Source: Alphaproteobacteria bacterium (lineage in GTDB: Bacteria > Pseudomonadota > Alphaproteobacteria > Rs-D84). From it: DNA of 64,000 nt. The notes beneath the pieces were generated by a model, which saw only the letters and a list, made by a program, of their open reading frames with translations, was not told the origin of the DNA and searched no databases. The stretch spans positions 1-64,000 of the forward strand of contig JAFQTD010000029.1 of assembly GCA_017409215.1 (NCBI GenBank). The letters are read 5' to 3'. The stretch's first letter is position 1. The number at the start of each line of letters is the position of its first letter. This document shows positions 1-64,000 of this stretch, piece by piece. A program made the translations under genes and the position numbers.

Positions 1-180
1 AAAAAAAGGAATACACCTGGGTCCTGTGGTCAAGCCACAGGATGACAAGAGCTTAATTTATAATTTTTGTGGGGTGTGAAAAATCACAAAAATAAGTCCC
101 TGCGGGGCAATGGATACCTGCCTTCGCAGGTATGACGAGGGTGGGACGGGGCCCGATACGGGTATGACGACGAACGGGGG
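1..180. repeat. Cluster of GTCAT-flanked hairpin repeats
   Basis: Non-coding. It holds short perfect palindromes, each followed by ATGAC (GTCAT on the other strand). CCTGTGG/CCACAGG lies at 23-41, ATACCTGC/GCAGGTAT at 114-133 and CCCG/CGGG at 152-162. A constant unit GTCCCTGCGGGGCAATGGAT sits at 96-115 and recurs at 444-463 (reverse strand, one change), 820-839 and 23614-23633. Stem sequences differ between units while the flank is constant. I see no gene here. Confidence 0.8.
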
Positions 181-206
181 CGGGGCGCGATGTGTTGGGT
201 GTGTGG

Positions 207-320
207 TTTTGTTTTCTTTGTTTTAACAATTTTTTTGCAAAAAAAAATTGTCATTCCATGGCTTGACCATGGAACCTAGGTTATGTATTCCTTATTATCG
301 GCACTACCTGGGTCCTGTGG
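207..320. repeat. 114-nt direct repeat, second copy at 23417-23529
   Basis: This stretch is nearly identical to 23417-23529; I find one substitution and one single-base indel. It starts with an A/T hairpin (ACAATTTTTTT with its complement), then CCATGG-cttga-CCATGG, then a constant AT-rich part running into CCTGGGTCCTGTGG. Near-identity over 23 kb suggests a recent duplication or gene conversion of a mobile or repetitive unit. No transposase is present. Confidence 0.85.
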
Positions 321-373
321 GGCATTCACCCACAAAAATTTGCAATTTTTGCGGGGCCCGAAAAAGCCACAGG
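314..373. repeat. CCTGTGG/CCACAGG hairpin with an insert in its loop
   Basis: The hairpin seen intact at 23-41 and in the 23.5-kb copy has a 5-nt loop. Here the two arms (314-320 and 367-373) are separated by 46 nt. The insert carries its own palindrome, CCC-a-CAAAAATT / AATTTTTG-c-GGG, at about 330-356. Nearly the same insert (one base different) occurs at 23647-23681 beside another hairpin, so it behaves like a separate nested element. Confidence 0.7.
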
Positions 374-425
374 ATGACAAAGAACCAAGGATTTATAATT
401 TTTGTAGGGTGCTCACACACACGTC

Positions 426-445
426 ATTCCCGCGCAGGCGGGAAT
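426..445. repeat. dRS3-like palindrome ATTCCC-N8-GGGAAT
   Basis: ATTCCC, eight bases, then GGGAAT. This matches the general form of the neisserial dRS3 repeat (established knowledge of that repeat; no homology is claimed). A second copy of the same form lies at 838-857. Confidence 0.75.
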
Positions 446-465
446 CTATTGCCCCGCAGGGACCT

Positions 466-780
466 TTATTCATTGTTATAACCGTTTTCAGATAATACAT
501 CTGGGTATAAATCATTCCAATCTGGATTTTTTTGAATAATTAAGCGATATTTCCAGTTTCGTTGCCATTTTTTTAATTGGCGTTCGCGCAGAACCATTTC
601 TTTTATTGAATCGTGCCATTCATAATAAACCAGATTGTTGATATTGTATTTAGAAGTAAAGCCTGGGATGATTTTATTTTTATGTTGCCAAATACGTCCA
701 ACTAAATCGGTGGTGGAACCAATGTACAATGTTCCCATTGGGCCGGAAGATAAGATATAAACATAACCGCCTGATTTCAT
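466..780 (-). CDS. GIY-YIG domain endonuclease-like protein
   Basis: A 104-residue protein consisting essentially of one GIY-YIG nuclease domain of the UvrC N-terminal/YhbQ type. The N-terminus carries YVYIL, then LYIGSTTDL with the conserved Arg in GRIWQHK. These are the usual GIY, YIG and catalytic Arg elements. Such stand-alone proteins are common and may act in DNA repair or be mobile-DNA associated; the substrate is unknown. The gene is isolated between two repeat clusters. A promoter at 789-816 puts its -10 box only 8 nt from the ATG, supporting this start. The family call is firm, the cellular role is not. Confidence 0.85.
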   Translation of the reverse strand: MKSGGYVYILSSGPMGTLYIGSTTDLVGRIWQHKNKIIPGFTSKYNINNLVYYEWHDSIKEMVLRERQLKKWQRNWKYRLIIQKNPDWNDLYPDVLSENGYNNE

Positions 781-788
781 AGTGCCTA

Positions 789-816
789 ATTATAATGCAC
801 AAAGAAAAAATATCAA
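789..816 (-). promoter_or_regulatory. Promoter of the GIY-YIG gene
   Basis: On the minus strand: TTGATA, 16-nt spacer, TATAAT. Only 8 nt separate the -10 box from the ATG at 780, so the transcript should have a leader of a few nucleotides at most and no Shine-Dalgarno site. Confidence 0.6.
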
Positions 817-819
817 GAT

Positions 820-975
820 GTCCCTGCGGGGCAATGGATTCCCGCCTGCGCGGGAATGACGACGAACGGGGGCGGGGGCCGATACGCGGGTATGACGAAG
901 AGTGAGGGCGGGGCGCGATACGGGAATGACGAGAGTGTAAGGGCGGGGGCAGATGCGGGAATGACGAAGTGGGAG
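820..975. repeat. GTCAT-flanked hairpin repeats upstream of mrcA
   Basis: Contains the constant 20-nt unit at 820-839, the palindrome ATTCCC-N8-GGGAAT at 838-857, and several degenerate GATACGGG-tATGACGA-type units to about 970. Long minus-strand frames across it (VIPAQAGI-like peptides) are translations of repeats, not genes. Confidence 0.75.
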
Positions 976-1001
976 TGTGGGGGATTATTTTTATGAAATA
1001 T

Positions 1002-1030
1002 TTGCAAATATACTGATTTTGTCGTAAAAT
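1002..1030 (+). promoter_or_regulatory. mrcA promoter
   Basis: TTGCAA at 1002-1007, 17-nt spacer, TAAAAT at 1025-1030. Ten bases separate the -10 box from the mrcA ATG, so the leader is very short and no ribosome binding site is visible. Confidence 0.6.
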
Positions 1031-1040
1031 GTAATCTGTT

Positions 1041-3080
1041 ATGAAATTAAAAAAAGTTTGTAAGGCTTTACTAAATATATTTTTTTGGGGATTTGTTGTC
1101 GCAATCGCAACAGTTGCGGCATTGGTTTTGATTTATGGAAATGATTTGCCCGATTATAAAAAGTTGGCAACGTATGCGCCACCTGTTGCAACGCGACTGT
1201 ATGCGTCTGATGGGTCGCTGTTGATTGAATATGCCGAAGAACGCAGGGTCTTTATTGATTATGATGATATGCCACAACAATTGATTAATGCTTTTATTGC
1301 GGCAGAAGACCAGAATTTTTGGACACATCCCGGGATTGATGTTCAGGGAATATTACGTGCGGTTATAAATAATACAGCCAGATTTTTTGGTGTTAATGCG
1401 CCTTTGTCGGGGGCGTCAACAATAACACAACAGGTCGCAAAAAATTTCTTTTTGTCATCAGAACGTACAATTGCAAGAAAAATTAAAGAGGCAATTCTGG
1501 CACTGCGATTGGAAAGAAGTTTTTCAAAAGAACATATTTTGACCTTGTACTTGAATCAGATTTTCTTAGGGGCGCGCGCGTATGGTGTTGGGTCGGCTGC
1601 GCTGATGTATTTTAACAAGCCGGTATCAGAACTGTCGTTGGCAGAGTGTGCGTTTCTGGCATCGTTGCCCAAGGCACCAAATAACAGAAGTCGTGCAATT
1701 GAACGCAGAAATTATGTCTTGCGCCGTATGGTAGAAGAGGGATTTATTACACAAAGTCAGGCAGATGTTGCCGCAGAAGAAGAGCTGAATATAAACAGCG
1801 GATTTACAGCGCAAATGCAAGATGAATTTCAGTACTTTGCAGAGGATGTGCGCAGACAATTGTTAAATAATCTGGGACGTGAGGTCTTGTATAATCAAGG
1901 ACTGTATATAAAAACAACAATTGTGCCAGAATTGCAAATCGCGGCAACAAATGCCTTGGCCAAAGAACTGGATGCGTTTAATCAAAATCGCGATGAAAAA
2001 CTGCAGGGGGCAATTATCGCGATGAATCCACATACAGGACGAATTTTGGCAATGGTCGGGGGACGGTCGTTCAAAGAGAGTTCTTTTAATCGCGCAACAC
2101 AGGCATACAGACAGGTTGGTTCAACAATTAAACCGTTTGTATATCTGGCCGCACTGGAACGCGGTTGGTCGCCACAAAAAATGATTCTGGATGCGCCAAT
2201 CGTTGGATGGCGCGAAGATGATACTTTGTGGAAACCTGAAAATTATGATAAAAAATTCTTGGGGGATGTGCCGTTGCGGTTGTCTTTGGAAACATCAAGA
2301 AATGTTCCAACAGTCAGATTGGTGGAACAAATTGGTACGCAGAATGCAATCGAAGTCGCACAAAGATTTGGGGTTTATCCCGATAATATGCAAAATATGA
2401 ATTTGTCTATGGCATTGGGGTCGGGTGAAACAACATTGGAAAAATTGGTGCTGGGGTATTCGGCATTTGTTAATGGTGGTTATGCAATAAAACCAAAGTT
2501 GGTGGATTATATCGAAGATAGATATGGACGCGTCTTGGGGGGAATGCAGGTGGATTTATTGGATTGGCAAGAGGGGATGGAACCAATTCAAGTGGATAAC
2601 CAAAATACTATATTGTCTGATTCGCAAAGTTTGTATCAAATGGTTTCTATATTGCAGGGGGCGGTTGAACGCGGAACGGGTAAACAGGCAAGGGTCCCAG
2701 GCCACATAATCGCAGGAAAAACAGGAACAACAAATGACGTCAAAGATGTCTGGTTTATCGGTTTTACCAAGGACTTAATCGCGGGGGTCTATCTGGGGTT
2801 TGATACACCAAAACCCTTGGGAAAAGGGGCGGGGTCGCATATGGCGGCGCGTGTCTTTGCGGACTTTATGAAACAGGCGTTGAAGGATGAAAAAAGTCAA
2901 CCGTTCGCGGTTCCAAATGGACTGACATTTATGCGCGTTAATAGACGTAGCGGTGCAGCCGCAATAGATGACCCAGATGGTATGATTATTCAAGAGGTTT
3001 TTAAGGCAGGTCAAAAACCTAATCCTGCGCCACAGACAAAACAATTTGAAGTAAAACCAATTGTAGGAGGCATCTTTTGA
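1041..3080 (+). CDS. mrcA: Penicillin-binding protein 1A (bifunctional transglycosylase/transpeptidase)
   Basis: Class A PBP of 679 residues that polymerises and cross-links peptidoglycan in the periplasm. Residues about 9-31 form an N-terminal membrane anchor. The GT51 transglycosylase domain has EDQNFWTHPGID (catalytic Glu about residue 89) and GASTITQQVAKN. The transpeptidase domain has SxxK as GSTIKP (Ser about 361), SRN as the SxN motif, and GKTGT (Lys about 560). The length is short of gammaproteobacterial PBP1A but complete. It overlaps the lysozyme-inhibitor-like gene downstream by 4 nt, suggesting cotranscription, and is followed by mraY, ftsW and murG of the same pathway. Confidence 0.95.
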   Translation: MKLKKVCKALLNIFFWGFVVAIATVAALVLIYGNDLPDYKKLATYAPPVATRLYASDGSLLIEYAEERRVFIDYDDMPQQLINAFIAAEDQNFWTHPGIDVQGILRAVINNTARFFGVNAPLSGASTITQQVAKNFFLSSERTIARKIKEAILALRLERSFSKEHILTLYLNQIFLGARAYGVGSAALMYFNKPVSELSLAECAFLASLPKAPNNRSRAIERRNYVLRRMVEEGFITQSQADVAAEEELNINSGFTAQMQDEFQYFAEDVRRQLLNNLGREVLYNQGLYIKTTIVPELQIAATNALAKELDAFNQNRDEKLQGAIIAMNPHTGRILAMVGGRSFKESSFNRATQAYRQVGSTIKPFVYLAALERGWSPQKMILDAPIVGWREDDTLWKPENYDKKFLGDVPLRLSLETSRNVPTVRLVEQIGTQNAIEVAQRFGVYPDNMQNMNLSMALGSGETTLEKLVLGYSAFVNGGYAIKPKLVDYIEDRYGRVLGGMQVDLLDWQEGMEPIQVDNQNTILSDSQSLYQMVSILQGAVERGTGKQARVPGHIIAGKTGTTNDVKDVWFIGFTKDLIAGVYLGFDTPKPLGKGAGSHMAARVFADFMKQALKDEKSQPFAVPNGLTFMRVNRRSGAAAIDDPDGMIIQEVFKAGQKPNPAPQTKQFEVKPIVGGIF

Positions 3081-3370
3081 TAAAAAAATTGATTTTGCCC
3101 GTTTTAGTAATCGCTGCGTTGTTTGCGTGTGAAAAGTTAAAAACATCTGCTGTATGTGGCAGTTATGATGTGTCTATGCGTTATGTTGCAGATGGAGAAA
3201 AATTGTCTGTGCGTATAAATGGTGAAAGTTTATTGCTGGATTTGGTTCCGTCTGCGTCGGGGGAAAAATATGACGGAATTTTGAAAAATGGTGATACTTT
3301 GACCCTGTGGGGAAAAGGGGGAGAGTGGACAATGTTTATTAATGATGGGCAGGAAATTATCTGTAAATAA
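3077..3370 (+). CDS. MliC/PliC-like lysozyme inhibitor, putative lipoprotein
   Basis: 97 residues starting with a TTG codon (3077-3079) that overlaps the mrcA stop. A clear AGGAGG at 3065-3070 decides this start. A hydrophobic N-terminus ends in ALFAC, a plausible lipobox. The rest matches the MliC pattern: two Cys (one early, one near the C-terminus), SASGEKYDG, and WGKGGEW in place of the family's W-x-KG region. MliC proteins bind c-type lysozyme in the periplasm and protect peptidoglycan from host enzymes. Coupling to a PBP gene fits that role. Family assignment rests on a short motif match and should be checked by HMM. Confidence 0.7.
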   Translation: MIKKLILPVLVIAALFACEKLKTSAVCGSYDVSMRYVADGEKLSVRINGESLLLDLVPSASGEKYDGILKNGDTLTLWGKGGEWTMFINDGQEIICK

Positions 3371-3402
3371 TATTTAGTTTATAGTTTGTTTAATTTGCCT
3401 TT

Positions 3403-3415
3403 TGTGATAAAATGC
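3403..3415 (+). promoter_or_regulatory. Candidate -10 box of the mraY promoter
   Basis: TGATAAAAT (TGa-TAAAAT, an extended -10 type) lies in the 73-nt gap before mraY. A weak TTTGTT is placed 17 nt upstream. The mraY start at 3444 is preceded by AAAAGGAT. Confidence 0.4.
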
Positions 3416-3443
3416 AGACGAAAAGGAATAAAAAGGATTTCTG

Positions 3444-4532
3444 ATGCTGACAAGTTATTTTCTGGAATTAGGTTGGTCGTTCTTTGCAAGCGGTTGGATG
3501 CAATTCGCAGCAGGTTTCTTTGTTGCGTTTTTGATAATGTTGATGTGCGGTAAGTGGTTTATAAACGCAATGCGTGTAATGCAAAAAAAAGGACAGCCAA
3601 TCAGTGAAAATGTACCACAGGCGCATTTGCAAAAACAAGGTACACCAACCATGGGTGGAATTTTAATTGTTATGGCGATTTTGATTGGAAGTATATTGTT
3701 TATGCCAATTAGAAGTTCTGTGGCATGGATTGCGTTGGCCGCATTGATTATGTTTGGGGGACTGGGGTTTGTTGATGATTATAAAAAGGTGACTTCGCAG
3801 TCAAAAAAGGCGGCAAATGGTTTGTCGCCATTGACACGTTTGGTTGTCGAAGGTGTCTTTGTTATTATTCTGGCATATATGATTAATAAAACAATGCCAC
3901 CATATATACCAGAGTATTCCTTGGCAATTGGGGCGGGAATTATTTTGCCGTTGGGATTTTGGTACTATGTATTTTCCTATTTCGTGATTTGTGGCAGTGC
4001 AAATGCAACAAATATTACAGATGGATTGGATGGTATGTTGTCAAAATTATATATGCCAGTTTTGGTCGTGTTGATTGTTGCACTGTATGGTGCAACGCGC
4101 ATTGGTTTTATGGATACGGTTATGTTCCTGCCAGAGGCAAGTGGATTGTATGCGGTATTAGGTGCAGCATTGGGTGGTGTGCTGGGGTTCTTGTGGTATA
4201 ATGCGAAACCTGCATCAATCTTTATGGGTGACGTTGGATCGTTGGCGCTGGGGGGATTTATGGGAACGGTTGCAATGTTGTTAAAATCGGAATTGGTTAT
4301 GGGGGTTGCTGCTGGTATGATGGTGTTGATTTTGTTGTCTTCGTTTACCCAGACAATGTATTTCAAAATAACAAGAAAAATTTCGGGTACAGGAAAACGT
4401 ATCTTTAGGCGTGCGCCTTTGCATCATCATTTTGAAGAATTGGGGTGGCCAGAAACAAAAATAGTTGAAAGATTTTTTGTGCTGTCAATACTATTTTCTG
4501 GATTGGCACTGGTGTTCTTGAAATTCGCATAA
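3444..4532 (+). CDS. mraY: Phospho-N-acetylmuramoyl-pentapeptide transferase
   Basis: Integral membrane enzyme that transfers phospho-MurNAc-pentapeptide to undecaprenyl phosphate, giving lipid I. The 362 residues match the family length (about 360) with about ten membrane segments. Diagnostic motifs are GTPTMGG, FVDDYKK (the DD pair), NATNITDGLDG, FMGDVGS and the HHHFE motif near the C-terminus. ftsW follows after 12 nt and murG after that, a partial dcw cluster. murD, normally between mraY and ftsW, is absent here. Confidence 0.97.
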   Translation: MLTSYFLELGWSFFASGWMQFAAGFFVAFLIMLMCGKWFINAMRVMQKKGQPISENVPQAHLQKQGTPTMGGILIVMAILIGSILFMPIRSSVAWIALAALIMFGGLGFVDDYKKVTSQSKKAANGLSPLTRLVVEGVFVIILAYMINKTMPPYIPEYSLAIGAGIILPLGFWYYVFSYFVICGSANATNITDGLDGMLSKLYMPVLVVLIVALYGATRIGFMDTVMFLPEASGLYAVLGAALGGVLGFLWYNAKPASIFMGDVGSLALGGFMGTVAMLLKSELVMGVAAGMMVLILLSSFTQTMYFKITRKISGTGKRIFRRAPLHHHFEELGWPETKIVERFFVLSILFSGLALVFLKFA

Positions 4533-4544
4533 AGAAAGATTGAT

Positions 4545-5705
4545 ATGTTTGGAATCGTTCGTACAGAAGAAAGCAGATTGACCAGTTGGCTGTTTGAAGT
4601 AGACAGACCTTTGTTGCTGTGCGTGTTGTTGATGATGTTGTTGTCGCTGGTGTTTTCTGTGTCTGCAGGGTCTGTTGCGGCAGAACGAATTAATCAACCT
4701 TGGTTCTTTTTTCTGGTAAAGGCATTACCGTTTTATGGATTGGGATTGGGGGCCTTGTTTTTTGCAAGTTTCCTTAGCAAAAAATGGGTGCTGAAGTTGG
4801 CAGGACTTAATTTGCTGATTGGATTGGCGATGTTGCCAATAACTGTGCTGGCACCGCATGTTATTAATGGTTCTGCCAGGTTCGTGTCGCTGGGGGCTTT
4901 TAATGTTATGCCAGCAGATATTATGAAGCCTGGGTTCGTTATAATGACTGCTTTTTTCTTGAGCAAAATGAAAGAAAAATATGGCGAAAATATTTTCACA
5001 AATAAAGATGCGTGGCGTTTCGATACTTGGTTGAGTTGGTGTTATTATTTACTGATTTTTATTCCTGTGTTGTTAGTGATATTTAAACATCCAGATTTTG
5101 GAACGTCTGTTTTATATTTCGCAGTGTGGGGGGCAATGTTGTTTGTTGCGGGTTTGCCTTTGTTCTGTGTGCCGTTGTTTGGTGTGTTGGCTGCGGTGAT
5201 GTTGACAGTTGCGTTCGTGACGTTGCCACACGTGCATAGAAGATTTATGACCTTCTTTACCGGTGAAGGGGAGGCAATGCAGGTGAATAAGTCTGTGGAT
5301 ACATTAAGAAATGGGGGATTGTTGGGGGCAGGTGATGATTCGTTTGTAAAACAGGGATTGCCAGATTCGCATACTGATTTTATCTTTGCAGTTATAGTAG
5401 AGGATTTAGGGGCATTGGGTGGATGTGCATTATTGTTCGTTTTGCTTTATGTGATAAAACGATTGATTACTAGTGCAACAAAGGCAAAGGATTTGTTCGT
5501 TCTGTATGCTGTTGGTGGTGGGGCTGCGTTGTTTGGTGCACAGGTTTGTATAAATATGCTGACAACATTGGGGATAATACCACCAAAGGGTATGACGTTG
5601 CCCTTTATTTCTTATGGGGGCAGTTCATTGTTGTCTTATTGTGTATTGTTCGGATTTATTTTAGCGCTGATTCGTGAAGATAAATGGAAAAAGATGGGGG
5701 ATTAA
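4545..5705 (+). CDS. ftsW: SEDS peptidoglycan glycosyltransferase FtsW
   Basis: 386-residue polytopic SEDS protein. FtsW polymerises septal glycan together with its PBP partner FtsI, which is encoded far away at 44352 in this window. Seen in the sequence: multiple hydrophobic helices, the FHHPDFGT-like segment as FKHPDFGTS, and the C-terminal PFISYGGSSLLS signature. The first 15 residues are cytosolic. RodA is the paralogous alternative, but the position between mraY and murG supports FtsW. The end overlaps the upstream-extended frame of murG. Confidence 0.93.
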   Translation: MFGIVRTEESRLTSWLFEVDRPLLLCVLLMMLLSLVFSVSAGSVAAERINQPWFFFLVKALPFYGLGLGALFFASFLSKKWVLKLAGLNLLIGLAMLPITVLAPHVINGSARFVSLGAFNVMPADIMKPGFVIMTAFFLSKMKEKYGENIFTNKDAWRFDTWLSWCYYLLIFIPVLLVIFKHPDFGTSVLYFAVWGAMLFVAGLPLFCVPLFGVLAAVMLTVAFVTLPHVHRRFMTFFTGEGEAMQVNKSVDTLRNGGLLGAGDDSFVKQGLPDSHTDFIFAVIVEDLGALGGCALLFVLLYVIKRLITSATKAKDLFVLYAVGGGAALFGAQVCINMLTTLGIIPPKGMTLPFISYGGSSLLSYCVLFGFILALIREDKWKKMGD

Positions 5706-5707
5706 TT

Positions 5708-6751
5708 ATGAAAGTATGGATTGCAACAGGTGGAACAGGCGGACATGTGTTTCCGGCACTTAGTGTGGCAGAAGAACTGGTAAAACGCGGAAATAAAGTT
5801 GTTATTTCTTGTGATGGACGCGTCAGAGAAATGGTCAAAAAAAATGCCCCACAGGGCGCAAGAATTGTTCATGTGTGGGCGTCGGGCGTGGGGGCAAAAT
5901 CAAAAATTAAGCAAATATGGGCGTTGGGTAAAATTGGGGTGTCGGCACTTGCATTGACTTTGCGATTCGTGGTGGATAGACCAAGTAGAGTCGTTGCCTT
6001 TGGTGGATATGCATCTGTGCCGGCGGTATTTGCTGCGCATGTGTGGAAGATACCAACATTCTTGCATGAACAAAATGCTGCGATTGGTCGTGCAAATAAG
6101 TTTGTAATGCGGTGGGTGCGGACTTTGATGACCAGTTTCCCAAATGTCGCAGGAATAACAAACAAAAATACGCGTGTTGTTTATACAGGGTTGCCTGTGC
6201 GACGTGATTTTTTGGATGTCGCAGGTGCGCCTTTGACAGAAAATGGTAAATTGTTGGTGACTGGTGGGTCATTGGGGGCACAAATATTGGATGATGTTGT
6301 GCCACAGGCGATTGTTGCGATGAAAAATAAAAAAATATTCGTCACACATCAAACTAGACCAGAAAACGTTGAAAGACTGCAAAAGTTTTATGCGGATAAT
6401 AAAATTCACGCGAATGTGTTGTCTTTTATTCATAATATGGCAGAAACAATTGTAGATGCTGATTTGGTAATTGGCAGAAGTGGGGCAAGTACAGTTGTTG
6501 AATTGCAAACAATCGGGCGGCCTGCAATATTGGTGCCGCTGAATATCAATCCAGACCAGGCTGCAAATGCAGAAAGTTTCGCGAAAAATGGTGGTGGGTT
6601 CGCAATAGAACAAAGTAAATTTACAGTAAAATGGTTGACCGCAACATTAAACGATTTGTTTGATAATCCTGCACGTTTGGTAAAAATGGCGCAAAAGGCA
6701 ATCGTTGCGAATAATGCAGTGAATTTAATTGCAGATGAAATATTGAAATAG
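5708..6751 (+). CDS. murG: UDP-GlcNAc:lipid I N-acetylglucosaminyltransferase
   Basis: Peripheral membrane GT28 enzyme that converts lipid I to lipid II. I start it at 5708, just after the ftsW stop and a GGGGGAT ribosome site. The reading frame is open further upstream, but the protein should begin with MKVWIATGGTGGHVFPA, the N-terminal glycine-rich loop of MurG. Further motifs are HEQNAAIGRAN, VTGGSLGAQ and GRSGASTVVE near residue 270. Length is about 347 residues, normal for the family. murC, murB and ddl do not follow; the next gene is convergent. Confidence 0.95.
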   Translation: MKVWIATGGTGGHVFPALSVAEELVKRGNKVVISCDGRVREMVKKNAPQGARIVHVWASGVGAKSKIKQIWALGKIGVSALALTLRFVVDRPSRVVAFGGYASVPAVFAAHVWKIPTFLHEQNAAIGRANKFVMRWVRTLMTSFPNVAGITNKNTRVVYTGLPVRRDFLDVAGAPLTENGKLLVTGGSLGAQILDDVVPQAIVAMKNKKIFVTHQTRPENVERLQKFYADNKIHANVLSFIHNMAETIVDADLVIGRSGASTVVELQTIGRPAILVPLNINPDQAANAESFAKNGGGFAIEQSKFTVKWLTATLNDLFDNPARLVKMAQKAIVANNAVNLIADEILK

Positions 6752-6914
6752 TTTTACACCATCGTTGATGGTGTGTTGGGAATAAAAGTGTATAGATATT
6801 TTTATGTTTTTTTTGTATATTTATATTGCCTGATGAAAAAAGGCTGTACAGACATCGCATGACAATACAGGCTTTTGTATAGTCCTGAACCAATATCCCT
6901 AGATGCAATGTTTG
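6752..6914. other. Intergenic gap after murG
   Basis: A perfect hairpin ACACCATC-gtt-GATGGTGT lies at about 6757-6775, just after the murG stop, but no T-tract follows it. The remainder is AT-rich with no coding signal. Since murG and ftsA-rpe converge here, the hairpin may still help end transcription. Confidence 0.5.
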
Positions 6915-6944
6915 TAAAAAAAACACCGACGAATAGTCGGTGTT
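6915..6944 (-). terminator. Rho-independent terminator of ftsQ/ftsA-rpe
   Basis: Stem AACACCGAC / GTCGGTGTT with a 5-nt loop. Read on the minus strand it ends in a run of eight T. It lies directly after the ftsA-rpe stop codon. Confidence 0.85.
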
Positions 6945-8729
6945 TTAATGTTTGGTGTCGGTGTTTGGTAATAGACTTTGTACCGCCAGTGGAAAATCAT
7001 GTGATTTGGCAAGATATGAGCCGCTGACCAGTAAATCTGCCCCAGCAGCCCAACATAATGCCGCGGTTTTGTCGTTTATGCCACCATCAACAGATATTGT
7101 AAACTTTAATCCGTATTTTTTGCGCGTGGCGGCAAGTGCAGTTATTTTGCGTGTGGCAGTGGGGTCAAATGTTTGTCCGGCTGCACCAGGGGGAACCGAC
7201 ATTATCATTACTTCATCTATGTCTTTGATAATTGTTTTCAGTAATGATACGGGCGAATCTGGGTGCAGGGCAATACCAACACGACGACCCGCTGCACGAA
7301 CTGTCTTTATTGCATTGCGTAGGCCAGATGTGTTCGTTGATAGTATAATTGTGTCTGCACCGGCTGCAATCGCATCGGATGCCCAAACGGTTGGGCTTTC
7401 GGTCATTAAATGCACGTGCAGATGTGCGTTTGTTTGACTGCGAATCATCTTTAGTTCAGATATACTGCCGGCGATTCGGTCTACGTAAAAGCCGTCCATA
7501 ATGTCAACGTGTATCATTGATATGTCGCCTGATTTGAACAGACTATAGGTTTCAGGATTGCGCATATCGAATGACAAGGTGCTGGGCATTATTGGAATAA
7601 AACGTTTTTTCTTTTTTGGTTTTTTGTTAAATAGACGTTTTATAAAATTAGAATACCGATTTAGCTTGTCGTGGTGCGCAATGTATTTTGTGCGATGTGA
7701 TGCCTCGCATCGCCAGATGTAGTCGGATAATGCGCGTACAGTAGCATCAGATGGCAGAATGTCGGTGATTGTTGCAAATGTGTTTTCAACGAAGTCACGC
7801 AGACCTTCGATAGCGGCACCACCACCAGATATAATTATTTTTGTGGGTTTATATTTCCTTAGCGCATCAAGGCTTTGTTCTTTGATAGTTGATATTATGT
7901 CAATTAATAATGGCATAACAATATCATTTATGTCACCCCTTGAAAAATCGTATGCAGTGTCGGCAGGGGTAAATCTGTCCATTTCTTTGGATAGTAAGGA
8001 TGATACATTGTGCTTTATCGTTGTGGCAGATTCTGGTGATATATTAAACTTTTCACACAGTGCATTGGTTATGTTTGTGCCACCAAGTGGAATTTTAGTG
8101 TGCCATACGGGGCCACGATCTGTCCAGATGGATGCGCTGGTATATTCGGCACCAAAATCAATAAACATAGTTGGTTGTTTGGCCTGTCTATATATATTGT
8201 TTTGTATATATTGTGGGTCAAAAAAAGCAATGGGTTGAATATGCGCTGTACGCATTAAATCATGGGTTTTACTGATTCCTGGTTGCGAATAAAATATAGA
8301 ACTGAATGTGGAAAGTAATTGCAGGTCAATATGATTGATTGGGGTTAACATATTTCTGGATGATGGGGTGTCATAACGCAGTGGAATAATATGTAGCGGG
8401 AAAAAATTGTCAGGGGTATTTATTTTCGATATCTGGTTGCGAATGTCAGAAATGGTTATTTTATGTTCTGACCCCCATACGGTGTTTTGTACAGATATGT
8501 TAAATTTTGATGGGCCAAAATTGCCAGTGATATAGGCGCTGTCAAAATGTGTGCCCAGCTGATGTTCAAGTTCGTCAATTACGGATTTTATTGCAAAGCT
8601 GGTATCAGAACTGTCTGTTGTGAAATATGCAGAACGGTCAATATGACCATTGTTAATGTGATGTGCAATGCCACGTACACCATAGGTGCCGATGTCAAGG
8701 CATAAAAAAGATGATGATATTAAATTCAT
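6945..8729 (-). CDS. FtsA-ribulose-phosphate 3-epimerase fusion protein
   Basis: One uninterrupted 594-residue frame with two complete families. Residues 1 to about 360 are the actin-like ATPase FtsA, which tethers FtsZ to the membrane: LDIGTYGVRG (phosphate 1), FIDFGAEYTS (phosphate 2) and ISGGGAAIEGL (adenosine). A basic amphipathic stretch NFIKRLFNKKPKKKK follows, placed like FtsA's membrane-targeting helix. From about 378 to 594 the protein is a ribulose-5-phosphate 3-epimerase (Rpe) TIM barrel: PSTLSFD, IHVDIMDG, HVHLM, MSVPPGAAGQ, SVDGGI. The metal and catalytic His/Asp residues are present. ftsQ lies 9 nt upstream; ftsZ is not in the window. Deviations in Rpe: Pro for Asn in MSVNPG and no His in the ILSTNTS region. 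Confidence 0.9.
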   Translation of the reverse strand: MNLISSSFLCLDIGTYGVRGIAHHINNGHIDRSAYFTTDSSDTSFAIKSVIDELEHQLGTHFDSAYITGNFGPSKFNISVQNTVWGSEHKITISDIRNQISKINTPDNFFPLHIIPLRYDTPSSRNMLTPINHIDLQLLSTFSSIFYSQPGISKTHDLMRTAHIQPIAFFDPQYIQNNIYRQAKQPTMFIDFGAEYTSASIWTDRGPVWHTKIPLGGTNITNALCEKFNISPESATTIKHNVSSLLSKEMDRFTPADTAYDFSRGDINDIVMPLLIDIISTIKEQSLDALRKYKPTKIIISGGGAAIEGLRDFVENTFATITDILPSDATVRALSDYIWRCEASHRTKYIAHHDKLNRYSNFIKRLFNKKPKKKKRFIPIMPSTLSFDMRNPETYSLFKSGDISMIHVDIMDGFYVDRIAGSISELKMIRSQTNAHLHVHLMTESPTVWASDAIAAGADTIILSTNTSGLRNAIKTVRAAGRRVGIALHPDSPVSLLKTIIKDIDEVMIMSVPPGAAGQTFDPTATRKITALAATRKKYGLKFTISVDGGINDKTAALCWAAGADLLVSGSYLAKSHDFPLAVQSLLPNTDTKH

Positions 8730-8738
8730 CTGCGTGGT

Positions 8739-9419
8739 TTATTTTACCAGGATTCTTGATGAATCGCGCATATCAATGGTTTGCAATTCTTTATCAAGAA
8801 GCCTGTAGTTGTTGTGTAATGAAACGATTGTATTAATTGCGGTTGTATAATTTTCTTCGGGCAGCATTATTATAATTCCGCTTGATGTATGTATGTTCCA
8901 GCGACGATTTTCAATAAATTCCAAGTAATCAATATAGCCAAGTAATTTATGCGCCTGTTTTGTTATGTTTGATATGTCGTCTGGTAATTCGCCGCGAAAT
9001 ACAATGTTGTCAATGTTGCGGTGTTCGGTTGGTTGTTTAACTAAATCACCATCGGCAGATAGGGGATAGTAATAAACGCCATCAGTCCATAGTGCAACAG
9101 CCTGATGCGTAGAAACCTTGATAGATAAATTGCCATTCGGCATTCGGCGGACCGATGATTTGTTAACAGTGGGGACAGATAGAATTTGATTGTTTATATC
9201 AGATAGGCTGATTGTTTTTAATGTTGCACCAGTTGGAATAGAAATAGCGTTCTGGATGTTAGATAGGTTTTTGTCGTTTGTATCAGATACTATTGTTATA
9301 TTGTGAATGTGCGACACCGGACCACGACCAGAAAACGTTGTAATCGTGCGTACAGAAAAATAGACCGCCAATATGATGACAAGGGCAAAACTTAACCAAA
9401 AATAGACCGTTTGTTTCAT
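8739..9419 (-). CDS. ftsQ: Cell division protein FtsQ
   Basis: Bitopic divisome protein linking FtsA/FtsW to FtsL/FtsB. About 226 residues: short cytosolic start, membrane helix at about residues 4-22 (VYFWLSFALVIILAVYF), then POTRA and beta domains. It ends in IDMRDSSRILVK, matching the family's C-terminal D-R-x-P-x-R-hydrophobic motif. I prefer the ATG at 9419 over the upstream one at 9455. The promoter at 9427-9455 covers the longer start, and its -10 box lies 7 nt from 9419, implying a leaderless mRNA. Order ftsQ-ftsA is conserved. Confidence 0.88.
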   Translation of the reverse strand: MKQTVYFWLSFALVIILAVYFSVRTITTFSGRGPVSHIHNITIVSDTNDKNLSNIQNAISIPTGATLKTISLSDINNQILSVPTVNKSSVRRMPNGNLSIKVSTHQAVALWTDGVYYYPLSADGDLVKQPTEHRNIDNIVFRGELPDDISNITKQAHKLLGYIDYLEFIENRRWNIHTSSGIIIMLPEENYTTAINTIVSLHNNYRLLDKELQTIDMRDSSRILVK

Positions 9420-9426
9420 ACGGATG

Positions 9427-9455
9427 ATTATATCATATTTTTTCTGGATAGTCAT
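9427..9455 (-). promoter_or_regulatory. ftsQ promoter, leaderless type
   Basis: Minus strand: ATGACT, 17-nt spacer, TATAAT. The -10 box ends 7 nt before the ftsQ ATG, which is where transcription should start, so the mRNA probably has no leader. Confidence 0.6.
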
Positions 9456-9471
9456 TTTTTATTTGTGTTTT

Positions 9472-9975
9472 TTATTTCTTGCCAAAGTGTTTTTTTAGGA
9501 TGTCGTATGCCGCCGATATACGTGCAAATTCTGTTGCTGCATTTTTCTTGTCTGTGGCAGTGTCTGGGTGGTATTTTTTTGCCAAGGCACGATATTTTGT
9601 GCCAACTTCACGCCAGGTGGCATAAATGCCAAGCTCAAAGACCTTTAATGCAGATGTGACATTTGTAGGTAGTTTGCTTTTTGTGGGAATTTTATCGAAT
9701 TTGCTGCGCCCTGTGATAAAATCGTTCAGGAATTTTGTATAATCGTTGGCATCTTGGTTGCCAGATTTTGTGTCTTTTAAGGGTTCGCCAAATGTTTGAC
9801 GTTCCCAGTCGGCTTCTATTTCTTCGGGGGACATATCTGCGTAATAGTTCCAATTCTTGTTGTATTCTGCGGCATGTTCCTGACAGAAAAACCAATAGTC
9901 TTTTAAATCGCGTGATTTTGGTGCACGACATGTGCCGGCCTTGGTGCAACCAGGTTTATCGCATTTTTTTATCAT
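9472..9975 (-). CDS. J-domain (DnaJ-like) co-chaperone
   Basis: 167 residues. The C-terminal 65 residues or so are a J domain with WREVGTKYRALAKKYHPDTA, holding the HPD tripeptide that stimulates DnaK. The N-terminal part has a Cys/His cluster (KKCDKPGCTKAGTCRAPKS, then FFCQEH) and YNKNWNYYADMSPEEIEAD. This is a recognised alphaproteobacterial family; the client is unknown. The Cys/His residues may bind zinc. The xerD gene lies immediately upstream (stop to start about 2 nt), so the two are likely cotranscribed, with ftsQ downstream having its own promoter. Confidence 0.9.
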   Translation of the reverse strand: MIKKCDKPGCTKAGTCRAPKSRDLKDYWFFCQEHAAEYNKNWNYYADMSPEEIEADWERQTFGEPLKDTKSGNQDANDYTKFLNDFITGRSKFDKIPTKSKLPTNVTSALKVFELGIYATWREVGTKYRALAKKYHPDTATDKKNAATEFARISAAYDILKKHFGKK

Positions 9976-9977
9976 TA

Positions 9978-10841
9978 TTATTGTCCTTTGGATTTAGATA
10001 GCGGATGATGCTGTGTAATAGTTTCTTGTAGTTTTTCGGGTAAGACGTGAGTGTATATTTGGGTGGTTGAAATGTCTTCGTGACCCAGCATTGTTTGTAT
10101 CGCACGCAGATTGGCGCCACCAGATAATAAATGTGATGCAAATGAATGACGCAGGACGTGCGGACTGACACGTGATGGCGATATGCCAGATAATATTGCG
10201 CATTTCTTTAATATCTTGAAGAATCCGTCGCGTGTTATGTGGCCTGATTTGCCATTGCTGGGGAATACATATTTTGATTCGGTTTGTGTGTCGCGAACGC
10301 ACAGCCATTTATTCAGCGCGTCCATTGCAGATTGGTGCATAGGGACAAGGCGTTCCTTGGCGCCTTTGCCATGGATTAGTAATTTGTCGCCCAGAATGGC
10401 AGTCATTGGCAGTTCGCACAGTTCAGATACACGCAGGCCGGACGCATATAACAGCTCTATCATTGCGCGAAGACGGGTAGAGGTCTTGATGTCACCAGCG
10501 CTGGATATCAATAGTTCGATTTCGTCAATTGTTAAAAATTTTGGTAATGCGCGTACCTGCTTGGGTAATTCTAAATTAGTTGCTGGATTTGTTGTTATGA
10601 TTTTTTCAAGCATTAAAAACTTGTAAAAACCACGCAGTGCAGATGCCTTGCGTGAAATAGAAGATGGTTTTTCAGATAGTGATGATAGATAGTTTTGCAA
10701 ACTGTCTGTGGTTGCGTTAATCAATCCACCAGAAATAGAGTTGTTTGCCAGCCTAAGGTCGCTTTCATAGCTGGATAATGTTTTTGTGCTGCGACCTTTT
10801 TCTGCAGATAATGCTTCTAAAAATATGTCTATATAATTCAT
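9978..10841 (-). CDS. xerD: Tyrosine recombinase XerC/XerD
   Basis: 287-residue site-specific recombinase that resolves chromosome dimers at dif together with its partner and FtsK (ftsK is at 19533). The N-terminal SAM-like core-binding domain covers about residues 1-90. The catalytic domain has the Arg in LYASGLRVSEL, the Lys in IHGKGAKERLVP, HVLRHSFASHLL (HxxR), LGHEDISTTQIYTHV with the second His and the nucleophilic Tyr. The start at 10841 (MNYIDIFLEAL) overlaps the TGA of the small gene upstream as ATGA. XerD rather than XerC is a judgement from overall likeness. Confidence 0.88.
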   Translation of the reverse strand: MNYIDIFLEALSAEKGRSTKTLSSYESDLRLANNSISGGLINATTDSLQNYLSSLSEKPSSISRKASALRGFYKFLMLEKIITTNPATNLELPKQVRALPKFLTIDEIELLISSAGDIKTSTRLRAMIELLYASGLRVSELCELPMTAILGDKLLIHGKGAKERLVPMHQSAMDALNKWLCVRDTQTESKYVFPSNGKSGHITRDGFFKILKKCAILSGISPSRVSPHVLRHSFASHLLSGGANLRAIQTMLGHEDISTTQIYTHVLPEKLQETITQHHPLSKSKGQ

Positions 10842-10972
10842 GGATATACTACTATTTCCGTTAGGTGTTGTGGTGTCGAAAATGATATAAACATTAAGAT
10901 AATCAATGCGATTATTAGCGCCCATATTAGGAATGTTCTGAATTTAGTGCGTGAATGTTTCTTGGACGGCAT
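10838..10972 (-). CDS. 44-residue membrane peptide upstream of xerD
   Basis: A small frame encoding a basic N-terminus (MPSKKHSRTKFRTF) and one strongly hydrophobic helix (LIWALIIALIILMFISF). An AAGGAA ribosome site lies about 6 nt upstream of the ATG, and the stop overlaps the xerD start as ATGA, an arrangement typical of translational coupling. Size and topology (N-in single-pass) suggest a small membrane protein; I do not recognise the family. The coupling and SD site are why I call it real. Confidence 0.65.
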   Translation of the reverse strand: MPSKKHSRTKFRTFLIWALIIALIILMFISFSTPQHLTEIVVYP

Positions 10973-10998
10973 TTCGGTTCCTTTGATTAAAGCAAGTG

Positions 10999-12057
10999 TT
11001 ATATGGTGTCAAAACTGGTGATAAATATGCCAGCACCAGCGATTATGATAAGTGGGGGGGCGATTATCGATAGTACCGCGGGAAGTGCGCCGGTTGTGCC
11101 CAATGCATTAAATAAATTTGTTAGGAAATAAACCGCAAAACACGTTATTATACCAAGACTAAATTTTATCCCAAATGAGTAATTGCGACGTTGTTTCGTC
11201 TGTGAAAATGCAACCCCAAGTAATGCCATAGATACCATAGTTAATGGTAAAAACAGCAGTGTCCACAGTTGCACACGATGGGCGCGAACAGGTACACCAA
11301 TTGATTCCATGCGCCTGATAAAATCAGGTAGTTGCCAAAATGAAATACTGTCCGGTTGCAAATAACGGTCAAGAACGGTTTGGGGATTAAGTAATGTTGA
11401 TAGCTGCCAATCTGATTGCAGTAATGTGTCGTCAGATGACCATATCGTTGCGTCGGTGGCAGATAACCCAGAATCAGAAAGTTTTACCTTGTCCGCAGTC
11501 ACGCGATTCTTTAATTTGAAGTTTGTGTCTTGGATGTATATTATGGCATCGTCAAATATTAAGTCGGAACCAGATTTGTGCATGGCTTTCGCGTTCATTG
11601 TTATATAGCCATTAGTAGATGATTCCCGTAACCATATTTTATTATCAATTAACTGTAATTGTTCAGGGGTAAGGTCCTTGGAACTTACCTTTACAGAATA
11701 TGGATTGATAACAGTTGTGGCAAATAAACCGATTAAAAATGCACCGATTAAAAATGGACCAGTCGATTGAAATGGTGATAGGCCAGCGCTGGATATAATA
11801 ATATTCTCGCTAGATTTTGTAAGATTGTATGCGGTTAGCAGCGTGCCCATAAATACTGCCAGTGGTAAAAACATCGGTACATATTCAAGTAATCGTATCC
11901 ATGAATCGTATAATGCGTGAATTGCAGTCGGGTTAGATGGCAGTCGTTCAACAAACGTCACAGCGAATATAACACCACATACAATCAGCATAACAAGACC
12001 AACGCCAGAAAAAAAGCGTCGTAATAGAAATCGTGTTAAGATATTTTGCCTAAACAT
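10999..12057 (-). CDS. lptG: LPS export permease LptG/LptF family
   Basis: YjgP/YjgQ permease of about 352 residues, half of the inner-membrane LptB2FG transporter that extracts LPS and passes it to LptC. Three membrane helices near the N-terminus (residues about 15-110), a periplasmic beta-jellyroll (about 130-250, with WLRESSTNGYITMNA), then three helices at the C-terminus. Start placed at 12057 (MFRQNILTRFLLRRFF). The longer frame would begin inside the promoter. LptG is preferred over LptF, with modest certainty. No lptF is adjacent. Confidence 0.85.
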   Translation of the reverse strand: MFRQNILTRFLLRRFFSGVGLVMLIVCGVIFAVTFVERLPSNPTAIHALYDSWIRLLEYVPMFLPLAVFMGTLLTAYNLTKSSENIIISSAGLSPFQSTGPFLIGAFLIGLFATTVINPYSVKVSSKDLTPEQLQLIDNKIWLRESSTNGYITMNAKAMHKSGSDLIFDDAIIYIQDTNFKLKNRVTADKVKLSDSGLSATDATIWSSDDTLLQSDWQLSTLLNPQTVLDRYLQPDSISFWQLPDFIRRMESIGVPVRAHRVQLWTLLFLPLTMVSMALLGVAFSQTKQRRNYSFGIKFSLGIITCFAVYFLTNLFNALGTTGALPAVLSIIAPPLIIIAGAGIFITSFDTI

Positions 12058-12067
12058 AATTATGTAT

Positions 12068-12096
12068 AGTATACAGTGTAAATTTGATAATTGCAA
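12068..12096 (-). promoter_or_regulatory. lptG promoter, shares -35 with greA
   Basis: Minus strand: TTGCAA (12091-12096), 17-nt spacer, TATACT (12068-12073). Ten bases separate the -10 box from the lptG ATG. TTGCAA is its own reverse complement and serves the divergent greA promoter too. Confidence 0.55.
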
Positions 12097-12118
12097 AATT
12101 AAAATGATAGCTTATAAT
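12091..12118 (+). promoter_or_regulatory. greA promoter, shares -35 with lptG
   Basis: TTGCAA (12091-12096), 16-nt spacer, TATAAT (12113-12118). The expected start of transcription is near 12125, leaving a leader of about 20 nt with AGGATG before the ATG. Confidence 0.6.
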
Positions 12119-12145
12119 TCGTCAGATAAAAAAATAGGATGAAAC

Positions 12146-12616
12146 ATGGAAAAAAAACCAATTTCAAGGGCTGGGTTTGATAGCCTGATTAAAGAATTAA
12201 AGGATTTGAAGGAAGTACAAAGACCCGAGATATTAAAAACTGTGCAGTGGGCGCGGTCTTTGGGGGATTTGTCGGAAAATGCAGATTATAGCGCGGCAAA
12301 AGAAAAACAACGCCAGATTGATAATCGTATCAGGTTTATTGAAAATGTTATAGAAAATGCATCTGTGATAGATATCGATTCGTTAAGTGGTAATCGTGTC
12401 GTTTTTGGCGCACGTGTATTGATAGAGGATGAAGATGGCAATAAAATGCAATGCAGAATTTTGTCGGATATTGAATCTGATGGAAAAACGGTGATATCTT
12501 GTACATCGCCTGTTGGGCGCGCAATGATTGGCAAGTGCCAAGGTGATACCTGTGTTGTAAAGTTGCCATCGGGTGAAAAAGAATATGAAATCCTAGAGGT
12601 TAGTTTTAAGAATTAG
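12146..12616 (+). CDS. greA: Transcription elongation factor GreA
   Basis: 156 residues, the normal GreA length. GreA inserts its coiled coil into the RNA polymerase secondary channel and stimulates cleavage of backtracked RNA. The N-terminal coiled coil carries LGDLSENADYSAAKEKQ, with the conserved Asp/Glu tip. The C-terminal FKBP-like domain has ISCTSPVGRAMIGK, the family signature. mutL follows after 23 nt, with GGAAAGG before its start. Confidence 0.97.
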   Translation: MEKKPISRAGFDSLIKELKDLKEVQRPEILKTVQWARSLGDLSENADYSAAKEKQRQIDNRIRFIENVIENASVIDIDSLSGNRVVFGARVLIEDEDGNKMQCRILSDIESDGKTVISCTSPVGRAMIGKCQGDTCVVKLPSGEKEYEILEVSFKN

Positions 12617-12639
12617 GACGTAGAAAAGAAGGAAAGGAT

Positions 12640-14382
12640 ATGTCTGTACGTGTTTTGCCTGATTTTTTGATTAATCAAATCGCAGCGGGCGAGGTTGTAG
12701 AAAGACCTGCAAGTGTGGTTAAGGAATTGGTGGAAAATGCATTAGATGCCGGGGCCGACCAAATCGTGATAGATGTTGTTGATGGTGGACGAACATTAAT
12801 TTCTGTTATCGATAATGGTGGTGGTATGACACGTGATGATTTGGCATGTGCAATTACAAGACACGCAACGTCTAAATTACCAGATGATGATTTGTTAAAT
12901 ATAAATTTTATGGGATTTCGTGGTGAGGCATTACCATCAATTGCATCTGTTTCAGATATGACAATTGATACGTGTAATGGGGTGGATGAAAATGGTTGGC
13001 AAATTGACTGCAATACGCATGAAATCCGCCCTTCGGATTGGCAAACAGGTACAAGAATAAGGGTAAAAAATTTGTTTGCAAAAACACCTGCGCGATTGAA
13101 GTTTTTGCGGGGTGATAGGGCAGAAATGATGTCAGTGCTGGAGGTCGTTAAAAGGCTGGCCATGGCGCGACCTGATGTTGGTTTTGTTTTGAATAATAAG
13201 TGGCATTTTGCAAAGAATGAGGATTTATTAAAACGTATTGAATCTGTTATGGGGCAAGACGTCGTGGGGCGTATGTTGGATTTAGATGTTGCATCTGGGT
13301 CGACTGTTGGGATGCGTCTGATGGGGTTTGTGTCAGAACCAACGTTGCGACGCGCGTCTAGTGTTGATCAATATTTATTTGTAAATGGGCGTCCTGTTAA
13401 AGACAAGGTTTTGGTTGGGGCGTTACGGGCCGCGTATATGGATGTTATGCATGCGCGTGAATTTCCGCTGTGCGCATTGTATCTTAGTCTGCCGACAAAT
13501 GCGGTTGATGTGAATGTGTCGCCTGCAAAAACAGAAGTACACTTTTTAGAGCCAACGCATGTCAGGTCTTTTATAATAAAATCTTTGCGGGACAGATTGG
13601 CAAAAACAATGGTGCCACAGGTCGAAAAAACAGTTGTTTCGCAACCATCAATGACGTTGCAACAGGTTTCTGCACCACAAAGATTTGACTTTGGTATCAG
13701 GACTGATTCGTTTAAAGTCGCAGATAAACCAATTGCACGTGAATTTGGAAACTTTCAGGATATAAGGCCGGTCGTTCGTCAAGATGATTTGGGGCAGCAG
13801 CCTGTTCAAAGTGTTGAACCGCCTTTGGGGCGGGTCGTTGGACAGATTGCTAATAAATATATTATCGCATACAAGGATGGTAATATGGTCGTCGTTGACC
13901 AGCATGCTGCACATGAAAGAATTACGTATGAAAAGTTGCGTGGGCATAAAATAAAGACTCAGCCGTTGTTGACACCAATAGTTATTAATTTGCGTGAAGA
14001 AGATGTTATGGCAATTATGACGATTGCAGATGAACTGAAACAATCTGGGGTGGTGTTGGATGCGTTTGGTGAATCTGCAATAGCGATTTTTGAAAAGCCT
14101 GCTGATTGGGATTTAGATTGGGAACAGGTCTTGCAAAGTGTTGCAGATGAAGTGCGTGAAAATGGACATTCGTCACAATTAAGTGAAAAATTGCATTTGA
14201 AACTGGCTAATTGGGCGTGTCATCATTCGGTGCGGGCGGGACAAAAGTTGGATATGTTGCAGATGGATACTTTGTTGCGCGATATTGAAAAAACAGAACG
14301 GGCAGGGCAATGTAATCATGGACGGCCTGTGTACAAATTTATCCCGTTATCAGAAATGGATTCTTGGTTCGAACGTTTATAA
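12640..14382 (+). CDS. mutL: DNA mismatch repair protein MutL
   Basis: 580 residues. The N-terminal GHKL ATPase has IAAGEVVERPASVVKELVEN, DNGGGM and FRGEALPSIASV. The C-terminal dimerisation domain has VVDQHAAHERITYE, the DQHA-x2-E-x4-E endonuclease motif, plus CNHGRP near the end. So this MutL should nick DNA itself, as in bacteria without MutH. The linker (about residues 330-395) is short. Likely cotranscribed with greA. mutS is not in the window. Confidence 0.95.
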   Translation: MSVRVLPDFLINQIAAGEVVERPASVVKELVENALDAGADQIVIDVVDGGRTLISVIDNGGGMTRDDLACAITRHATSKLPDDDLLNINFMGFRGEALPSIASVSDMTIDTCNGVDENGWQIDCNTHEIRPSDWQTGTRIRVKNLFAKTPARLKFLRGDRAEMMSVLEVVKRLAMARPDVGFVLNNKWHFAKNEDLLKRIESVMGQDVVGRMLDLDVASGSTVGMRLMGFVSEPTLRRASSVDQYLFVNGRPVKDKVLVGALRAAYMDVMHAREFPLCALYLSLPTNAVDVNVSPAKTEVHFLEPTHVRSFIIKSLRDRLAKTMVPQVEKTVVSQPSMTLQQVSAPQRFDFGIRTDSFKVADKPIAREFGNFQDIRPVVRQDDLGQQPVQSVEPPLGRVVGQIANKYIIAYKDGNMVVVDQHAAHERITYEKLRGHKIKTQPLLTPIVINLREEDVMAIMTIADELKQSGVVLDAFGESAIAIFEKPADWDLDWEQVLQSVADEVRENGHSSQLSEKLHLKLANWACHHSVRAGQKLDMLQMDTLLRDIEKTERAGQCNHGRPVYKFIPLSEMDSWFERL

Positions 14383-14455
14383 AAAAATTTGTAATTTCTC
14401 TTTACAATACTAGGTTTTTTTACTACGGTTCAATTGTTAAATAAGGAGAATTTAT

Positions 14456-14773
14456 ATGGAACAGACAGCAGAAGTTGTAAATACAGTTGTTCAATCGGGG
14501 ACAGTGCAACAACCACAAAATGGATTTTGGGGAATGGTCTTATATTGTGCTGTTGTATTCGCAATAATCTATTTCTTGATGGTTCGTCCCAATAAAAAAC
14601 GTATGGCGGAATATAAAAAAATGCTAGATTCCTTGAAAGAGGGTAATCGTGTTATGGCCGCTGGTATTTATGGAACTGTAAAAAAGGTTAATGAAAAAAC
14701 AATCGAATTGGAAGTTGCCAAGGGGGTTGTTATCGAAGTAAATAAAAATGCGGTCGCATCCGTAGAAGAATAA
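14456..14773 (+). CDS. yajC: Preprotein translocase accessory subunit YajC
   Basis: 105 residues with one membrane helix at about 24-42 (WGMVLYCAVVFAIIYFLMV) followed by RPNKKRMAEYKKM and a small cytosolic domain with VMAAGIYGTVKKV. YajC associates with SecDF and YidC. The gene starts a yajC-secD-secF operon (17 nt, then 20 nt gaps). AAGGAG lies upstream of the ATG. Confidence 0.93.
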   Translation: MEQTAEVVNTVVQSGTVQQPQNGFWGMVLYCAVVFAIIYFLMVRPNKKRMAEYKKMLDSLKEGNRVMAAGIYGTVKKVNEKTIELEVAKGVVIEVNKNAVASVEE

Positions 14774-14790
14774 AGAAAAGGTAGTTTGGT

Positions 14791-16353
14791 ATGTTTAAGA
14801 AGTTGGCTGTTGTTCTGGTTGCAGCGTTTTGTGTTTTGTTGGCGGTGCCAACGATGTCGCCAAAATTGGCGCCGTATTTTCCATCTTGGATTGCCCCTGT
14901 GTCTTTGGGGTTGGATTTAAAGGGTGGTGCACAATTATTGTTAGAGGTTGATACGGATACGATGTTCCAGGAAAAAGCGGAACAGTTGTATGAAGAAACC
15001 CGCAGTGCATTAATAGATAGAGAAAAAGGGGTAATTCGTTTTTCTGGGTTGCGTAATGTTGATGGTGGGGTTTCTTTTGTTGTGCGCGATGAAAATCAGG
15101 TTTCTGATGCCAAGGGACGTTTGAAAAGGGTTTTGGGAAATACAGTTGATATTACATCGGATGATAAAACTGTTTATTTGTCTTATTCAGATGCCCAAAA
15201 AGAAGAAATGGTAAAAGATGCATTGGCGCGCAGTATCGAAATCGTTCGTCGTCGTATTGATGCGCTGGGGACCAAGGAACCTTCGATTCAAAGTCAGGGT
15301 GGAAAATATATCTTGGTGCAGTTGCCAGGGGTTGATAATCCTGAAAGAATCAAGGAGTTGATTGGACAGACTGCAAAAATGACTTTCCATTTGGTTAATG
15401 AAAATGTGTCGCCTGAACAGATTGCATCTGGGCGCGCGCCAAATGGTACTGAATTTTTGCCTTATATGGATATGCCTTGGCAGACGGTGCCTGTGTATTC
15501 AAGGGTTGAAGTGTCTGGGGAATCGTTAAAGGATTCACAGGCTGATTTTGACCAGAATAATATGCCGGTTGTATCAACTGTATTTGATGCGACGGGGGCA
15601 AGAAAATTCGCAAAACTTACCACAGAACACGTGAATGAAAGATTTGCAATTGTTTTGGATGGCAAGGTTTTATCTGCGCCCGTTATTCGTGAACCAATTC
15701 CAGGTGGACGTGGACAAATTTCTGGTGGTTTTGGCTTGCAAGAGGCAAAGGATTTGGCGGTGTTGTTGCGAAGCGGTGCATTGCCTGCGCCATTGCAGGT
15801 TATCGAAGAACGTACCGTTGGGGCCGGTCTGGGGGCTGATACAATTGCAGGTGGAAAGCTGGGGGCCATTGTTGGGGTGATGTTTATTTTCTTGTTCTTG
15901 TTCATCGTGTATCGTGGCTTTGGTGTGATTGCAGGAATATCTTTGATGGTTAATTTGGGTATGATTGTCGGATTGACTGCTTTGTTTGGTGCAACCCTGA
16001 CATTGCCAGGTATTGCTGGTATCGTGTTGACGTTGGGAATGGCGGTGGATGCAAATGTTTTGCCGTTTGAACGTATACGTGATGAGGTTCGTTCAGGTAC
16101 CCCGTCATTGCGTGCGGTTAATCTGGGGTTTGATAAGGCTATGAAGGCTGTGTTGGACGGAAATTTAACTACGTTGATTTGTGGTTTGGTTTTGTTCCAG
16201 TTTGGTGCCGGTCCAATTCGCGGGTTTGCAGTCACTTTATCAATTGGTATTTTGACAACATTGTTTACATGTGTTTGGTTGACAAAAGTGTTGGTCGATT
16301 GGTATATGAATGGCAAAAATAAAAAAATCGGCTTTGTCGGTGGTAAAAAGTAA
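14791..16353 (+). CDS. secD: Protein translocase subunit SecD
   Basis: RND-type membrane protein of 520 residues that uses the proton gradient to pull exported proteins through SecYEG. An N-terminal helix is followed by GLDLKGGAQLLLEVD, the P1 periplasmic head, and six C-terminal helices with TLGMAVDANVLPFERIRDE, the conserved Asp-containing motif (family D4). The length is short but complete. secF follows directly. Confidence 0.96.
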   Translation: MFKKLAVVLVAAFCVLLAVPTMSPKLAPYFPSWIAPVSLGLDLKGGAQLLLEVDTDTMFQEKAEQLYEETRSALIDREKGVIRFSGLRNVDGGVSFVVRDENQVSDAKGRLKRVLGNTVDITSDDKTVYLSYSDAQKEEMVKDALARSIEIVRRRIDALGTKEPSIQSQGGKYILVQLPGVDNPERIKELIGQTAKMTFHLVNENVSPEQIASGRAPNGTEFLPYMDMPWQTVPVYSRVEVSGESLKDSQADFDQNNMPVVSTVFDATGARKFAKLTTEHVNERFAIVLDGKVLSAPVIREPIPGGRGQISGGFGLQEAKDLAVLLRSGALPAPLQVIEERTVGAGLGADTIAGGKLGAIVGVMFIFLFLFIVYRGFGVIAGISLMVNLGMIVGLTALFGATLTLPGIAGIVLTLGMAVDANVLPFERIRDEVRSGTPSLRAVNLGFDKAMKAVLDGNLTTLICGLVLFQFGAGPIRGFAVTLSIGILTTLFTCVWLTKVLVDWYMNGKNKKIGFVGGKK

Positions 16354-16373
16354 AAGTGCAAAGGGGTAGTATT

Positions 16374-17240
16374 ATGAAATTGCAGGTTATGAAATATCGC
16401 AAGTTATCATACATTGTTTCCGGAATGTTTATCGTGTTGTCTGTATTATCGCTGTTTGTGCGTGGACTAAATTACGGTATTGATTTTTCTGGTGGTATCG
16501 CAATGGAGGTTAAACCAATTGTTCAAAATTATGGTGTTGAACAAATGAGAACCGCATTAGAACAATTTAAACCGGAATTGCAGACGGTTGATGGCGATTC
16601 TGTCTTGATTAGATTGGGGTTGCCAAAGGGTGCAACCGATGCGACACAAAATGAACGTGTGGCAGAAATAAAAAATATCTTGGGTGATAATGTTGAATAT
16701 ACTCAGGTACAGGTGGTTGGTCCAAAAATCGGTGGCGAATTGGTTCGTGGCGGTATTTTGGCGATATTGTTCGCATTCGTTATGATGGCAATATATGTCT
16801 GGATTCGGTATAAAGGGGGCTATGCAGTTGGTGCATTTGTATCACTGTTCTTGGATTTTGTGCTGATGTTTGGGTTCTTTTCAATCACAGGATTGGAATT
16901 TAATCAGACGGCGATTGCTGTTATTTTGACGGGAATTGGTTATTCAATAAATGACAAGATTGTTAACTATGACCGAATTGATGAAAATGTCAAAAAATAT
17001 CACAAGATGCCAATGGGGGACCTTATCGATTTGTCAGTCAATGAAATGTTGCGTCGTACAATGTTGACCAGTGTTTCAACACTGTTGGCGATGTTTGGGT
17101 TGTCTTTGTTCGGTGGACAGGTTTTACGCGAATTTGCATACGCAATGGGATTCAGTGTAATTATGGGTACGTTTACAAGTATTTATATTTCTAATATTAT
17201 GTTGTATCACTTTAATTTGCGTGATGCAGACAATAAATAG
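16374..17240 (+). CDS. secF: Protein translocase subunit SecF
   Basis: About 288 residues. NYGIDFSGGIAMEV near residue 30 matches the SecF signature, and the family motif around the conserved Asp appears as ILTGIGYSINDKIVNYDRI. Six helices are predicted. Start at 16374 (MKLQVMKYRKLSYI) chosen over 16356 because AAGGGGTAG lies just before it. Partner of SecD in one complex. Confidence 0.95.
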   Translation: MKLQVMKYRKLSYIVSGMFIVLSVLSLFVRGLNYGIDFSGGIAMEVKPIVQNYGVEQMRTALEQFKPELQTVDGDSVLIRLGLPKGATDATQNERVAEIKNILGDNVEYTQVQVVGPKIGGELVRGGILAILFAFVMMAIYVWIRYKGGYAVGAFVSLFLDFVLMFGFFSITGLEFNQTAIAVILTGIGYSINDKIVNYDRIDENVKKYHKMPMGDLIDLSVNEMLRRTMLTSVSTLLAMFGLSLFGGQVLREFAYAMGFSVIMGTFTSIYISNIMLYHFNLRDADNK

Positions 17241-17272
17241 AGTGTATGTTGTCAAGACAGGAGGGGATTTTG

Positions 17273-18781
17273 ATGAAAATAAAAAAGATTTTTGTGTTTT
17301 TATATTCTTTTCTGTCATTGACACCTGTTTTTGCTGCTGATTTATTCTTTAAGGATGAACCTGTTCAAGATGGGTTGCCGGTATTTGAGCTGTCGCGGAC
17401 TTTTGCAAATATTTATGAGAGCTTGGATGATGTTAATTGGGCTGGGAAAAGTCTGAATATCGCAATTGAAAGCCTAGAAAATTTAAACAAGGATGCACAT
17501 ATTGCCGCCACAGATGATAGGGTTGTATTGGTGTGGAAAGATGCAGTTGTTGGAAATTTCCCGCGGCCAGAGCCAAAAGATTGGAATGGATATGGTGAAA
17601 TTACAACCGCATTGGTTCTGAAGATGCGTGAAAATGATGCGGCCTTGAAGAAAATGTCAAAAAATGAAATTTACGCGTATGTTGTTAATGCTTTGGTGCG
17701 CGGAATTGATGAAAACGGACGTTATGTATTAGACCCACAGGCAGAGATAAATGAAGATGGCAGAATTTTAACCAGCTTGGGGTTAGAGGGATTTCGTGAT
17801 GAACGTGGAAATTTTCGCGTAAGAAATATTTATAAAGCATCGCCTGCAGATATTGCAGGACTGAGTGTTGGGGATTTAATTGTGCAAATCAATGGCAGAA
17901 ATGTTCAGGAAATGAATGATGCGGATTTGTCAAGGGTCTTGATTGGTTTTAATTCTGGTACTGCAAAGATGAAGGTTTTGACACCATTTGGTGAAAAGGC
18001 GGTGGTTTTGCGTCGTGCAACGGTTGTTTCAACAGATGCAGATATTATATATCGTGATGATGATGCATGGGGTGGATTGTTGGAAATAGTTGTGCATAAG
18101 CTATCTAATTCAGCGGTTGATATTGTTAACGAAGCCTTGGCACGATATCCAAACGTTTCGGGAATTGTATTAGACTTGCGTGCTGCAACAGGTGACGATG
18201 AAAAAGCGGCTGCCAGATTTGCAGGGATGTTTGTCGGAAGTGTGCCTGTTATGCGTATCGTCGAAACAGCAATGGATGAATTAGAGGTTGTTCCATCTGG
18301 TCAGGCAATAACGGATAAGCCGTTGGTGGCCTTGATGTCGGATATGACGCGTGGAACGGCAGAGGCAGTGGTGTCAAGCATTTATGAAAACGGACGTGGG
18401 GTTTTAGTCGGAACACCAACCGCAGGAACTGCACGTATAGCGACGAAAATTGAATTGAAAAATGGGGCATTGTTAGAGTTGCTGAATAAGTCAATTAAAT
18501 CAGGACAAGGGGTTGAAATTGATGGACGTGGGGTTTTTCCGCTGGTTTGTTTATCAAACATCAGAACAAAGCAACAACAAAATGCCTTCTTTTTAAATGT
18601 GATAAATAATGACTTTCAAGCGCGTGATTTTAATAAAGAACCTGCGGTAAATGTTGCAGATGTCAGACGTGGTTGTCCGGTTATAACAAGTGGTACAGAC
18701 GAAGATGCTGTTGCAATGGCAGTGGCAGTAAAAATCTTGACAGATGATAAGGTTTACGAATCTTTGTTAATTAATAAATAG
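17273..18781 (+). CDS. Secreted S41 (CtpA-like) peptidase homologue, probably inactive
   Basis: About 502 residues. Signal peptide (MKIKKIFVFLYSFLSLTPVFAA), an N-terminal helical part, a PDZ domain (about residues 165-245: KASPADIAGLSVGDLIVQING) and an S41 protease fold. In active CtpA enzymes the core reads GSASASE with the Ser nucleophile and later GKG with the Lys. Here the matching places are MTRGTAEA and TPTAGTARI, so both catalytic residues appear lost. It may be a scaffold or adaptor in envelope proteolysis. Start at 17273 follows GGAGGGG and directly begins the signal peptide. It lies between secF and a PAP2 gene. Confidence 0.78.
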   Translation: MKIKKIFVFLYSFLSLTPVFAADLFFKDEPVQDGLPVFELSRTFANIYESLDDVNWAGKSLNIAIESLENLNKDAHIAATDDRVVLVWKDAVVGNFPRPEPKDWNGYGEITTALVLKMRENDAALKKMSKNEIYAYVVNALVRGIDENGRYVLDPQAEINEDGRILTSLGLEGFRDERGNFRVRNIYKASPADIAGLSVGDLIVQINGRNVQEMNDADLSRVLIGFNSGTAKMKVLTPFGEKAVVLRRATVVSTDADIIYRDDDAWGGLLEIVVHKLSNSAVDIVNEALARYPNVSGIVLDLRAATGDDEKAAARFAGMFVGSVPVMRIVETAMDELEVVPSGQAITDKPLVALMSDMTRGTAEAVVSSIYENGRGVLVGTPTAGTARIATKIELKNGALLELLNKSIKSGQGVEIDGRGVFPLVCLSNIRTKQQQNAFFLNVINNDFQARDFNKEPAVNVADVRRGCPVITSGTDEDAVAMAVAVKILTDDKVYESLLINK

Positions 18782-18792
18782 CGAGGTGTGAT

Positions 18793-19473
18793 ATGTTCTT
18801 GACGACAGATAACAAAATTAAATGGCGTAAAATGGGATTGGCAGCATTGCTGGTGATGTTGTTGGTTTTGTTGGGTGTTTTTTTCTTTGATAAGCCTTTG
18901 TTTGTACTGTTTCGTGAATTAGATTGCAGATTTTTTCATATATTAAGTGCGATTTTTGATGACAAAGTGTGGTTTGTTGCAACTGCGGTGGCGGCTGTAA
19001 TTTTCTGTATAAAAAAGTGCGCAAATACAGATTGTGAATTTATTGTCAACAGACGAAAAGTTGGTTTGATTTCTTATGTGCGTAATTTCTTGGCAAATAC
19101 AAAAAATAATAATGCATTTTTGATTTTTTATAGTGTTCTAACCGCGGGCGTGTTAGTTAAGCTTTTAAAGATATTTATTGGACGTGCAAGACCAATATTT
19201 TTTGAAGCACTGGATATGACCGGCTTTTTCCCACCGTCATTAGATTGGGCTTTTAATTCAATGCCGTCTGGGCATACTGCGGTTAGTTTTGCGGGATTGG
19301 TTATGATTGGTATGTTGTTGCCAAAGTATAAACCACTGACGTGGGGGTTGGCTGTATTGGTCGGCGTGTCAAGAATTGCGGTTGGGGCACATTGGCCCAG
19401 TGATGTTTTGTTGGGGGCGTTTATCGGTATGGTTGTTGCAGATGTCGTCAAAGGATTGTTATTAAAAAAATAA
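18793..19473 (+). CDS. PAP2-family membrane phosphatase
   Basis: 226 residues with about five helices. The three-part PAP2 signature is intact: KIFIGRARP (K-x6-RP), PSGHTAVSF and SRIAVGAHWPSD (SR-x5-H-x3-D). These enzymes dephosphorylate lipid phosphates such as undecaprenyl pyrophosphate or phosphatidylglycerol phosphate in the outer leaflet. Given the many peptidoglycan genes nearby, undecaprenyl pyrophosphate is an attractive but unproven substrate. The gene is followed by a strong terminator. Confidence 0.9.
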   Translation: MFLTTDNKIKWRKMGLAALLVMLLVLLGVFFFDKPLFVLFRELDCRFFHILSAIFDDKVWFVATAVAAVIFCIKKCANTDCEFIVNRRKVGLISYVRNFLANTKNNNAFLIFYSVLTAGVLVKLLKIFIGRARPIFFEALDMTGFFPPSLDWAFNSMPSGHTAVSFAGLVMIGMLLPKYKPLTWGLAVLVGVSRIAVGAHWPSDVLLGAFIGMVVADVVKGLLLKK

Positions 19474-19475
19474 AA

Positions 19476-19505
19476 TAGGCGATAAATTATCGCCTGTTTT
19501 TTTTT
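19476..19505 (+). terminator. Terminator after the PAP2 gene
   Basis: Perfect palindrome GGCGATAAATTATCGCC at 19478-19494 followed by a T-run. Confidence 0.9.
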
Positions 19506-19515
19506 GCTTTTTTAT

Positions 19516-19523
19516 GATAAAAT
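19516..19523 (+). promoter_or_regulatory. ftsK -10 box, short-leader type
   Basis: TGa-TAAAAT (extended -10). Nine bases separate it from the ftsK ATG. No convincing -35 is seen. Confidence 0.45.
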
Positions 19524-19532
19524 ATAGGGGCT

Positions 19533-21809
19533 ATGAAAAAGAAATCTAAATTTTTGCCGGAACGTATTTCTGGTGCCTTAAAGGAAATGCTGTCGCGTTT
19601 GGTTGGGGCGTTATTTTGTTTGTTTGGAATGTGGGCAATTTTTGCTTTGATTTTTTTTGATCCTTATCTGGATGGGGTCGCTGTTGTAAGCACATTCGGA
19701 CAGCAGTCTTGGATTGGGTATTTTGTTGGATTGATGCGCTATGCATTGGGATTTGTGCCAAGTATGTTTGTTTTCTTGGCGTGCATTCGTTTGGGGGCAG
19801 GACATTTGATTGGATTAAAAAATGATGTCAGCCCAGAATTTAATATTCTGCGTGGTATAATTGCAGTGTGTGCCGGTGCGGTTGGGTTTGGTGTGCTGTC
19901 TGCAAATGCAGGTGGATTATTTGGGGCAATCGCAGCAGCAGATTTGGATTCTTGGTTTGGTAGTGTGGCGATAGTTTTGGGTATCTTTTCGGTTTTGCTG
20001 TTCTTGTGGCTGGGTGGTACTATTTTACATGTGAAAATCAGTCATCTGGTCGGGGCATGGCGTTTGTTTATAAAATGGATTCGCGTATTTGCTGGTGCAT
20101 TTAAGATGACTAAGGTCGGGGCAGAAAGTGAAAATGTTTCGATGAAAAGTCTGACGGAAAAATTAAATGCGATGGGTGAAAAAAATGAAAAAAAAGAACC
20201 AAAGCTAAAAGTTAAACAAATATTGATGGGACGTAAGGCAGAGGTAAAAAAAGAACCCGCTAAGTCAAAGGTTGCTGTTGCGCCTGTGCCAAAAGTTGTG
20301 CCTGCAGTGTCTTTGTATGAATTACCAGATACTAAATTGTTGGAAAAATCGAATTTTAGTAAGTATTCAGTCACACCAGAATTAAAACAAAACGCACGTA
20401 GTATGGAGGTGAAATTCGCACAATATGGTGTGCGTGGAAAGGTTGTTGGTATTAAACCTGGGCCAATTGTCACATTGTATGAATTTATGCCAGATGACGG
20501 TACGCGTATGGCAGATGTTAATAAGACTGTGACAGATATGACACGTGCAATGGCAACAGAAAGTATCAGAATTGCGCATATTCCACGTACGCAATTAATT
20601 GGTGTTGAAATGGTGAATTTAACCCGTCAAACAGTGCGTTATCGTGGATTGCTGGAAAATCCGTCCTTTACTGAATCAAAGTATAAAATACCATTGGCGT
20701 TGGGGGTGGATATCGGTGGTAATCCAATGTATTTTGACTTGGCAAAGATGCCGCATATGTTGGTTGCTGGACGTACGGGGTCTGGGAAATCAGTGTTCGT
20801 GCAATCAATCATTACGTCAATCGTGTATCACTTTACCCCGGATAAGTGCAAGTTGATTATTATCGACCCAAAGGGTGTGGATTTCGGATTTTGGGATGAT
20901 ATTCCACACTTGATTACACCAATTGTAAAACTGGAACCAGAACCTGCTGTGAACGCATTAAAATGGGCGGTTCGTGAAATGGAAGAACGCTATAAGCAAA
21001 TGCAACAGTTGAATGCGCGTAATATTGAATCATATAATGAAATCGCTGCACAAAAGCGTGCCAGTGGTGAAAAAATGACTAAACAGGTCGCGGTTGGTAC
21101 AGATGGAGAAACTGGTGAATTGCTGTTTGAAACACAGGAAATTGATTTGTCAGACCTGCCATATATGGTCATTATTATTGACGAGGTTGCAGATTTGATG
21201 AGTCTGGCACGTAAAGAGGTAGAAGCCTGTGTGCAACGTATAGCGCAAAAAGCACGTGCAGCAGGAATTCATTTGGTTATGGCGACCCAGCGACCAGACG
21301 CAACGACCATTACCGGTGTTATCAAGGCGAATTTTCCAACGCGTATATCATTCCAAGCGCGCAGCCGTATTGATAGTGTGACATGCTTGGGCGAAGGTGG
21401 TGCAGAACAATTACTTGCAATGGGTGATATGTTGTTTAGCGAAGCGGGACGTGTCCCAGTGCGTATACATGGTGCCTTTATAGACGACAATGAATTAACC
21501 AAGATAGGTAATTTCTTGCGCAGTCAAGGCGAACCAGAATATGCCGAAGGTGTGACCGAATCAGAATCTGTTGCAGGTTCTGGTGACGTTGGTGGCGCAT
21601 CTGGTGCCACTGCGGGTTCTGGTGATAAAGATGCAGACCTTTATGAACGCGCCAAAGAATTTGTTATTCGTGATAAAAAACCAACAATATCCTATATCCA
21701 GCGACGTTTACAAATTGGCTATAACAAGGCCGCTGGCTTTATGGAACGTATGGAAGAAGAGGGTATTGTGTCTGCGGCTGATGCGAATAACAAGCGTCAT
21801 CTGCTGTAA
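19533..21809 (+). CDS. ftsK: DNA translocase FtsK
   Basis: 758 residues. The N-terminal four-helix membrane domain (about 25-185) localises it to the septum. A short charged linker (about 190-270) follows, then the hexameric motor with Walker A GRTGSGKSV (about residue 413) and Walker B VIIIDEVADL (about 546). The C-terminal winged-helix gamma domain (about 690-758, ISYIQRRLQIGYNKAAGFME) reads polar DNA sequences and activates XerCD at dif. A Gly/Ser/Ala-rich linker lies before gamma. The stop codon is the first base triplet of a large palindrome (21807-21914). Confidence 0.97.
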   Translation: MKKKSKFLPERISGALKEMLSRLVGALFCLFGMWAIFALIFFDPYLDGVAVVSTFGQQSWIGYFVGLMRYALGFVPSMFVFLACIRLGAGHLIGLKNDVSPEFNILRGIIAVCAGAVGFGVLSANAGGLFGAIAAADLDSWFGSVAIVLGIFSVLLFLWLGGTILHVKISHLVGAWRLFIKWIRVFAGAFKMTKVGAESENVSMKSLTEKLNAMGEKNEKKEPKLKVKQILMGRKAEVKKEPAKSKVAVAPVPKVVPAVSLYELPDTKLLEKSNFSKYSVTPELKQNARSMEVKFAQYGVRGKVVGIKPGPIVTLYEFMPDDGTRMADVNKTVTDMTRAMATESIRIAHIPRTQLIGVEMVNLTRQTVRYRGLLENPSFTESKYKIPLALGVDIGGNPMYFDLAKMPHMLVAGRTGSGKSVFVQSIITSIVYHFTPDKCKLIIIDPKGVDFGFWDDIPHLITPIVKLEPEPAVNALKWAVREMEERYKQMQQLNARNIESYNEIAAQKRASGEKMTKQVAVGTDGETGELLFETQEIDLSDLPYMVIIIDEVADLMSLARKEVEACVQRIAQKARAAGIHLVMATQRPDATTITGVIKANFPTRISFQARSRIDSVTCLGEGGAEQLLAMGDMLFSEAGRVPVRIHGAFIDDNELTKIGNFLRSQGEPEYAEGVTESESVAGSGDVGGASGATAGSGDKDADLYERAKEFVIRDKKPTISYIQRRLQIGYNKAAGFMERMEEEGIVSAADANNKRHLL

Positions 21810-21914
21810 AATTAAATATAATAATTCATCTAAAACCAATCCCGCCAACTTATGTAACTTCTGTACACTGCGTTGTCGGGATTGATTTTATCTAAATCAT
21901 TCTATTTAATTTTA
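21807..21914. repeat. Long imperfect palindrome I, starting at the ftsK stop codon
   Basis: 108 nt: two 43-nt arms that match at 36 positions around a 22-nt loop. The outermost arm is TAAAATTAAATA, whose first TAA is the ftsK stop. The inner stem is CCAATCCCGcCAAC with its complement. The loop begins TTATGT and ends TGTACACTGC. The left arm keeps AATAATTCATCTAAA and the right arm TTTATCTAAATCATT, which mismatch in the same way as in palindrome II (23255-23360). No long T-run follows. It may act as a terminator or processing hairpin, or be a small non-autonomous element. Confidence 0.85.
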
Positions 21915-22022
21915 ATCCCTTGCAAGGGGCGGTGGGGTGGCTCATGTATCTTTTGTACACGTCGTTTCCGGCACTGCGTTTATCTAAACCATTCTATTTA
22001 ATTTTAATCCCCTGCAAGGGGG
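21915..22022. repeat. Truncated copy III of the palindrome family plus CCC-TGCA-GGG units
   Basis: Contains CCCTTGCAAGGGG (about 21917-21929), then a right half-copy: 22-nt loop beginning TCATGT and ending TGTACACGTC, then GTTTCCGGCACTGCGTTT and ATCTAAACCATTCTATTTA. The matching left arm is replaced by GGTGGGGTGGC, so the hairpin cannot close. It ends in CCCCTGCAAGGGG. Confidence 0.75.
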
Positions 22023-22030
22023 GGATTTAA

Positions 22031-22058
22031 TTGCAATGTTCTTTTTATGTGTTATCAT
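22031..22058 (+). promoter_or_regulatory. ppa promoter
   Basis: TTGCAA at 22031-22036, 16-nt spacer, TATCAT at 22053-22058. AAGAGG lies before the ppa ATG. Confidence 0.5.
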
Positions 22059-22084
22059 ACAGTAATTGAATAAAAGAGGTTTTT

Positions 22085-22627
22085 ATGAATTTGGAAGAAA
22101 TGTCCCCTGGTAAAATGCCACCAAAGAAGATGAATGCAATTATTGAAATTCCTGAAAATGGTCATGTTAAATATGAAATAGACAAGGAAACAGGATTGTT
22201 AAAGGTGGACAGAATTTTACATGCACCAATGGCATATCCCGCAAATTATGGTTATTTCCCAGGTACGTTGGGCGAAGATGGTGACCCGCTGGATTGTGTT
22301 GTTGTTTGTAATGCACCTTTGCGACCGGGGGTCTTAATCGAAGTGCGACCAATTGGTGCCTTGTTGATGGAGGATCAGGCCGGTGGTGATGAAAAAATTA
22401 TCTGTGTTCCACGTGATAAAATCGACTTGTACTATGAAAATATAGAGCATGTTGAACAGTTGCCTGAAATCTTGCGTTCAAAAATAGAGTACTTTTTTAT
22501 GCATTACAAGGACTTGCAACCAAATAAATGGTCAAAGGTATCTGGTTGGGCAGATAGAGAGACAGCAGATAGAATAATTATGGACAGCATATATCGTTTC
22601 TCGGAATACAGGCGCAACAATAAATAA
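22085..22627 (+). CDS. ppa: Inorganic pyrophosphatase, family I
   Basis: 180 residues, the usual size. Hydrolyses pyrophosphate, pulling biosynthetic reactions forward. The signature DGDPLDCVVV with three metal-binding Asp is present, as are YPANYGYFPGT and, towards the end, the KWSKVSGW segment that carries the Lys of the active site. Monocistronic, with its own promoter. Confidence 0.97.
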   Translation: MNLEEMSPGKMPPKKMNAIIEIPENGHVKYEIDKETGLLKVDRILHAPMAYPANYGYFPGTLGEDGDPLDCVVVCNAPLRPGVLIEVRPIGALLMEDQAGGDEKIICVPRDKIDLYYENIEHVEQLPEILRSKIEYFFMHYKDLQPNKWSKVSGWADRETADRIIMDSIYRFSEYRRNNK

Positions 22628-22633
22628 AAATCC

Positions 22634-22661
22634 TTGCGTTTGAAAATGATACTTTTATAAT
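22634..22661 (+). promoter_or_regulatory. efp promoter
   Basis: TTGCGT at 22634-22639, 16-nt spacer, TATAAT at 22656-22661. AAAGAGG precedes the efp ATG. Confidence 0.55.
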
Positions 22662-22691
22662 CACAACATCAAATAAAAAGAGGTAAAAATT

Positions 22692-23261
22692 ATGGCATCT
22701 TATATTGCAAATGATATGCGTGTGGGTTGGGTTATCTCGCACAATGGAAAACGTTATTCTGTCACATCTATTACCAAGGTTAAACCGGGTAAGGGTGGTG
22801 CATTTGTTCAGGCGGATTTACGCGACATTGATTCTGGCAACAAGGGTGGTGACCGTTGGCGCGCAGAAGACAAAGTCGAAAAATTAATGGTCGAAGATTT
22901 TGACTGTCAGTATCTGTATGCTGATGGTACAGATGCGTTCTTTATGAACCTGTCAGACTATGAACAATTTACAATGTCTGTTGACTCATTGGGCGAAGCG
23001 ATGAAGTTCTTGGCCCCAGAAATGGTTGTAAAGGCCAACTTTGTCGAAGGTCAGCCTGTTTCTATATCTTTGCCAAAAACAGTAATCGCCACAGTCGAAG
23101 AAACAGAACCTGCCTTGAAAGGACAGACCGTTTCCAGCAGTGGTGGTAAACCGGCCATCCTTGACAATGGTGTACGTGTTCAAGTTCCCCTTTTTATCGA
23201 GCAGGGCGAGAAGATAGTGGTGAATACTGAAACCCTTGAATATGTTGAACGTGCTAAATAA
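22692..23261 (+). CDS. efp: Elongation factor P
   Basis: 189 residues, three beta-barrel domains. EF-P binds between the P and E sites of the ribosome and relieves stalling at proline runs. The domain I loop reads KPGKGGAFVQ, where the Lys after PG is the residue modified in other bacteria. No epmA, epmB or earP is seen in the window. The C-terminal domain ends with IVVNTETLEYVERAK, near the family's GD-x-I-x-V-x-T consensus. The last codons and the stop form the outer arm of palindrome II. Confidence 0.96.
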   Translation: MASYIANDMRVGWVISHNGKRYSVTSITKVKPGKGGAFVQADLRDIDSGNKGGDRWRAEDKVEKLMVEDFDCQYLYADGTDAFFMNLSDYEQFTMSVDSLGEAMKFLAPEMVVKANFVEGQPVSISLPKTVIATVEETEPALKGQTVSSSGGKPAILDNGVRVQVPLFIEQGEKIVVNTETLEYVERAK

Positions 23262-23360
23262 ATTAGAATAATTCATCTAAACGCGGTGCCGGAAACTCAT
23301 GTATCATTTGTACACATCGTTTCCGGCACTGCGTTTATCTAAATCATTCTAATTTATTTA
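23255..23360. repeat. Long imperfect palindrome II, starting in the efp stop region
   Basis: 106 nt: 42-nt arms matching at 37 positions around a 22-nt loop. Outer arm TAAATAAATTAGAAT is a perfect 15-bp stem and includes the efp stop codon. Inner stem is TAAACGCgGTGCCGGAAAC with its complement. The loop begins TCATGT and ends TGTACACATC. Outer and inner stems differ in sequence from palindrome I, yet each pairs with its own partner, while the mismatched middle segment is the same in both. Confidence 0.88.
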
Positions 23361-23416
23361 GTCCCCAGTGCAAGGGGGCGGGCAACTTATGTGGCGTTTG
23401 TACACTGCGTTGTCGG
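23361..23416. repeat. Partial copy IV of the palindrome family
   Basis: CCCCAGTGCAAGGGGG is followed by GGGCAAC, a 22-nt loop beginning TTATGT and ending TGTACACTGC, and GTTGTCGG. Only CAAC/GTTG and two further positions can pair. It runs straight into the long direct repeat at 23417. Confidence 0.7.
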
Positions 23417-23720
23417 TTTTGTTTTCTTTGTTTTAACAATTTTTTTGTAAAAAAAATTGTCATTCCATGGCTTGACCATGGAACCTAGGTTATGTATTCC
23501 TTATTATCGGCACTACCTGGGTCCTGTGGTCAAGCCACAGGATGACAAGAGTTAAAAGTTCGGGGCCTGATATGCGGGAATGACGAAGAGAGAGTGTGTT
23601 GGGTGTTTAATAAGTCCCTGCGGGGCAATGGATACCCGCCTGGAATCACCCACAAAAATTTCCAATTTTTGCGGGGCCCGATACGGGTATGACGGGTGTG
23701 TGTGGGGCTTTATTTCTTGG
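23417..23720. repeat. Second copy of the long direct repeat plus GTCAT hairpins
   Basis: 23417-23529 repeats 207-320. CCTGTGG-tcaag-CCACAGG is intact at about 23523-23541. Then come GTCCCTGCGGGGCAATGGAT (23614-23633) and the nested CACAAAAATTT unit (about 23647-23681) next to CCCGATACGGG. Nothing coding is seen in this stretch. Confidence 0.8.
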
Positions 23721-23722
23721 TA

Positions 23723-23758
23723 CAAAAAAACACCGACGGGGAAGAGCGCCGGTGTTTT
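23723..23758 (-). terminator. Terminator of the large repetitive secreted protein gene
   Basis: Stem AACACCG-a-CG / CG-c-CGGTGTT with the minus-strand product ending in seven T. The outer stem resembles the one after ftsA-rpe. Confidence 0.8.
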
Positions 23759-23792
23759 ATTCTGTGTATGGACACAGAATTTTTGACGATGG

Positions 23793-25619
23793 TTATTCGG
23801 TTGTAGCGGTTGTCTTGCTACGATCAATTGGTTCCCAACGATATGTTGCATTGTCGCCAATAATATCGACAGTCAGAACATATTTCCCGTTGGAACCTTC
23901 GGTTTTTGGGTCTGGAATTGCAGCCAGTGCAGCGGCTTTGGCTTCTTCTGCGATACCTTTGATTGCACTTAATGCCGCCCCAACAGTTTCATAACCATCT
24001 GGCAATGTACCGATTGTGGTGGCGTTCGATTCTGCCAATGCTTTGGCGCGGTTTGCTATTTGGGTTGCAGATAAGCTAAGTTCCATTGCCGGCAGAACAC
24101 CCACAGGTCCGTTGTATTCGCCAAGAGTGAAATCAAAACCATGTAGTAAGGCAGAGATTGCACCAGGTCCCTCGGTACTGCCGTAAAGCTGATTTATTAA
24201 ATCGGACAGGCTGTTTGGGAATACGGGGATATTGGTGCCTTGAGTGGATATAAATAGAGCGTCCATGGCTGGACTATTTCCAAGCAGGCTGCCACTGGGC
24301 AATGTACCGATTGCATTGGTTGCCTGTTCTGCAAGTAGGAAGTTGTTATATATACCTATAGTCTCATTATTATCTAGTCTGCCATCATGGTCCATGTCGA
24401 CCGGAATGCCCAAAAACATATTCGGTAAGATTCCACTGTTATTAACACTGCCGCCAATCCCAAACAATAGTTCCATTAGTCCTGCTAAACTTGTTGGGTA
24501 GACTGGCTCGATATCATAATTTTGATTCATGGATGAAAGAAATTCTGTCCAAGCCTTCTGTTGCGGAACTTCCCCCGTCGGCAATGTGCCGATTTTATCA
24601 TTTATACCTCGGAGTCCAGGAACGCTGGTGCCATCAGATGATAAGTAACCCCGCATAATAGCGTTAGCCAAGCCATAGAATGTTGGTTTGCCGCCATCTG
24701 TACTGAAGAGTAAGGATAGTATTCCGCCGATATCTGTTGGTAAATTGATATTTTCGTCCATACCAAATATCTCAATAAAAGGGGGGAGTGCGCTTAAGGT
24801 TGTTGGCAATGTGCCGATTTTGGCAGAAAGTTCATCGGTTTTATATGCCGATTGAGTTAATTTCCAAAATGGAGCCAACTCCCCGTCAAACGCAGAATAT
24901 CCATAATTATTCAGCAGAGAAGATAAAACATTTAGAAGACCGCCTTTTAGTCCTTTTAGCAATTGCGGGGAGTCGTTTTCTGGGTTATATGTATAAAAAG
25001 AATCCAGTTCTAACATTTGTAATCCTTGGGTATGCAGTCCATTGTTGCCGACCCAGCCTTCGTATATACCCTTTAGCCCTGGGTTAGCAAGCACCCCATT
25101 ATTTTCATCCGTCCAGCCTTCGTACATACCCTGAACCGTTATGCCCTCTGGCAATGTGCCGATTTTATCATTTAATCCCTTGACACCAAGGTAGGTATTT
25201 TTTTCGGAATCAGTCCAACCGTTGTTCAGGGCGTCAAAACCCGCGTAGGACGTTCCATTCTCATCCGTCCAACCGTACAAGATGGAACCAGCAAACATGT
25301 CAAGATATTGGTATAACAAACCAAATGCACCACTGATAGTATTGGGAAATTTTTCTGGATTGATATTGTTCACAAACTTATAGCTATTACCGCCTTGTAT
25401 AAGCAACTGCCTAAGTATGTCAACGGAATCTCTGATTTGTGTATTTAAATCAGTAAAATCGCTTTGATTCGCTTTTAAATCCAGTGCAGTGGTGGTGGCA
25501 TAGTCGGTTAGTGCTTCGTCCAGAAAACTGCGTGATATAATTGATGCGTTCGCAGGTGTGTTGATGCACAGTCCCAAAATTGTACAAAATATACCGGTGT
25601 ATATATATTTTTTTTTCAT
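23793..25619 (-). CDS. Large secreted protein with IGTLP and GWTD repeats
   Basis: About 608 residues. The start at 25619 gives a signal peptide (MKKKYIYTGIFCTILGLCIN, then ANAS) after a GGGGAT ribosome site. The mature part is built from repeats: five IGTLP motifs, four copies of GW(T/V)-type units (GWTDENG, GWTDSEK, GWTDENN, GWVGNNG), and four P-x-S/T-L-x-x-L-like segments (FPNTISGAFGLLY, LPTDIGGILSLLF, YPTSLAGLMELLF, FPNSLSDLINQLY). DMDHDGRLDNNE resembles a calcium-binding EF-hand or dockerin loop. The end has KYVLTVDIIGDNATYRWEP. I do not recognise a named family; a surface or adhesion role is inference. Confidence 0.75.
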   Translation of the reverse strand: MKKKYIYTGIFCTILGLCINTPANASIISRSFLDEALTDYATTTALDLKANQSDFTDLNTQIRDSVDILRQLLIQGGNSYKFVNNINPEKFPNTISGAFGLLYQYLDMFAGSILYGWTDENGTSYAGFDALNNGWTDSEKNTYLGVKGLNDKIGTLPEGITVQGMYEGWTDENNGVLANPGLKGIYEGWVGNNGLHTQGLQMLELDSFYTYNPENDSPQLLKGLKGGLLNVLSSLLNNYGYSAFDGELAPFWKLTQSAYKTDELSAKIGTLPTTLSALPPFIEIFGMDENINLPTDIGGILSLLFSTDGGKPTFYGLANAIMRGYLSSDGTSVPGLRGINDKIGTLPTGEVPQQKAWTEFLSSMNQNYDIEPVYPTSLAGLMELLFGIGGSVNNSGILPNMFLGIPVDMDHDGRLDNNETIGIYNNFLLAEQATNAIGTLPSGSLLGNSPAMDALFISTQGTNIPVFPNSLSDLINQLYGSTEGPGAISALLHGFDFTLGEYNGPVGVLPAMELSLSATQIANRAKALAESNATTIGTLPDGYETVGAALSAIKGIAEEAKAAALAAIPDPKTEGSNGKYVLTVDIIGDNATYRWEPIDRSKTTATTE

Positions 25620-25651
25620 AAATATCCCCTTTCCATTGTGCATAATAAAGA

Positions 25652-25802
25652 AACCTTCTGAAAAATTAGAAGGTTGGAGCTAACTAATAATACTTCGAGA
25701 ATTGTCGCGCTTATTTATTTATTTATATCACGCACTTTAACCGAATGGCTGGATTCGTTTTTAGTGTCTTGGCTGTGACATCGAAGTATTTCGGGTTAGC
25801 TA
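25652..25802 (-). ncRNA. Structured leader or small RNA upstream of the repetitive secreted protein
   Basis: Outer arms GCTAAC-x5-ATACTTCGA (25679-25698) and TCGAAGTAT-x5-GTTAGC (25781-25800) pair perfectly, 6 and 9 bp around a symmetrical internal loop. They enclose small hairpins such as CGAAT/ATTCG. Towards the gene, AACCTTCT/AGAAGGTT (25652-25675) forms an 8-bp hairpin followed on the minus strand by a T-rich stretch. I assign it to the minus strand because it precedes 25619. It matches no RNA family I can name. Confidence 0.5.
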
Positions 25803-25927
25803 GACCCAATGACCTTTAATCGCTATTGGAATGATAGTATTATTACTTATATGAAATCAAGTTCTTTATTGTGTGTTTTAATTATGTGTATTATGAAAAG
25901 TTGACAAGTTTTGTTTTTGGGGTTATT
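25803..25927. other. Intergenic gap before fabD
   Basis: AT-rich. A candidate minus-strand promoter (TTGATT near 25860 with TACTAT about 15 nt further) could drive the structured leader. I see no convincing plus-strand promoter for fabD; GGGG lies 5 nt before its start. Confidence 0.35.
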
Positions 25928-26908
25928 ATGGTATTCGTTATGCAAGATAATATAGTATTTCTTTTTCCGGGACAAGGGTCGCAATTTGTTGGTATGGGGG
26001 CAGAAATCTGGCGCGATTTCGCCAGTGCCCGTTATGCCTTTGAAATGGTGTCGGATGTCTTGAAAACAGATATCGTAAAAATTATGCATCATGGTTCAGA
26101 TTGTGTTCTGAATGCACCAGAAAATGCGGCTGTGGCAATTTTTGCAAATTCTGTCGCAGTTGCCAGCGTCATAGAAGATGAAATCAAAAGGCCTTTGTAT
26201 GATATCGCGTATGCAATTACTGGACATTCAATGGGACAATATTCTGCATTGTATTGCGCAGGTAGTTTAAGTATGAGTGATGCGGTGGAATTGTTAAAAA
26301 AACGTTCGTATTATATGTATAAAAAATCCCCAGATGATGCAGGTATGATTGTTGTTGTCGGAATTGATAAAGATAGTTTGTTAGAGTTGGTTGATTCGGT
26401 TCTGCCAAATGGGTTTGCACAAATTTCAAATATAAATGCAGATAATCAATTCGTTGTCAGTGGGTATAATAATTCTTTGGATGAATTAACAAGGAAATTA
26501 AGGGCGCGTGGTGTAAAATTGGTGCGTCGTATGAATGTTGCATATCCTGCACATTGCGCGCTGATGAAAGATGCAGAAGCAGAATTGCGCGCAGATATTC
26601 GTGATGTGAAAATAAATAAGCCAAAGACAAAATGGTTCTCGAATCATGTGGCGGATGTTGTCGATGACCCTGAAAAAATTCGCGATATGTTGTGCAGTCA
26701 GTTAACGCATGGGGTTCGTTGGGCGGAAATCGTAAAGAAATTCCCAGAACATAATATCAAATATGCCTATGAATTGGGGGCGGGACGTACACTTAGCGGT
26801 CTTGTTAACAGGGCGAATGTCGGTTGTGTGGCAAGAAATACAGATAAAAGTGCGGACTTGAAATTTGTCTTGGATGATATTTCAAGGAAATTGGCCAAAA
26901 CCCGTTAG
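25928..26908 (+). CDS. fabD: Malonyl-CoA:ACP transacylase
   Basis: About 326 residues. Loads malonate onto acyl carrier protein for fatty-acid synthesis. FPGQGSQFVGMG lies at the N-terminus. The nucleophile elbow is GHSMGQYSAL, where the usual Glu of GHSLGE is Gln. VAYPAHCALM holds the catalytic His. Start at 25928 (MVFVMQDNIVFLFPGQG) preferred; the next Met at 25940 is possible. No other fab gene is adjacent. rarA converges from the other side with a 3-nt gap. Confidence 0.93.
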   Translation: MVFVMQDNIVFLFPGQGSQFVGMGAEIWRDFASARYAFEMVSDVLKTDIVKIMHHGSDCVLNAPENAAVAIFANSVAVASVIEDEIKRPLYDIAYAITGHSMGQYSALYCAGSLSMSDAVELLKKRSYYMYKKSPDDAGMIVVVGIDKDSLLELVDSVLPNGFAQISNINADNQFVVSGYNNSLDELTRKLRARGVKLVRRMNVAYPAHCALMKDAEAELRADIRDVKINKPKTKWFSNHVADVVDDPEKIRDMLCSQLTHGVRWAEIVKKFPEHNIKYAYELGAGRTLSGLVNRANVGCVARNTDKSADLKFVLDDISRKLAKTR

Positions 26909-26911
26909 TTT

Positions 26912-28180
26912 TTAATTTTTGTTTAGTTTCTGGCGCAGGTTGTCCCAATAATCAAGTCTTTTTTTAATTTCACGTTCAAAACCACGTTCAACCGGTTCAT
27001 AAAATTTTTGTCGGCCCATTGATTCGGGAAAACAGTTTTGACCAGAAAAACCAGATGCAGTGTCGGGTTCGTATATATAGCCCGCGTTATAGCCCAAATC
27101 TTTCATCATTTTTGTTGGGGCATTCAGGATGTTGCGGGGGGGCATAAGGCTGCCAGTGGCGCGTGCAGCAGCGTATGCGGCCTTTTGTGCGCGATAGTTG
27201 CCAACACTTTTTGGTGCCGTCCCCAGATATATTACCAGTTGTGTCAGGGCCAAGTCCCCTTCGGGACTGCCCAATCTTTCGTATGCAGACCAGGCCGCGA
27301 TTGCAATTTGTAGTGCGTTTGGGTCTGCAAGTCCGACGTCTTCGACGGCAAAACGTGTCAAACGACGAAAAATATACATTGGATCCTGGCCAGATGTCAT
27401 CATACGTGCCGCCCAATAAAGCGCAGCATCTGTATCACTGGCGCGAAGGGATTTGTGCAGGGCAGATATTAAATTATAATGTTCGTCACCAGACTTGTCA
27501 GATAATGGGGCGCGTTTCTGTACGGCAGAATCCAACGTATCGGGGGTTAAATCTGTCTTGAAATTCGCGTTTGATATATATTCAACAGTGTTTAATAAAA
27601 AACGGGCGTCGCCATCAGCCATCTGCGCCAGGTGTGTTCGCGCGTCGTTGGTCAATGGTAATTTTGTGTCCAAGAATTTTTCTGCCCGCGAAATCAATGT
27701 CAATAAATCTTCGCTGGATAAACCAGATAATACACCAATGTGACAACGCGATAATAATGCGTTGTTTAAATTGAAACTGGGGTTTTCAGTGGTTGCACCA
27801 ATAAATACAACTGTGCCGTCTTCGAGATAGGGTAATAATGTGTCTTGTTGGGTCTTGTTAAAGCGATGAATTTCATCAATAAATAACAATGTATTGCGAC
27901 CAATGTCACGATTCATACGGGCGGCATCCATCGCTTTCTTGATATCGGATGTGCCAGAAAAGACCGCAGACATTGGAACAAAATCCATATCAACAGAATT
28001 AGCCAATGCACGTGCAATCGTGGTCTTGCCACAGCCAGGGGGACCCCATAATATCAAATTTGATAAACGTTGATTATCAACCATACGACGAACAAGTCCA
28101 TTTTCGCCAAGTAAATTGGTTTGACCAATTACTTCGTCAATTGTGTTTGGACGCATTAAATCTGCAAGTGGACGTGTCAT
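26912..28180 (-). CDS. rarA: Replication-associated recombination protein A (AAA+ ATPase)
   Basis: 422 residues, the MgsA/RarA/WRNIP1 family that acts at stalled replication forks. N-terminal MRPNTIDEVIGQ, Walker A GPPGCGKTT, Walker B LLFIDEIHRFNK, sensor 1 GATTENPSF. The C-terminal tetramerisation part has ARMMTSGQDPMYIFRRL and VGNYRAQKAAYAA. Complete. Divergent from mucR, with about 70 nt between the starts. Confidence 0.95.
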   Translation of the reverse strand: MTRPLADLMRPNTIDEVIGQTNLLGENGLVRRMVDNQRLSNLILWGPPGCGKTTIARALANSVDMDFVPMSAVFSGTSDIKKAMDAARMNRDIGRNTLLFIDEIHRFNKTQQDTLLPYLEDGTVVFIGATTENPSFNLNNALLSRCHIGVLSGLSSEDLLTLISRAEKFLDTKLPLTNDARTHLAQMADGDARFLLNTVEYISNANFKTDLTPDTLDSAVQKRAPLSDKSGDEHYNLISALHKSLRASDTDAALYWAARMMTSGQDPMYIFRRLTRFAVEDVGLADPNALQIAIAAWSAYERLGSPEGDLALTQLVIYLGTAPKSVGNYRAQKAAYAAARATGSLMPPRNILNAPTKMMKDLGYNAGYIYEPDTASGFSGQNCFPESMGRQKFYEPVERGFEREIKKRLDYWDNLRQKLNKN

Positions 28181-28213
28181 TTTACGGTGCTTTTATTTGT
28201 TGTTTATTTGTGT

Positions 28214-28219
28214 TATAAT
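28214..28219 (+). promoter_or_regulatory. mucR operon -10 box
   Basis: TATAAT, with no strong -35. It leaves a leader of about 25 nt with AAGGAAA before the TTG start. Confidence 0.4.
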
Positions 28220-28250
28220 TATTGTATTAAATAAACAAGGAAAGCGCAAG

Positions 28251-28607
28251 TTGGTAAATAAAAATTCTGATTTTACTTTGGCGGTGGCAAATTTGGCTGC
28301 TGCTGCAATTGCGGCAAATCCAAAACTTACAATGGAAGAGGCTGTTCAACGTGCACGTGAAATTTTGCGCGGTACATCAATTACACAACAGCAAATCGAT
28401 GATTCTGTCCAGAATGACAAAATTCAATGTCTGGAAGATGGTACGTGGCATATAATGTTGCGCAGATATATCAAGCGCAGATTTAATATGACACCACAAC
28501 AATATCGGGAAAAATGGGGCTTGCCAATTGACTATCCTTTTGTGGCACCGGATTATGCAAAAAAACGTTCGAAAATAGCGAAGAAAACTGGACTGGGGAG
28601 AAAATAA
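28251..28607 (+). CDS. MucR/Ros-family transcriptional regulator
   Basis: About 118 residues from a TTG start at 28251, chosen because AAGGAAA precedes it and the longer frame runs into rarA. MucR proteins are alphaproteobacterial global regulators. The C-terminal half matches strongly: MTPQQYREKWGLPIDYPFVA and PDYAKKRSKIAKKTGLG. The zinc-finger region is degenerate: the first Cys and an Asp remain (CLEDG), but the usual His ligands are Tyr and Arg (RRYIKRR). It may bind DNA without zinc. Only 1 nt separates it from the next gene. Confidence 0.9.
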   Translation: MVNKNSDFTLAVANLAAAAIAANPKLTMEEAVQRAREILRGTSITQQQIDDSVQNDKIQCLEDGTWHIMLRRYIKRRFNMTPQQYREKWGLPIDYPFVAPDYAKKRSKIAKKTGLGRK

Positions 28608-28608
28608 A

Positions 28609-30483
28609 ATGCAGAAAAAAACTGAAAAACAAATAACGAATACCCAAAAGGCTGGTGATGCGGTGCGTATGGTGGCAGATGAGATAAAAGAGGCAAGAAA
28701 AAAATTGTCAAAATTAAGTCCAAAAAAACATTTTGAAAATGCCGGTAGGGTTTCTGGTGTTGTGTTGCTGTGGTTGATGGAATATACAATGCGCATTGCA
28801 AATGGGGTGGTGTTGGATAATTTTGTATTGCGCGCAACGGAACGTCGATTTAAAAACAAAAATGAAGACGGGTTCGCAAAAAGAAATCCTGCCTTTGCAT
28901 CGCATATGTTGTATTATATGATTCCGGTTTTGATGTGGATGGGGAATGAAATCGTAGATTTTACAATGGATAAAATCGAAGATTTTAAGCAGAAAAAAGA
29001 AGAAGCAAGGAAGCGCGAAGAGGAACGGAAAGCAAAGGAAGGAACGTATGCCGCGTTTTTAGAAAGGGTTGAACCCGTTATTCCGTTGCTTGTTAGTGAT
29101 ATTGTTATGAAAGAGGGTGTTTGTGTAAATGAACAAGGATTGCATATCGTATATGATGACAAAACAGGAAAACCCGTAAAGCCAGGGCAAAAATTAAAAG
29201 GAAAAGCAACAATTGGTTTTGGTTCTACTGTTTTAGCAGATGGAACACCTGTGACAAGTTATACGAAACCAATTACAACAGAAGAAGCGTATGAGTTGGC
29301 GTATTCTCATATCGCAGATAAAGAAACTTTGTTTGTATTATATTGTTATGATGTCGCGTTTGGTAATGTCGATATAAATACATTGTCCGAGTTGATTGCG
29401 ATGACATCTGTTGCGTATAATACATATTGTACTGTAATAGAAAATGAGGGATATAATTGTGATAATAGGTTCGAGGTTTTAAGAAAATTGCGCGACCAAT
29501 ATGGTTATTCAATAACAGATGAACAGGTTTTAGATGTCTTTAAAAGGTATCCAGTGACAGATCCGACAAGTTTTGGGAGTTTGTGGTTGTATGGTGCTGA
29601 TAAAGCAGAGGCAGCAGATAAATTTGGCGAATTCTTGGCAGGTGGACATGGAATTCGTTGGCGTAGATGGTTAGAGGCAATGATTCTGGCCGATGAAATT
29701 ACCATGGAAGAATTATTGCAAGTGCCTGTTGGGGGAATGCCAGAATTTTTTAAGTTGGTTGGTGATAGAAGAGATAATTGGTTTACCGGAAAAGCGGGAG
29801 ATAGAAAATTAAACAAAGAAACAGTTAAAGAATTTAAAAAATGGTTGAAAAATCCAGTAGATAAATCAGGAAAATCTAGTATTGCACATTGGCCTAAGGT
29901 TACAGATTTTGTGCCAGAATCCGAGATTATGAAGGCATTGGCATATAAAGATAATTTGAAACTGGGTAATGATAATTTTGATTATTTGTATGACGAAAAT
30001 ACAGTAGATTTTCGGGATGTTCTTGCGTTTGATGCTCTTTATGATGAGGCAATTGAAAAGTTTAGAAGTGGTGATTTCGAAAATGCAGCAAAAAGATATG
30101 AAGATATTGCAGAAAAATACCCAGATGAAGCGCTGGTTTGTAATGATTTAGCTGTAACTTATATCAATTTGATGCGATATGATGACGCAATAAAATATGC
30201 TGAAAAAGTGTTTGAAATTGGGGATAAAAGTCAATATTCTGCTGCAAATTATAATCTGGGACTGGTGTATCAGAAAAAAGGAAAAATGCGAAAAGCATTG
30301 AAATATTATGAAAACGCTGTTGCGTTGGGAAATAAAAAAGCACAACAAGCAATCAATATGATTAATGGTACCGGAAACGCAAAGAAAAAAATTGCTTTTA
30401 ATTCAGGTGTGCAACAGATGCATCAGAAAAATGCAAAAAAAGATATATTGCTGTACGGTAAAGAAACAACTTTTAATGCCTAA
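28609..30483 (+). CDS. Membrane protein with a phage-lysozyme-like domain and TPR repeats
   Basis: 624 residues. One or two hydrophobic segments (about 47-60 and 100-115) and a charged coiled coil (about 125-150) come first. Then a GH24-like region: KEGVCV (Glu about 169), IVYDDKTG (Asp 183/184) and ATIGFGS (Thr about 201). This is the Glu-Asp-Thr order of T4-type lysozymes, with a longer spacer. The C-terminal quarter (about 470-590) holds two or three TPR units (FENAAKRYEDIAEKYPDE, YDDAIKYAEKVFEIG, MRKALKYYENAVALG). Probably cuts or binds peptidoglycan. It sits in an operon with mucR and ybeY-lnt. The combination is unfamiliar to me. Confidence 0.75.
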   Translation: MQKKTEKQITNTQKAGDAVRMVADEIKEARKKLSKLSPKKHFENAGRVSGVVLLWLMEYTMRIANGVVLDNFVLRATERRFKNKNEDGFAKRNPAFASHMLYYMIPVLMWMGNEIVDFTMDKIEDFKQKKEEARKREEERKAKEGTYAAFLERVEPVIPLLVSDIVMKEGVCVNEQGLHIVYDDKTGKPVKPGQKLKGKATIGFGSTVLADGTPVTSYTKPITTEEAYELAYSHIADKETLFVLYCYDVAFGNVDINTLSELIAMTSVAYNTYCTVIENEGYNCDNRFEVLRKLRDQYGYSITDEQVLDVFKRYPVTDPTSFGSLWLYGADKAEAADKFGEFLAGGHGIRWRRWLEAMILADEITMEELLQVPVGGMPEFFKLVGDRRDNWFTGKAGDRKLNKETVKEFKKWLKNPVDKSGKSSIAHWPKVTDFVPESEIMKALAYKDNLKLGNDNFDYLYDENTVDFRDVLAFDALYDEAIEKFRSGDFENAAKRYEDIAEKYPDEALVCNDLAVTYINLMRYDDAIKYAEKVFEIGDKSQYSAANYNLGLVYQKKGKMRKALKYYENAVALGNKKAQQAINMINGTGNAKKKIAFNSGVQQMHQKNAKKDILLYGKETTFNA

Positions 30484-30500
30484 ATGATAAAGGGGAAATT

Positions 30501-32501
30501 ATGAAAGTCTTGGTCGATGTGCATGATAAACGTTGGAATAAGTATAAAATAAATTTTGAAAAAATTGCAAATGCAGTTGTTGGAAAAAAATACGAAAATT
30601 CCGAAGTGTCTGTAATATTGACCAATGATAAGGAAATACAGGAAATTAATAAAGAATATAGAAATATCGATAAACCAACAAATGTATTGTCATTTGAATT
30701 AGGGGACGATATTTTGTTGGGTGATATCTATATATCTGTTGATACTGTGCAAAAGGAAGCAAAAGCAGAGAATATAACAGTTGTTGACCATACTGCGCAT
30801 ATGTTGGTGCATGGTGTTTTGCATTTGTTGGGGTATGACCATATCAAGGATGATGAAGCAGAAATTATGGAAGAAAAAGAAACAAAAATTTTAAAAAAAT
30901 TAGGTATCAAAAATCCATATGCGTCGGAAGAATGGAATTGCGATTGTGCAGAATGTTGTCCTGGGGGTGGGGTGATTGCGTGGATTAAGAAATTTAAAAT
31001 AAAAGAAAATGGTTTTTGGCAATACTTTCTGTATGCATTGTTTGGTGGGATTGCGGCATTTGGTTTTGCGCCATTTTATTGTTGGTGGTTAACTGTGTTG
31101 GGAATTGGTGGGGCATACTGGTTAACGGTCAGGCAAAAACAAAAATGTGGATTTTGGCGCGCTTGGCTACGCGTGTCGCCATTTGGTGCAGTTTATGCAA
31201 TATCAATGTTTTGGTGGACCTTGCATTCGATTTATGTTGTGCCAGAATTAGCAAATCAATTTGCAGTTTGGACAATCCCAGGGTTGATTGGATTGGGAAT
31301 TGCGGGTGTGTTTATTTTTACGTGGCCGTTTGTCGCGATTTTGTGTGTACGCAGAAATCAGGCGTATAGCGCGATTTTATTTGCGTGTGTTTGGACGTTG
31401 ATATTGTGGGGGCGGGAATGGTTGTTTACTGGTTTCCCATGGAATCCAATTGCAAATATATCTTTGAATTTTCCGGTGTTGGCAAATTCGATGTCTTTAT
31501 GGGGGGCGTTGGGATTAACGTTTGTTATCGTCGGTCTAATTGCATCTATGGTGGAAGTTATACGAATGCCGAAATCAAAAAAAGTATGGTGTGTTTGTTT
31601 GTTGTTTGTCCTGTTGGGGGCATTGGGGGGGCTGTGGGGGCGATATAATATACAGTTGGCAAGCGTTGGTGAAAACGATGAACATAAATTAATTAGAATT
31701 GTGCAGCCTGCGCAGAATCAGGAACAAAAAGCAACGCATAGCAGAGAGCAGGCAATAAAAAACGCAGAAGAAAATATGCGTGTCTTGTTTGATTTGGCGT
31801 CCCTTGATGGAAATCCTGACTTGATTGTTTTTCCAGAAACTTCATATCCTTTTACTGTCTTGGTGGACGATATAATGCCATTGTCGCAGGCGCTGGGGGC
31901 GGATATTGTTGTTGGGGCAAATTTCTTGGATGTTGATAATGTTTATAATGCGATGGTGTTTGCGGATAAATATGGTCAAATAAATCATATATACAAAAAA
32001 GCTCATTTAGTGCCGTTTGGTGAATATAGTCCATTGGGGATTTTGCCCAGTCCAGTAAATTTATCAGCGGGTCAAGGGCCAGAATTAGTCGATGTGAATG
32101 GCTTGTTGGTCGCGCCTGCGGTATGCTATGAAATCGTTTTTTCTGATTCTGTTATACCAGATGGTGAAAAAACACCAAATGCAATTGTGAATGTTACCAA
32201 TGATAATTGGTTTGGTAATACACCGGGGACGTATCAACACTTGGATATGGCACGCAGGTATGCAATTGAATCTGGGGTGCCGGTGGTGCGTGCAAATTAT
32301 TCGGGTATTAGTGCGTTTGTTTTGTCTGATGGTAATGTGCTGTCGCAATTGTCGGTTGATGAGTCTGGGGTTCTGGATGGCTTTGTGTGGGGTGCACATA
32401 ATACACCATACAGAATGCTGGGGATGAATTTTTGGATGATTGTGATATTGATGTTTTCTGGATTGTGTTTGAAGTGTGTATCAAAAAAATCTAATAGATA
32501 A
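30501..32501 (+). CDS. YbeY endoribonuclease-apolipoprotein N-acyltransferase (Lnt) fusion
   Basis: A single 666-residue frame. Residues 1 to about 145 are YbeY, the metal-dependent RNase of rRNA maturation: NVLSFELGD and HGVLHLLGYDH with the three zinc His. A Cys-rich joint follows (NCDCAECCPGG, about 148-158). The rest (about 165-666) is Lnt, which adds the third acyl chain to lipoproteins: about six to eight helices and a nitrilase domain with the Glu in FPETSYPF, the Lys in YKKAHLVPFGEY and the Cys in AVCYEIVFS. Both active sites look intact. In other genomes ybeY and lnt are neighbours (ybeZ-ybeY-ybeX-lnt), so the fusion joins genes of one operon and drops ybeX. GGGGAAATT precedes the ATG. 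Confidence 0.93.
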   Translation: MKVLVDVHDKRWNKYKINFEKIANAVVGKKYENSEVSVILTNDKEIQEINKEYRNIDKPTNVLSFELGDDILLGDIYISVDTVQKEAKAENITVVDHTAHMLVHGVLHLLGYDHIKDDEAEIMEEKETKILKKLGIKNPYASEEWNCDCAECCPGGGVIAWIKKFKIKENGFWQYFLYALFGGIAAFGFAPFYCWWLTVLGIGGAYWLTVRQKQKCGFWRAWLRVSPFGAVYAISMFWWTLHSIYVVPELANQFAVWTIPGLIGLGIAGVFIFTWPFVAILCVRRNQAYSAILFACVWTLILWGREWLFTGFPWNPIANISLNFPVLANSMSLWGALGLTFVIVGLIASMVEVIRMPKSKKVWCVCLLFVLLGALGGLWGRYNIQLASVGENDEHKLIRIVQPAQNQEQKATHSREQAIKNAEENMRVLFDLASLDGNPDLIVFPETSYPFTVLVDDIMPLSQALGADIVVGANFLDVDNVYNAMVFADKYGQINHIYKKAHLVPFGEYSPLGILPSPVNLSAGQGPELVDVNGLLVAPAVCYEIVFSDSVIPDGEKTPNAIVNVTNDNWFGNTPGTYQHLDMARRYAIESGVPVVRANYSGISAFVLSDGNVLSQLSVDESGVLDGFVWGAHNTPYRMLGMNFWMIVILMFSGLCLKCVSKKSNR

Positions 32502-32514
32502 AAATTCTTGCGTG

Positions 32515-32523
32515 TGTTATAAT
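32515..32523 (+). promoter_or_regulatory. Extended -10 promoter of the structured leader
   Basis: TGt-TATAAT. No clear -35. Transcription would begin near 32530, at the 5' edge of the structured region. Confidence 0.5.
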
Positions 32524-32529
32524 ATATTT

Positions 32530-32710
32530 TGATATCTTGATTTGAGATATTGGGCTTCAGAACCCTTGTTTTAACGGCGTTTATTGAACGAAAAATACTC
32601 CTGCGAAAAAAGGCAGGAGAATTGTGTTATATAATGAAAGCACAATGCTATTTTCCGTTAAGATAGTTCTGAATCTCCTGCCACTTGTGAAATACATAGT
32701 GGTTTTTTTT
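32530..32710 (+). ncRNA. Structured leader with terminator (riboswitch or attenuator candidate)
   Basis: Helices seen by eye: ATATCT/AGATAT (32532-32550); TTCAGAAC (32556-32563) with GTTCTGAA (32666-32673); TTAACGG (32571-32577) with CCGTTAA (32655-32661); inside these, CTCCTGC/GCAGGAG (32598-32619) and ATTGTG/CACAAT (32621-32646). Then CTCCTGCC (32675-32682) and terminator CCACT/AGTGG plus T8 (32681-32710). GGCAGGAG (32612-32619) can pair either with CTCCTGC upstream or, in 8 bp, with CTCCTGCC, whose last two C are the first two of the terminator stem. That is the layout of a switch. The secreted-protein gene starts 14 nt after the T-run. Confidence 0.65.
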
Positions 32711-32723
32711 AGAGGAATTTAGA

Positions 32724-33470
32724 ATGCTAAGAATAGTAATGTTTTTGTCTGTGACTGCTTTATTATGGTCTGTTCCTGGGTTCGCAAATGATTTTTATGC
32801 GATGTATAAATATGCAGAAAATAAAGAAATTGCACAGTATGATTTCGCGAATACAAATAAGTTCTTGAATTTATATCTAAGTGCGGATTTGCAAGTATTG
32901 CAGGATGAATTACATCAGGCGCAAATGCGTGAAAAATCAATAGAAAATAAATTGCTGTCTGGCGTGACGATGGGGGCAATGGGGGCTGGTGGAATGATGC
33001 TGGCAACTGGATTGGCAGAGCAAAAAGCAGACAAGGAAGCAGAACAGAGTATGCGCGCGTATATGGCAAGCTTTAGCTGCAAGTTTGGTGACAACAGAAT
33101 AGAGGGCGGAAAAACAGGGGTCGAATTATCAGGTGGAAATGAATTGGTTGCTTTGTATGCAGAATATGTAAATTTGGCAAATTCTTTGAAGGAAAGAAAG
33201 ACATTGTTAGAAATGAACGCCGGAATAGAATCTGAATCTATTTTAGATAATTCGACAAGTGGATTGTATGATGATGAAAATGACGGGGGTGTGTCTGGTG
33301 TTTATACTTCGTTGGCGCGTGCATTGGCAGACCCAAATGGTGAAGATGCAAAACAATGGAATGAACAGAAAGAACAAACGCAAAATAAAATTAAGACGGG
33401 GGCAACCATCGGTATTGGTGGTGCAGGTTTGGGGGCTGTTGGAAATTTGATTATAAACAAGGAGGAATGA
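32724..33470 (+). CDS. Secreted protein with two glycine-rich hydrophobic segments
   Basis: 248 residues. Signal peptide MLRIVMFLSVTALLWSVPGFA. Two small-residue-rich hydrophobic stretches, GVTMGAMGAGGMMLATGLA (about 78-95) and GATIGIGGAGLGAVGNLI (near the C-terminus), flank a hydrophilic helical part. The pattern resembles the protein at 53827-54753. GAGGAAT lies before the ATG, right after the leader terminator, so expression may depend on readthrough. No family recognised. Confidence 0.7.
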   Translation: MLRIVMFLSVTALLWSVPGFANDFYAMYKYAENKEIAQYDFANTNKFLNLYLSADLQVLQDELHQAQMREKSIENKLLSGVTMGAMGAGGMMLATGLAEQKADKEAEQSMRAYMASFSCKFGDNRIEGGKTGVELSGGNELVALYAEYVNLANSLKERKTLLEMNAGIESESILDNSTSGLYDDENDGGVSGVYTSLARALADPNGEDAKQWNEQKEQTQNKIKTGATIGIGGAGLGAVGNLIINKEE

Positions 33471-33473
33471 TTT

Positions 33474-34325
33474 ATGAGGGCAGGTATGTTAATGTTGTTA
33501 GTCAGTATGATTTTTTCTGTGGGGACAACAGAATTATATGCAGATATTGAACAAATCTTGGATGTTGATGATTCTGATATTATCGCTGAAGCAAAAAAAT
33601 TGATGCCAAATGAAGATTGGAATCGAATAGATGCATTGAATGATGATGAAAAAATTATAGAAGTACGTAGTTTGTTGGCGATGAAAGCCTATGAATCCTT
33701 GCGTGCGGAATTTGTGACGGATTTAAAAAATCAGATAGCAAAGAGAAATGATACAGTCTGGGAATATTCAGATGATTATATGACAGTATATCAACGTGAA
33801 TCTGCAAAGAAATATTTTGAAGATATGTATAAGGGTAAAGGGGCTAATATTCATTGTGAAAAGGTGTGTTGGATGGAGGATGTGCGGTATAATCAGATGT
33901 TTGCGGCAGAGTATGTTAGTGGTTGTAAAAAGCCTGATGAAATCTGTTTGAACGTCACACAAATTCCTGATGAATGGGAAGAAATTTCGCTTAGCGAGTC
34001 ATGCAGTTCAAGTGATTCAAGGATTTGCAGAATGGCTTATACGACAGATTCTGCGCAGGATAATAAACAGGTTGTGCAAACGGTTGCTTTGTTAATCGAT
34101 GTAAATAATAATGTTAAGTCTGTCCGTTTGTCTGTTGAAAAGATGACAAAAAAATTATCAGAAGATAGAAGTTTTGAAAACGCATATCGTCGTGATGTAA
34201 AAGATGGTAAATTGGCCGATTCGTTGCGTAATGATGGATTTTATACAAATGATTGGTCGCCAATAGATGCAGGTGGTCTGGTGAAAGGAAGGAGGTTTGA
34301 TTATTCGATGACAAAAGGAAATTAG
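33474..34325 (+). CDS. Secreted cysteine-containing protein of unknown function
   Basis: 283 residues. Signal peptide MRAGMLMLLVSMIFSVGTTE, then an acidic start (DVDDSDIIAEAKKLMPNEDW) and a middle part with paired cysteines (HCEKVCW, GCKKPDEIC, SCSSSDSRIC) that probably form disulphides in the periplasm. The C-terminal 100 residues are basic and helical. Three nt after the previous gene, with GGAGGAAT as ribosome site, so cotranscribed with it. Function unknown. Confidence 0.7.
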   Translation: MRAGMLMLLVSMIFSVGTTELYADIEQILDVDDSDIIAEAKKLMPNEDWNRIDALNDDEKIIEVRSLLAMKAYESLRAEFVTDLKNQIAKRNDTVWEYSDDYMTVYQRESAKKYFEDMYKGKGANIHCEKVCWMEDVRYNQMFAAEYVSGCKKPDEICLNVTQIPDEWEEISLSESCSSSDSRICRMAYTTDSAQDNKQVVQTVALLIDVNNNVKSVRLSVEKMTKKLSEDRSFENAYRRDVKDGKLADSLRNDGFYTNDWSPIDAGGLVKGRRFDYSMTKGN

Positions 34326-34330
34326 TTTTG

Positions 34331-34540
34331 TCAGACAGGTAAAAGTGTTTGCTTTAATACCCATACGCGTACAGCAGATGATAAATTGGTTTCTGGGGGA
34401 CGTGTGGAATCAAGTTCACTTATAATTGATGCAACAGATTTGCCATGGCGTTTTGCAAGTGTGTGCAGTGCATCAATGAATTCTGGTTCAAGTGTGATGC
34501 TGGTCTGGTGGCCTGATAAAGATACAGATAATTTCTTCAT
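34331..34540 (-). CDS. Ribbon-helix-helix domain protein (RHH_4 type)
   Basis: About 69 residues from MKKLSVSLSGHQTSITLEPE. The SGHQTSITLEPEFIDALHTL strand-helix unit and the ending TNLSSAVRVWVL match the alphaproteobacterial RHH_4 family. Such proteins dimerise to bind DNA and are usually transcriptional regulators. Last gene of a four-gene minus operon, 4 nt after its neighbour; it may regulate that operon. Start at 34540 rather than 34561 by likeness to the family. Confidence 0.85.
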   Translation of the reverse strand: MKKLSVSLSGHQTSITLEPEFIDALHTLAKRHGKSVASIISELDSTRPPETNLSSAVRVWVLKQTLLPV

Positions 34541-34544
34541 ATGA

Positions 34545-34982
34545 TTATAGTTTTCCTGCAATTAGGCAGTCACCGATTGCCTTGTACGGGTCTGAATATT
34601 TTTTAACAGCCCGTAATGTTAAATTATCCAGCATATAGCATACACCAAATGCGTCATAGGCAAACCAAAATAAATCATTGCGACCAAATATCGTTTTGCC
34701 AGCAGTTTTGCCCAGCGGACCAATTTCATTGTTAACTTTTATAATACTTGGAATAACAAAGGGGGGTGTGTATGAAACACTGTTTGGACCAAAAATATAT
34801 CCTGAACCAATATTTAAACCGCCAGTGATTGTGTATATCTGAATTAAAAAGTCAGGTAACATTGCAAAACGACCACGTTGTAGCGCAGCATTTGTTAATG
34901 ATAATTGTTGCGTCTGAACAGGGGGGGCAAATATTGCACCGCGCGCCTTGATTGCAGATAAAAAGTTTTTGCATTCTGTCAT
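34545..34982 (-). CDS. SMI1/KNR4 (SUKH)-like protein, tentative
   Basis: About 145 residues when started at 34982 (MTECKNFLSAIKARG), 2 nt after the preceding stop. The longer frame to 35186 lies inside the upstream gene and is unlikely. The pattern LPDFLIQIYTITGGLNIG, then IFGRNDLFWFAYD and CYMLDNLTLRAV resembles SUKH-fold proteins, which include many toxin immunity proteins. The match is by eye and weak. If right, it could bind a partner encoded in the same operon. Confidence 0.5.
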   Translation of the reverse strand: MTECKNFLSAIKARGAIFAPPVQTQQLSLTNAALQRGRFAMLPDFLIQIYTITGGLNIGSGYIFGPNSVSYTPPFVIPSIIKVNNEIGPLGKTAGKTIFGRNDLFWFAYDAFGVCYMLDNLTLRAVKKYSDPYKAIGDCLIAGKL

Positions 34983-34984
34983 GG

Positions 34985-35491
34985 CTAGAAATCCCTGTCG
35001 CTGACAATCTGTGATGCGATTGTTTCGGTTAATCTGTCTTCGGTACCGTTGCCCCCAGGTGCGCTGGTGCTGGATTGAGCGGGTAAGTAAATTTTCTTGG
35101 CCGGGTTGGGCAACCATATGGTTGAGTTCCCGCTTTGTTGAATAATAAATCTGTCCATATTGTATGAATGTGGAAAAGTGTGACATAAGAACATATTGTC
35201 TGGGTCAAGTTTACCACCCCATGATAGTGGAATCCTGAAACGAAATGATAAATTTGCAGGAAGTGATTTTCCCATAATTAAATTCATAAATTCGTCTTGG
35301 GTTAAATTCATAAATGCGATTGTTTCAACAGAATCTGTTAGTGATGTCATAAATTGCCTGCATAAGCGTTTGTATGTTGGAAACCAATCAGATGAAACCT
35401 GGGTATAAATGGGGCGCACAGAAATTAATGGCATATTTTTTATACCAAGTTCTTCGATAAGTTTTTCTGCGGCGGTTTGTGTCAATTGCAT
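34985..35491 (-). CDS. Unrecognised 168-residue protein
   Basis: Soluble, no signal peptide or membrane segment. Notable motifs are FRFRIPLSWGGKLDPDNMFL and CHTFPHSYNMDRFIIQ. The WGG-x-LDPDN segment faintly recalls HNH-type sequences, but I cannot show a nuclease. The C-terminal 35 residues are Ser/Pro/Thr-rich and probably disordered. The ATG overlaps the upstream stop as TAATG, so the two genes are translationally coupled. Confidence 0.6.
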   Translation of the reverse strand: MQLTQTAAEKLIEELGIKNMPLISVRPIYTQVSSDWFPTYKRLCRQFMTSLTDSVETIAFMNLTQDEFMNLIMGKSLPANLSFRFRIPLSWGGKLDPDNMFLCHTFPHSYNMDRFIIQQSGNSTIWLPNPAKKIYLPAQSSTSAPGGNGTEDRLTETIASQIVSDRDF

Positions 35492-36375
35492 TAAATTTGT
35501 CCTAGGTATTCTATAACGGTTGATATGTATGAAGAAAATGCTTCAAATGTATCTGCTTCTTTTGGGGCAGGCGGTGTGTTTGGATGGGCATTTATATAGT
35601 TGCGTAAACTTTCTGTGCTGTCAAATACTAAAATATCGGGGGTGGGTTGCAAGGCGGTTTTGTTTAATATAAATCCGTTTATTGTGATATCTACATCATC
35701 AAGCGTGTCATAAAATACCTGTTGTATAGCCTCTATGCGTTTTGATAAATCGGCGGGTTGACAGTCGCCCGCCCCAATCCATACGGTTTCGTCAGAACCG
35801 ATAGCAAATAGTAGTGTTGGCAGGCCTTGAATCTTTGGGGTTGGTTTAATTGTGTATTTTGCGTCTTCGAAAATTTTAGAAATTTCTGATTTGTCCCAAT
35901 TTGATGCCGGGGTATTCGGTGCCACTGGGGCAGTTAGGTTTGTTGATGATGGAACAGGGGCCGCGCGATATACGGGGGCATCGTTGTTGGATGGCACAGC
36001 TGGTGTGGGTAATGATAATCCTGTGTTTAAACGTTTGGGGCGTTCAGGGGCAACGGCCCATGTTTCATTGGATACAGGTTTGTTAATCGTTGCTGAGGCT
36101 TGTGGTTGCGAAGGGGTGTGAAATTTAATTTTACGATAACGCGGTCTGATTAATAAATACAATCCAAAGATAGTTATAAATACAGATATGATTAGTGACA
36201 GATAGAATGCTTTGTTTATTGGCTGTTGTGCAGCCTGCATATATGCAAGGTGATTCCAGTTGGCTTTTGAAAAAATGTTAAAACCAAACATTATGTTGAA
36301 CCAAAGGCTGGTCCCCAGCAGGGCAATCGTCAACCATAAAGTGGAAAGTAAAATATTATCAAATTTATTCTTCAT
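35491..36375 (-). CDS. Membrane protein with proline-rich linker, first gene of a four-gene operon
   Basis: 294 residues. Two helices near the N-terminus (about 10-30 and 55-77), then a Pro/Ala/Ser/Thr-rich linker (about 85-160), then a globular C-terminal domain with LPTLLFAIGSDETVWIGAG and VDITINGFILN. Both ends of the pair of helices point to a cytosolic C-terminal domain. I do not recognise the family. Together with the next three genes it looks like a self-contained system: membrane anchor, two soluble partners, RHH regulator. Confidence 0.6.
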   Translation of the reverse strand: MKNKFDNILLSTLWLTIALLGTSLWFNIMFGFNIFSKANWNHLAYMQAAQQPINKAFYLSLIISVFITIFGLYLLIRPRYRKIKFHTPSQPQASATINKPVSNETWAVAPERPKRLNTGLSLPTPAVPSNNDAPVYRAAPVPSSTNLTAPVAPNTPASNWDKSEISKIFEDAKYTIKPTPKIQGLPTLLFAIGSDETVWIGAGDCQPADLSKRIEAIQQVFYDTLDDVDITINGFILNKTALQPTPDILVFDSTESLRNYINAHPNTPPAPKEADTFEAFSSYISTVIEYLGQI

Positions 36376-36418
36376 TGTGTTTTAATTGTATCATATTTAT
36401 GATAAACTAAAAAGCATA

Positions 36419-37087
36419 ATGATTGAAAAAAGTATGTTAATTGATGAATTAATGGGCAGTTGGGCTTTGTGGTGCGGAACAGATAAGGAATCCGCAGAGT
36501 TGGCGCGTGTGGCAGAGGTTATAGTTCGGGAAAAATTACCAATTGTATCTGTTGTGCCGTCAGTTGTCCCGATAATTTGGCCATGGTTGGAAATGGTGGA
36601 TGTTAAGATTTTTGCGCGTTTTTATTTGCCAGGCAGAAAGGTTGATGAAGTGTCTGTGTCAGATGTAGTGCAGAAGATTAATGCTGCTTTTAAACAAGGT
36701 GCGAATGGTGCGCAGGTGTTTTTATCAGTTTCGGATTTGAAAAAGTTTGTTGATTTTATGTATGTTATAAGAGATGACTTGTTTTTTGACAAGGATTTTT
36801 CCATCGGTTTTGATTTAAATGATGTTGGACCGTTTGATTGGAATGAAGTATATGAAGATGCAAGAAAATTAAATGTTAATTCTTTGTTCTTTGCGTTTAC
36901 AAAAGATATGGGAAATAAATCTGATTTTGTTGGGCGAATTTATGCGATGTTAAATGCATGGAATGATGATAATAAATTTGAACTGCATTTTGCGCTGGGG
37001 GCGGATTCTATGCGTATAGAGCAGGTTGTTCGTCTGGTTGAGGGTATTCAACCACAATTACGTGATAGATTAAAGTTTTTTTGTTAA
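36419..37087 (+). CDS. Unrecognised 222-residue protein
   Basis: Start at 36419 (MIEKSMLIDELM) because a TAAACT -10 box lies 10 nt upstream; the frame is open to 36386. Alternating hydrophobic strands and helices (LPIVSVVPSVVPIIW, AQVFLSVSDLKKFVDFM, FSIGFDLNDVGPFDW, LHFALGADS) suggest an alpha/beta or TIM-barrel fold. No signal peptide. Convergent with trmB, overlapping by 4 nt. Function unknown. Confidence 0.6.
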   Translation: MIEKSMLIDELMGSWALWCGTDKESAELARVAEVIVREKLPIVSVVPSVVPIIWPWLEMVDVKIFARFYLPGRKVDEVSVSDVVQKINAAFKQGANGAQVFLSVSDLKKFVDFMYVIRDDLFFDKDFSIGFDLNDVGPFDWNEVYEDARKLNVNSLFFAFTKDMGNKSDFVGRIYAMLNAWNDDNKFELHFALGADSMRIEQVVRLVEGIQPQLRDRLKFFC

Positions 37088-37704
37088 TTTTTGACGATTA
37101 AATATTTTGGTGCGTCTGTGCCGGCCTTGTTCTTGTGCTGATAACGCGTTTGAATTGTTTCCATATTTGCAATTGTTGCGTGCAGATTTGCTGATTTTGT
37201 TTGTTCAAGAATCCAATCAAAATACTCCCAATGGTCTGTGCCAATAATTATTTCACTATTTGGCGCCAAATGTCTTGATAATAATGTTAAAAAATCAGAT
37301 GATAGTAAACGGCGCTTTACGTGGCGTGCCTTGGGCCAGGGGTCGGGGTGCAGTACCCAAATTTGTGAAAATTTCGAATCGTTTTCACGCAGAAAATCAC
37401 GAACATCGTCCGCCCATATGCGGATGTTTTTATATTCGTTCATAACTTGATTTGTCTGTTCATCGGTTATTGCAGACAAAAGACTGGCCACACCATTCAT
37501 AAATGGTTCTGCGCCAATTATTGTTTTGTCTGGGTGTTTGTGTGCCAAATCACGTACGTGTTCGCCGGCACCAAATCCAATTTCAAGAATATCCCCAGTT
37601 GCAGGACACAGGGTTGGCAAAACATTGTCAATCAATGATTGTTGACGGGCGGATAATTTCTTGCCATGACGGCGACCAAATGTTCTTATTTCTTGTTTTT
37701 CCAT
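37084..37704 (-). CDS. trmB: tRNA (guanine-N7-)-methyltransferase
   Basis: 206 residues. Methylates G46 of tRNAs using S-adenosylmethionine. Motif I is ILEIGFGAGEH, and the family signature LHPDPWPKARHVKRRL is intact, with IWADDVRDFL before it. TDHWEYFDWIL lies near the C-terminus. The promoter at 37711-37739 places the -10 box 6 nt from the ATG, consistent with a leaderless mRNA. Divergent from the GNAT gene. Confidence 0.95.
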   Translation of the reverse strand: MEKQEIRTFGRRHGKKLSARQQSLIDNVLPTLCPATGDILEIGFGAGEHVRDLAHKHPDKTIIGAEPFMNGVASLLSAITDEQTNQVMNEYKNIRIWADDVRDFLRENDSKFSQIWVLHPDPWPKARHVKRRLLSSDFLTLLSRHLAPNSEIIIGTDHWEYFDWILEQTKSANLHATIANMETIQTRYQHKNKAGTDAPKYLIVKN

Positions 37705-37710
37705 ATTTTT

Positions 37711-37739
37711 AGTATAGAATTGAGTTTATTAAAAAACAA
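37711..37739 (-). promoter_or_regulatory. trmB promoter, leaderless type
   Basis: Minus strand: TTGTTT, 17-nt spacer, TATACT. Only 6 nt lie between the -10 box and the trmB ATG. Confidence 0.6.
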
Positions 37740-37751
37740 GGATTATATGCA

Positions 37752-38315
37752 ATGCAAGATTTTCCAAAACGAATCGATTGTGGGGACTTTGAACTGGTTA
37801 AACCGGATGTGAAGTTTGATGTCGCGATTGAATTGTTTAATATGGTTGATAAAAATCGTGATAAATTGACACCTTGGCTGGGGTGGGTGGATTATGTGAA
37901 AACACCTGAAGATGAGTTCGCTTTTGTTGAATCAGTGGCAAAAAGTGACACAGGAAAGTACTTTATCGTTGTCGATTCTAGTATAGTTGGTATGTTGGGA
38001 TTTGTGCAGGAAGAACATAGGTCAAAAAAGACTGTTGAGATAGGTTATTGGCTGGATAAAGATATGAACGGTCGTGGTATTATGACACGTGCAGTAAAAC
38101 AGTTGATGAAGTTGGCTTTTGAAAATTGGAATGCGAATCGTGTGGAAATTCAAGCCGCGGTCGAAAATATTAAATCGCGTGCAATTCCAGAACGCTTGGG
38201 GTTCAATCAAGATGGGATTTTACGTCAACGTGAAATTGTTCGCGAAGGTGAAATTCAAGATGTTGTTATGTATTCAAAATTAAAAGCAGAATGGGAAAAG
38301 GAAATAGTAAAATGA
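37752..38315 (+). CDS. RimJ/RimL-type GNAT acetyltransferase
   Basis: 187 residues. GNAT fold with the acetyl-CoA loop in KDMNGRGIMTRAVKQLM and the RimL-like ending IPERLGFNQDGILRQREIV. Such enzymes acetylate N-terminal amines of ribosomal proteins or other substrates; the target cannot be told. ATGA overlap with gltX downstream suggests coupling. A divergent -10 (TAGAAT with TTGTTT 16 nt upstream) may drive it. Confidence 0.88.
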   Translation: MQDFPKRIDCGDFELVKPDVKFDVAIELFNMVDKNRDKLTPWLGWVDYVKTPEDEFAFVESVAKSDTGKYFIVVDSSIVGMLGFVQEEHRSKKTVEIGYWLDKDMNGRGIMTRAVKQLMKLAFENWNANRVEIQAAVENIKSRAIPERLGFNQDGILRQREIVREGEIQDVVMYSKLKAEWEKEIVK

Positions 38316-39901
38316 GAAATGGTTTATCAAAAGATTTAATCACACGTGTTTTGGGCGGTGCACCCAAATATACAATTGCAGTGTTGGAAGAAAAATTCCC
38401 ACCACGTAATCTGGGTGAAGGTGCAATGGTCACACGTGTTGCCCCCAGTCCCACTGGCTTTATGCATTTGGGAACTTTGTACCAAATGATGATTGCAAAA
38501 AAATTAGCCCAGCAATCGGATGGTGTGTTTATGTTGCGTATCGAAGATACAGATACAAAACGCGAAGTGCAGGGCGCAGTTGATGTTATTTTGAAATGTG
38601 CAGATGCGTTTGGGTTGCAACCGGACGAAGGGCCGAATTATGGTGGGGGGTATGGACCTTATTATCAGTCAGAACGCAAAGATGTTTATCATTCGGTGGT
38701 TGCAGAATTGCTGGAAAAAGGGTTGGCGTATCCTTGTTTCTTGACACCTGATGAAATGGATGATATTCGAAATCGTCAAAAGGCTGCAGGTTGGGCAACG
38801 GGTATCTATGGTGAATGGGCGCGGGATAGGGATTTGACCGAAGATGAAATTGTTGCGCGTCTTGATAAGGGGTTAGTGCCGTCAATTCGCTTGTATTCAA
38901 TGGGTAATAAAGATAATAAAATCTTTTATAATGATAAGGTTAGGGGGCGATTGGTGTTCCCTGAAAACGAAGAAGATATCGTTTTGATAAAGTCAAATGA
39001 TGGGTTGCCAACGTATCATTTTGCACATTTGTGTGATGACCATTTTATGCGTACAACATTGGTGCAACGTGGGGAAGAGTGGCTGTCTTCGTTAAACCTG
39101 CATTTGCAATTGTTCCGTATGATGGACTGGCAAAACCCAGAGTATATACATGTTGCAACAATTAATAAATTAGATGAACAAACTGGAAATTCACGAAAAT
39201 TGTCAAAACGTACAGACCCAGAAGCAAATACTATGCATTATTTAACTGCGGGTTGGCCGGTTGAGGCAGTGCTGAATTATTTGTATAATATTGTGGCATC
39301 TGGATTCGAGGAAGAAAAAAATAAAAAGCCAGAAACAAATGTTTGGAATTATCCATTACGTGTAAAGAAAATTCCAACCAGTAGCGCGTTGTTTAATACA
39401 GATAAACTGGAATGGTGGGCGAAAGAGTTTATTGGTTCACTGCCGGTGCCAGAATTGGTTGCGCGTGTGGTTGCGTGGGCAAATGAATACGGGACAGATA
39501 TAAACAAAATGCAGGTGGCAGATGAAAAATATCTGACGGGCGTTTTGGGTATTGAACGTGATAATCCAAAGCGTGTACGTAAAGACTTTATTACGTGGTC
39601 GCAGACATTGGAAAACGTTGCGTTCTTCTGGGATGAATTGTTTGTGCCGAATACCGAATATGAATACAATCAGGATGCACTGCGTGAATTCTTGGCAACA
39701 TATAATCCGGCAGATGATAAAGATACTTGGTGGACAAAGATTGTCGCAGTTGCTGAAAAAACAGGTCTTAAAAATGGTGATGTGGCAATGAATTTGCGTG
39801 TGGCATTATCAGGTCGCACAAATACACCAGACTTGTATTCAATTATGACTGTTATGGGCGGTGAACGCGTAATTAAACGAATCGAAAAGGTAATAAAATG
39901 A
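38312..39901 (+). CDS. gltX: Glutamyl-tRNA synthetase, clostridial-type
   Basis: About 529 residues. Class I synthetase with APSPTGFMHLG (HIGH region, near residue 46-54) and RKLSKRTD (KMSKS region, about 295). Unlike usual proteobacterial GluRS, it has an N-terminal extension of about 40 residues ending in KFPPRNLGEGAMVTRVAPSP, plus GPYYQSERKDVYH and YGEWARDRDL. From memory this form is typical of clostridial GluRS, which suggests horizontal transfer. Start at 38312 overlaps the previous stop as ATGA. GatA and gatB in the window imply that Gln-tRNA is made by amidation. Confidence 0.9.
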   Translation: MRNGLSKDLITRVLGGAPKYTIAVLEEKFPPRNLGEGAMVTRVAPSPTGFMHLGTLYQMMIAKKLAQQSDGVFMLRIEDTDTKREVQGAVDVILKCADAFGLQPDEGPNYGGGYGPYYQSERKDVYHSVVAELLEKGLAYPCFLTPDEMDDIRNRQKAAGWATGIYGEWARDRDLTEDEIVARLDKGLVPSIRLYSMGNKDNKIFYNDKVRGRLVFPENEEDIVLIKSNDGLPTYHFAHLCDDHFMRTTLVQRGEEWLSSLNLHLQLFRMMDWQNPEYIHVATINKLDEQTGNSRKLSKRTDPEANTMHYLTAGWPVEAVLNYLYNIVASGFEEEKNKKPETNVWNYPLRVKKIPTSSALFNTDKLEWWAKEFIGSLPVPELVARVVAWANEYGTDINKMQVADEKYLTGVLGIERDNPKRVRKDFITWSQTLENVAFFWDELFVPNTEYEYNQDALREFLATYNPADDKDTWWTKIVAVAEKTGLKNGDVAMNLRVALSGRTNTPDLYSIMTVMGGERVIKRIEKVIK

Positions 39902-40635
39902 CAAAAGAAAAAAGGGCAAGAATTCGTGCAGTAAAAAAAGATGAGCATGGTTCACAGTTGTTAAAGGTCTTGCGTGCAACAGGGTTGTTTCGCTGGGAAA
40001 AACCAAGTACGCATGCAGAAGAAGTAGTAAATATCTTGACCCATGGTATTGGTATAGGACTAGCAATTGCTGCGCTGACGTTGTTGGTGGTGTTCGCAGG
40101 AATCAAAGGCGACCCATGGGCAATTGTTTCGTGCGCAATATTTGGTGTGACAATGATTACGTTGTATTTTGGGTCAACAATGTGTCACGCAACGATTGGA
40201 AAAAAACATGAATGCTTTTTTGAAGTATGGGATAGTGTTGCAATCTATGCATTAATTGCAGGCACGTATACGCCGTTTTTGCTGGTGAATTTACGTGGCT
40301 GGATTGGTTGGACTGTGTTTGGTATTTTGTGGGCAATCGTGTTGTTTGGGTCGTATATGAAAATAAAGAATCCAAAACGTCAACCAAAGTGGATGGTGGC
40401 ATTGTATCTGATTATGGGGTGGACGTTGCTGTTTATTTTGCCGGCAATGATTCGTAATATTCCGATTCGTGGATTGTGGTTTATCTTGGCGGGTGGATTG
40501 TCTTATACGATTGGTGTGATTTTCTATCTGTGGCGCAGAATGAAATTCTCGCATGCGGTATGGCACTTGTTCGTTATTGGGGGCAGTGTGTGCTTCTTTT
40601 TTGCAGTATTGTTCGGCAGTATCTTGGATTTATAA
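39898..40635 (+). CDS. Hemolysin III/PAQR family membrane protein
   Basis: 245 residues with a basic N-terminus and seven helices. THAEEVVNILTHGIGIGLA, STMCHAT and the C-terminal SHAVWHLFVIGGS hold the conserved His residues of the HlyIII (YqfA) family, probably metal ligands. A role in membrane homeostasis is usually supposed; true hemolysis is doubtful. ATGA overlap with gltX. Confidence 0.9.
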   Translation: MTKEKRARIRAVKKDEHGSQLLKVLRATGLFRWEKPSTHAEEVVNILTHGIGIGLAIAALTLLVVFAGIKGDPWAIVSCAIFGVTMITLYFGSTMCHATIGKKHECFFEVWDSVAIYALIAGTYTPFLLVNLRGWIGWTVFGILWAIVLFGSYMKIKNPKRQPKWMVALYLIMGWTLLFILPAMIRNIPIRGLWFILAGGLSYTIGVIFYLWRRMKFSHAVWHLFVIGGSVCFFFAVLFGSILDL

Positions 40636-40651
40636 TAAAAGGATTTGATTT

Positions 40652-40999
40652 ATGCCGTATGAACGTGATTCGAAAAAGAGTGTTGGCCCAACTGTTATTG
40701 AACGGGCATCAAATTTGCCAGATGATTTGTGTTGTGACGGATGCGCGGAACATTGTCAGCTGTCCATACAGTTGGAAGTTAATAATAAAAAATATAATAA
40801 GATAGAAAAAAATCAGATTTTATATGCAGAACCTGTTATGTTTGTGGGGAATAAGAAGTTGCCAGACGTGGAATATATGTCTGCAAGTATTCAAAAGGCA
40901 GGTGATGGTGTAAGAATGGAATTGTTTTTTGCAGATGTTGCATATCGCTATGCGTTGGCAATGTGCAGAAGAGCATGTAAACATAGTAAACTTAGATAA
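40652..40999 (+). CDS. Cys-rich small protein, paralogue 1
   Basis: 115 residues. The core LCCDGCAEHCQ (C-C-x2-C-x3-C) and a C-terminal CRRACKHSK (C-x3-C) give six cysteines, suggesting a zinc site or iron-sulphur cluster. The centre is beta-rich. The next gene is a clear paralogue sharing both motifs and YALA(M/L)CR. AAAAGGA lies before the ATG. No named family recognised. No signal peptide, so cytosolic. Confidence 0.7.
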   Translation: MPYERDSKKSVGPTVIERASNLPDDLCCDGCAEHCQLSIQLEVNNKKYNKIEKNQILYAEPVMFVGNKKLPDVEYMSASIQKAGDGVRMELFFADVAYRYALAMCRRACKHSKLR

Positions 41000-41016
41000 A
41001 AAGAAAGGAAGTATAT

Positions 41017-41352
41017 ATGTCGTATGATTGTGATTATGTTAAAAAGGCAAAACATATTGAAATGGCTGATGAATTAACACCTGATTTGTGTTGTGATGGA
41101 TGCGCAGAGCATTGTCAGATTTCTTTGCGTATGGTGGTCAAAGGAGAGTATTCAATAAAAAATGGAAATCAAACAATGTTTATGAAGCCTGCGATGTATG
41201 CAGGTGAAAAAAAATTGGGTGATAATTTCTTGTATGAAAGAATCCAAAAGGGCCCAGATGGTATAAGAGTTGATTTTGATTATGCAGACAAGGCATACTT
41301 ATATGCGTTGGCCCTGTGCAGGAAAACATGTAAAAATAGTCGCGTGAAATAA
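41017..41352 (+). CDS. Cys-rich small protein, paralogue 2
   Basis: 111 residues, 17 nt after its paralogue and preceded by AAAGAAAGG. LCCDGCAEHCQ is identical to the upstream gene; IQKGPDGIRVDFDYADKAY and CRKTCKNSR also align. Apart from these motifs the two differ at many positions, so the duplication is not recent. Followed by a strong terminator. Confidence 0.7.
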   Translation: MSYDCDYVKKAKHIEMADELTPDLCCDGCAEHCQISLRMVVKGEYSIKNGNQTMFMKPAMYAGEKKLGDNFLYERIQKGPDGIRVDFDYADKAYLYALALCRKTCKNSRVK

Positions 41353-41370
41353 TTTTTATTCCCAGTTGAT

Positions 41371-41399
41371 AAAAAAATCCCCATACGGGGATTTTTTTT
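41371..41399. terminator. Bidirectional terminator
   Basis: AAATCCCC-atac-GGGGATTT with A-rich 5' and T8 3' flanks. It serves the Cys-rich pair on the plus strand and the trxA/dksA-like pair on the minus strand. Confidence 0.85.
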
Positions 41400-41423
41400 G
41401 GGAAAAATGAAAGTTTGTTATTC

Positions 41424-41855
41424 TTAATTTTTATGTTTTTCGTATTCTTCTTGTTCTTCGATGGTCATTGTTGCCAATGGGCGCGCAATCATACGCTGAA
41501 TACCGATTTCATCGCCAGATACAACGCTGTATCCAAAAGTGCCGTTTTCAATCCTGTCCAGCGCAGCATTAATTTTTTGTAATAATTTATTGTTGCGTTC
41601 GGAAATGCGTAGGTCCATTGTGATATCTTGGTTGTATGTTGCGTTGTCTGATTCGTCACCCGCACCAACAGCCGCTGTTTTTTCAGCCAAGCGTACAGCA
41701 CTTAATACTTCGTCGTGTTCGCTAAGTAATTCTTCCCTTTGTGTGTTCAGCACGTTATAAAAATATGCCAATTGTGTTGGACACATATATGGTTCGGATT
41801 TCTTTGGCTTGTAATTTGCAGGTAATTCAATAGTTTTATAATTTTCAGCAGACAT
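41424..41855 (-). CDS. DksA/TraR-family protein without the zinc-finger cysteines
   Basis: 143 residues. DksA binds the RNA polymerase secondary channel with a coiled coil and potentiates ppGpp. The coiled coil (about 30-105) and the segment IENGTFGYSVVSGDEIGIQR, then MIARPLATMT match DksA. Standard DksA has four Cys in this C-terminal part; all four positions are other residues here (Ser, Val, Met and Ile by alignment). Zinc-free DksA variants are known, for example those with fewer Cys in Pseudomonas. The coiled-coil tip reads AGDESDNATYNQD. trxA lies 3 nt upstream. Confidence 0.85.
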   Translation of the reverse strand: MSAENYKTIELPANYKPKKSEPYMCPTQLAYFYNVLNTQREELLSEHDEVLSAVRLAEKTAAVGAGDESDNATYNQDITMDLRISERNNKLLQKINAALDRIENGTFGYSVVSGDEIGIQRMIARPLATMTIEEQEEYEKHKN

Positions 41856-41858
41856 ATT

Positions 41859-42173
41859 TTACCCCTTTAGTTCTTCTATCCAGGCAAGTAGTGTTTCTTC
41901 GTCCATAAGACCTGTGCGTGCTTCGACCAGTTCGCCATCTTTGAATGCAAGTACAGATGGTATGCTGCGAATCCCATATTTTGCAGGTGTTTGACGATTC
42001 GTTTCGTTGATTTCAAATTTAACAAATTTTGCGTCACTTTTTTCAGATGCTTCTTCAAATATTGGACCAAACATACGACATGGACCACACCAAGATGCCC
42101 AAAAGTCAACCAGTGTAATGCCACTGCCAATCATTGTGTCAATGTTAGAATCGTTTGCATGTGAAATAGCCAT
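41859..42173 (-). CDS. trxA: Thioredoxin
   Basis: 104 residues, standard length. Active site WASWCGPCRMF and cis-Pro segment YGIRSIPSVLAFKDGE are intact. General cytosolic disulphide reductant. AAAGGAG precedes the ATG. Cotranscribed with the DksA-like gene. Pairing thioredoxin with a DksA that has lost its redox-sensitive zinc finger is notable but may mean nothing. Confidence 0.95.
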   Translation of the reverse strand: MAISHANDSNIDTMIGSGITLVDFWASWCGPCRMFGPIFEEASEKSDAKFVKFEINETNRQTPAKYGIRSIPSVLAFKDGELVEARTGLMDEETLLAWIEELKG

Positions 42174-42196
42174 CTTTTTTCTCCTTTAGGTAATAG

Positions 42197-42224
42197 TTGA
42201 TATTCGAAAAGAGTGTATTATAAT
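42197..42224 (+). promoter_or_regulatory. Promoter of the suf-fts-tat operon
   Basis: TTGATA at 42197-42202, 16-nt spacer, TATAAT at 42219-42224. It heads a run of ten closely spaced genes. AAGAGAAA lies before the sufS ATG. Confidence 0.6.
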
Positions 42225-42251
42225 CGTTTTAAAATGCAAGAGAAATCATAA

Positions 42252-43352
42252 ATGAATAAAATCATATACTTAGATGCAGCTGCATCATATCAAAAAAGCG
42301 AATCTGTAATTCAAACGGAAATCGATTTCTTGACACAAAATTATGCAAATGCAGGACGGGGAATTTGTGCACGTGCAGTCGCAGTAGATGATATGGTCGC
42401 ACGTTCGCGCGCAAGGGTTGCAGGTTTTATGAATGCGCGTATAGACCAGATTGTCTTTACCGCGGGAACAACAGATGCAATGAATATGGTCGCAAATATG
42501 ATTCCAATGTCTGCAAGAACAAAATTGTTGGTGTCTGATATTGACCATCACAGTGCAAGATTGCCTTTTGAACAAAAGGTGTTGGCGCGGGCAGGGGTGA
42601 TTAATGTTTGTGCGCTGGATGATAATTTGAATATTGATTATAAAAATATACCATATGCAGATGTCTTTGTTATAACGGCGATGTCTAATGTTCTGGGAAT
42701 GCCACAAAATGTTGCAGATATTATAAAGGCTGCACGTGATAAAAATCCAAATGTAATTACAGTTGTTGATGCCGCGCAATATGTGGTACATGAAAAAATA
42801 GATGTTCGCGCGTGGGACTGTGATTTTGTATGTTGGTCTGGTCATAAAATTGGTGCTGATACAGGGGTTGGCGTCTTGTATGTGAAAAATCCAGATAGAT
42901 TTCAGCCCGTAAAGTTTGGTGGTGGTATGGTTAATAAAATCACAGAAAATAAAATAATTTGGAATAATCCGCCAGATGTTTTTGAGGCAGGAACACTGCC
43001 GTTAACGCAAATCGCAGGATTGGCACAGGCAATTGATGAACTGAATCAAAATAGACCAAATATGGGGTTGATAAAATATGCGTATGATGAACTGCAGAAA
43101 ATTCCCTGTGTAAAAATATTGTCACAACGCGAAGCATGTGTGTTGACTTTTGTGGTTGATGGTATGCATGTGTTGGATTTTGGTGCGCTGATGGGCGCGC
43201 GTAATGTATGCTTGCGGGTGGGAAATATGTGTGCGTCGTGGATATTTAAATTGATGAACAGGGATGGGGCAATCAGAATGTCAATTGGTGCATATAATAC
43301 AATTGATGATGTAAAGTATTTTATTAAGGCTGTAAAAGAGATTGTGAAATGA
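42252..43352 (+). CDS. sufS: Cysteine desulfurase, SufS-like
   Basis: 366 residues, class V aminotransferase fold. Takes sulphur from cysteine for iron-sulphur clusters. N-terminal YLDAAASYQKS; PLP-binding Lys in WSGHKIGADTG; catalytic Cys in RVGNMCASW; FEAGTLP before it. The protein is about 40 residues shorter than typical SufS. sufT (4-nt overlap) and sufE follow; sufB, sufC and sufD are not in the window. Confidence 0.92.
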   Translation: MNKIIYLDAAASYQKSESVIQTEIDFLTQNYANAGRGICARAVAVDDMVARSRARVAGFMNARIDQIVFTAGTTDAMNMVANMIPMSARTKLLVSDIDHHSARLPFEQKVLARAGVINVCALDDNLNIDYKNIPYADVFVITAMSNVLGMPQNVADIIKAARDKNPNVITVVDAAQYVVHEKIDVRAWDCDFVCWSGHKIGADTGVGVLYVKNPDRFQPVKFGGGMVNKITENKIIWNNPPDVFEAGTLPLTQIAGLAQAIDELNQNRPNMGLIKYAYDELQKIPCVKILSQREACVLTFVVDGMHVLDFGALMGARNVCLRVGNMCASWIFKLMNRDGAIRMSIGAYNTIDDVKYFIKAVKEIVK

Positions 43353-43663
43353 GTTTTGATAAAAATGATGTTATTAATGCGCTAAAGAAAATATATGACC
43401 CAGAAATTCCTGTTAACATATGGGATATGGGGCTGATTTATGATATTGAAATTACAGATAGTGATGTTGTTATAAAAATGACTTTTACAAGTCCGACTTG
43501 TCCAATGATGGAAGAATTGTTGGCGCAGGTACAAAATACTGTGCAACAAATTGCAGGTGACAAAAAAGTACGTGTGGATTTGGTATGGGACCCACCATGG
43601 AATTTGTCAAAAATGTCTGATGCAGCACGTGTAGAGCTGGATTTGACCAATGAAGGATGGTAG
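43349..43663 (+). CDS. sufT: SufT / MIP18-family iron-sulphur assembly factor
   Basis: 104 residues. DPEIPVNIWDMGLIYDI is the hallmark of the MIP18 (DUF59) family, with TSPTCPMMEEL holding the conserved Cys and VWDPPWNLSKMSDAAR near the end. It helps load or mature iron-sulphur proteins. ATGA-type overlap with sufS. Confidence 0.93.
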   Translation: MSFDKNDVINALKKIYDPEIPVNIWDMGLIYDIEITDSDVVIKMTFTSPTCPMMEELLAQVQNTVQQIAGDKKVRVDLVWDPPWNLSKMSDAARVELDLTNEGW

Positions 43664-43668
43664 GGGTT

Positions 43669-44031
43669 ATGATATATAATGATATGAAAAATATTTTGGA
43701 GATAACAGAAAATCCAGTCGAAAAATTAGAAACTGTGATGGATTTTGGTCGTGGATTGCAACCAATACCAGATGGGGCGAATTGTACTGAAATCGCTGGA
43801 TGTTCTTCGTTTGTTCAAATTTGTTATAAAGATGGTCGTTTTTATGCAGATGCCGATTCGGCAATTGTGCGCGGCATTGTTGCGATTCTGTTGGCGATGA
43901 TAGATGGAAAATCAGTGCAGGAAATAAAAAATATGAATCTGACTGATGAATTTAAATCGTTGAATTTAAATCTGGGTGCAGCACGACTGAATGGTGTGGA
44001 TTCTATGATTCGTTTTTTTGTAAATTTGTGA
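43669..44031 (+). CDS. sufE: SufE sulphur acceptor
   Basis: About 120 residues. Accepts persulphide from SufS; the acceptor Cys is in IAGCSSFVQI. The N-terminal region VMDFGRGLQPIPDGAN matches SufE. Start is uncertain: 43657 would overlap the sufT stop, 43669 lies just after AGGGG and is chosen, and 43684 is also possible. Confidence 0.9.
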   Translation: MIYNDMKNILEITENPVEKLETVMDFGRGLQPIPDGANCTEIAGCSSFVQICYKDGRFYADADSAIVRGIVAILLAMIDGKSVQEIKNMNLTDEFKSLNLNLGAARLNGVDSMIRFFVNL

Positions 44032-44055
44032 TAAAATGCAAAAAAAAGGTGGGGT

Positions 44056-44352
44056 ATGAGAGATGATGAAAAAATGTTTCAAATAGGACTGTGGACTTTT
44101 GTGGTCGCGGTTTTGCTGGGGATAGTTGTGTTCCCTGTTGTATATCGTACTCAAATCAGACAATTAAATCGTGTGCGCAGGGAAATTGTTGCATTGCAAA
44201 AGGAAATTGCCCTGAGAGAGGCAGAATTTGCTGCAATAATAACACCGGAAAGATTAAGAAATTCGGTTGATATCGTTGCACCAAAATCAAAAACAGTTGC
44301 CTTTTCAAGTACTGTTTGGATTGGGGATTTGCCAGATAGAAAAGGATTGTGA
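44056..44352 (+). CDS. ftsL: Cell division protein FtsL-like
   Basis: 98 residues. Short N-terminus, one membrane helix (about 11-29, LWTFVVAVLLGIVVFPVVY) and a periplasmic coiled coil rich in R/E/L. Sequence alone is weakly conserved in this family; the position directly before ftsI (TGATG overlap) makes FtsL the best call. FtsL joins FtsQ and FtsB to activate FtsWI. GGTGGGGT precedes the ATG. Confidence 0.75.
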   Translation: MRDDEKMFQIGLWTFVVAVLLGIVVFPVVYRTQIRQLNRVRREIVALQKEIALREAEFAAIITPERLRNSVDIVAPKSKTVAFSSTVWIGDLPDRKGL

Positions 44353-45971
44353 TGTTTGAAATAGGAAGGGATATTTTTAAACAAGGTTTTTATGGTGGAC
44401 AGGTTGATAGAACCGCAGTTAGTAGATTGCGGGTTGTATATTTGGTGTTTTTATTAGCTTTTAGCATTTTTGCATTGCGAACATTACAGTTGGGAATACA
44501 GGGAACGGATACCATAAGAAAGGGGGTTGTGGCATCAAATTGGAATATTAGTCGTGCAGATATTGTCGATAGAAATGGAGAAATACTGGCAAAAAATTTG
44601 GTGACGGGACATATTCAACTGGTGAAAAAATATATGCAGGATAAAGATAAAGAACTTATCGCACAAACTATACATGAAGTGTTGCCGTATCAGTATTCTT
44701 TGTCTGATGCGATGAAATTAGTTGATTCACCTAGAAGATATATTGAATTGAAAAGAAATGCATCCGAAACGCAAATAAAAAAAATTAGGGACGCGGCATT
44801 GCCGGGTCTGGAGGTAAGGTCGGAACAATTAAGAAAATATCCAAAACGTAATATGTTTTCCCATGTTGTGGGATTCCTGAATAAGGATGGACGTGCAGTG
44901 CAGGGGGCCGAGGCTGTATTTGATGATTATCTGTCCGAAAATAAAGACCCGTTGTATTTGTCGGTGGATTCACGTGTGCAGTCTGCGTTTTATGAACAAT
45001 TATCTTTGGCAATGCAGAAATATCAAACCAAGACAGCAATGGGAATGTTGATGGATTCGCGGACTGGGGAAATTATTGCAATGGTGTCTTTGCCAGACTT
45101 TGACCCAGAAAACATAGGGAATTATCCGGTGGCGAATCGGACTTTGCAAACAATGCGTAATCCGTATGAATTGGGGTCTATATTTAAAATATTTAATACT
45201 GCATTGGCAATGGAAAATGGAATAGATAAAGAATACCTTGTTAATAAACCATTTATAATCGAAGATAAATTTGGACGGCCAGCCGCAAAAATTACAGACG
45301 TTAGAAGTTTTAAACCGCCACGTCCATATTTGAACGTAGAAGAAATTATGATGATGTCTTGTAATGTGGGTAGTGCACAAATTGCACTAGATTTACCAGA
45401 TGGTGCGCAAAAAGAGTTTGTCGAAAGATTACATATGGACAAGGCATTGGATTTGGAAATGGGGCGCACAGAACGTACCATGTTGCCACAAAAATGGGGG
45501 CCTGTGGAAAAGGCGACAGTTGCATACGGACATGGTATATCTGTGACGCCAATGCACCTGTTGTTGGCGGTGAATGCGGTCACCAATGGTGGGTTCTATG
45601 TAAAACCAACACTGCAAAAACGTGGTGTTGGGGTGGTGCGCGCAGAAAAAGTTCTGGAAGAAGAAATTTCTGAAAGATTGCGCGCAATTATGTTTAGGGT
45701 TGCAGAAGAAACAACAGCAAAACAGGCAAGGGTTGCAGGAATTAAAATCGGTGGAAAAACAGGGACTGCTGAAAAGTATGGACCAAATGGAAAAATTGAT
45801 AGAAAGCGTAATGTGACCGCATTCGTGGGAATATTTCCAGTTGATGCACCGCAGTATACAATTATGGTTGTTTTGGATGAACCAAAGGGGTATCCGCGTA
45901 CGGCATCTTATAATGCGGTGCCGGTGACGGGAAAAATTCTTGAAACAATCGTGCCATTGCTATTTGAATAA
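44352..45971 (+). CDS. ftsI: Penicillin-binding protein 3 (septal transpeptidase)
   Basis: About 539 residues, class B PBP that cross-links septal peptidoglycan with FtsW. N-terminal helix (about 25-45); pedestal domain; transpeptidase with SxxK as GSIFKI, SxN as MMSCNVGS (Cys where Ser is usual) and GGKTGTAEK. Start at 44352 rather than the GTG at 44349; ATG overlaps the ftsL stop. murE and murF, normal followers, are absent; recJ follows instead. Confidence 0.94.
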   Translation: MFEIGRDIFKQGFYGGQVDRTAVSRLRVVYLVFLLAFSIFALRTLQLGIQGTDTIRKGVVASNWNISRADIVDRNGEILAKNLVTGHIQLVKKYMQDKDKELIAQTIHEVLPYQYSLSDAMKLVDSPRRYIELKRNASETQIKKIRDAALPGLEVRSEQLRKYPKRNMFSHVVGFLNKDGRAVQGAEAVFDDYLSENKDPLYLSVDSRVQSAFYEQLSLAMQKYQTKTAMGMLMDSRTGEIIAMVSLPDFDPENIGNYPVANRTLQTMRNPYELGSIFKIFNTALAMENGIDKEYLVNKPFIIEDKFGRPAAKITDVRSFKPPRPYLNVEEIMMMSCNVGSAQIALDLPDGAQKEFVERLHMDKALDLEMGRTERTMLPQKWGPVEKATVAYGHGISVTPMHLLLAVNAVTNGGFYVKPTLQKRGVGVVRAEKVLEEEISERLRAIMFRVAEETTAKQARVAGIKIGGKTGTAEKYGPNGKIDRKRNVTAFVGIFPVDAPQYTIMVVLDEPKGYPRTASYNAVPVTGKILETIVPLLFE

Positions 45972-46014
45972 TTTTTGATTATAATGTCTTTGATAATAAA
46001 AAAAAGAGAAGACG

Positions 46015-47745
46015 TTGAGAAAGATAGTAGAGAAATCCATGCTGGGGAAAGCGTGGGTGGTGGCGGATGATAATTTTGATGAAAAAGCAGGGTTGGTGGA
46101 AAAAATCTTGTGTAATCGCGGAATAAATACAGACGCCGACAGAAAATTGTTTTTGAATCCAAGTATCAAAGAGTATATGCCTGATCCGTTCGTGTTGCAG
46201 GATATGTGCAAGGCTGTAAACTTAATCGCAGATGCAGTGCAAAATAAGCAGAAAATTGCAATATATGGCGATTATGATGTTGATGGAATTACATCTACGG
46301 CAATTATGGTCAAGTATTTACGTGCAGTCGGGGCGAATGTTGTTTGGCACCTGCCAACGCGCGAGGGGGAAGGGTATGGGTTGAATAATGATGCAATTCA
46401 AGAAATTGCAGATGCCGGTGTTAGTCTGATAATAACAGTTGACTGTGGTATTAGTGGTAATGATGAAATAGAGTTCGCAAAAAAATTAGGGTTAACTGTG
46501 GTTGTGACAGATCACCATTCGCCAGATGTGCAATTGCCAAATGCAGATGCAATAGTAAACCCAAAACGTAGTGATGATACGTCTGGGCTTACATATTTGG
46601 CGGGTGTTGGGGTTGCTTTTTTGACCTTGGTTGCGTTGAACCGCGAAATGAGAACGCGTAATTTAGGAATTGAAAATTCGGAATTGATGACGTTTATGGA
46701 TTTGGTCGCATTGGGGACGGTTTGTGATACTATGCCATTGGTGGGGTTGAATCGCGCCTTTGTCACGACGGGACTGAAGGTTTTTGCATTGCAACAAAAT
46801 TTAGGGCTGCGCGTGTTGATGGATGTTGCGGGCATTAAAAAGATTTCTGTGTATGCAATTGGATTTGCATTGGGGCCACGATTAAATGCGGCGGGGCGTC
46901 TGGATTCGGCAGGGCCGGCATTGGATTTGCTGTTGACTGATAATCCGCTGATTGCGCGTGATTTGGCGGAAAAATTGCATCAAATGAATCAGGAACGAAT
47001 CGATATTCAAAATGCGATTATGCTGAATGCAATTGATTTAGCGGATAAATGTTGTGCGTCTGGGAAATGTAGTTTGTTTGTCTGTGGTGATAATTGGCAT
47101 GGCGGTGTTATGGGAATTATTGCGGGGCGATTGAAAGATAAGTATAATTTGCCATCTTGTGTCGCGACAAGGGGCGATGGGATTATTAATGGATCTGGGC
47201 GGTCAATTACAGGGGTTGATTTAGGAAAAATAATACATGATGCGCTGGCAGCTGGGATTATTAGCGAGGGTGGTGGACATGCCGCCGCAGCGGGTTTTTC
47301 GCTGAATGCAGAAAACGAACAGGCTTTTTGTCAGTTCTTGGAGAATGCGGTTAAAGAACAACTGAATGGTGAAATGCCTGCGCCAGAGGTGATTGTTGAT
47401 GCAGAACTGGATGCGGGTGCCGCGACAATGCGATTGGTTAAACAGTTAATGGAAATGGAGCCGTTTGGACAGGGAAACCCAGAACCAATATTGGTGTTGC
47501 ATGGGGCGGTTTTGCGTGGCGCAACAGTTATGGGTAATGGTGCACATTTGCGTGGCAGTGTTGCCACTAGTACAGGGGTACAATTACCATTTGTAGGCTT
47601 TAATTTAGTTGGAACAAATGTCGGTGCTTTTTTGCTGGACGATGAAAATACAAATACTAAAATAATGATGTTGGGACGACTGAAAGAAAACGAGTATAAT
47701 GGACGGGTTAGTGCTCAGTTCTTTCTGGAAGATATCGCGATATAG
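46015..47745 (+). CDS. recJ: Single-stranded-DNA exonuclease RecJ
   Basis: 576 residues (from a TTG start), 5'-3' exonuclease in recombination and mismatch repair. DHH-family motifs: YGDYDVDGITSTA, VDCGISGNDE, VTDHHSPD, and in DHHA1 SEGGGHAAAAGF; OB-fold at the C-terminus. The alternative start is the ATG at 46039 (MLGKAWVVADD); neither has a strong ribosome site, and I keep the longer one with low certainty on the first eight residues. Confidence 0.93.
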   Translation: MRKIVEKSMLGKAWVVADDNFDEKAGLVEKILCNRGINTDADRKLFLNPSIKEYMPDPFVLQDMCKAVNLIADAVQNKQKIAIYGDYDVDGITSTAIMVKYLRAVGANVVWHLPTREGEGYGLNNDAIQEIADAGVSLIITVDCGISGNDEIEFAKKLGLTVVVTDHHSPDVQLPNADAIVNPKRSDDTSGLTYLAGVGVAFLTLVALNREMRTRNLGIENSELMTFMDLVALGTVCDTMPLVGLNRAFVTTGLKVFALQQNLGLRVLMDVAGIKKISVYAIGFALGPRLNAAGRLDSAGPALDLLLTDNPLIARDLAEKLHQMNQERIDIQNAIMLNAIDLADKCCASGKCSLFVCGDNWHGGVMGIIAGRLKDKYNLPSCVATRGDGIINGSGRSITGVDLGKIIHDALAAGIISEGGGHAAAAGFSLNAENEQAFCQFLENAVKEQLNGEMPAPEVIVDAELDAGAATMRLVKQLMEMEPFGQGNPEPILVLHGAVLRGATVMGNGAHLRGSVATSTGVQLPFVGFNLVGTNVGAFLLDDENTNTKIMMLGRLKENEYNGRVSAQFFLEDIAI

Positions 47746-47754
47746 AAAAAGTGA

Positions 47755-48717
47755 ATGGTTATGGAACAAAAAATAATTGAATTTTTTGAGAAAGTAAAAA
47801 ATGCAAAGTCAATTGTTTTGGCGGGACACAAAAATCCAGATGGCGATTCGCTGTGCAGTGTGTTGGCATTGGCGCATCTGTTGGAATTGAATTTTGGCAT
47901 AGAAACAGTTTGCCTGTATGATGGTAATATTCCTGATTCCTTGGATAATGTTCCGTTGCGTAAACGTATCAGATATTTTGAACGTGTCGATGTCGATGAA
48001 GGTTTTGATTTGGCAATAGTTATGGATTATGGAAATCCTGTGCATATCGGTGGTCCAATGAAGGCAATCGAAAAATCAAAGTTTGTTGTTGAAATAGATC
48101 ATCATCAAAACGATTCGCCGATTGCTCAGTTGTGCATAAATGATGATAAGGCGGCTGCAACTGCGGTTATTGTGTATAAAATGATTCAGGTCGCAGGATT
48201 AAAAATTGATATGCAAACGGCAAATTTATTGGCTTTGGCGATTCTGACAGATACAGGTAATTTTAAGTTTGTTCGTGACGGACGGGCGTGTCGTGTGATG
48301 GCTGATTTGATAGATTTTGGGATTAATATACGTAATTTGATTGAGTTGATGAATAATAAACCGCGCAAGGCTGTGTTGTTGGAATCAAAAACTGCCGCAG
48401 ATGCAGAATTTTTCTGTAATGGTCGTTTGGCCTTGGCAACGGTTGCGAAAAAGGATTATAAGTACCTTGATGGACGTGGTGAAATTGTGTTGAATCTGTT
48501 GGGACAAATTCAAGGTGTTGAATATATCGTCTTGTTGAAAGAACAAAAGGCAGAACAAATCGGGGTTTCGATTCGCAGTCGGAAAAATCCGATAAATCAT
48601 ATTGCGATGGCGCTGGGGGGCGGGGGACATGAACGTGCCGCGGGTGCAGTTGTTCGTGATACGTTGGATAATGTAAAAAAAGCCGTCTTGGATTTATTTA
48701 AAAAGGAAGTTTTATGA
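47755..48717 (+). CDS. nrnA: DHH-DHHA1 phosphoesterase (NrnA-type oligoribonuclease/pAp phosphatase)
   Basis: 320 residues. HKNPDGDSLCSVLAL, MDYGN, EIDHHQND and the DHHA1 GGGGHERAAGA are the NrnA motifs. NrnA degrades nano-RNAs and dephosphorylates 3'-phosphoadenosine 5'-phosphate. No orn is in the window, so it may be the main nano-RNase; that is inference. The start could also be 47761. Overlaps lolA by 4 nt. Confidence 0.9.
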   Translation: MVMEQKIIEFFEKVKNAKSIVLAGHKNPDGDSLCSVLALAHLLELNFGIETVCLYDGNIPDSLDNVPLRKRIRYFERVDVDEGFDLAIVMDYGNPVHIGGPMKAIEKSKFVVEIDHHQNDSPIAQLCINDDKAAATAVIVYKMIQVAGLKIDMQTANLLALAILTDTGNFKFVRDGRACRVMADLIDFGINIRNLIELMNNKPRKAVLLESKTAADAEFFCNGRLALATVAKKDYKYLDGRGEIVLNLLGQIQGVEYIVLLKEQKAEQIGVSIRSRKNPINHIAMALGGGGHERAAGAVVRDTLDNVKKAVLDLFKKEVL

Positions 48718-49325
48718 AAAAAATTTTTGCTTTGTTTTTAGTGTTGTTTGCGTTTAATGCCAATGCAGCGGTTGATGATGGTTTATTGCATAGCGCAGAA
48801 AAATATCTGAATTCAATTACAGGATTGACTGGAAAGTTTATACAGACGGCAAATGGAAAGCAAGAGCAGGGGATTTTTTCAATGTTGCGCCCCGGACGCG
48901 TACGATTGGATTATGATAATATGCCTGTACAGTTGATTGCAGATGGTACAGATTTATATTTCTTTGATAAGTCGCTGGACCAGATAACAACAGTGCCGTT
49001 GACCAGTACACCAGCGGGAATATTGGTCAGAAAAAATATTGATTTGAAAAATGCAGATATTAATGTCTTGGAATCTGTTGATTATAAAAATGCTTTCGCA
49101 TTGAAAATGAATATCAAAGGACAAGAAGGATTGGGATATATGAATGTGGTTTTTGATAAAAAGCCATTAAAATTGAATTCTTGGACTGTGGTCGATGCAA
49201 CAGGCGCAACAACAGATGTTAAATTTCAGGGACTAAAAGAAAAAACAAATTTTGATAAAGATTATTTCCAAATACAAAGACATAAAACGATAAATACTAA
49301 TAGTGGGGACGATTATTACGAATAA
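48714..49325 (+). CDS. lolA: Outer-membrane lipoprotein carrier LolA
   Basis: 203 residues. Signal peptide MKKIFALFLVLFAFNANAA, then GLTGKFIQTA and MLRPGRVRLDYDNMP, typical of the LolA half-barrel, followed by GTDLYFFDKSLDQITTVP. Carries lipoproteins across the periplasm. Its source of mature lipoproteins includes Lnt, encoded as a fusion at 30501. LolCDE and LolB are not seen here. Confidence 0.92.
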   Translation: MKKIFALFLVLFAFNANAAVDDGLLHSAEKYLNSITGLTGKFIQTANGKQEQGIFSMLRPGRVRLDYDNMPVQLIADGTDLYFFDKSLDQITTVPLTSTPAGILVRKNIDLKNADINVLESVDYKNAFALKMNIKGQEGLGYMNVVFDKKPLKLNSWTVVDATGATTDVKFQGLKEKTNFDKDYFQIQRHKTINTNSGDDYYE

Positions 49326-49328
49326 ATT

Positions 49329-49622
49329 ATGTTTGGAATTAGTTGGTCTGAATTTTTTGTGATTTTGCTGGTTGGTGTGTTGGTTGTTCCTGCACGCTAT
49401 TGGCCTGATGTTGCAAAATTCTTGGCACGATTGGTAAAATTTTTTCGTGAATTGATTTGGAAAATTACGGATGCATCTGAAAATATTAAAAATCAAATAG
49501 AATTGGAAAAACCAATAGATGATTTGATTAAGACGACGACAGATGAAATGCTGGATACGATTTCAATAGTGAAAAAAACTGCAAAAACAGCAACACAGAA
49601 AAAAGTGAATGGAAAAAAATAA
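49329..49622 (+). CDS. tatB: Sec-independent translocase subunit TatB
   Basis: 97 residues. MFGISWSEFFVILLVGVLVV, then a hinge PARYWPDVAKFLARL in place of the usual GP-x-x-LP, an amphipathic helix and a charged tail. Receives twin-arginine signal peptides together with TatC, encoded directly downstream (TAATG overlap). The canonical Gly of the hinge is Val here. TatA is not in the window. Confidence 0.88.
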   Translation: MFGISWSEFFVILLVGVLVVPARYWPDVAKFLARLVKFFRELIWKITDASENIKNQIELEKPIDDLIKTTTDEMLDTISIVKKTAKTATQKKVNGKK

Positions 49623-50329
49623 TGAAGAAAATGACGATGATTCAGCATTTTTCTGAATTGCGTAGGCGAATTTTATGGGTCGCTGTATTTTTTCTGGTTG
49701 CATTGGTGTTGGGGTGGTATGTGGCGCCATTTGCACAGTTGTTGTTAACAAAACCTTTGTTGGAAGTTTGGCCAGATGGGATGTTGCTGTATACTGGTTT
49801 AACAGATGGATTGATGATTCGTTTTTCAATGGCATCTTTATTTGCGCTGGTTTGTGTTTTGCCGTTTGCGTTGTGGCAGTTGTGGATGTATGTGGAACCT
49901 GCATTAAAGAAAAATGAAAGGAGATTGATTTGGCCAGTATTAATTTTGTCGCCAATTTTATTTTTGTTGGGGGCAGCGTTCGCATTTTATGTATTGTTTC
50001 CAATTGTTTTTAAGTTTTTTGTTGATTTAAATCAGAATGCATCAGTGCCAAGTGCATTGTTGCCTGTGGCGCGTGATTATTTGCGATTCGCAATCGGAAT
50101 GTTAAAGGTTTTTGGTGTGGCGTTTCAGTTGCCGTTGGTGTTGGTATTGCTGAATAGAATTGGTGTTTTGAAGAAAAGCTTGGTTTTGAAAATGCGCAGA
50201 TATGCAATCGTATTTATAGTTGTTGTTGCGGCTGTCTTGACACCGCCTGATGTCGTTTCACAGGTTATGTTGGCGGTGCCAATGTGGTTGTTGTTCGAAG
50301 GTAGCATTTTATTTATGCGAAAAGATTAA
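49622..50329 (+). CDS. tatC: Sec-independent translocase subunit TatC
   Basis: 235 residues, six helices. HFSELRRRILWVAVFF at the start matches the family motif (HLxELRxR), and LRFAIGMLKVFGVAFQLP and LTPPDVVSQ near the end are further TatC signatures. Recognises twin-arginine signals. Last gene of the long operon before nlpD, which has its own promoter. Confidence 0.95.
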   Translation: MKKMTMIQHFSELRRRILWVAVFFLVALVLGWYVAPFAQLLLTKPLLEVWPDGMLLYTGLTDGLMIRFSMASLFALVCVLPFALWQLWMYVEPALKKNERRLIWPVLILSPILFLLGAAFAFYVLFPIVFKFFVDLNQNASVPSALLPVARDYLRFAIGMLKVFGVAFQLPLVLVLLNRIGVLKKSLVLKMRRYAIVFIVVVAAVLTPPDVVSQVMLAVPMWLLFEGSILFMRKD

Positions 50330-50334
50330 TTTTA

Positions 50335-50343
50335 TGCTATAAT
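50335..50343 (+). promoter_or_regulatory. nlpD promoter -10 box, leaderless type
   Basis: TGc-TATAAT, an extended -10. Exactly 7 nt lie between it and the nlpD ATG, so transcription should start at the start codon. Confidence 0.55.
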
Positions 50344-50350
50344 ATACATT

Positions 50351-51493
50351 ATGAATAGAATCTTGTCATTGTTGACGGTTGTTTTGTTTACGCAAACTGC
50401 GTGTGATTTGCGACCGAAAATTATCGCTTTCCCTGATACGGTTGGTCAGTTTATATCTGAACGATACCCAGCGTTGCTGGCAGACCCTGATGCCCAGCCC
50501 GAAATTTATAATTCTGCGGCGACAGACTATGGGGTGTATGCTGCGCCTGAATTGTATGGAAAGTATGATGATACGCAGGATTATGTGATGTATGCATCTG
50601 TTGATGATTATGTTTTGCCACCACAATTAGAAGTTGATGTCGGGGGTGAAATATTGGTTGATAATAGTAAAAAATCTGAAAAGGCCAGTAGTGATGAATA
50701 TTTGATTGTGCCGATGTATGGTGGGCAAACAGAAACAGGTGATGTTGATGTCTTGACCGTAAAAAAACCAATTGTCGGAACAAAAACCTCAACACGTGTG
50801 GATGTGGCAGAGGTTGAAGTACAACCAGGTGATACTTTGTATTCTTTGTCGCGTAAATATTCTGTACCTGTTAACGATTTGGCGGTTATGAATAAGCTGA
50901 ATCCGCCTTTTGCACTAAGGGTTGGTCAAAAAATTCGTGTGCCTAATCTGGAACAAGCGATGGTCGCAAAGGATGTTGTTGTGGAAAATAAAGTAAAACA
51001 GGAATCTGTCCAGAAAGAACAAACGCAGTCGAAAACAGAAGTTAAGACTGCAAAGGCAGAAAAAAAGATTTCATCAGACCCATCAAAAAAGTTGCCAAAA
51101 ATTAATGCGCGGTCTTCGTCAAAATTCTCGTGGCCGGTGCGTGGTAAGATTTTGTCTGCATATGGTGCAAAAAATAACGGTTTGTTTAATGATGGGGTAA
51201 ATATCGCATCAGCAAAAGGAACAAGTGTTGTCGCGGCAGAAAATGGTGTTGTGGCATATGCAGGAAATGAAATAAAAGGAATGGGAAACTTGATAATTGT
51301 TCAGCACGAATCTGGTTGGATGACTGTCTATGCGCACTTGGATTCAATGAATGTCAAACGTGGAACCAAGGTGAACGTTGGTCAAAAAATAGGTACGGTT
51401 GGTGAAACGGGTAAGGTTGATAGTCCACAGTTGCACTTTGAAATACGCAAGGGAACCAAGGCGTATGACCCGATAAGTTATATGAAAAAATAA
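50351..51493 (+). CDS. nlpD: LysM/M23-domain lipoprotein (NlpD-like)
   Basis: 380 residues. Signal peptide ending in a lipobox (TQTAC). LysM domain about residues 155-200 (QPGDTLYSLSRKYSVPVNDL). M23 domain about 255-375. Active LytM-type endopeptidases need H-x3-D and H-x-H; here these places read NDGVNIAS and QLHFEI, so two zinc ligands are replaced and the domain is probably inactive. That fits NlpD/EnvC, which activate amidases during septum splitting. Followed by a strong terminator. Confidence 0.88.
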   Translation: MNRILSLLTVVLFTQTACDLRPKIIAFPDTVGQFISERYPALLADPDAQPEIYNSAATDYGVYAAPELYGKYDDTQDYVMYASVDDYVLPPQLEVDVGGEILVDNSKKSEKASSDEYLIVPMYGGQTETGDVDVLTVKKPIVGTKTSTRVDVAEVEVQPGDTLYSLSRKYSVPVNDLAVMNKLNPPFALRVGQKIRVPNLEQAMVAKDVVVENKVKQESVQKEQTQSKTEVKTAKAEKKISSDPSKKLPKINARSSSKFSWPVRGKILSAYGAKNNGLFNDGVNIASAKGTSVVAAENGVVAYAGNEIKGMGNLIIVQHESGWMTVYAHLDSMNVKRGTKVNVGQKIGTVGETGKVDSPQLHFEIRKGTKAYDPISYMKK

Positions 51494-51497
51494 TATG

Positions 51498-51520
51498 CAC
51501 CCGTATGGGTGCTTTTTTTT
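51498..51520 (+). terminator. nlpD terminator
   Basis: GCACCC-gtat-GGGTGC followed by eight T. Confidence 0.92.
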
Positions 51521-51587
51521 ATGAATATTGTCAGATAATTTTTTTAAGTACGTTATGCTAGACTGAATTTAAAAAGGAGAACGGATT

Positions 51588-52802
51588 ATGAAAAAAATTA
51601 TCTTTGTTTTGTTTGCGCTTTTAATTGTTTTGCTGGTTGTTTGGTTGGTTTTACGCTTTAACAAGGGGAACAATAATAACGTTGTTTATGATAATGGCTA
51701 TGTTGCATCAACAGCAGATGAAGATGTTGTTATATATGATATAGATGATTTAGAAAGTAGGGCGCAGGCCATTATTCCACAAGGGGGATTTGATTATATT
51801 CGTGGTGGGGCAGAAACAGAAAATACAATGAAACGTAATGAAATGGCGTTTGATATGGTCGATATTTATCCGCGTGTGTTGACGGGGGTTAATCAGCCAG
51901 ATACGGAAACGTCTATTCTGGGCATAGATATTTCTTTGCCGGTTATCGTTGCGCCAGCAGCAGCGCATGGGTTGGCACACGTGTCCGCCGAGGCGGGGTC
52001 TGCGCGTGGGGCGGCCGCCAGTGGAACGATTATGTCTGTTAGTACATACGCAAGTTCAACACTGGCAGAAGTAGCCCAGGCCGGAGAGGGGGCACCGCAG
52101 TGGTTTCAGTTATATCTTAGTAAGGATGATGTTGCGAATCAAAATTTAATCAGATTGGCAGAAGATTTGGGGTATAAAGCAATAATATTAACAGTTGATG
52201 CGCCCATTGGTGGAAATCGTATCAGGGACGCAAAAAATAACTTTAAGTTCCCATTGCCTTTGCCAAACGTGCCAAAGAAAAGTGGAGAAACAAAGGGGCA
52301 AGGAATTGGTGCTATCTTTGCGGCTGCAAAAAATGATTTTGCGCCATTTGATGTGATGTATGTTAAGTCTTTGACGGATTTGCCAGTCATTGTAAAGGGG
52401 ATTCAGCATCCTGATGATGCAGAAATTGCTATTTTGGCCGGGGCAGATGCGATTTGGGTGTCAAATCATGGTGGACGACAGTTGGATGGGGCGCCAGCAT
52501 CATTTGAAGTTCTGGGGGAAATTGCAGAGCGTGTGAATAATCGTGTACCAATTATATTTGATAGTGGTATAAGACGCGGCCAGCATATATTCAAAGCAAT
52601 AGCAATGGGGGCAGATGTTGTCGCAATCGGACGGCCTGTTATTTATGGATTGGCATTGGGTGGATGGCGCGGTGTTGTGTCGGTCTTTGATTATTTGAAG
52701 GCTGATTTAAAACGGGTTATGTGGTTGGCAGGTGCATACAATATAGATGATATCAAAAATATAAAGTTAAGAAAAAGATGTGAAACCAAATGGTGCGAAT
52801 AA
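51588..52802 (+). CDS. Membrane-anchored FMN-dependent alpha-hydroxyacid (lactate) oxidase/dehydrogenase
   Basis: 404 residues. An N-terminal anchor (about 3-23) is unusual for the family and should hold the TIM barrel at the membrane, facing the periplasm if it acts as an uncleaved signal. Motifs: GFDYIRGGAE, PVIVAPAAAHGLA, WFQLYLS, LTVDAPIGGNR, and the catalytic SNHGGRQLDG with FDSGIRRG and GADVVAIGRP for FMN. Closest in feel to lactate oxidases. The final residues (RKRCETKWCE) differ from the tail kept downstream (LRNLVCEGEV at 54943), so the 3' end was exchanged by a rearrangement. Preceded by AAAGGAGAACGG. Confidence 0.87.
   Translation: MKKIIFVLFALLIVLLVVWLVLRFNKGNNNNVVYDNGYVASTADEDVVIYDIDDLESRAQAIIPQGGFDYIRGGAETENTMKRNEMAFDMVDIYPRVLTGVNQPDTETSILGIDISLPVIVAPAAAHGLAHVSAEAGSARGAAASGTIMSVSTYASSTLAEVAQAGEGAPQWFQLYLSKDDVANQNLIRLAEDLGYKAIILTVDAPIGGNRIRDAKNNFKFPLPLPNVPKKSGETKGQGIGAIFAAAKNDFAPFDVMYVKSLTDLPVIVKGIQHPDDAEIAILAGADAIWVSNHGGRQLDGAPASFEVLGEIAERVNNRVPIIFDSGIRRGQHIFKAIAMGADVVAIGRPVIYGLALGGWRGVVSVFDYLKADLKRVMWLAGAYNIDDIKNIKLRKRCETKWCE
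52683..52772 (+). repeat. Direct repeat, left copy, at the 3' end of the lactate-oxidase-like gene
   Basis: 90 nt matching 54823-54910. The last 57 nt (52716-52772) are identical to 54854-54910; the upstream part has three or four substitutions and a 2-nt indel. Together the copies flank a 2.05-kb segment with two minus-strand genes. Confidence 0.9.
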
Positions 52803-52820
52803 GTTATATATTATTCGCAC
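52793..52820. terminator. Palindrome joining two convergent gene ends
   Basis: GTGCGAATAA / TTATTCGCAC, a perfect 10-bp stem around an 8-nt loop. Each arm contains the last codons and stop of one gene (both end in Cys-Glu-stop). No T-run; it may still stop transcription in both directions. Confidence 0.6.
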
Positions 52821-53830
52821 TTAAATTGGTCCATGTATTCAAGCAACGTTTGCGTGTTTTCATCAGTGTTGTCGATGTCTTCTGAATTTATTGGTATAAA
52901 TTTAAAGGATTCATGAGTTAAAGAAAGAACGTCACGTGTTTTGGTTGGTTTTTGCTGTTCAAGATATGATAAAAACTTTTGGTAATGCTGATAAAAATTA
53001 TTTGTGTTTAATGCGTTTGCGCCATAGTTATCATCATTGTTAAAGATATTTTGTGGACCGGAATTATTTAATCCAACGATTTGGCCATTGTATAATAATG
53101 GTGCACCAGAATCACCACCCGCAGAATCGCAATTTGTTTTTAACATAGTGGGATGTTGGGGATTCTTACCTAAAATTGTACAGGTTTGAACTTTGAATTG
53201 TTTAGAGTCACCAAAAATAGGCTTAATGTTATGTTTTGCAAGTTCTGTATTAAGATGCTTGTTTAAGCAAGCATAAGGATTTTTAGCAGATTTTGTTTTA
53301 CATTCAGACAGATAATTTTTATAAACTTGTTGAGTTATCTGTTTTATTTTTGGTAATTCATCGTCAGAAATTACGCGAAGTGTGCCAAAGCCACCACGTC
53401 TAATGTTTATATTTGTTGGGCTTTGTGGTGCGATGCTTTTATAATATTGGCTGTCGGTATCTACTAGAAACAATGTCCAATCTCTACCATTAAGAGTTTC
53501 GTGATCATTGGGTTTCATATGTGCAATAAGTTTTACGTTATCGCGTATTGTAGTTCCGTCAAAAAAACTTATGCTGCAATTTGCTTTCTTGTTTCCAATG
53601 CAATGTATTGCACAATGCCTGTTTGTTATAACTAGGTTTGGGGCAACAAAACCACCAGTGCAAGTGGATTTGCCAATATTAAAGCGTACAATACCACGAT
53701 AATTAGGATCGTCTAAACTAGAGTTTGCTCTTCTGTCAAAAGTGCCTATGTTTCCACCAAATCCCGCAAAAACAGAATCCGTTGTGTAAAATATTAATGT
53801 AAATATAAATATAATGTTTTTTAGTTTCAT
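52811..53830 (-). CDS. Secreted trypsin-like serine protease
   Basis: About 339 residues from MKLKNIIFIFTLIFYTTDSV (signal peptide). Chymotrypsin-fold S1 protease: GGFVAPNLVITNRHC (catalytic His), RDWTLFLVD (Asp) and CDSAGGDSGAPLL (Ser), all present. Several Cys suggest disulphides. A C-terminal extension of about 60 residues is hydrophilic. Starts with ATGA overlap on the gene at 53827, with which it forms a two-gene operon. May process its partner or host proteins. Confidence 0.88.
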   Translation of the reverse strand: MKLKNIIFIFTLIFYTTDSVFAGFGGNIGTFDRRANSSLDDPNYRGIVRFNIGKSTCTGGFVAPNLVITNRHCAIHCIGNKKANCSISFFDGTTIRDNVKLIAHMKPNDHETLNGRDWTLFLVDTDSQYYKSIAPQSPTNINIRRGGFGTLRVISDDELPKIKQITQQVYKNYLSECKTKSAKNPYACLNKHLNTELAKHNIKPIFGDSKQFKVQTCTILGKNPQHPTMLKTNCDSAGGDSGAPLLYNGQIVGLNNSGPQNIFNNDDNYGANALNTNNFYQHYQKFLSYLEQQKPTKTRDVLSLTHESFKFIPINSEDIDNTDENTQTLLEYMDQFKCE

Positions 53831-54753
53831 TGGTTTAAGGCCTCTTGGCAATTAGATATTGCTTGATTTATTTCTTTGGCTTGTTTGTTTGTGGTTGCAT
53901 TAAATACGGTGGATATACCAGATGCGACAGTAGATAATCCTGCTGATATGTTTGCAGTTGTGTTTAGATTTTTTTCTGTTTCTTGGTTTTTGTCGCTGTT
54001 GCCATTTCGTATTTTGTTTGAATTTGCAACAGCAGAAGTTATTGTTCCCAGGGTGCCTGTTCCAATGTTTATCGCAGATGTAATCATTGATGTTTTATTG
54101 TGTTTTTCTGTTTTTTCTAAATTGATTCGTTCTAAATCAGAGCAAGCTGTGATTATTTTGTTTAGTTTGTTGTGTGTTTCAATATCTTGTGATATTTTTG
54201 CTTGGACACTAATAAAGTTTAACTGATTAATTGCTTCGATGCATTGTTCTATGTCCGTTTTTATATCGTTTATGGTGTTTTTGTTGGTCGCAGAAATAGC
54301 GGTGCCAGCAATCGCAGTCGCAGTGTTTGTAGCCATCAATCCAGTTCGTATGTTGCCAAGGTTTTTTGATTGTTCTGTTAGTTCTTTTTTTCTAGTACAA
54401 ATAGATTGGTAATCATTTATAGCATCTTCTATGTTGGCCATTTCCTGTAATAAATTTATAAAATCTTCATTGCTTAAGTTATCAATAGCGTTCAATTTTT
54501 CATCTAGTTTTTGAACCTGTTTATCTATATCTGCTTTACGAATTCCTGTGTATAAAGCGGCACCTGCGGTGATTGTTCCTGCACCTGTTATAGCAGTATT
54601 AATGGCAGATTTTTGTTTTAAATCTTGTGCTGAAGTAGATATTTTTAAACATATGCTTTTTGCATTTTCAAGGGCTGCATTTAAATCGTTTGCAAATGAT
54701 TGAAGGGGAAAAATAAGTGCGCTTGCTATAAGCATACATATGGTTTTTTGCAT
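53827..54753 (-). CDS. Secreted helical protein with four small-residue-rich hydrophobic segments
   Basis: 308 residues. Signal peptide MQKTICMLIASALIFPLQSF. Four Gly/Ala/Thr/Ser-rich hydrophobic segments (TAITGAGTITAGAALYTG, MATNTATAIAGTAISAT, SAINIGTGTLGTITSAV, ISAGLSTVASGISTVF) alternate with hydrophilic helices that each carry a Cys (SICLKI, SICTRKK, EQCIEAI, TACSDLER, SNCQEAL). This looks like internal duplication and could insert into membranes. A similar layout is seen at 32724-33470. No family recognised. Coupled to the protease. Confidence 0.7.
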   Translation of the reverse strand: MQKTICMLIASALIFPLQSFANDLNAALENAKSICLKISTSAQDLKQKSAINTAITGAGTITAGAALYTGIRKADIDKQVQKLDEKLNAIDNLSNEDFINLLQEMANIEDAINDYQSICTRKKELTEQSKNLGNIRTGLMATNTATAIAGTAISATNKNTINDIKTDIEQCIEAINQLNFISVQAKISQDIETHNKLNKIITACSDLERINLEKTEKHNKTSMITSAINIGTGTLGTITSAVANSNKIRNGNSDKNQETEKNLNTTANISAGLSTVASGISTVFNATTNKQAKEINQAISNCQEALNQ

Positions 54754-54785
54754 TATGATTTTCTCTGTTGTTAGATAATGTAATT

Positions 54786-54814
54786 ATTATAACAAAAAAT
54801 AGGATTTTATTCAA
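54786..54814 (-). promoter_or_regulatory. Promoter of the secreted-protein/protease operon
   Basis: Minus strand: TTGAAT, 17-nt spacer, TATAAT (with TG one base before the -10). The islet therefore carries its own promoter, just inside the right direct repeat. Confidence 0.6.
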
Positions 54815-54822
54815 AGGTATTT

Positions 54823-54943
54823 GTCTTTGATTATTAAGGCGGATTTAGAACGTGTTATGTGGTTGGCAGGTGCATACAATATAGATGATATCAAAAATAT
54901 AAAGTTAAGACTGCGTAATCTGGTGTGTGAGGGCGAAGTTTGA
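54823..54943 (+). pseudogene. 3' remnant of a lactate-oxidase-like gene (right direct repeat)
   Basis: Encodes the family's C-terminal end in frame, ADLERVMWLAGAYNIDDIKN, continuing to KLRLRNLVCEGEV and a stop. It has no start and no upstream gene body. The 5' differences from 52683-52772 are mostly synonymous, apart from one 2-nt deletion, which suggests that it derives from a related functional allele rather than from decay of this copy. Confidence 0.8.
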
Positions 54944-54960
54944 TTTGTTGTTATAAAAAC

Positions 54961-54989
54961 TTGCATTTTGTAGTTTTTGTGTTTATAAT
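54961..54989 (+). promoter_or_regulatory. tRNA-Lys promoter
   Basis: TTGCAT, 17-nt spacer, TATAAT. Confidence 0.7.
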
Positions 54990-55015
54990 GATGCCCGCTG
55001 ATTGATGAAAGTTTT

Positions 55016-55091
55016 GGATGCGTAGCTCAGTTGGTAGAGCAACTGACTCTTAATCAGTGGGTCCAGGGTTCGAGTCCCTGCGCGTCCACCA
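55016..55091 (+). tRNA. tRNA-Lys(CTT)
   Basis: 76 nt including an encoded CCA. Acceptor stem GGATGCG/CGCGTCC (one G-U pair), D-arm GCTCAGTTGGTAGAGC, anticodon loop CTCTTAA with anticodon CTT, T-arm with GGTTCGAGTCC. Own promoter and terminator. Confidence 0.96.
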
Positions 55092-55095
55092 AGAT

Positions 55096-55124
55096 AAAAC
55101 AACCGTAAATGCGGTTGTTTTTTT
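55096..55124 (+). terminator. tRNA-Lys terminator
   Basis: AACAACCG / CGGTTGTT stem followed by T-run. Confidence 0.9.
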
Positions 55125-55251
55125 ATAGCCTTTGAAATATGCCGTATAGACCAGGGATTCATACCTATGTAAATTTAATATATTTCTTGATAGAATCAAA
55201 TTGTTGACATGAAACTTTGATATTAAACACTAAATAAAAAAAGGAGATGTT

Positions 55252-55869
55252 ATGAAAAAGTTAGCAATTTCAACAATGGCTGTTTTGTTGGCATGCCCAG
55301 CATTTGCCGGTATTAATCACCCGGATCAAGGCAGCAGTTGGCAAATGTGGGGTATGGACCCGTATGTCGGCCTAAGAGGCGGTATGAGCTATACAAATAT
55401 GAATTACAAATATGATGGCAATAAAGAATCTATGACAGATTATATCTTTCAAGGTCGTGCCGCATTAGGTTTAGAGGTTTGTGATACAGTACGTTCCGAA
55501 ATCGAATGGTCTTATTTTGGTAAGTTGTCCGATCAGGAATATTTTGGTGCAACAGCAGGTAATTTAGATGTTAAAACAAAAATGCAGACCTTGTTGTGGA
55601 ACAATTATTGGGAATTTGGTGACTATAAAATGTTGCGCCCATTTGTTGGACTGGGGGCCGGTGTCGCGTTTACATCAACAGAACGTTATGGAAATTTGGC
55701 ACCATACAGCAGTGAAGATAAGACTCGCTTCTCGGCAATGGGAACAATGGGTATGACATTTGATATGGAACGTTTTGCAGTTGATGTTGCAGCACGTTAT
55801 ACATATGTTGATATCCATTCGGGATTGCATAATTTTGGTGCTGATGTTGGTATCAGATTTATGTTCTAA
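55252..55869 (+). CDS. Outer-membrane beta-barrel protein (OmpA-like/opacity type)
   Basis: 205 residues. Signal peptide MKKLAISTMAVLLACPAFA, then alternating amphipathic strands (GLRGGMSYTNMNYKYDG, RPFVGLGAGVAF, VAARYTYVDIHSG) and a C-terminal GIRFMF ending in Phe, the mark of BAM-assembled barrels. About eight strands, no periplasmic peptidoglycan-binding domain. Strong AAAAGGAG ribosome site. Likely an abundant porin-like surface protein. Confidence 0.85.
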   Translation: MKKLAISTMAVLLACPAFAGINHPDQGSSWQMWGMDPYVGLRGGMSYTNMNYKYDGNKESMTDYIFQGRAALGLEVCDTVRSEIEWSYFGKLSDQEYFGATAGNLDVKTKMQTLLWNNYWEFGDYKMLRPFVGLGAGVAFTSTERYGNLAPYSSEDKTRFSAMGTMGMTFDMERFAVDVAARYTYVDIHSGLHNFGADVGIRFMF

Positions 55870-55890
55870 ATTCATAAAAAAAGCCTACGA

Positions 55891-55915
55891 AAACGCCCAA
55901 GCGGGCGTTTTTTTT
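55891..55915 (+). terminator. Terminator of the beta-barrel gene
   Basis: AAACGCCC-aagc-GGGCGTTT followed by T-run. Confidence 0.92.
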
Positions 55916-55916
55916 C

Positions 55917-55945
55917 TTGCTTAAAAATTTTTAAAAAATTATACT
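55917..55945 (+). promoter_or_regulatory. Promoter of a short terminated leader
   Basis: TTGCTT, 17-nt spacer, TATACT. Transcription should start near 55952. Confidence 0.55.
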
Positions 55946-55951
55946 GCCGAA

Positions 55952-56015
55952 GCAAAAAAAATTAACAACGCGCAGTGTCTGTAACACATAAGTCCAGTTG
56001 CAGGCACTGTTTTTT
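55952..56015 (+). ncRNA. Short leader or sRNA ending in a terminator, upstream of 56039
   Basis: CAGTGTCTG (55973-55981) pairs with CAGGCACTG (56001-56009), followed by T6. It sits between its own promoter and the next gene's ribosome site (ATAGGAG). The 5' part, CAACGCgCAGTGT...ACATAAGT, resembles the reverse complement of the loop region of palindromes I, II and IV. Confidence 0.5.
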
Positions 56016-56038
56016 ATTAAAAAAATAGGAGTATATTA

Positions 56039-56497
56039 ATGAGTCTAAATCACTTGCCACCACAAAATTTAAAAGAGGCCTTAATTAGCGCAATTCCAAA
56101 TTGTACAACAATGGTGTTGGGGATGATGACATTAAATTTATGGATTTATGGGCATTTAAGTTGGGATAATTTTTTCGCGGCTTTGGGGCCTATATATATA
56201 ACAGCATTTAGTTTAGATTTTTTTATTGTTGGGCCATTAGTTCTGGGGACTTTAAAAAAATATAATGCGATGAAATATATGCCTTGGTTGCGTGTAGGTT
56301 TGATGGCGGCGATATTGACTGGGTTGGCACCGTTGATAGAAACAGGATTTGTTCCAAAGATTGGACAGTATTTGATGGCTTTGCCTAGAAATTATATTGT
56401 CGCATTGATTTTGCAGGTTTTTATTGCGTATAGGCTGGGGAGTGCTGTGTTGGAAAAATACAGAACGGTAAAATCAAAAGTTAATATTGTGAAATAA
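56039..56497 (+). CDS. Four-helix inner-membrane protein (DUF2798-like)
   Basis: 152 residues. Four hydrophobic helices; the stretch FSLDFFIVGPLVLGTL matches DUF2798-type small membrane proteins, as does the M-x4-N helix near the start (MVLGMMTLNLWIYGH). Function unknown. Preceded by the terminated leader, so its expression may be conditional. Confidence 0.7.
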   Translation: MSLNHLPPQNLKEALISAIPNCTTMVLGMMTLNLWIYGHLSWDNFFAALGPIYITAFSLDFFIVGPLVLGTLKKYNAMKYMPWLRVGLMAAILTGLAPLIETGFVPKIGQYLMALPRNYIVALILQVFIAYRLGSAVLEKYRTVKSKVNIVK

Positions 56498-56499
56498 AT

Positions 56500-56534
56500 A
56501 AAAAATCTCGCACTTTAAAATGCGAGATTTTTTC
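56500..56534. terminator. Bidirectional terminator
   Basis: AAATCTCGCA / TGCGAGATTT, perfect 10-bp stem with A- and T-runs on either side, between convergent genes. Confidence 0.92.
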
Positions 56535-56890
56535 TAGATTAATTTTGCAAGGGCAAGTTTGCCAAGAAAGCCTTGTTCGATTCCGCTTAGTAGCGAATTT
56601 AATCCTTCGTTTGTATCCTTGGAATTTTGTAGTTTTTCTAAATGTGATATTATTTGTTCGCAAAATAGTGTTAGGTTTGATGTAATTATTTTGGGATTTA
56701 ATAGGTCCGGTTTAAAAATGTTCTTGTTATCGGATGCCATAAAATATGTTTCAGCAATTTCATCAACCCATGTGTCTATATCGTTGGTTAATCTATCAAA
56801 CAGCAGGTGTGATGAATACTTGGTCGTTGACCAATGGTTTATCTTGCAGGCGTATTTGAAAGCAATTAATTTTTGTAGAAGTTCGTACAT
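56534..56890 (-). CDS. Small helical protein (ferritin/Dps-like bundle, tentative)
   Basis: 118 residues. N-terminal LLQKLIAFKYACKINHWSTT followed by KYSSHLLFDRLTNDIDTWVDE recalls the Dps/ferritin-like layout of His-Trp then Asp-x3-Asp-Glu, and related phage proteins. Metal ligands cannot be confirmed, and the protein is shorter than Dps. AAAGGAC precedes the ATG. No clear partner nearby. Confidence 0.6.
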   Translation of the reverse strand: MYELLQKLIAFKYACKINHWSTTKYSSHLLFDRLTNDIDTWVDEIAETYFMASDNKNIFKPDLLNPKIITSNLTLFCEQIISHLEKLQNSKDTNEGLNSLLSGIEQGFLGKLALAKLI

Positions 56891-57084
56891 GCGTTTGTCC
56901 TTTTTATTGTTATGGTTATCTTTTGTTAAAAGAATATTATGAATTTGTGTTGTGTTGCAATAGGATAGAATTCGGTTCTATACGCATTAATTCTGGGATT
57001 TTAGGGAATCAAACCTAGCGAAATCTGTTGTGTTATACGATATAATGTTTGATGTAACCACAAGGAAAAATAAAGGAGAACCTT
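56891..57084. other. Intergenic gap between divergent genes
   Basis: Contains ATAGAA-ttcgg-TTCTAT (a 6-bp hairpin near 56975), TTGCAA with TAATAT on the minus strand as a weak promoter, and GATATAATG (about 57039) as a plus-strand -10 for the lipoprotein gene. No gene seen. Confidence 0.45.
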
Positions 57085-57636
57085 ATGAATAATATAGCAA
57101 AAAAAATGTTTGTGGGTGTGTCTGCATTGGCGGCGGTAGTGCTGTTAAGTGGTTGTTCAGGATGCCCTGCAAAAAAACATCATACAAAAAAAATGACGTA
57201 TCATCCACAACCGGTTGAAATGATAGAATCGGATACTATTGTTGTATACCAAATGGTCGAAAATCAACCAGTTGATAATATGTATGCAAAAATGTATACA
57301 CACAGCAGTAATGGTGGTGAATCAAAAATGGGTTATATAAAATTTCATCAAACCGATAATGGCCTAAAAATGAAGGTCGATTTGAAAGATATGCGCCCAG
57401 GTGTGCAATATCATGTGAAATTATATCAATGCGATTCGTGCCATAATGATGCAAGATGTTGCAATAATGCAAAAAAATTAGATATGACAATGCCTATGCT
57501 GCAAACTGGTAAAAGCGGTCGCTTGGAACAGACATATATGTTGCAAGGTGTAAATGCGTCGCAATTAATGGGGGCGAATTTATATCTGGAACGTGATGGT
57601 GGATATAAGGCTGCATGGGGTAAATTGCAAAAATAA
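57085..57636 (+). CDS. Lipoprotein, possibly a degenerate Cu/Zn-SOD-like fold
   Basis: 183 residues. Signal peptide with lipobox LLSGC. After a His/Lys-rich linker comes MGYIKFHQTDNGLKMKVDLK, then DMRPGVQYHVKLYQCDSC. This parallels the start of SodC proteins (G-x-V-x-F...G-L-x-V...L-x-PG-x-H-x-F-H), but the copper His pair is largely missing. Further Cys (CDSCHNDARCC) could form disulphides. It is a structural guess; the safe statement is an envelope lipoprotein. AAAGGAGAA precedes the ATG. Confidence 0.65.
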   Translation: MNNIAKKMFVGVSALAAVVLLSGCSGCPAKKHHTKKMTYHPQPVEMIESDTIVVYQMVENQPVDNMYAKMYTHSSNGGESKMGYIKFHQTDNGLKMKVDLKDMRPGVQYHVKLYQCDSCHNDARCCNNAKKLDMTMPMLQTGKSGRLEQTYMLQGVNASQLMGANLYLERDGGYKAAWGKLQK

Positions 57637-57656
57637 ACAATAAGTTAACTTTGTCA

Positions 57657-57686
57657 TAATCCTGCCGTTCGGTGGGATTTTTTTCT
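57657..57686 (+). terminator. Lipoprotein gene terminator
   Basis: AATCCtGCC / GGtGGGATT-type stem followed by a T-run. Confidence 0.75.
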
Positions 57687-57719
57687 TTTAAGTTTTGTTC
57701 TTTGTGCTATGCTGGGGGA

Positions 57720-59264
57720 ATGAAATTTTTTATTTGTTTTTTACTGCTGGTGTTTCATTTGTCTGTGACGAATGCACAGATTATTTCAGGACCAAATATG
57801 GGTCAGGATTTTATTCTGTATGAGGATGCAATTGTTCCGTTTGATGTGAATATAAATTCTGGGATTGTAATTGTACAAAATAATAATATCGTGCTGGAAA
57901 ATCTTGGGATAATTGATACTGATTTTGTTCTAAACTCTGCGGATTTATTTATAAAGAATTCGGGTCAATTTATGGCTGATTTTTATTTGTATAATAATTC
58001 GAATGTGTTTCAAGTTATATCTGGTGCAGAAAAATATAATTTAATAGATTTTAATGTGGATTATGGCTTGGTTGTCCATGATGTGGAAAAAGAATTGAAT
58101 GTTTCGGATATACTTGATTTTACATTGGGTGCAAAAAGTGTTTTGATTGAAAATGCGATAATAAATTTGAATGATGTTAATTTGTCTGATTTAAAGCATA
58201 TTGATTTAACCCTTAATGGGGTGGTGGTTTTTAAGATAGACGATGCGCTTGCACTTGGGACGGATGGGGTGTTGTTTGATAATGTTGATGGTAATGCACA
58301 GATTTATTTGACGTATAGTAATGAAAATAAATTATTTACAAAATCTGCATATATGGATGCAGGACGGGTTATTATCACCCAAGAACGTGAAACAGATTAT
58401 GTAAAAATATTTGGTGACAATACAGGTCGCTTCTTGAATGATTTAAGGTTGGCTGGTAAGAAGGAAGCGTTGTTGGCTAGGTTGGATAGCGCACAATCTG
58501 TCGAGGATATTTATTCGACATTGAATGAGTCTGTTATTTTTAATGCAGATAAATTGTTTTATCCAATTAAAAATTTGACTGCATTAAATAAAAACGATTT
58601 TATTTCAAGTGGAATTGATGCTGGTGGTTTTGCGCTGTTTGGTGATGATTATTACGGCTATGGTTTAAGTGCTAATTTTGCGGGCAGGCCATCGGAAAGC
58701 GTGCAGCTTTACCTTGGTGGACAGATTGCGATGTTGGATTATCAATCTGATATTGATACGTATAACGCAAAGCAATATGCGGCAGAGATTGGTGCGAAAT
58801 TTGAATCTGTTTCAAATATTGTCTTTGATATAAGTGCAGGTATTGGATTGGCAAAATTTGATGTTGGTGATGTTTTGTTTGATAATAAAATATTTAATAA
58901 CCCAAGTTTATTGTCTGTCTATTCTGTTTTGGATGCTGGCTACAGGTTTGGTTTTGATAATCATATTTACTTTATGCCATTTGTTGGTGCTGAATTCAAT
59001 ATGTATGATTCAGATGCGTATGATGAAAAGTATGTTGCCATTAGGGCTGGTGTTGAATTTATGTATACGCATAAAATACTGGGGTTGCGTTATGATTATG
59101 GGTTGAAAATGATTGGTAATCATAAAGATGAATTTGTTGCAACGGCAATTGGTAGATTTTGGTCTGAACATGATTTCATAGGTGGAAATATAGAATTGTC
59201 AGCGATTCGGTCACAAGATAATATGTCGTATAAAGTGTCGGTTGGCGTAAACCTGGGGTTTTAG
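57720..59264 (+). CDS. Small autotransporter-like surface protein
   Basis: About 514 residues from 57720 (MKFFICFLLLVFHLSVTNA, signal peptide); GGGGGA lies directly before it. Residues about 20-250 are a beta-rich passenger with repeated N-x-D/N strands (IVIVQNNNIVLENLGI, ALALGTDGVLFDNVDG), probably a short beta-helix. The last 230 or so form a beta-barrel resembling the autotransporter domain (GLSANFAGRPSESVQLYLGG, FMPFVGAEFNMY) and end in VSVGVNLGF with the terminal Phe. The passenger is much shorter than in classical autotransporters. Convergent with miaB, overlapping by 4 nt. Confidence 0.82.
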   Translation: MKFFICFLLLVFHLSVTNAQIISGPNMGQDFILYEDAIVPFDVNINSGIVIVQNNNIVLENLGIIDTDFVLNSADLFIKNSGQFMADFYLYNNSNVFQVISGAEKYNLIDFNVDYGLVVHDVEKELNVSDILDFTLGAKSVLIENAIINLNDVNLSDLKHIDLTLNGVVVFKIDDALALGTDGVLFDNVDGNAQIYLTYSNENKLFTKSAYMDAGRVIITQERETDYVKIFGDNTGRFLNDLRLAGKKEALLARLDSAQSVEDIYSTLNESVIFNADKLFYPIKNLTALNKNDFISSGIDAGGFALFGDDYYGYGLSANFAGRPSESVQLYLGGQIAMLDYQSDIDTYNAKQYAAEIGAKFESVSNIVFDISAGIGLAKFDVGDVLFDNKIFNNPSLLSVYSVLDAGYRFGFDNHIYFMPFVGAEFNMYDSDAYDEKYVAIRAGVEFMYTHKILGLRYDYGLKMIGNHKDEFVATAIGRFWSEHDFIGGNIELSAIRSQDNMSYKVSVGVNLGF

Positions 59265-60568
59265 AATATTATCTTGCCACGAAGAGATGCTTTGTTTGCA
59301 GCAGTAATTTTTATGTTGGCTAGTTCTGGTGCATCCTTTGTATTCTCAACGATGCATTGTTGCATATATTGTGTGCGGTATATCAGATGTTTTCCAGTTT
59401 TGTCTGGGCCTTCTAGCAGGCAGGATAATGTCTTGTCGATGCACGATTCGTTAAATGTGCGTTGTATCTCATTTAAGTACGAATCCAGTTCAGCAAGACG
59501 GGCGGCCTTGATGTTTTCTGGAACTTGGTTTGGCATAAGTGCGGCACCTGTGTGCGGGCGCGGTGAATATTTGAAAGAGTATGAATTTATATATTTAATT
59601 TTTTGCGCTATACGCATTGTTTCTGCGAAATCTTCGTCTGTTTCGCCAGGAAATCCAACGATAAAGTCAGACGAAATTTGAATGTCTGGTCTGGCTGCTT
59701 TTAGTTTGTTAATAATATCGCAATATAATTCAAGAGAATAGGGACGGTTCATCTTTGTTAAAACTTTTTGCGAGCCACTTTGAATCGGCATATTCAGAAA
59801 TGGCAACAGTTTTGGTTCAACTGCAAACATTTTAATCAAATCGTCTGTCATTTCTGTTGGGTAGCTGGATGTAAAGCGTATACGCATTATTTCTGGGATT
59901 TTTGCTGTTTCGCGTATTAAGTCGGACAGGCGATATGTTTGCCCATTTTCGTCTGTATATTTGTATCCATTTACATTTTGACCAAGAAAGCAAATTTCAA
60001 TTGCGCCTGTTTTCGCAGCGTGTATAGTGTCGCGTATAACATCGTTGTATGCGCGTGATATTTCGCGTCCGCGTGTGTATGGCACAATGCAATAAGTGCA
60101 ACAGTGATTGCAACCTTCTTGGATTGGGATATAGGCAACGCGTGGACTGCGTTCCATTTGGGGCAATTCATCAAATTTTTCAAGACCGCCCAGGTCAATG
60201 TTTAATAGTTTTGTGTCTGGATTCTTTAATATTTCTGGTAATTTGTGATAACTTTGTGGGCCCAGAACGAAATTTAAGTCCGGGATTCTGCGAAAGGCGT
60301 CTGCGCCAGATTCGCGTGCAACACAACCGACAATGCCGAATAATGCAGATGGTTTTTTTGCACGACGAATACGGCCCAATGCAGAAAATACTTTATCAGT
60401 TGCCTTGGCGCGAACGGCACACGTGTTTAAGATGATTATGTCAGCATCAGAAATATCGTCTGTACGCATCATTCCATGGTGTTCCAGCATTGTTGCAATG
60501 CGCCAACCATCATAAACGTTCATTTGACAGCCAAAGGTTTGAATAAAGAATTTTTCTGTTTTTTGCAT
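59261..60568 (-). CDS. miaB: tRNA-2-methylthio-N6-dimethylallyladenosine synthase
   Basis: About 435 residues. Radical-SAM methylthiotransferase modifying A37. N-terminal cluster Cys in FIQTFGCQMN, LNTCAVR and GCVARES; radical-SAM Cys in CNHCCTYCIVPYTRGRE; IQSGSQKVL; C-terminal TRAM domain. Start at 60568 (MQKTEKFF) fits the family; the frame is open to 60622 but overlaps the small gene upstream. Confidence 0.96.
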   Translation of the reverse strand: MQKTEKFFIQTFGCQMNVYDGWRIATMLEHHGMMRTDDISDADIIILNTCAVRAKATDKVFSALGRIRRAKKPSALFGIVGCVARESGADAFRRIPDLNFVLGPQSYHKLPEILKNPDTKLLNIDLGGLEKFDELPQMERSPRVAYIPIQEGCNHCCTYCIVPYTRGREISRAYNDVIRDTIHAAKTGAIEICFLGQNVNGYKYTDENGQTYRLSDLIRETAKIPEIMRIRFTSSYPTEMTDDLIKMFAVEPKLLPFLNMPIQSGSQKVLTKMNRPYSLELYCDIINKLKAARPDIQISSDFIVGFPGETDEDFAETMRIAQKIKYINSYSFKYSPRPHTGAALMPNQVPENIKAARLAELDSYLNEIQRTFNESCIDKTLSCLLEGPDKTGKHLIYRTQYMQQCIVENTKDAPELANIKITAANKASLRGKIIF

Positions 60569-60569
60569 T

Positions 60570-60734
60570 TTATTTTTGTCTTGTTCGTTGGTATAACATA
60601 TTTTTTTTGTATTTCTGTGCAATGTTTTGTGCGCGCAGGGCGTATTGATACTGCAATCGGTTTAAGCGATAGCTGATTTTTGAATTTGCTTCAAAGCATT
60701 TCATTTCGCGATACAGGCGCATAAAGTTATACAT
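60570..60734 (-). CDS. 54-residue basic protein upstream of miaB
   Basis: Arg/Lys/Tyr-rich, predicted helical (MYNFMRLYREMKCFEANSKI, then YRLNRLQYQYALR). It starts 4 nt after the stop of the 72-residue gene and ends 1 nt before the miaB start codon, so spacing fits an operon. The ribosome site is weak. No family known. Confidence 0.45.
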   Translation of the reverse strand: MYNFMRLYREMKCFEANSKISYRLNRLQYQYALRAQNIAQKYKKNMLYQRTRQK

Positions 60735-60738
60735 TTTT

Positions 60739-60957
60739 TTACCGTTGTTTTGTGTGTGTGATTGCTTTTGTGCGTTGCGCGTTTAGTTTTTTTAATTCCT
60801 TGAATTGTGCATTGATTGTTTTTGCGCGTTGCGTGTTTCTGTTTGTTTCTTCGTTGTGTAATGCGATTGCTTTTACATCGATTTCTTTTTCAACAATTTT
60901 TGTGCCGGTTATTGGGCTGTATTCAACTGTTATAACTGTTATTTTTGCTTTCTGCAT
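60739..60957 (-). CDS. 72-residue protein between gatB and miaB
   Basis: A strong AAGGAGC lies before the ATG. The sequence starts with two strands (KAKITVITVEYSP, KIVEKEIDVKAIAL) and ends in a basic helix (LKKLNAQRTKAITHTKQR). Unrecognised. The tight gaps to gatB (19 nt) and the next small gene suggest cotranscription. Confidence 0.6.
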   Translation of the reverse strand: MQKAKITVITVEYSPITGTKIVEKEIDVKAIALHNEETNRNTQRAKTINAQFKELKKLNAQRTKAITHTKQR

Positions 60958-60976
60958 ATTTTTGCTCCTTTTATGT

Positions 60977-62497
60977 TTATGCTAATTTCTGTTGTAAAAT
61001 TTCATTTACTGTGGCTGGGTTTGCTTGACCTTTAGATGCACGCATTACATTGCCAACAAAGAAACCGAGCAGTCCGACTTTGCCTGATTTATATTGTTCA
61101 ACCTGTGCAGGGTTTGCAGCAATAACTTCATCAATTATTTTCTCAATTGCACCAGTGTCGGTCATTTGTTTCATACCAAATTTATCTGCAATATCATGTG
61201 GGGTGCCGGATTCGCCATCCAGCATTTTGATAAAGATTTCTTTGGCTTGTTTTCCGTTTATTTCTTTGGCGGAAATCATTTCAACCAATTCAGATAAGTC
61301 GGTTGGTGTGATAATTCGCATATCATCGATGAAGCCTGATTTTTCATTTTTGACATCCCAGTTTTCAGGGTGCGCAAATAATTCGCTTATCATCCAGTTT
61401 GCAATCGATTTTGCGTTTTCTGTTTTGCCATTTACGGCGCTGTCATACCAACGTGAAATGTCAATAGTTTCGGTTAGACGTGCTGCGTCGTATTCAGAAA
61501 GCCCGAAATCGTGCGTATAGCGCGTGCGTGTTTGTGATGGCAGTTCTGGCATAGTTGCACGAATGCGTTCGATTGTTTCATCTGATATTTCAATTGGTAA
61601 TAAATCTGGGTCAGGGAAGTAGCGATAATCCAACGCATCTTCTTTGCTGCGTTCAACAGTTGTTGTGCCGTCGTCTTGGTGGAAACGCATTGTGTCTTGT
61701 GAAACTGTGCCGCCGTTTTCATAGATTTCAATTTGGCGACGCGCTTCGTATTCAATTGCTGTTTTGATAAATTTAAATGACACCATATTTTTTGTTTCAG
61801 TGCGTGTGCGGAATTCGGTTGAGCCAACTGGGCGGACCGATACATTTACGTCTGCACGCATAGAGCCTTCTTCCATATTTGCCTTGGATACGCCCAGTGC
61901 ACGTGCGATTTCACGAATCGCGCGCAGATAGCGTTCTGCTTCGTCTGGGGATGTTATGTATGAATTGTTTTCTGGGTTCTTGGTGTCCAGGAATGTGACA
62001 ATTTCAAGCAACATAACGCCAGTGCGGTTAAAGTCCACGAATGATTTTGATGGGTGCATATCGTGTTTGTTCTTGGCAGCGTCCTGTTCCATATGGGCGC
62101 GTTCAATGAAAATCTTTTTAGGATTGCCATCGTCCCCAATAATTTCAATCCAACCACGACCAACAACAGGTGGTTCATCCGCAGGTTGTGAAATTTGATA
62201 GCCTTGGGGCAGGTCAGGGTAAAAATATTGTTTGCGTGCAAAACGACTGGTTCTGGAAATTTCTGCATTAATTCCAAGACCGAATTTAATCGCTTGTTCA
62301 ACACAATGTTCGTTCAATACTGGCAACATTCCAGGCATTGCAACGTCAATCATAGAAACCTGGGTGTTTGGTGACACTGTTGGATTGTAATCTGCAGATG
62401 CACCGCTGAATAATTTCGATTTAGACAGGACTTCAATATGTGTTTCAAGCCCAATTACGACTTCCCAATCTGTTGTTTTGCCTTTTATTGTAAACAT
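60977..62497 (-). CDS. gatB: Aspartyl/glutamyl-tRNA amidotransferase subunit B
   Basis: 506 residues. Kinase-like subunit that activates misacylated Glu-tRNA(Gln)/Asp-tRNA(Asn). VVIGLETHIEVLSKSKLFSG, MPGMLPVLNEHCVE, FARKQYFYPDLPQGYQIS and VDFNRTGVMLLEIV are the family blocks; the tail domain has GLLGFFVGNVMRASKGQANP. gatA lies upstream across a tRNA-Phe gene of opposite strand; gatC must be elsewhere or beyond the window. Confidence 0.97.
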   Translation of the reverse strand: MFTIKGKTTDWEVVIGLETHIEVLSKSKLFSGASADYNPTVSPNTQVSMIDVAMPGMLPVLNEHCVEQAIKFGLGINAEISRTSRFARKQYFYPDLPQGYQISQPADEPPVVGRGWIEIIGDDGNPKKIFIERAHMEQDAAKNKHDMHPSKSFVDFNRTGVMLLEIVTFLDTKNPENNSYITSPDEAERYLRAIREIARALGVSKANMEEGSMRADVNVSVRPVGSTEFRTRTETKNMVSFKFIKTAIEYEARRQIEIYENGGTVSQDTMRFHQDDGTTTVERSKEDALDYRYFPDPDLLPIEISDETIERIRATMPELPSQTRTRYTHDFGLSEYDAARLTETIDISRWYDSAVNGKTENAKSIANWMISELFAHPENWDVKNEKSGFIDDMRIITPTDLSELVEMISAKEINGKQAKEIFIKMLDGESGTPHDIADKFGMKQMTDTGAIEKIIDEVIAANPAQVEQYKSGKVGLLGFFVGNVMRASKGQANPATVNEILQQKLA

Positions 62498-62511
62498 TTT
62501 GTCTTTTTCCC

Positions 62512-62540
62512 TTGATTTTTTGTTTTTAGTATCTTATTAT
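62512..62540 (+). promoter_or_regulatory. tRNA-Phe promoter
   Basis: TTGATT, 17-nt spacer, TATTAT, within the gap between gatB and the tRNA. Confidence 0.6.
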
Positions 62541-62552
62541 TGCTTTCGCGTT

Positions 62553-62628
62553 GGCTAGGTAGCTCAGTTGGTAGAGCAAGGGACTGAAAATCCCTGTGTC
62601 GGCGGTTCGATTCCGTCCCTAGCCACCA
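62553..62628 (+). tRNA. tRNA-Phe(GAA)
   Basis: 76 nt including encoded CCA. Acceptor GGCTAGG/CCTAGCC, D-arm GCTCAGTTGGTAGAGC, anticodon loop CTGAAAA with anticodon GAA, T-arm GGTTCGATTCC. Lies on the strand opposite to the flanking gat genes. Confidence 0.96.
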
Positions 62629-62636
62629 GTTTTTTT

Positions 62637-62665
62637 AATGAGGCCGTTTTAACGGTCATTTTTTA
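62637..62665 (+). terminator. tRNA-Phe terminator
   Basis: TGA-gg-CCGTT / AACGG-TCA stem followed by T6. It abuts the gatA stop at 62663. Confidence 0.75.
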
Positions 62666-64000
62666 TTTCCCCATTATTATTGTTGGACGATTGTCAATGT
62701 TGGCAGCCGTTTCAATGTGCTTTGCCAATTGCAGAACACGCATATCGTCAAAGCGACGACCAACAACCTGCATACCAAGTGGCAGACCGTTTTGCGCCAA
62801 TCCGCATGGAACAGTGCAGGCAGGGATACCGGCCAGATTCATCGCAACTGTAAATAAATCCAATGCATAATATTCCAATGGTGTTAAATCAGAATCAAGT
62901 GGCATTGCGGTTCCTGCGCCAGATGGACAAACAATTAAATCACATTGTTCAAATGCGGTGTTAAAGCTGTCTGCAATCATACGGCGAACACGTGCAGCCT
63001 GCATAAAATATACGTCGTACGATTCGCTGGATAAAACAGCAGTGCCGACAATTACACGACGTTTTACTTCGTCACCAAAACCAGCAGCGCGGGTTTTTTT
63101 ATACGTGTCATAGATATCTTTGCCTTCGACACGCAGACCATAGCGCATACCGTCATAACGTGCAAGATTTGATGATGCCTCAGCCGGGGCGATGATGTGA
63201 TATGCCGCCAATGCATCCAAGATATTTGGAATTGATACTTCGACTATTTCGGCACCCATTGATTTTAAGTCTGCGATTCGTTTTTCAAATGCTGATTTCA
63301 TATCTGGTGAAACGTCGACGTTTGAAAATTCGCGAATTATACCAACACGTAATTTTTTTCCATTACCAAGAATTGGTGATAATGGTTCGTTGCACTTAAA
63401 GTCAGAGTGGCACGATGTTGAATCTTTGTCATCATGGCCGGCCATTGCAGATAAAACAAGTGCGGCATCATCAACAGTGCGCGTAATTGGACCGGGGGTG
63501 TCCAAACTGGACGCGAATGCAATACAACCCCAACGTGAACATAATCCGTATGTTGGCTTTACACCAACCAGACCTGTGATGGATGCAGGGAAACGAATCG
63601 AACCACCAGTATCTGTACCAGTTGCCGCCAATGCCAGACCGCCTGCGACAGCAGATGTTGACCCACCAGAAGAACCGCCCGCGGTCAGACGTTTTTCAAA
63701 TTGCCATGGGTTGACAGGTGCGCCAAAGAAACTGGTCTTGCTGAATGTGCCCATCGCAAATTCATCAAGGTTGGCCTTGCCAAGTAGTACAGTACCCGCA
63801 TCAATAAATTTTTGCGAAATTGTCGATTCGTATTCTGGAACAAAATTTTCCAATATGCGTGATGCAGCAGTTGTGCGTATGCCACGCGTAGCAAATAAGT
63901 CTTTCATTGCAATTGGAATCCCGTCCAGTGCCAATGTTTCGCCAGCTGCACGACGTGCATCAGATGCCGCAGCATCCGCCATTGCGCGTTCTGGTGTTGT
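62663..64000 (-). CDS. gatA: Aspartyl/glutamyl-tRNA amidotransferase subunit A (5' end beyond window)
   Basis: Amidase-signature subunit that releases ammonia from Gln or Asn. 446 codons are in the window; the frame stays open to the edge (TTPERAMADAAA), and about 40 N-terminal residues should lie outside, so the Met at 63982 is not the start. Catalytic triad: Lys in IPIAMKDLF, Ser in TAGGSSGGS, Ser in TGTDTGGSIRFP. The tRNA-Phe gene and its terminator separate gatA from gatB, and any readthrough into gatB would produce RNA antisense to the tRNA. Confidence 0.96.
   Translation of the reverse strand, partial: TTPERAMADAAASDARRAAGETLALDGIPIAMKDLFATRGIRTTAASRILENFVPEYESTISQKFIDAGTVLLGKANLDEFAMGTFSKTSFFGAPVNPWQFEKRLTAGGSSGGSTSAVAGGLALAATGTDTGGSIRFPASITGLVGVKPTYGLCSRWGCIAFASSLDTPGPITRTVDDAALVLSAMAGHDDKDSTSCHSDFKCNEPLSPILGNGKKLRVGIIREFSNVDVSPDMKSAFEKRIADLKSMGAEIVEVSIPNILDALAAYHIIAPAEASSNLARYDGMRYGLRVEGKDIYDTYKKTRAAGFGDEVKRRVIVGTAVLSSESYDVYFMQAARVRRMIADSFNTAFEQCDLIVCPSGAGTAMPLDSDLTPLEYYALDLFTVAMNLAGIPACTVPCGLAQNGLPLGMQVVGRRFDDMRVLQLAKHIETAANIDNRPTIIMGK

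Follow-up and report, generated by a model that had tools for sequence, protein, structure and literature searches.

FtsA is understood as the membrane tether of FtsZ. What does an FtsA do when it is joined in one polypeptide to a ribulose-phosphate 3-epimerase (Rpe), in cells where no FtsZ is detected? The question is raised by a gene in a 64,000-nucleotide stretch of DNA, hereafter the window (contig JAFQTD010000029.1 of assembly GCA_017409215.1, positions 1 to 64,000), which belongs to a 1.13-Mb MAG of 37 contigs with 95.7% completeness and 3.7% contamination. The organism is a member of the alphaproteobacterial order Rs-D84 (named by PMC12306168), represented here by 201 genomes, 183 of them in the GTDB family of the window. 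This family comprises Candidatus Enterousia and its relatives, gut bacteria with reduced genomes in about 13 genera.

Architecture of the FtsA-Rpe protein

A first-pass annotation of the window had reported a 594-codon frame joining FtsA to Rpe, and this frame was confirmed: positions 6945-8729 are open on the minus strand only, a strand that the annotation had left unstated, and translate to 594 residues. In the product, residues 1-342 form an FtsA-type actin domain and residues 378-594 a complete Rpe barrel; between them, residues 343-377 comprise a basic amphipathic helix and a short linker that is disordered. Immediately 3' of the stop codon lie a hairpin and a U-run (Table 1). A search of the window genome for a second rpe, a check suggested in the annotation, found none, and the fusion is the sole rpe and the sole FtsA-type gene detected there.

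Table 1 Features of the fusion gene and of the surrounding window.
Feature	Coordinates	Strand	Basis or remarks
ftsA-rpe fusion gene	6945..8729	minus	594 codons and stop, one frame
FtsA-type actin domain, residues 1-342 (1A, 1C, 2A, shortened 2B)	7704..8729	minus	PF14450, fold, motifs
Basic amphipathic helix 343-367 and disordered linker 368-377	7599..7703	minus	Model helix and low pLDDT, hydrophobic moment, alignment with sister tails
Rpe barrel, residues 378-594	6945..7598	minus	PF00834, NF004076, fold
Rpe His407 and Asp409, metal/catalytic	7503..7511	minus	Invariant 44/44
Rpe His440, metal	7410..7412	minus	Invariant 44/44
Rpe Asp548, metal/catalytic	7086..7088	minus	Invariant 44/44
Hairpin and U-run, probable intrinsic terminator	6916..6944	minus	AACACCGAC-TATTC-GTCGGTGTT then T
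ftsQ	8739..9455	minus	9 bases upstream of fusion; PF03799 33.1 bits, cut-off 21
FtsW-type SEDS protein	4545..5705	plus	TIGR02614 238.7 bits, best match, below cut-off 337.5
FtsK-type DNA translocase	19533..21809	plus	NF007615 412.7 bits, best match
Class B PBP, candidate FtsI (PBP2 also possible)	44349..45971	plus	SpoVD/FtsI/PBP2 models
YbeY endoribonuclease and apolipoprotein N-acyltransferase Lnt (YbeY-Lnt)	30501..32501	plus	Second apparent fusion of adjacent genes, one 666-codon frame
FMN-dependent hydroxy-acid dehydrogenase	51588..52802	plus	PF01070, 382 bits; N-terminal hydrophobic segment
Large secreted-looking protein with repeated segments	23793..25643	minus	No Pfam family
Large secreted-looking protein	57672..59264	plus	No Pfam family

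The AlphaFold model of the fusion, built with 44 family sequences, has a mean pLDDT of 91.8 and contains the FtsA domain, a helix at residues 343-367, a disordered segment at 369-374 and the Rpe barrel. Because the pTM is 0.61 against this high pLDDT, and the linker is disordered, no fixed placement of the FtsA domain relative to the Rpe domain is predicted. Mean identity among members is 0.43 for the FtsA half, 0.61 for the Rpe half and 0.23 for the linker, the FtsA half evolving faster than the Rpe half.

The N-terminal half matches the Pfam FtsA model PF14450 at residues 189-319 with 37.4 bits, above the cut-off of 31.8, and scores only 59 bits with the FtsA equivalog model TIGR01174 (NCBIfam), below its cut-off of 175.85. 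The Pfam model SHS2_FTSA matches only 6/44 relatives. VIA-align paired 335 residues of this half with the FtsA crystal structure 7q6f (Z 32.6, 3.1 Å), and a profile comparison with PDB actins likewise ranked FtsA best. PilM and MreB were rejected as identities for this half: it shares with them an actin-like core and weak Pfam matches, but their fold scores are lower (Z 25.0 and 21.2, respectively), its neighbour is ftsQ, and a separate true MreB exists. As the first-pass annotation had stated, the phosphate and adenosine motifs are intact in the window protein (D12/G14, D191/G193 and G302-G304); G14, G193 and G302 occur in all relatives (44/44), and 41/44 retain D12 and D191, with Tyr replacing the phosphate-1 Asp in three sequences of the genus g26. 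The 1C residues H113 and P116 are invariant across sister FtsAs and fusions. Differences from the solved FtsAs are the shortened subdomain 2B, an identity of 15% and the score below the equivalog cut-off. Erosion of the FtsZ-binding site in 2B was considered as a mark of FtsZ loss, but 2B is likewise shortened in the sister FtsA L117, whose genome has FtsZ. Fold, descent and gene order make the N-terminal half an FtsA homologue; it is not a canonical FtsA, because its FtsZ partner was not found (see below) and the equivalog score is not reached.

Between the two domains, where a basic amphipathic helix had been proposed, the model indeed predicts a helix, and the hydrophobic moment of its sequence, LNRYSNFIKRLFNK, exceeds that of 97% of shuffles (p 0.03). 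It aligns with the membrane helix at the C terminus of the sister FtsAs, which terminate in a canonical amphipathic helix (e.g. KILAKVKKWIDDNF), and is internal here rather than C-terminal. A basic amphipathic segment is kept in 40/44 members, with a median shuffle p of about 0.10, and four sequences of the genus g22 have no amphipathic helix. The sequence and the model suggest that the fusion protein is probably membrane-bound through its internal helix; given the decay of the FtsA half in g22 and g26, membrane binding and ATP use would not be universal in the family.

The C-terminal half matches the Pfam Rpe model PF00834 at residues 380-573 (145.9 bits, cut-off 21.1) and the Rpe subfamily model NF004076 (170.9 bits, cut-off 165), and scores below the cut-off of TIGR01163 (147.5 bits, cut-off 212.6). 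VIA-align paired 214 of its residues with the Rpe crystal structure 2fli (Z 32.0, rmsd 1.5 Å), the structure prediction that had been recommended thus recovering both folds. The metal-binding His and Asp residues to which the first-pass annotation had pointed (H407, D409, H440 and D548) are invariant, as is Ser S383 (44/44 relatives). By sequence and fold this half is an Rpe and a predicted epimerase, resembling other Rpes in its barrel, its metal and catalytic residues and its subfamily model, but unlike them in forming the C-terminal half of an FtsA protein and in a phosphate loop that among fusions is mostly GAAGQ (GFGGQ in 2fli). Its putative service as the epimerase of the cell is consistent with the non-oxidative pentose-phosphate pathway, which is mostly retained in such genomes (PMC12306168).

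Distribution and origin of the fusion

Proteins carrying both FtsA and Rpe, for which the first-pass annotation had proposed a search, were found throughout the family. A scan of GTDB genomes yielded 80 loci from MAGs of Alphaproteobacteria, all of them full-length fusions of 589-604 codons with 50-88% identity, and the fusion is read as a single frame in 80/80 of these independent named loci. Organism names were taken from independent GTDB records bearing the same gene, and include Candidatus Enterousia avistercoris, scatequi, excrementavium and intestinigallinarum. A fusion match was present in 175/183 family genomes, the great majority at full length with a frame of about 590-617 codons, and the genera g22 and g26, merely 29-33% identical, retain it. 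No re-split was found in any family genome with both halves readable, down to about 30% identity. The genomes are nearly all draft MAGs, the searches pass through a first-look filter, and the taxonomy of the comparison genomes is assigned by kinship only. An assembly error or frameshift, which had been named as a possible refutation, is ruled out by the single frame in many independent MAGs, with no stops at the junction. The FtsA-Rpe fusion is a genuine single protein, far beyond chance.

No fusion match was obtained in 8/183 family genomes, and the same eight have no detectable rpe; completeness is 60-87% in seven and 95% in the eighth, G129, and their use as evidence for loss of the fusion is unsupported. 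An Rpe within an 874-aa frame of genome G048 (L123) was also considered as another fusion and rejected: the frame is spurious and, in GC-rich DNA, overlaps an ABC-transporter-like gene.

Sister families encode FtsA and Rpe by separate genes, which mostly overlap; at the loci L115, L117 and L122 these genes overlap or abut, in the order ftsQ-ftsA-rpe or ftsA-rpe. Family f4 (L116:3130-4911, L118-L121) shows the ancestral ftsA-rpe cluster in a second state, with the two genes separated by an ABC-transporter gene. Phylogenetic analysis placed the fusion FtsAs in one clade (support 100/100; no shuffle as low), which supports a single origin of the fusion; this one clade, together with the adjacency of ftsA and rpe in the sisters, would be explained by one stop-loss in the stem lineage. 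The first-pass annotation knew of no such protein, and a literature search found no paper joining FtsA with ribulose-phosphate 3-epimerase and fusion; the FtsA-Rpe protein is thus not described in any paper found.

FtsZ and the other division genes

The first-pass annotation had further proposed that the FtsA tether places the enzyme at the Z-ring. In a search with TIGR00065, FtsZ was found in 0/183 family genomes and in 18/18 of the remaining genomes of the order. A first sample had found it absent from 35/35 genomes of the genus and present in 24/24 others, and the tubulin model PF00091 gave no match above cut-off in 141 genomes of the genus. Since FtsZ is undetected in the family, the Z-ring premise fails. 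These searches suggest that the family has lost FtsZ and that the Z-ring is probably absent, and its cells seem to use a mode of division that has not been described; no paper pairing Enterousia with FtsZ was found in the literature search.

Two FtsZs of sister families, L125:1519-2745 (genome G038) and L126:1033-3036 (genome G040), are without the usual C-terminal EIPxFL-type peptide. A search for FtsA found none in G038 and a partial 61-bit match in G040, with no convincing full FtsA, and G041 has a normal-scoring FtsZ, yet no clear FtsA.

In 80/80 named loci, the gene immediately upstream of the fusion, on its strand, encodes FtsQ, and the two genes presumably share an operon. The FtsW-type gene of the window indicates that the genome retains genes for septal wall synthesis, and best or candidate matches to FtsK and FtsI lie further along the window (Table 1). 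MreB was detected in 20/23 family genomes, scoring above cut-off in the window genome, and MreC in 10/11. With wall-synthesis genes kept and FtsZ undetected, the cell would possess a wall-synthesis divisome without an apparent Z-ring. In genome G106 (99% complete, 7 contigs) mreB and ftsZ were not found and mreC is kept; the region G106:C1:60000-95000 (L156, L157), syntenic to a region of G099, is without mreB.

Possible roles of the fused FtsA domain

We lean slightly towards a model in which the fusion serves septal wall synthesis as a membrane-bound FtsA scaffold that works independently of FtsZ and bears the sole Rpe of the cell. In this model, the ancestor would have carried an ftsQ-ftsA-rpe operon, loss of the ftsA stop would have produced a read-through FtsA-Rpe protein, and the same stem lineage would have lost ftsZ. 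No longer tethering FtsZ, the FtsA domain would bind ATP, sit at the membrane via its internal amphipathic helix, oligomerise as do other FtsA and MreB actins, and directly recruit or activate FtsQ and FtsW/FtsI-type synthases, probably with MreB. The Rpe domain would be a working epimerase, supplying the only Rpe activity of the cell, and the main effect of the join would be guaranteed co-expression and membrane tethering, with extra oligomerisation possible.

In E. coli, FtsA binds the membrane via an amphipathic helix and is genetically linked to FtsW activation (PMC10591338). FtsA forms antiparallel double filaments via 1C contacts, which have been likened to MreB (PMC7613929), and chlamydial MreB is reported to be able to direct division in E. 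coli without FtsZ (PMC7029139). The decay of the FtsA half in g22 and g26, its faster evolution and the 59-bit equivalog score count against the scaffold model, and MreB alone could be sufficient as a division scaffold. We put forward only tentatively the broader proposal that an FtsA-type actin replaces FtsZ family-wide, with membrane-bound FtsA-Rpe as the cytoplasmic division scaffold, physically coupled to the sole epimerase. In G106, where both ftsZ and mreB were not found, FtsA-Rpe would be the only cytoskeletal candidate.

A serious rival, although on balance unlikely, is that the fusion is passive: a stop-loss joined overlapping operon genes, the halves keep their old or residual jobs, and the join brings co-expression only. 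The overlapping or abutting ftsA and rpe genes of the sisters and the poorly conserved linker (identity 0.23) are consistent with this, as is YbeY-Lnt, which demonstrates that fusion of neighbouring genes is not unique to the ftsA-rpe pair in the window; together with the FtsA decay in g22 and g26, it keeps the passive reading alive. Such a reading is at odds with the zero re-splits among genomes with both halves readable, with the coincidence of the fusion branch with the apparent loss of FtsZ, and with the persistence of the basic amphipathic segment in 40/44 members despite low identity.

It is improbable that the FtsA domain has left division altogether and now only anchors the epimerase to the membrane, stabilises it or regulates it, given the position of ftsQ directly upstream in 80/80 loci and the conservation of 1C and nucleotide residues in most members, even though the FtsZ partner was not found, the ATP motif or membrane helix is decayed in g22 and g26, and the FtsA half evolves faster than Rpe. 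A metabolic checkpoint, in which Rpe, on binding pentose phosphate, would gate FtsA assembly and so time division, is the stronger form of the metabolic input suggested in the first-pass annotation. It would fit the conservation of both active sites in a single-copy protein, but is very doubtful, as no fixed domain-domain placement is predicted (disordered linker, pTM 0.61) and the Z-ring on which it would act is apparently missing.

There is a slender chance that the family has an FtsZ whose divergence puts it beyond the reach of the searches, in which case there would be an ordinary Z-ring system and an FtsA with an extra domain. The searches rely on the first-look filter, and the FtsZ of G038, in the same order and outside the family, is already eroded to 31 bits. 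However, even this FtsZ was detected; an order-specific FtsZ profile (A1) gave no match in 27 family genomes and recovered 3/3 positive controls, which are among the sequences used to build it; and FtsZ was not found in G104, a 99%-complete chromosome in a single contig of 1,001,484 bases. An assembly error, a frameshift, or two proteins arising by internal initiation or cleavage is scarcely credible, for although there is an ATG at codon 381, M381 occurs in just 20/44 relatives, a start there would delete the first Rpe strand, and many independent MAGs have the junction without stops; proteolysis of the fusion would escape an analysis of sequence.

Like the FtsAs of E. coli, T. maritima and V. 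maritimus, the fusion has the fold with 1C, the nucleotide motifs, an amphipathic helix and the ftsQ-ftsA order; unlike them, it occurs in a genome without an FtsZ partner, its helix is internal, and an Rpe is fused to it. The family resembles Chlamydia and Wolbachia supergroup J in the absence of FtsZ and the retention of MreB and wall synthesis genes, but both of these are without FtsA (PMC10591338, Table 2), whereas the family keeps a fused, conserved FtsA. Among the obligate intracellular bacteria in that table, ftsZ and ftsA occur together or are missing together, and an enzyme-fused FtsA without FtsZ across about 13 genera is not among the tabulated cases.

If the scaffold model is true, the role of FtsA itself, in forming a membrane scaffold and activating septal wall synthesis, would be separable from FtsZ tethering, and the question of what FtsA can do alone would be testable by a natural experiment. 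Division without FtsZ would then have a further, independent example in Proteobacteria that have peptidoglycan genes and are common in animal guts.
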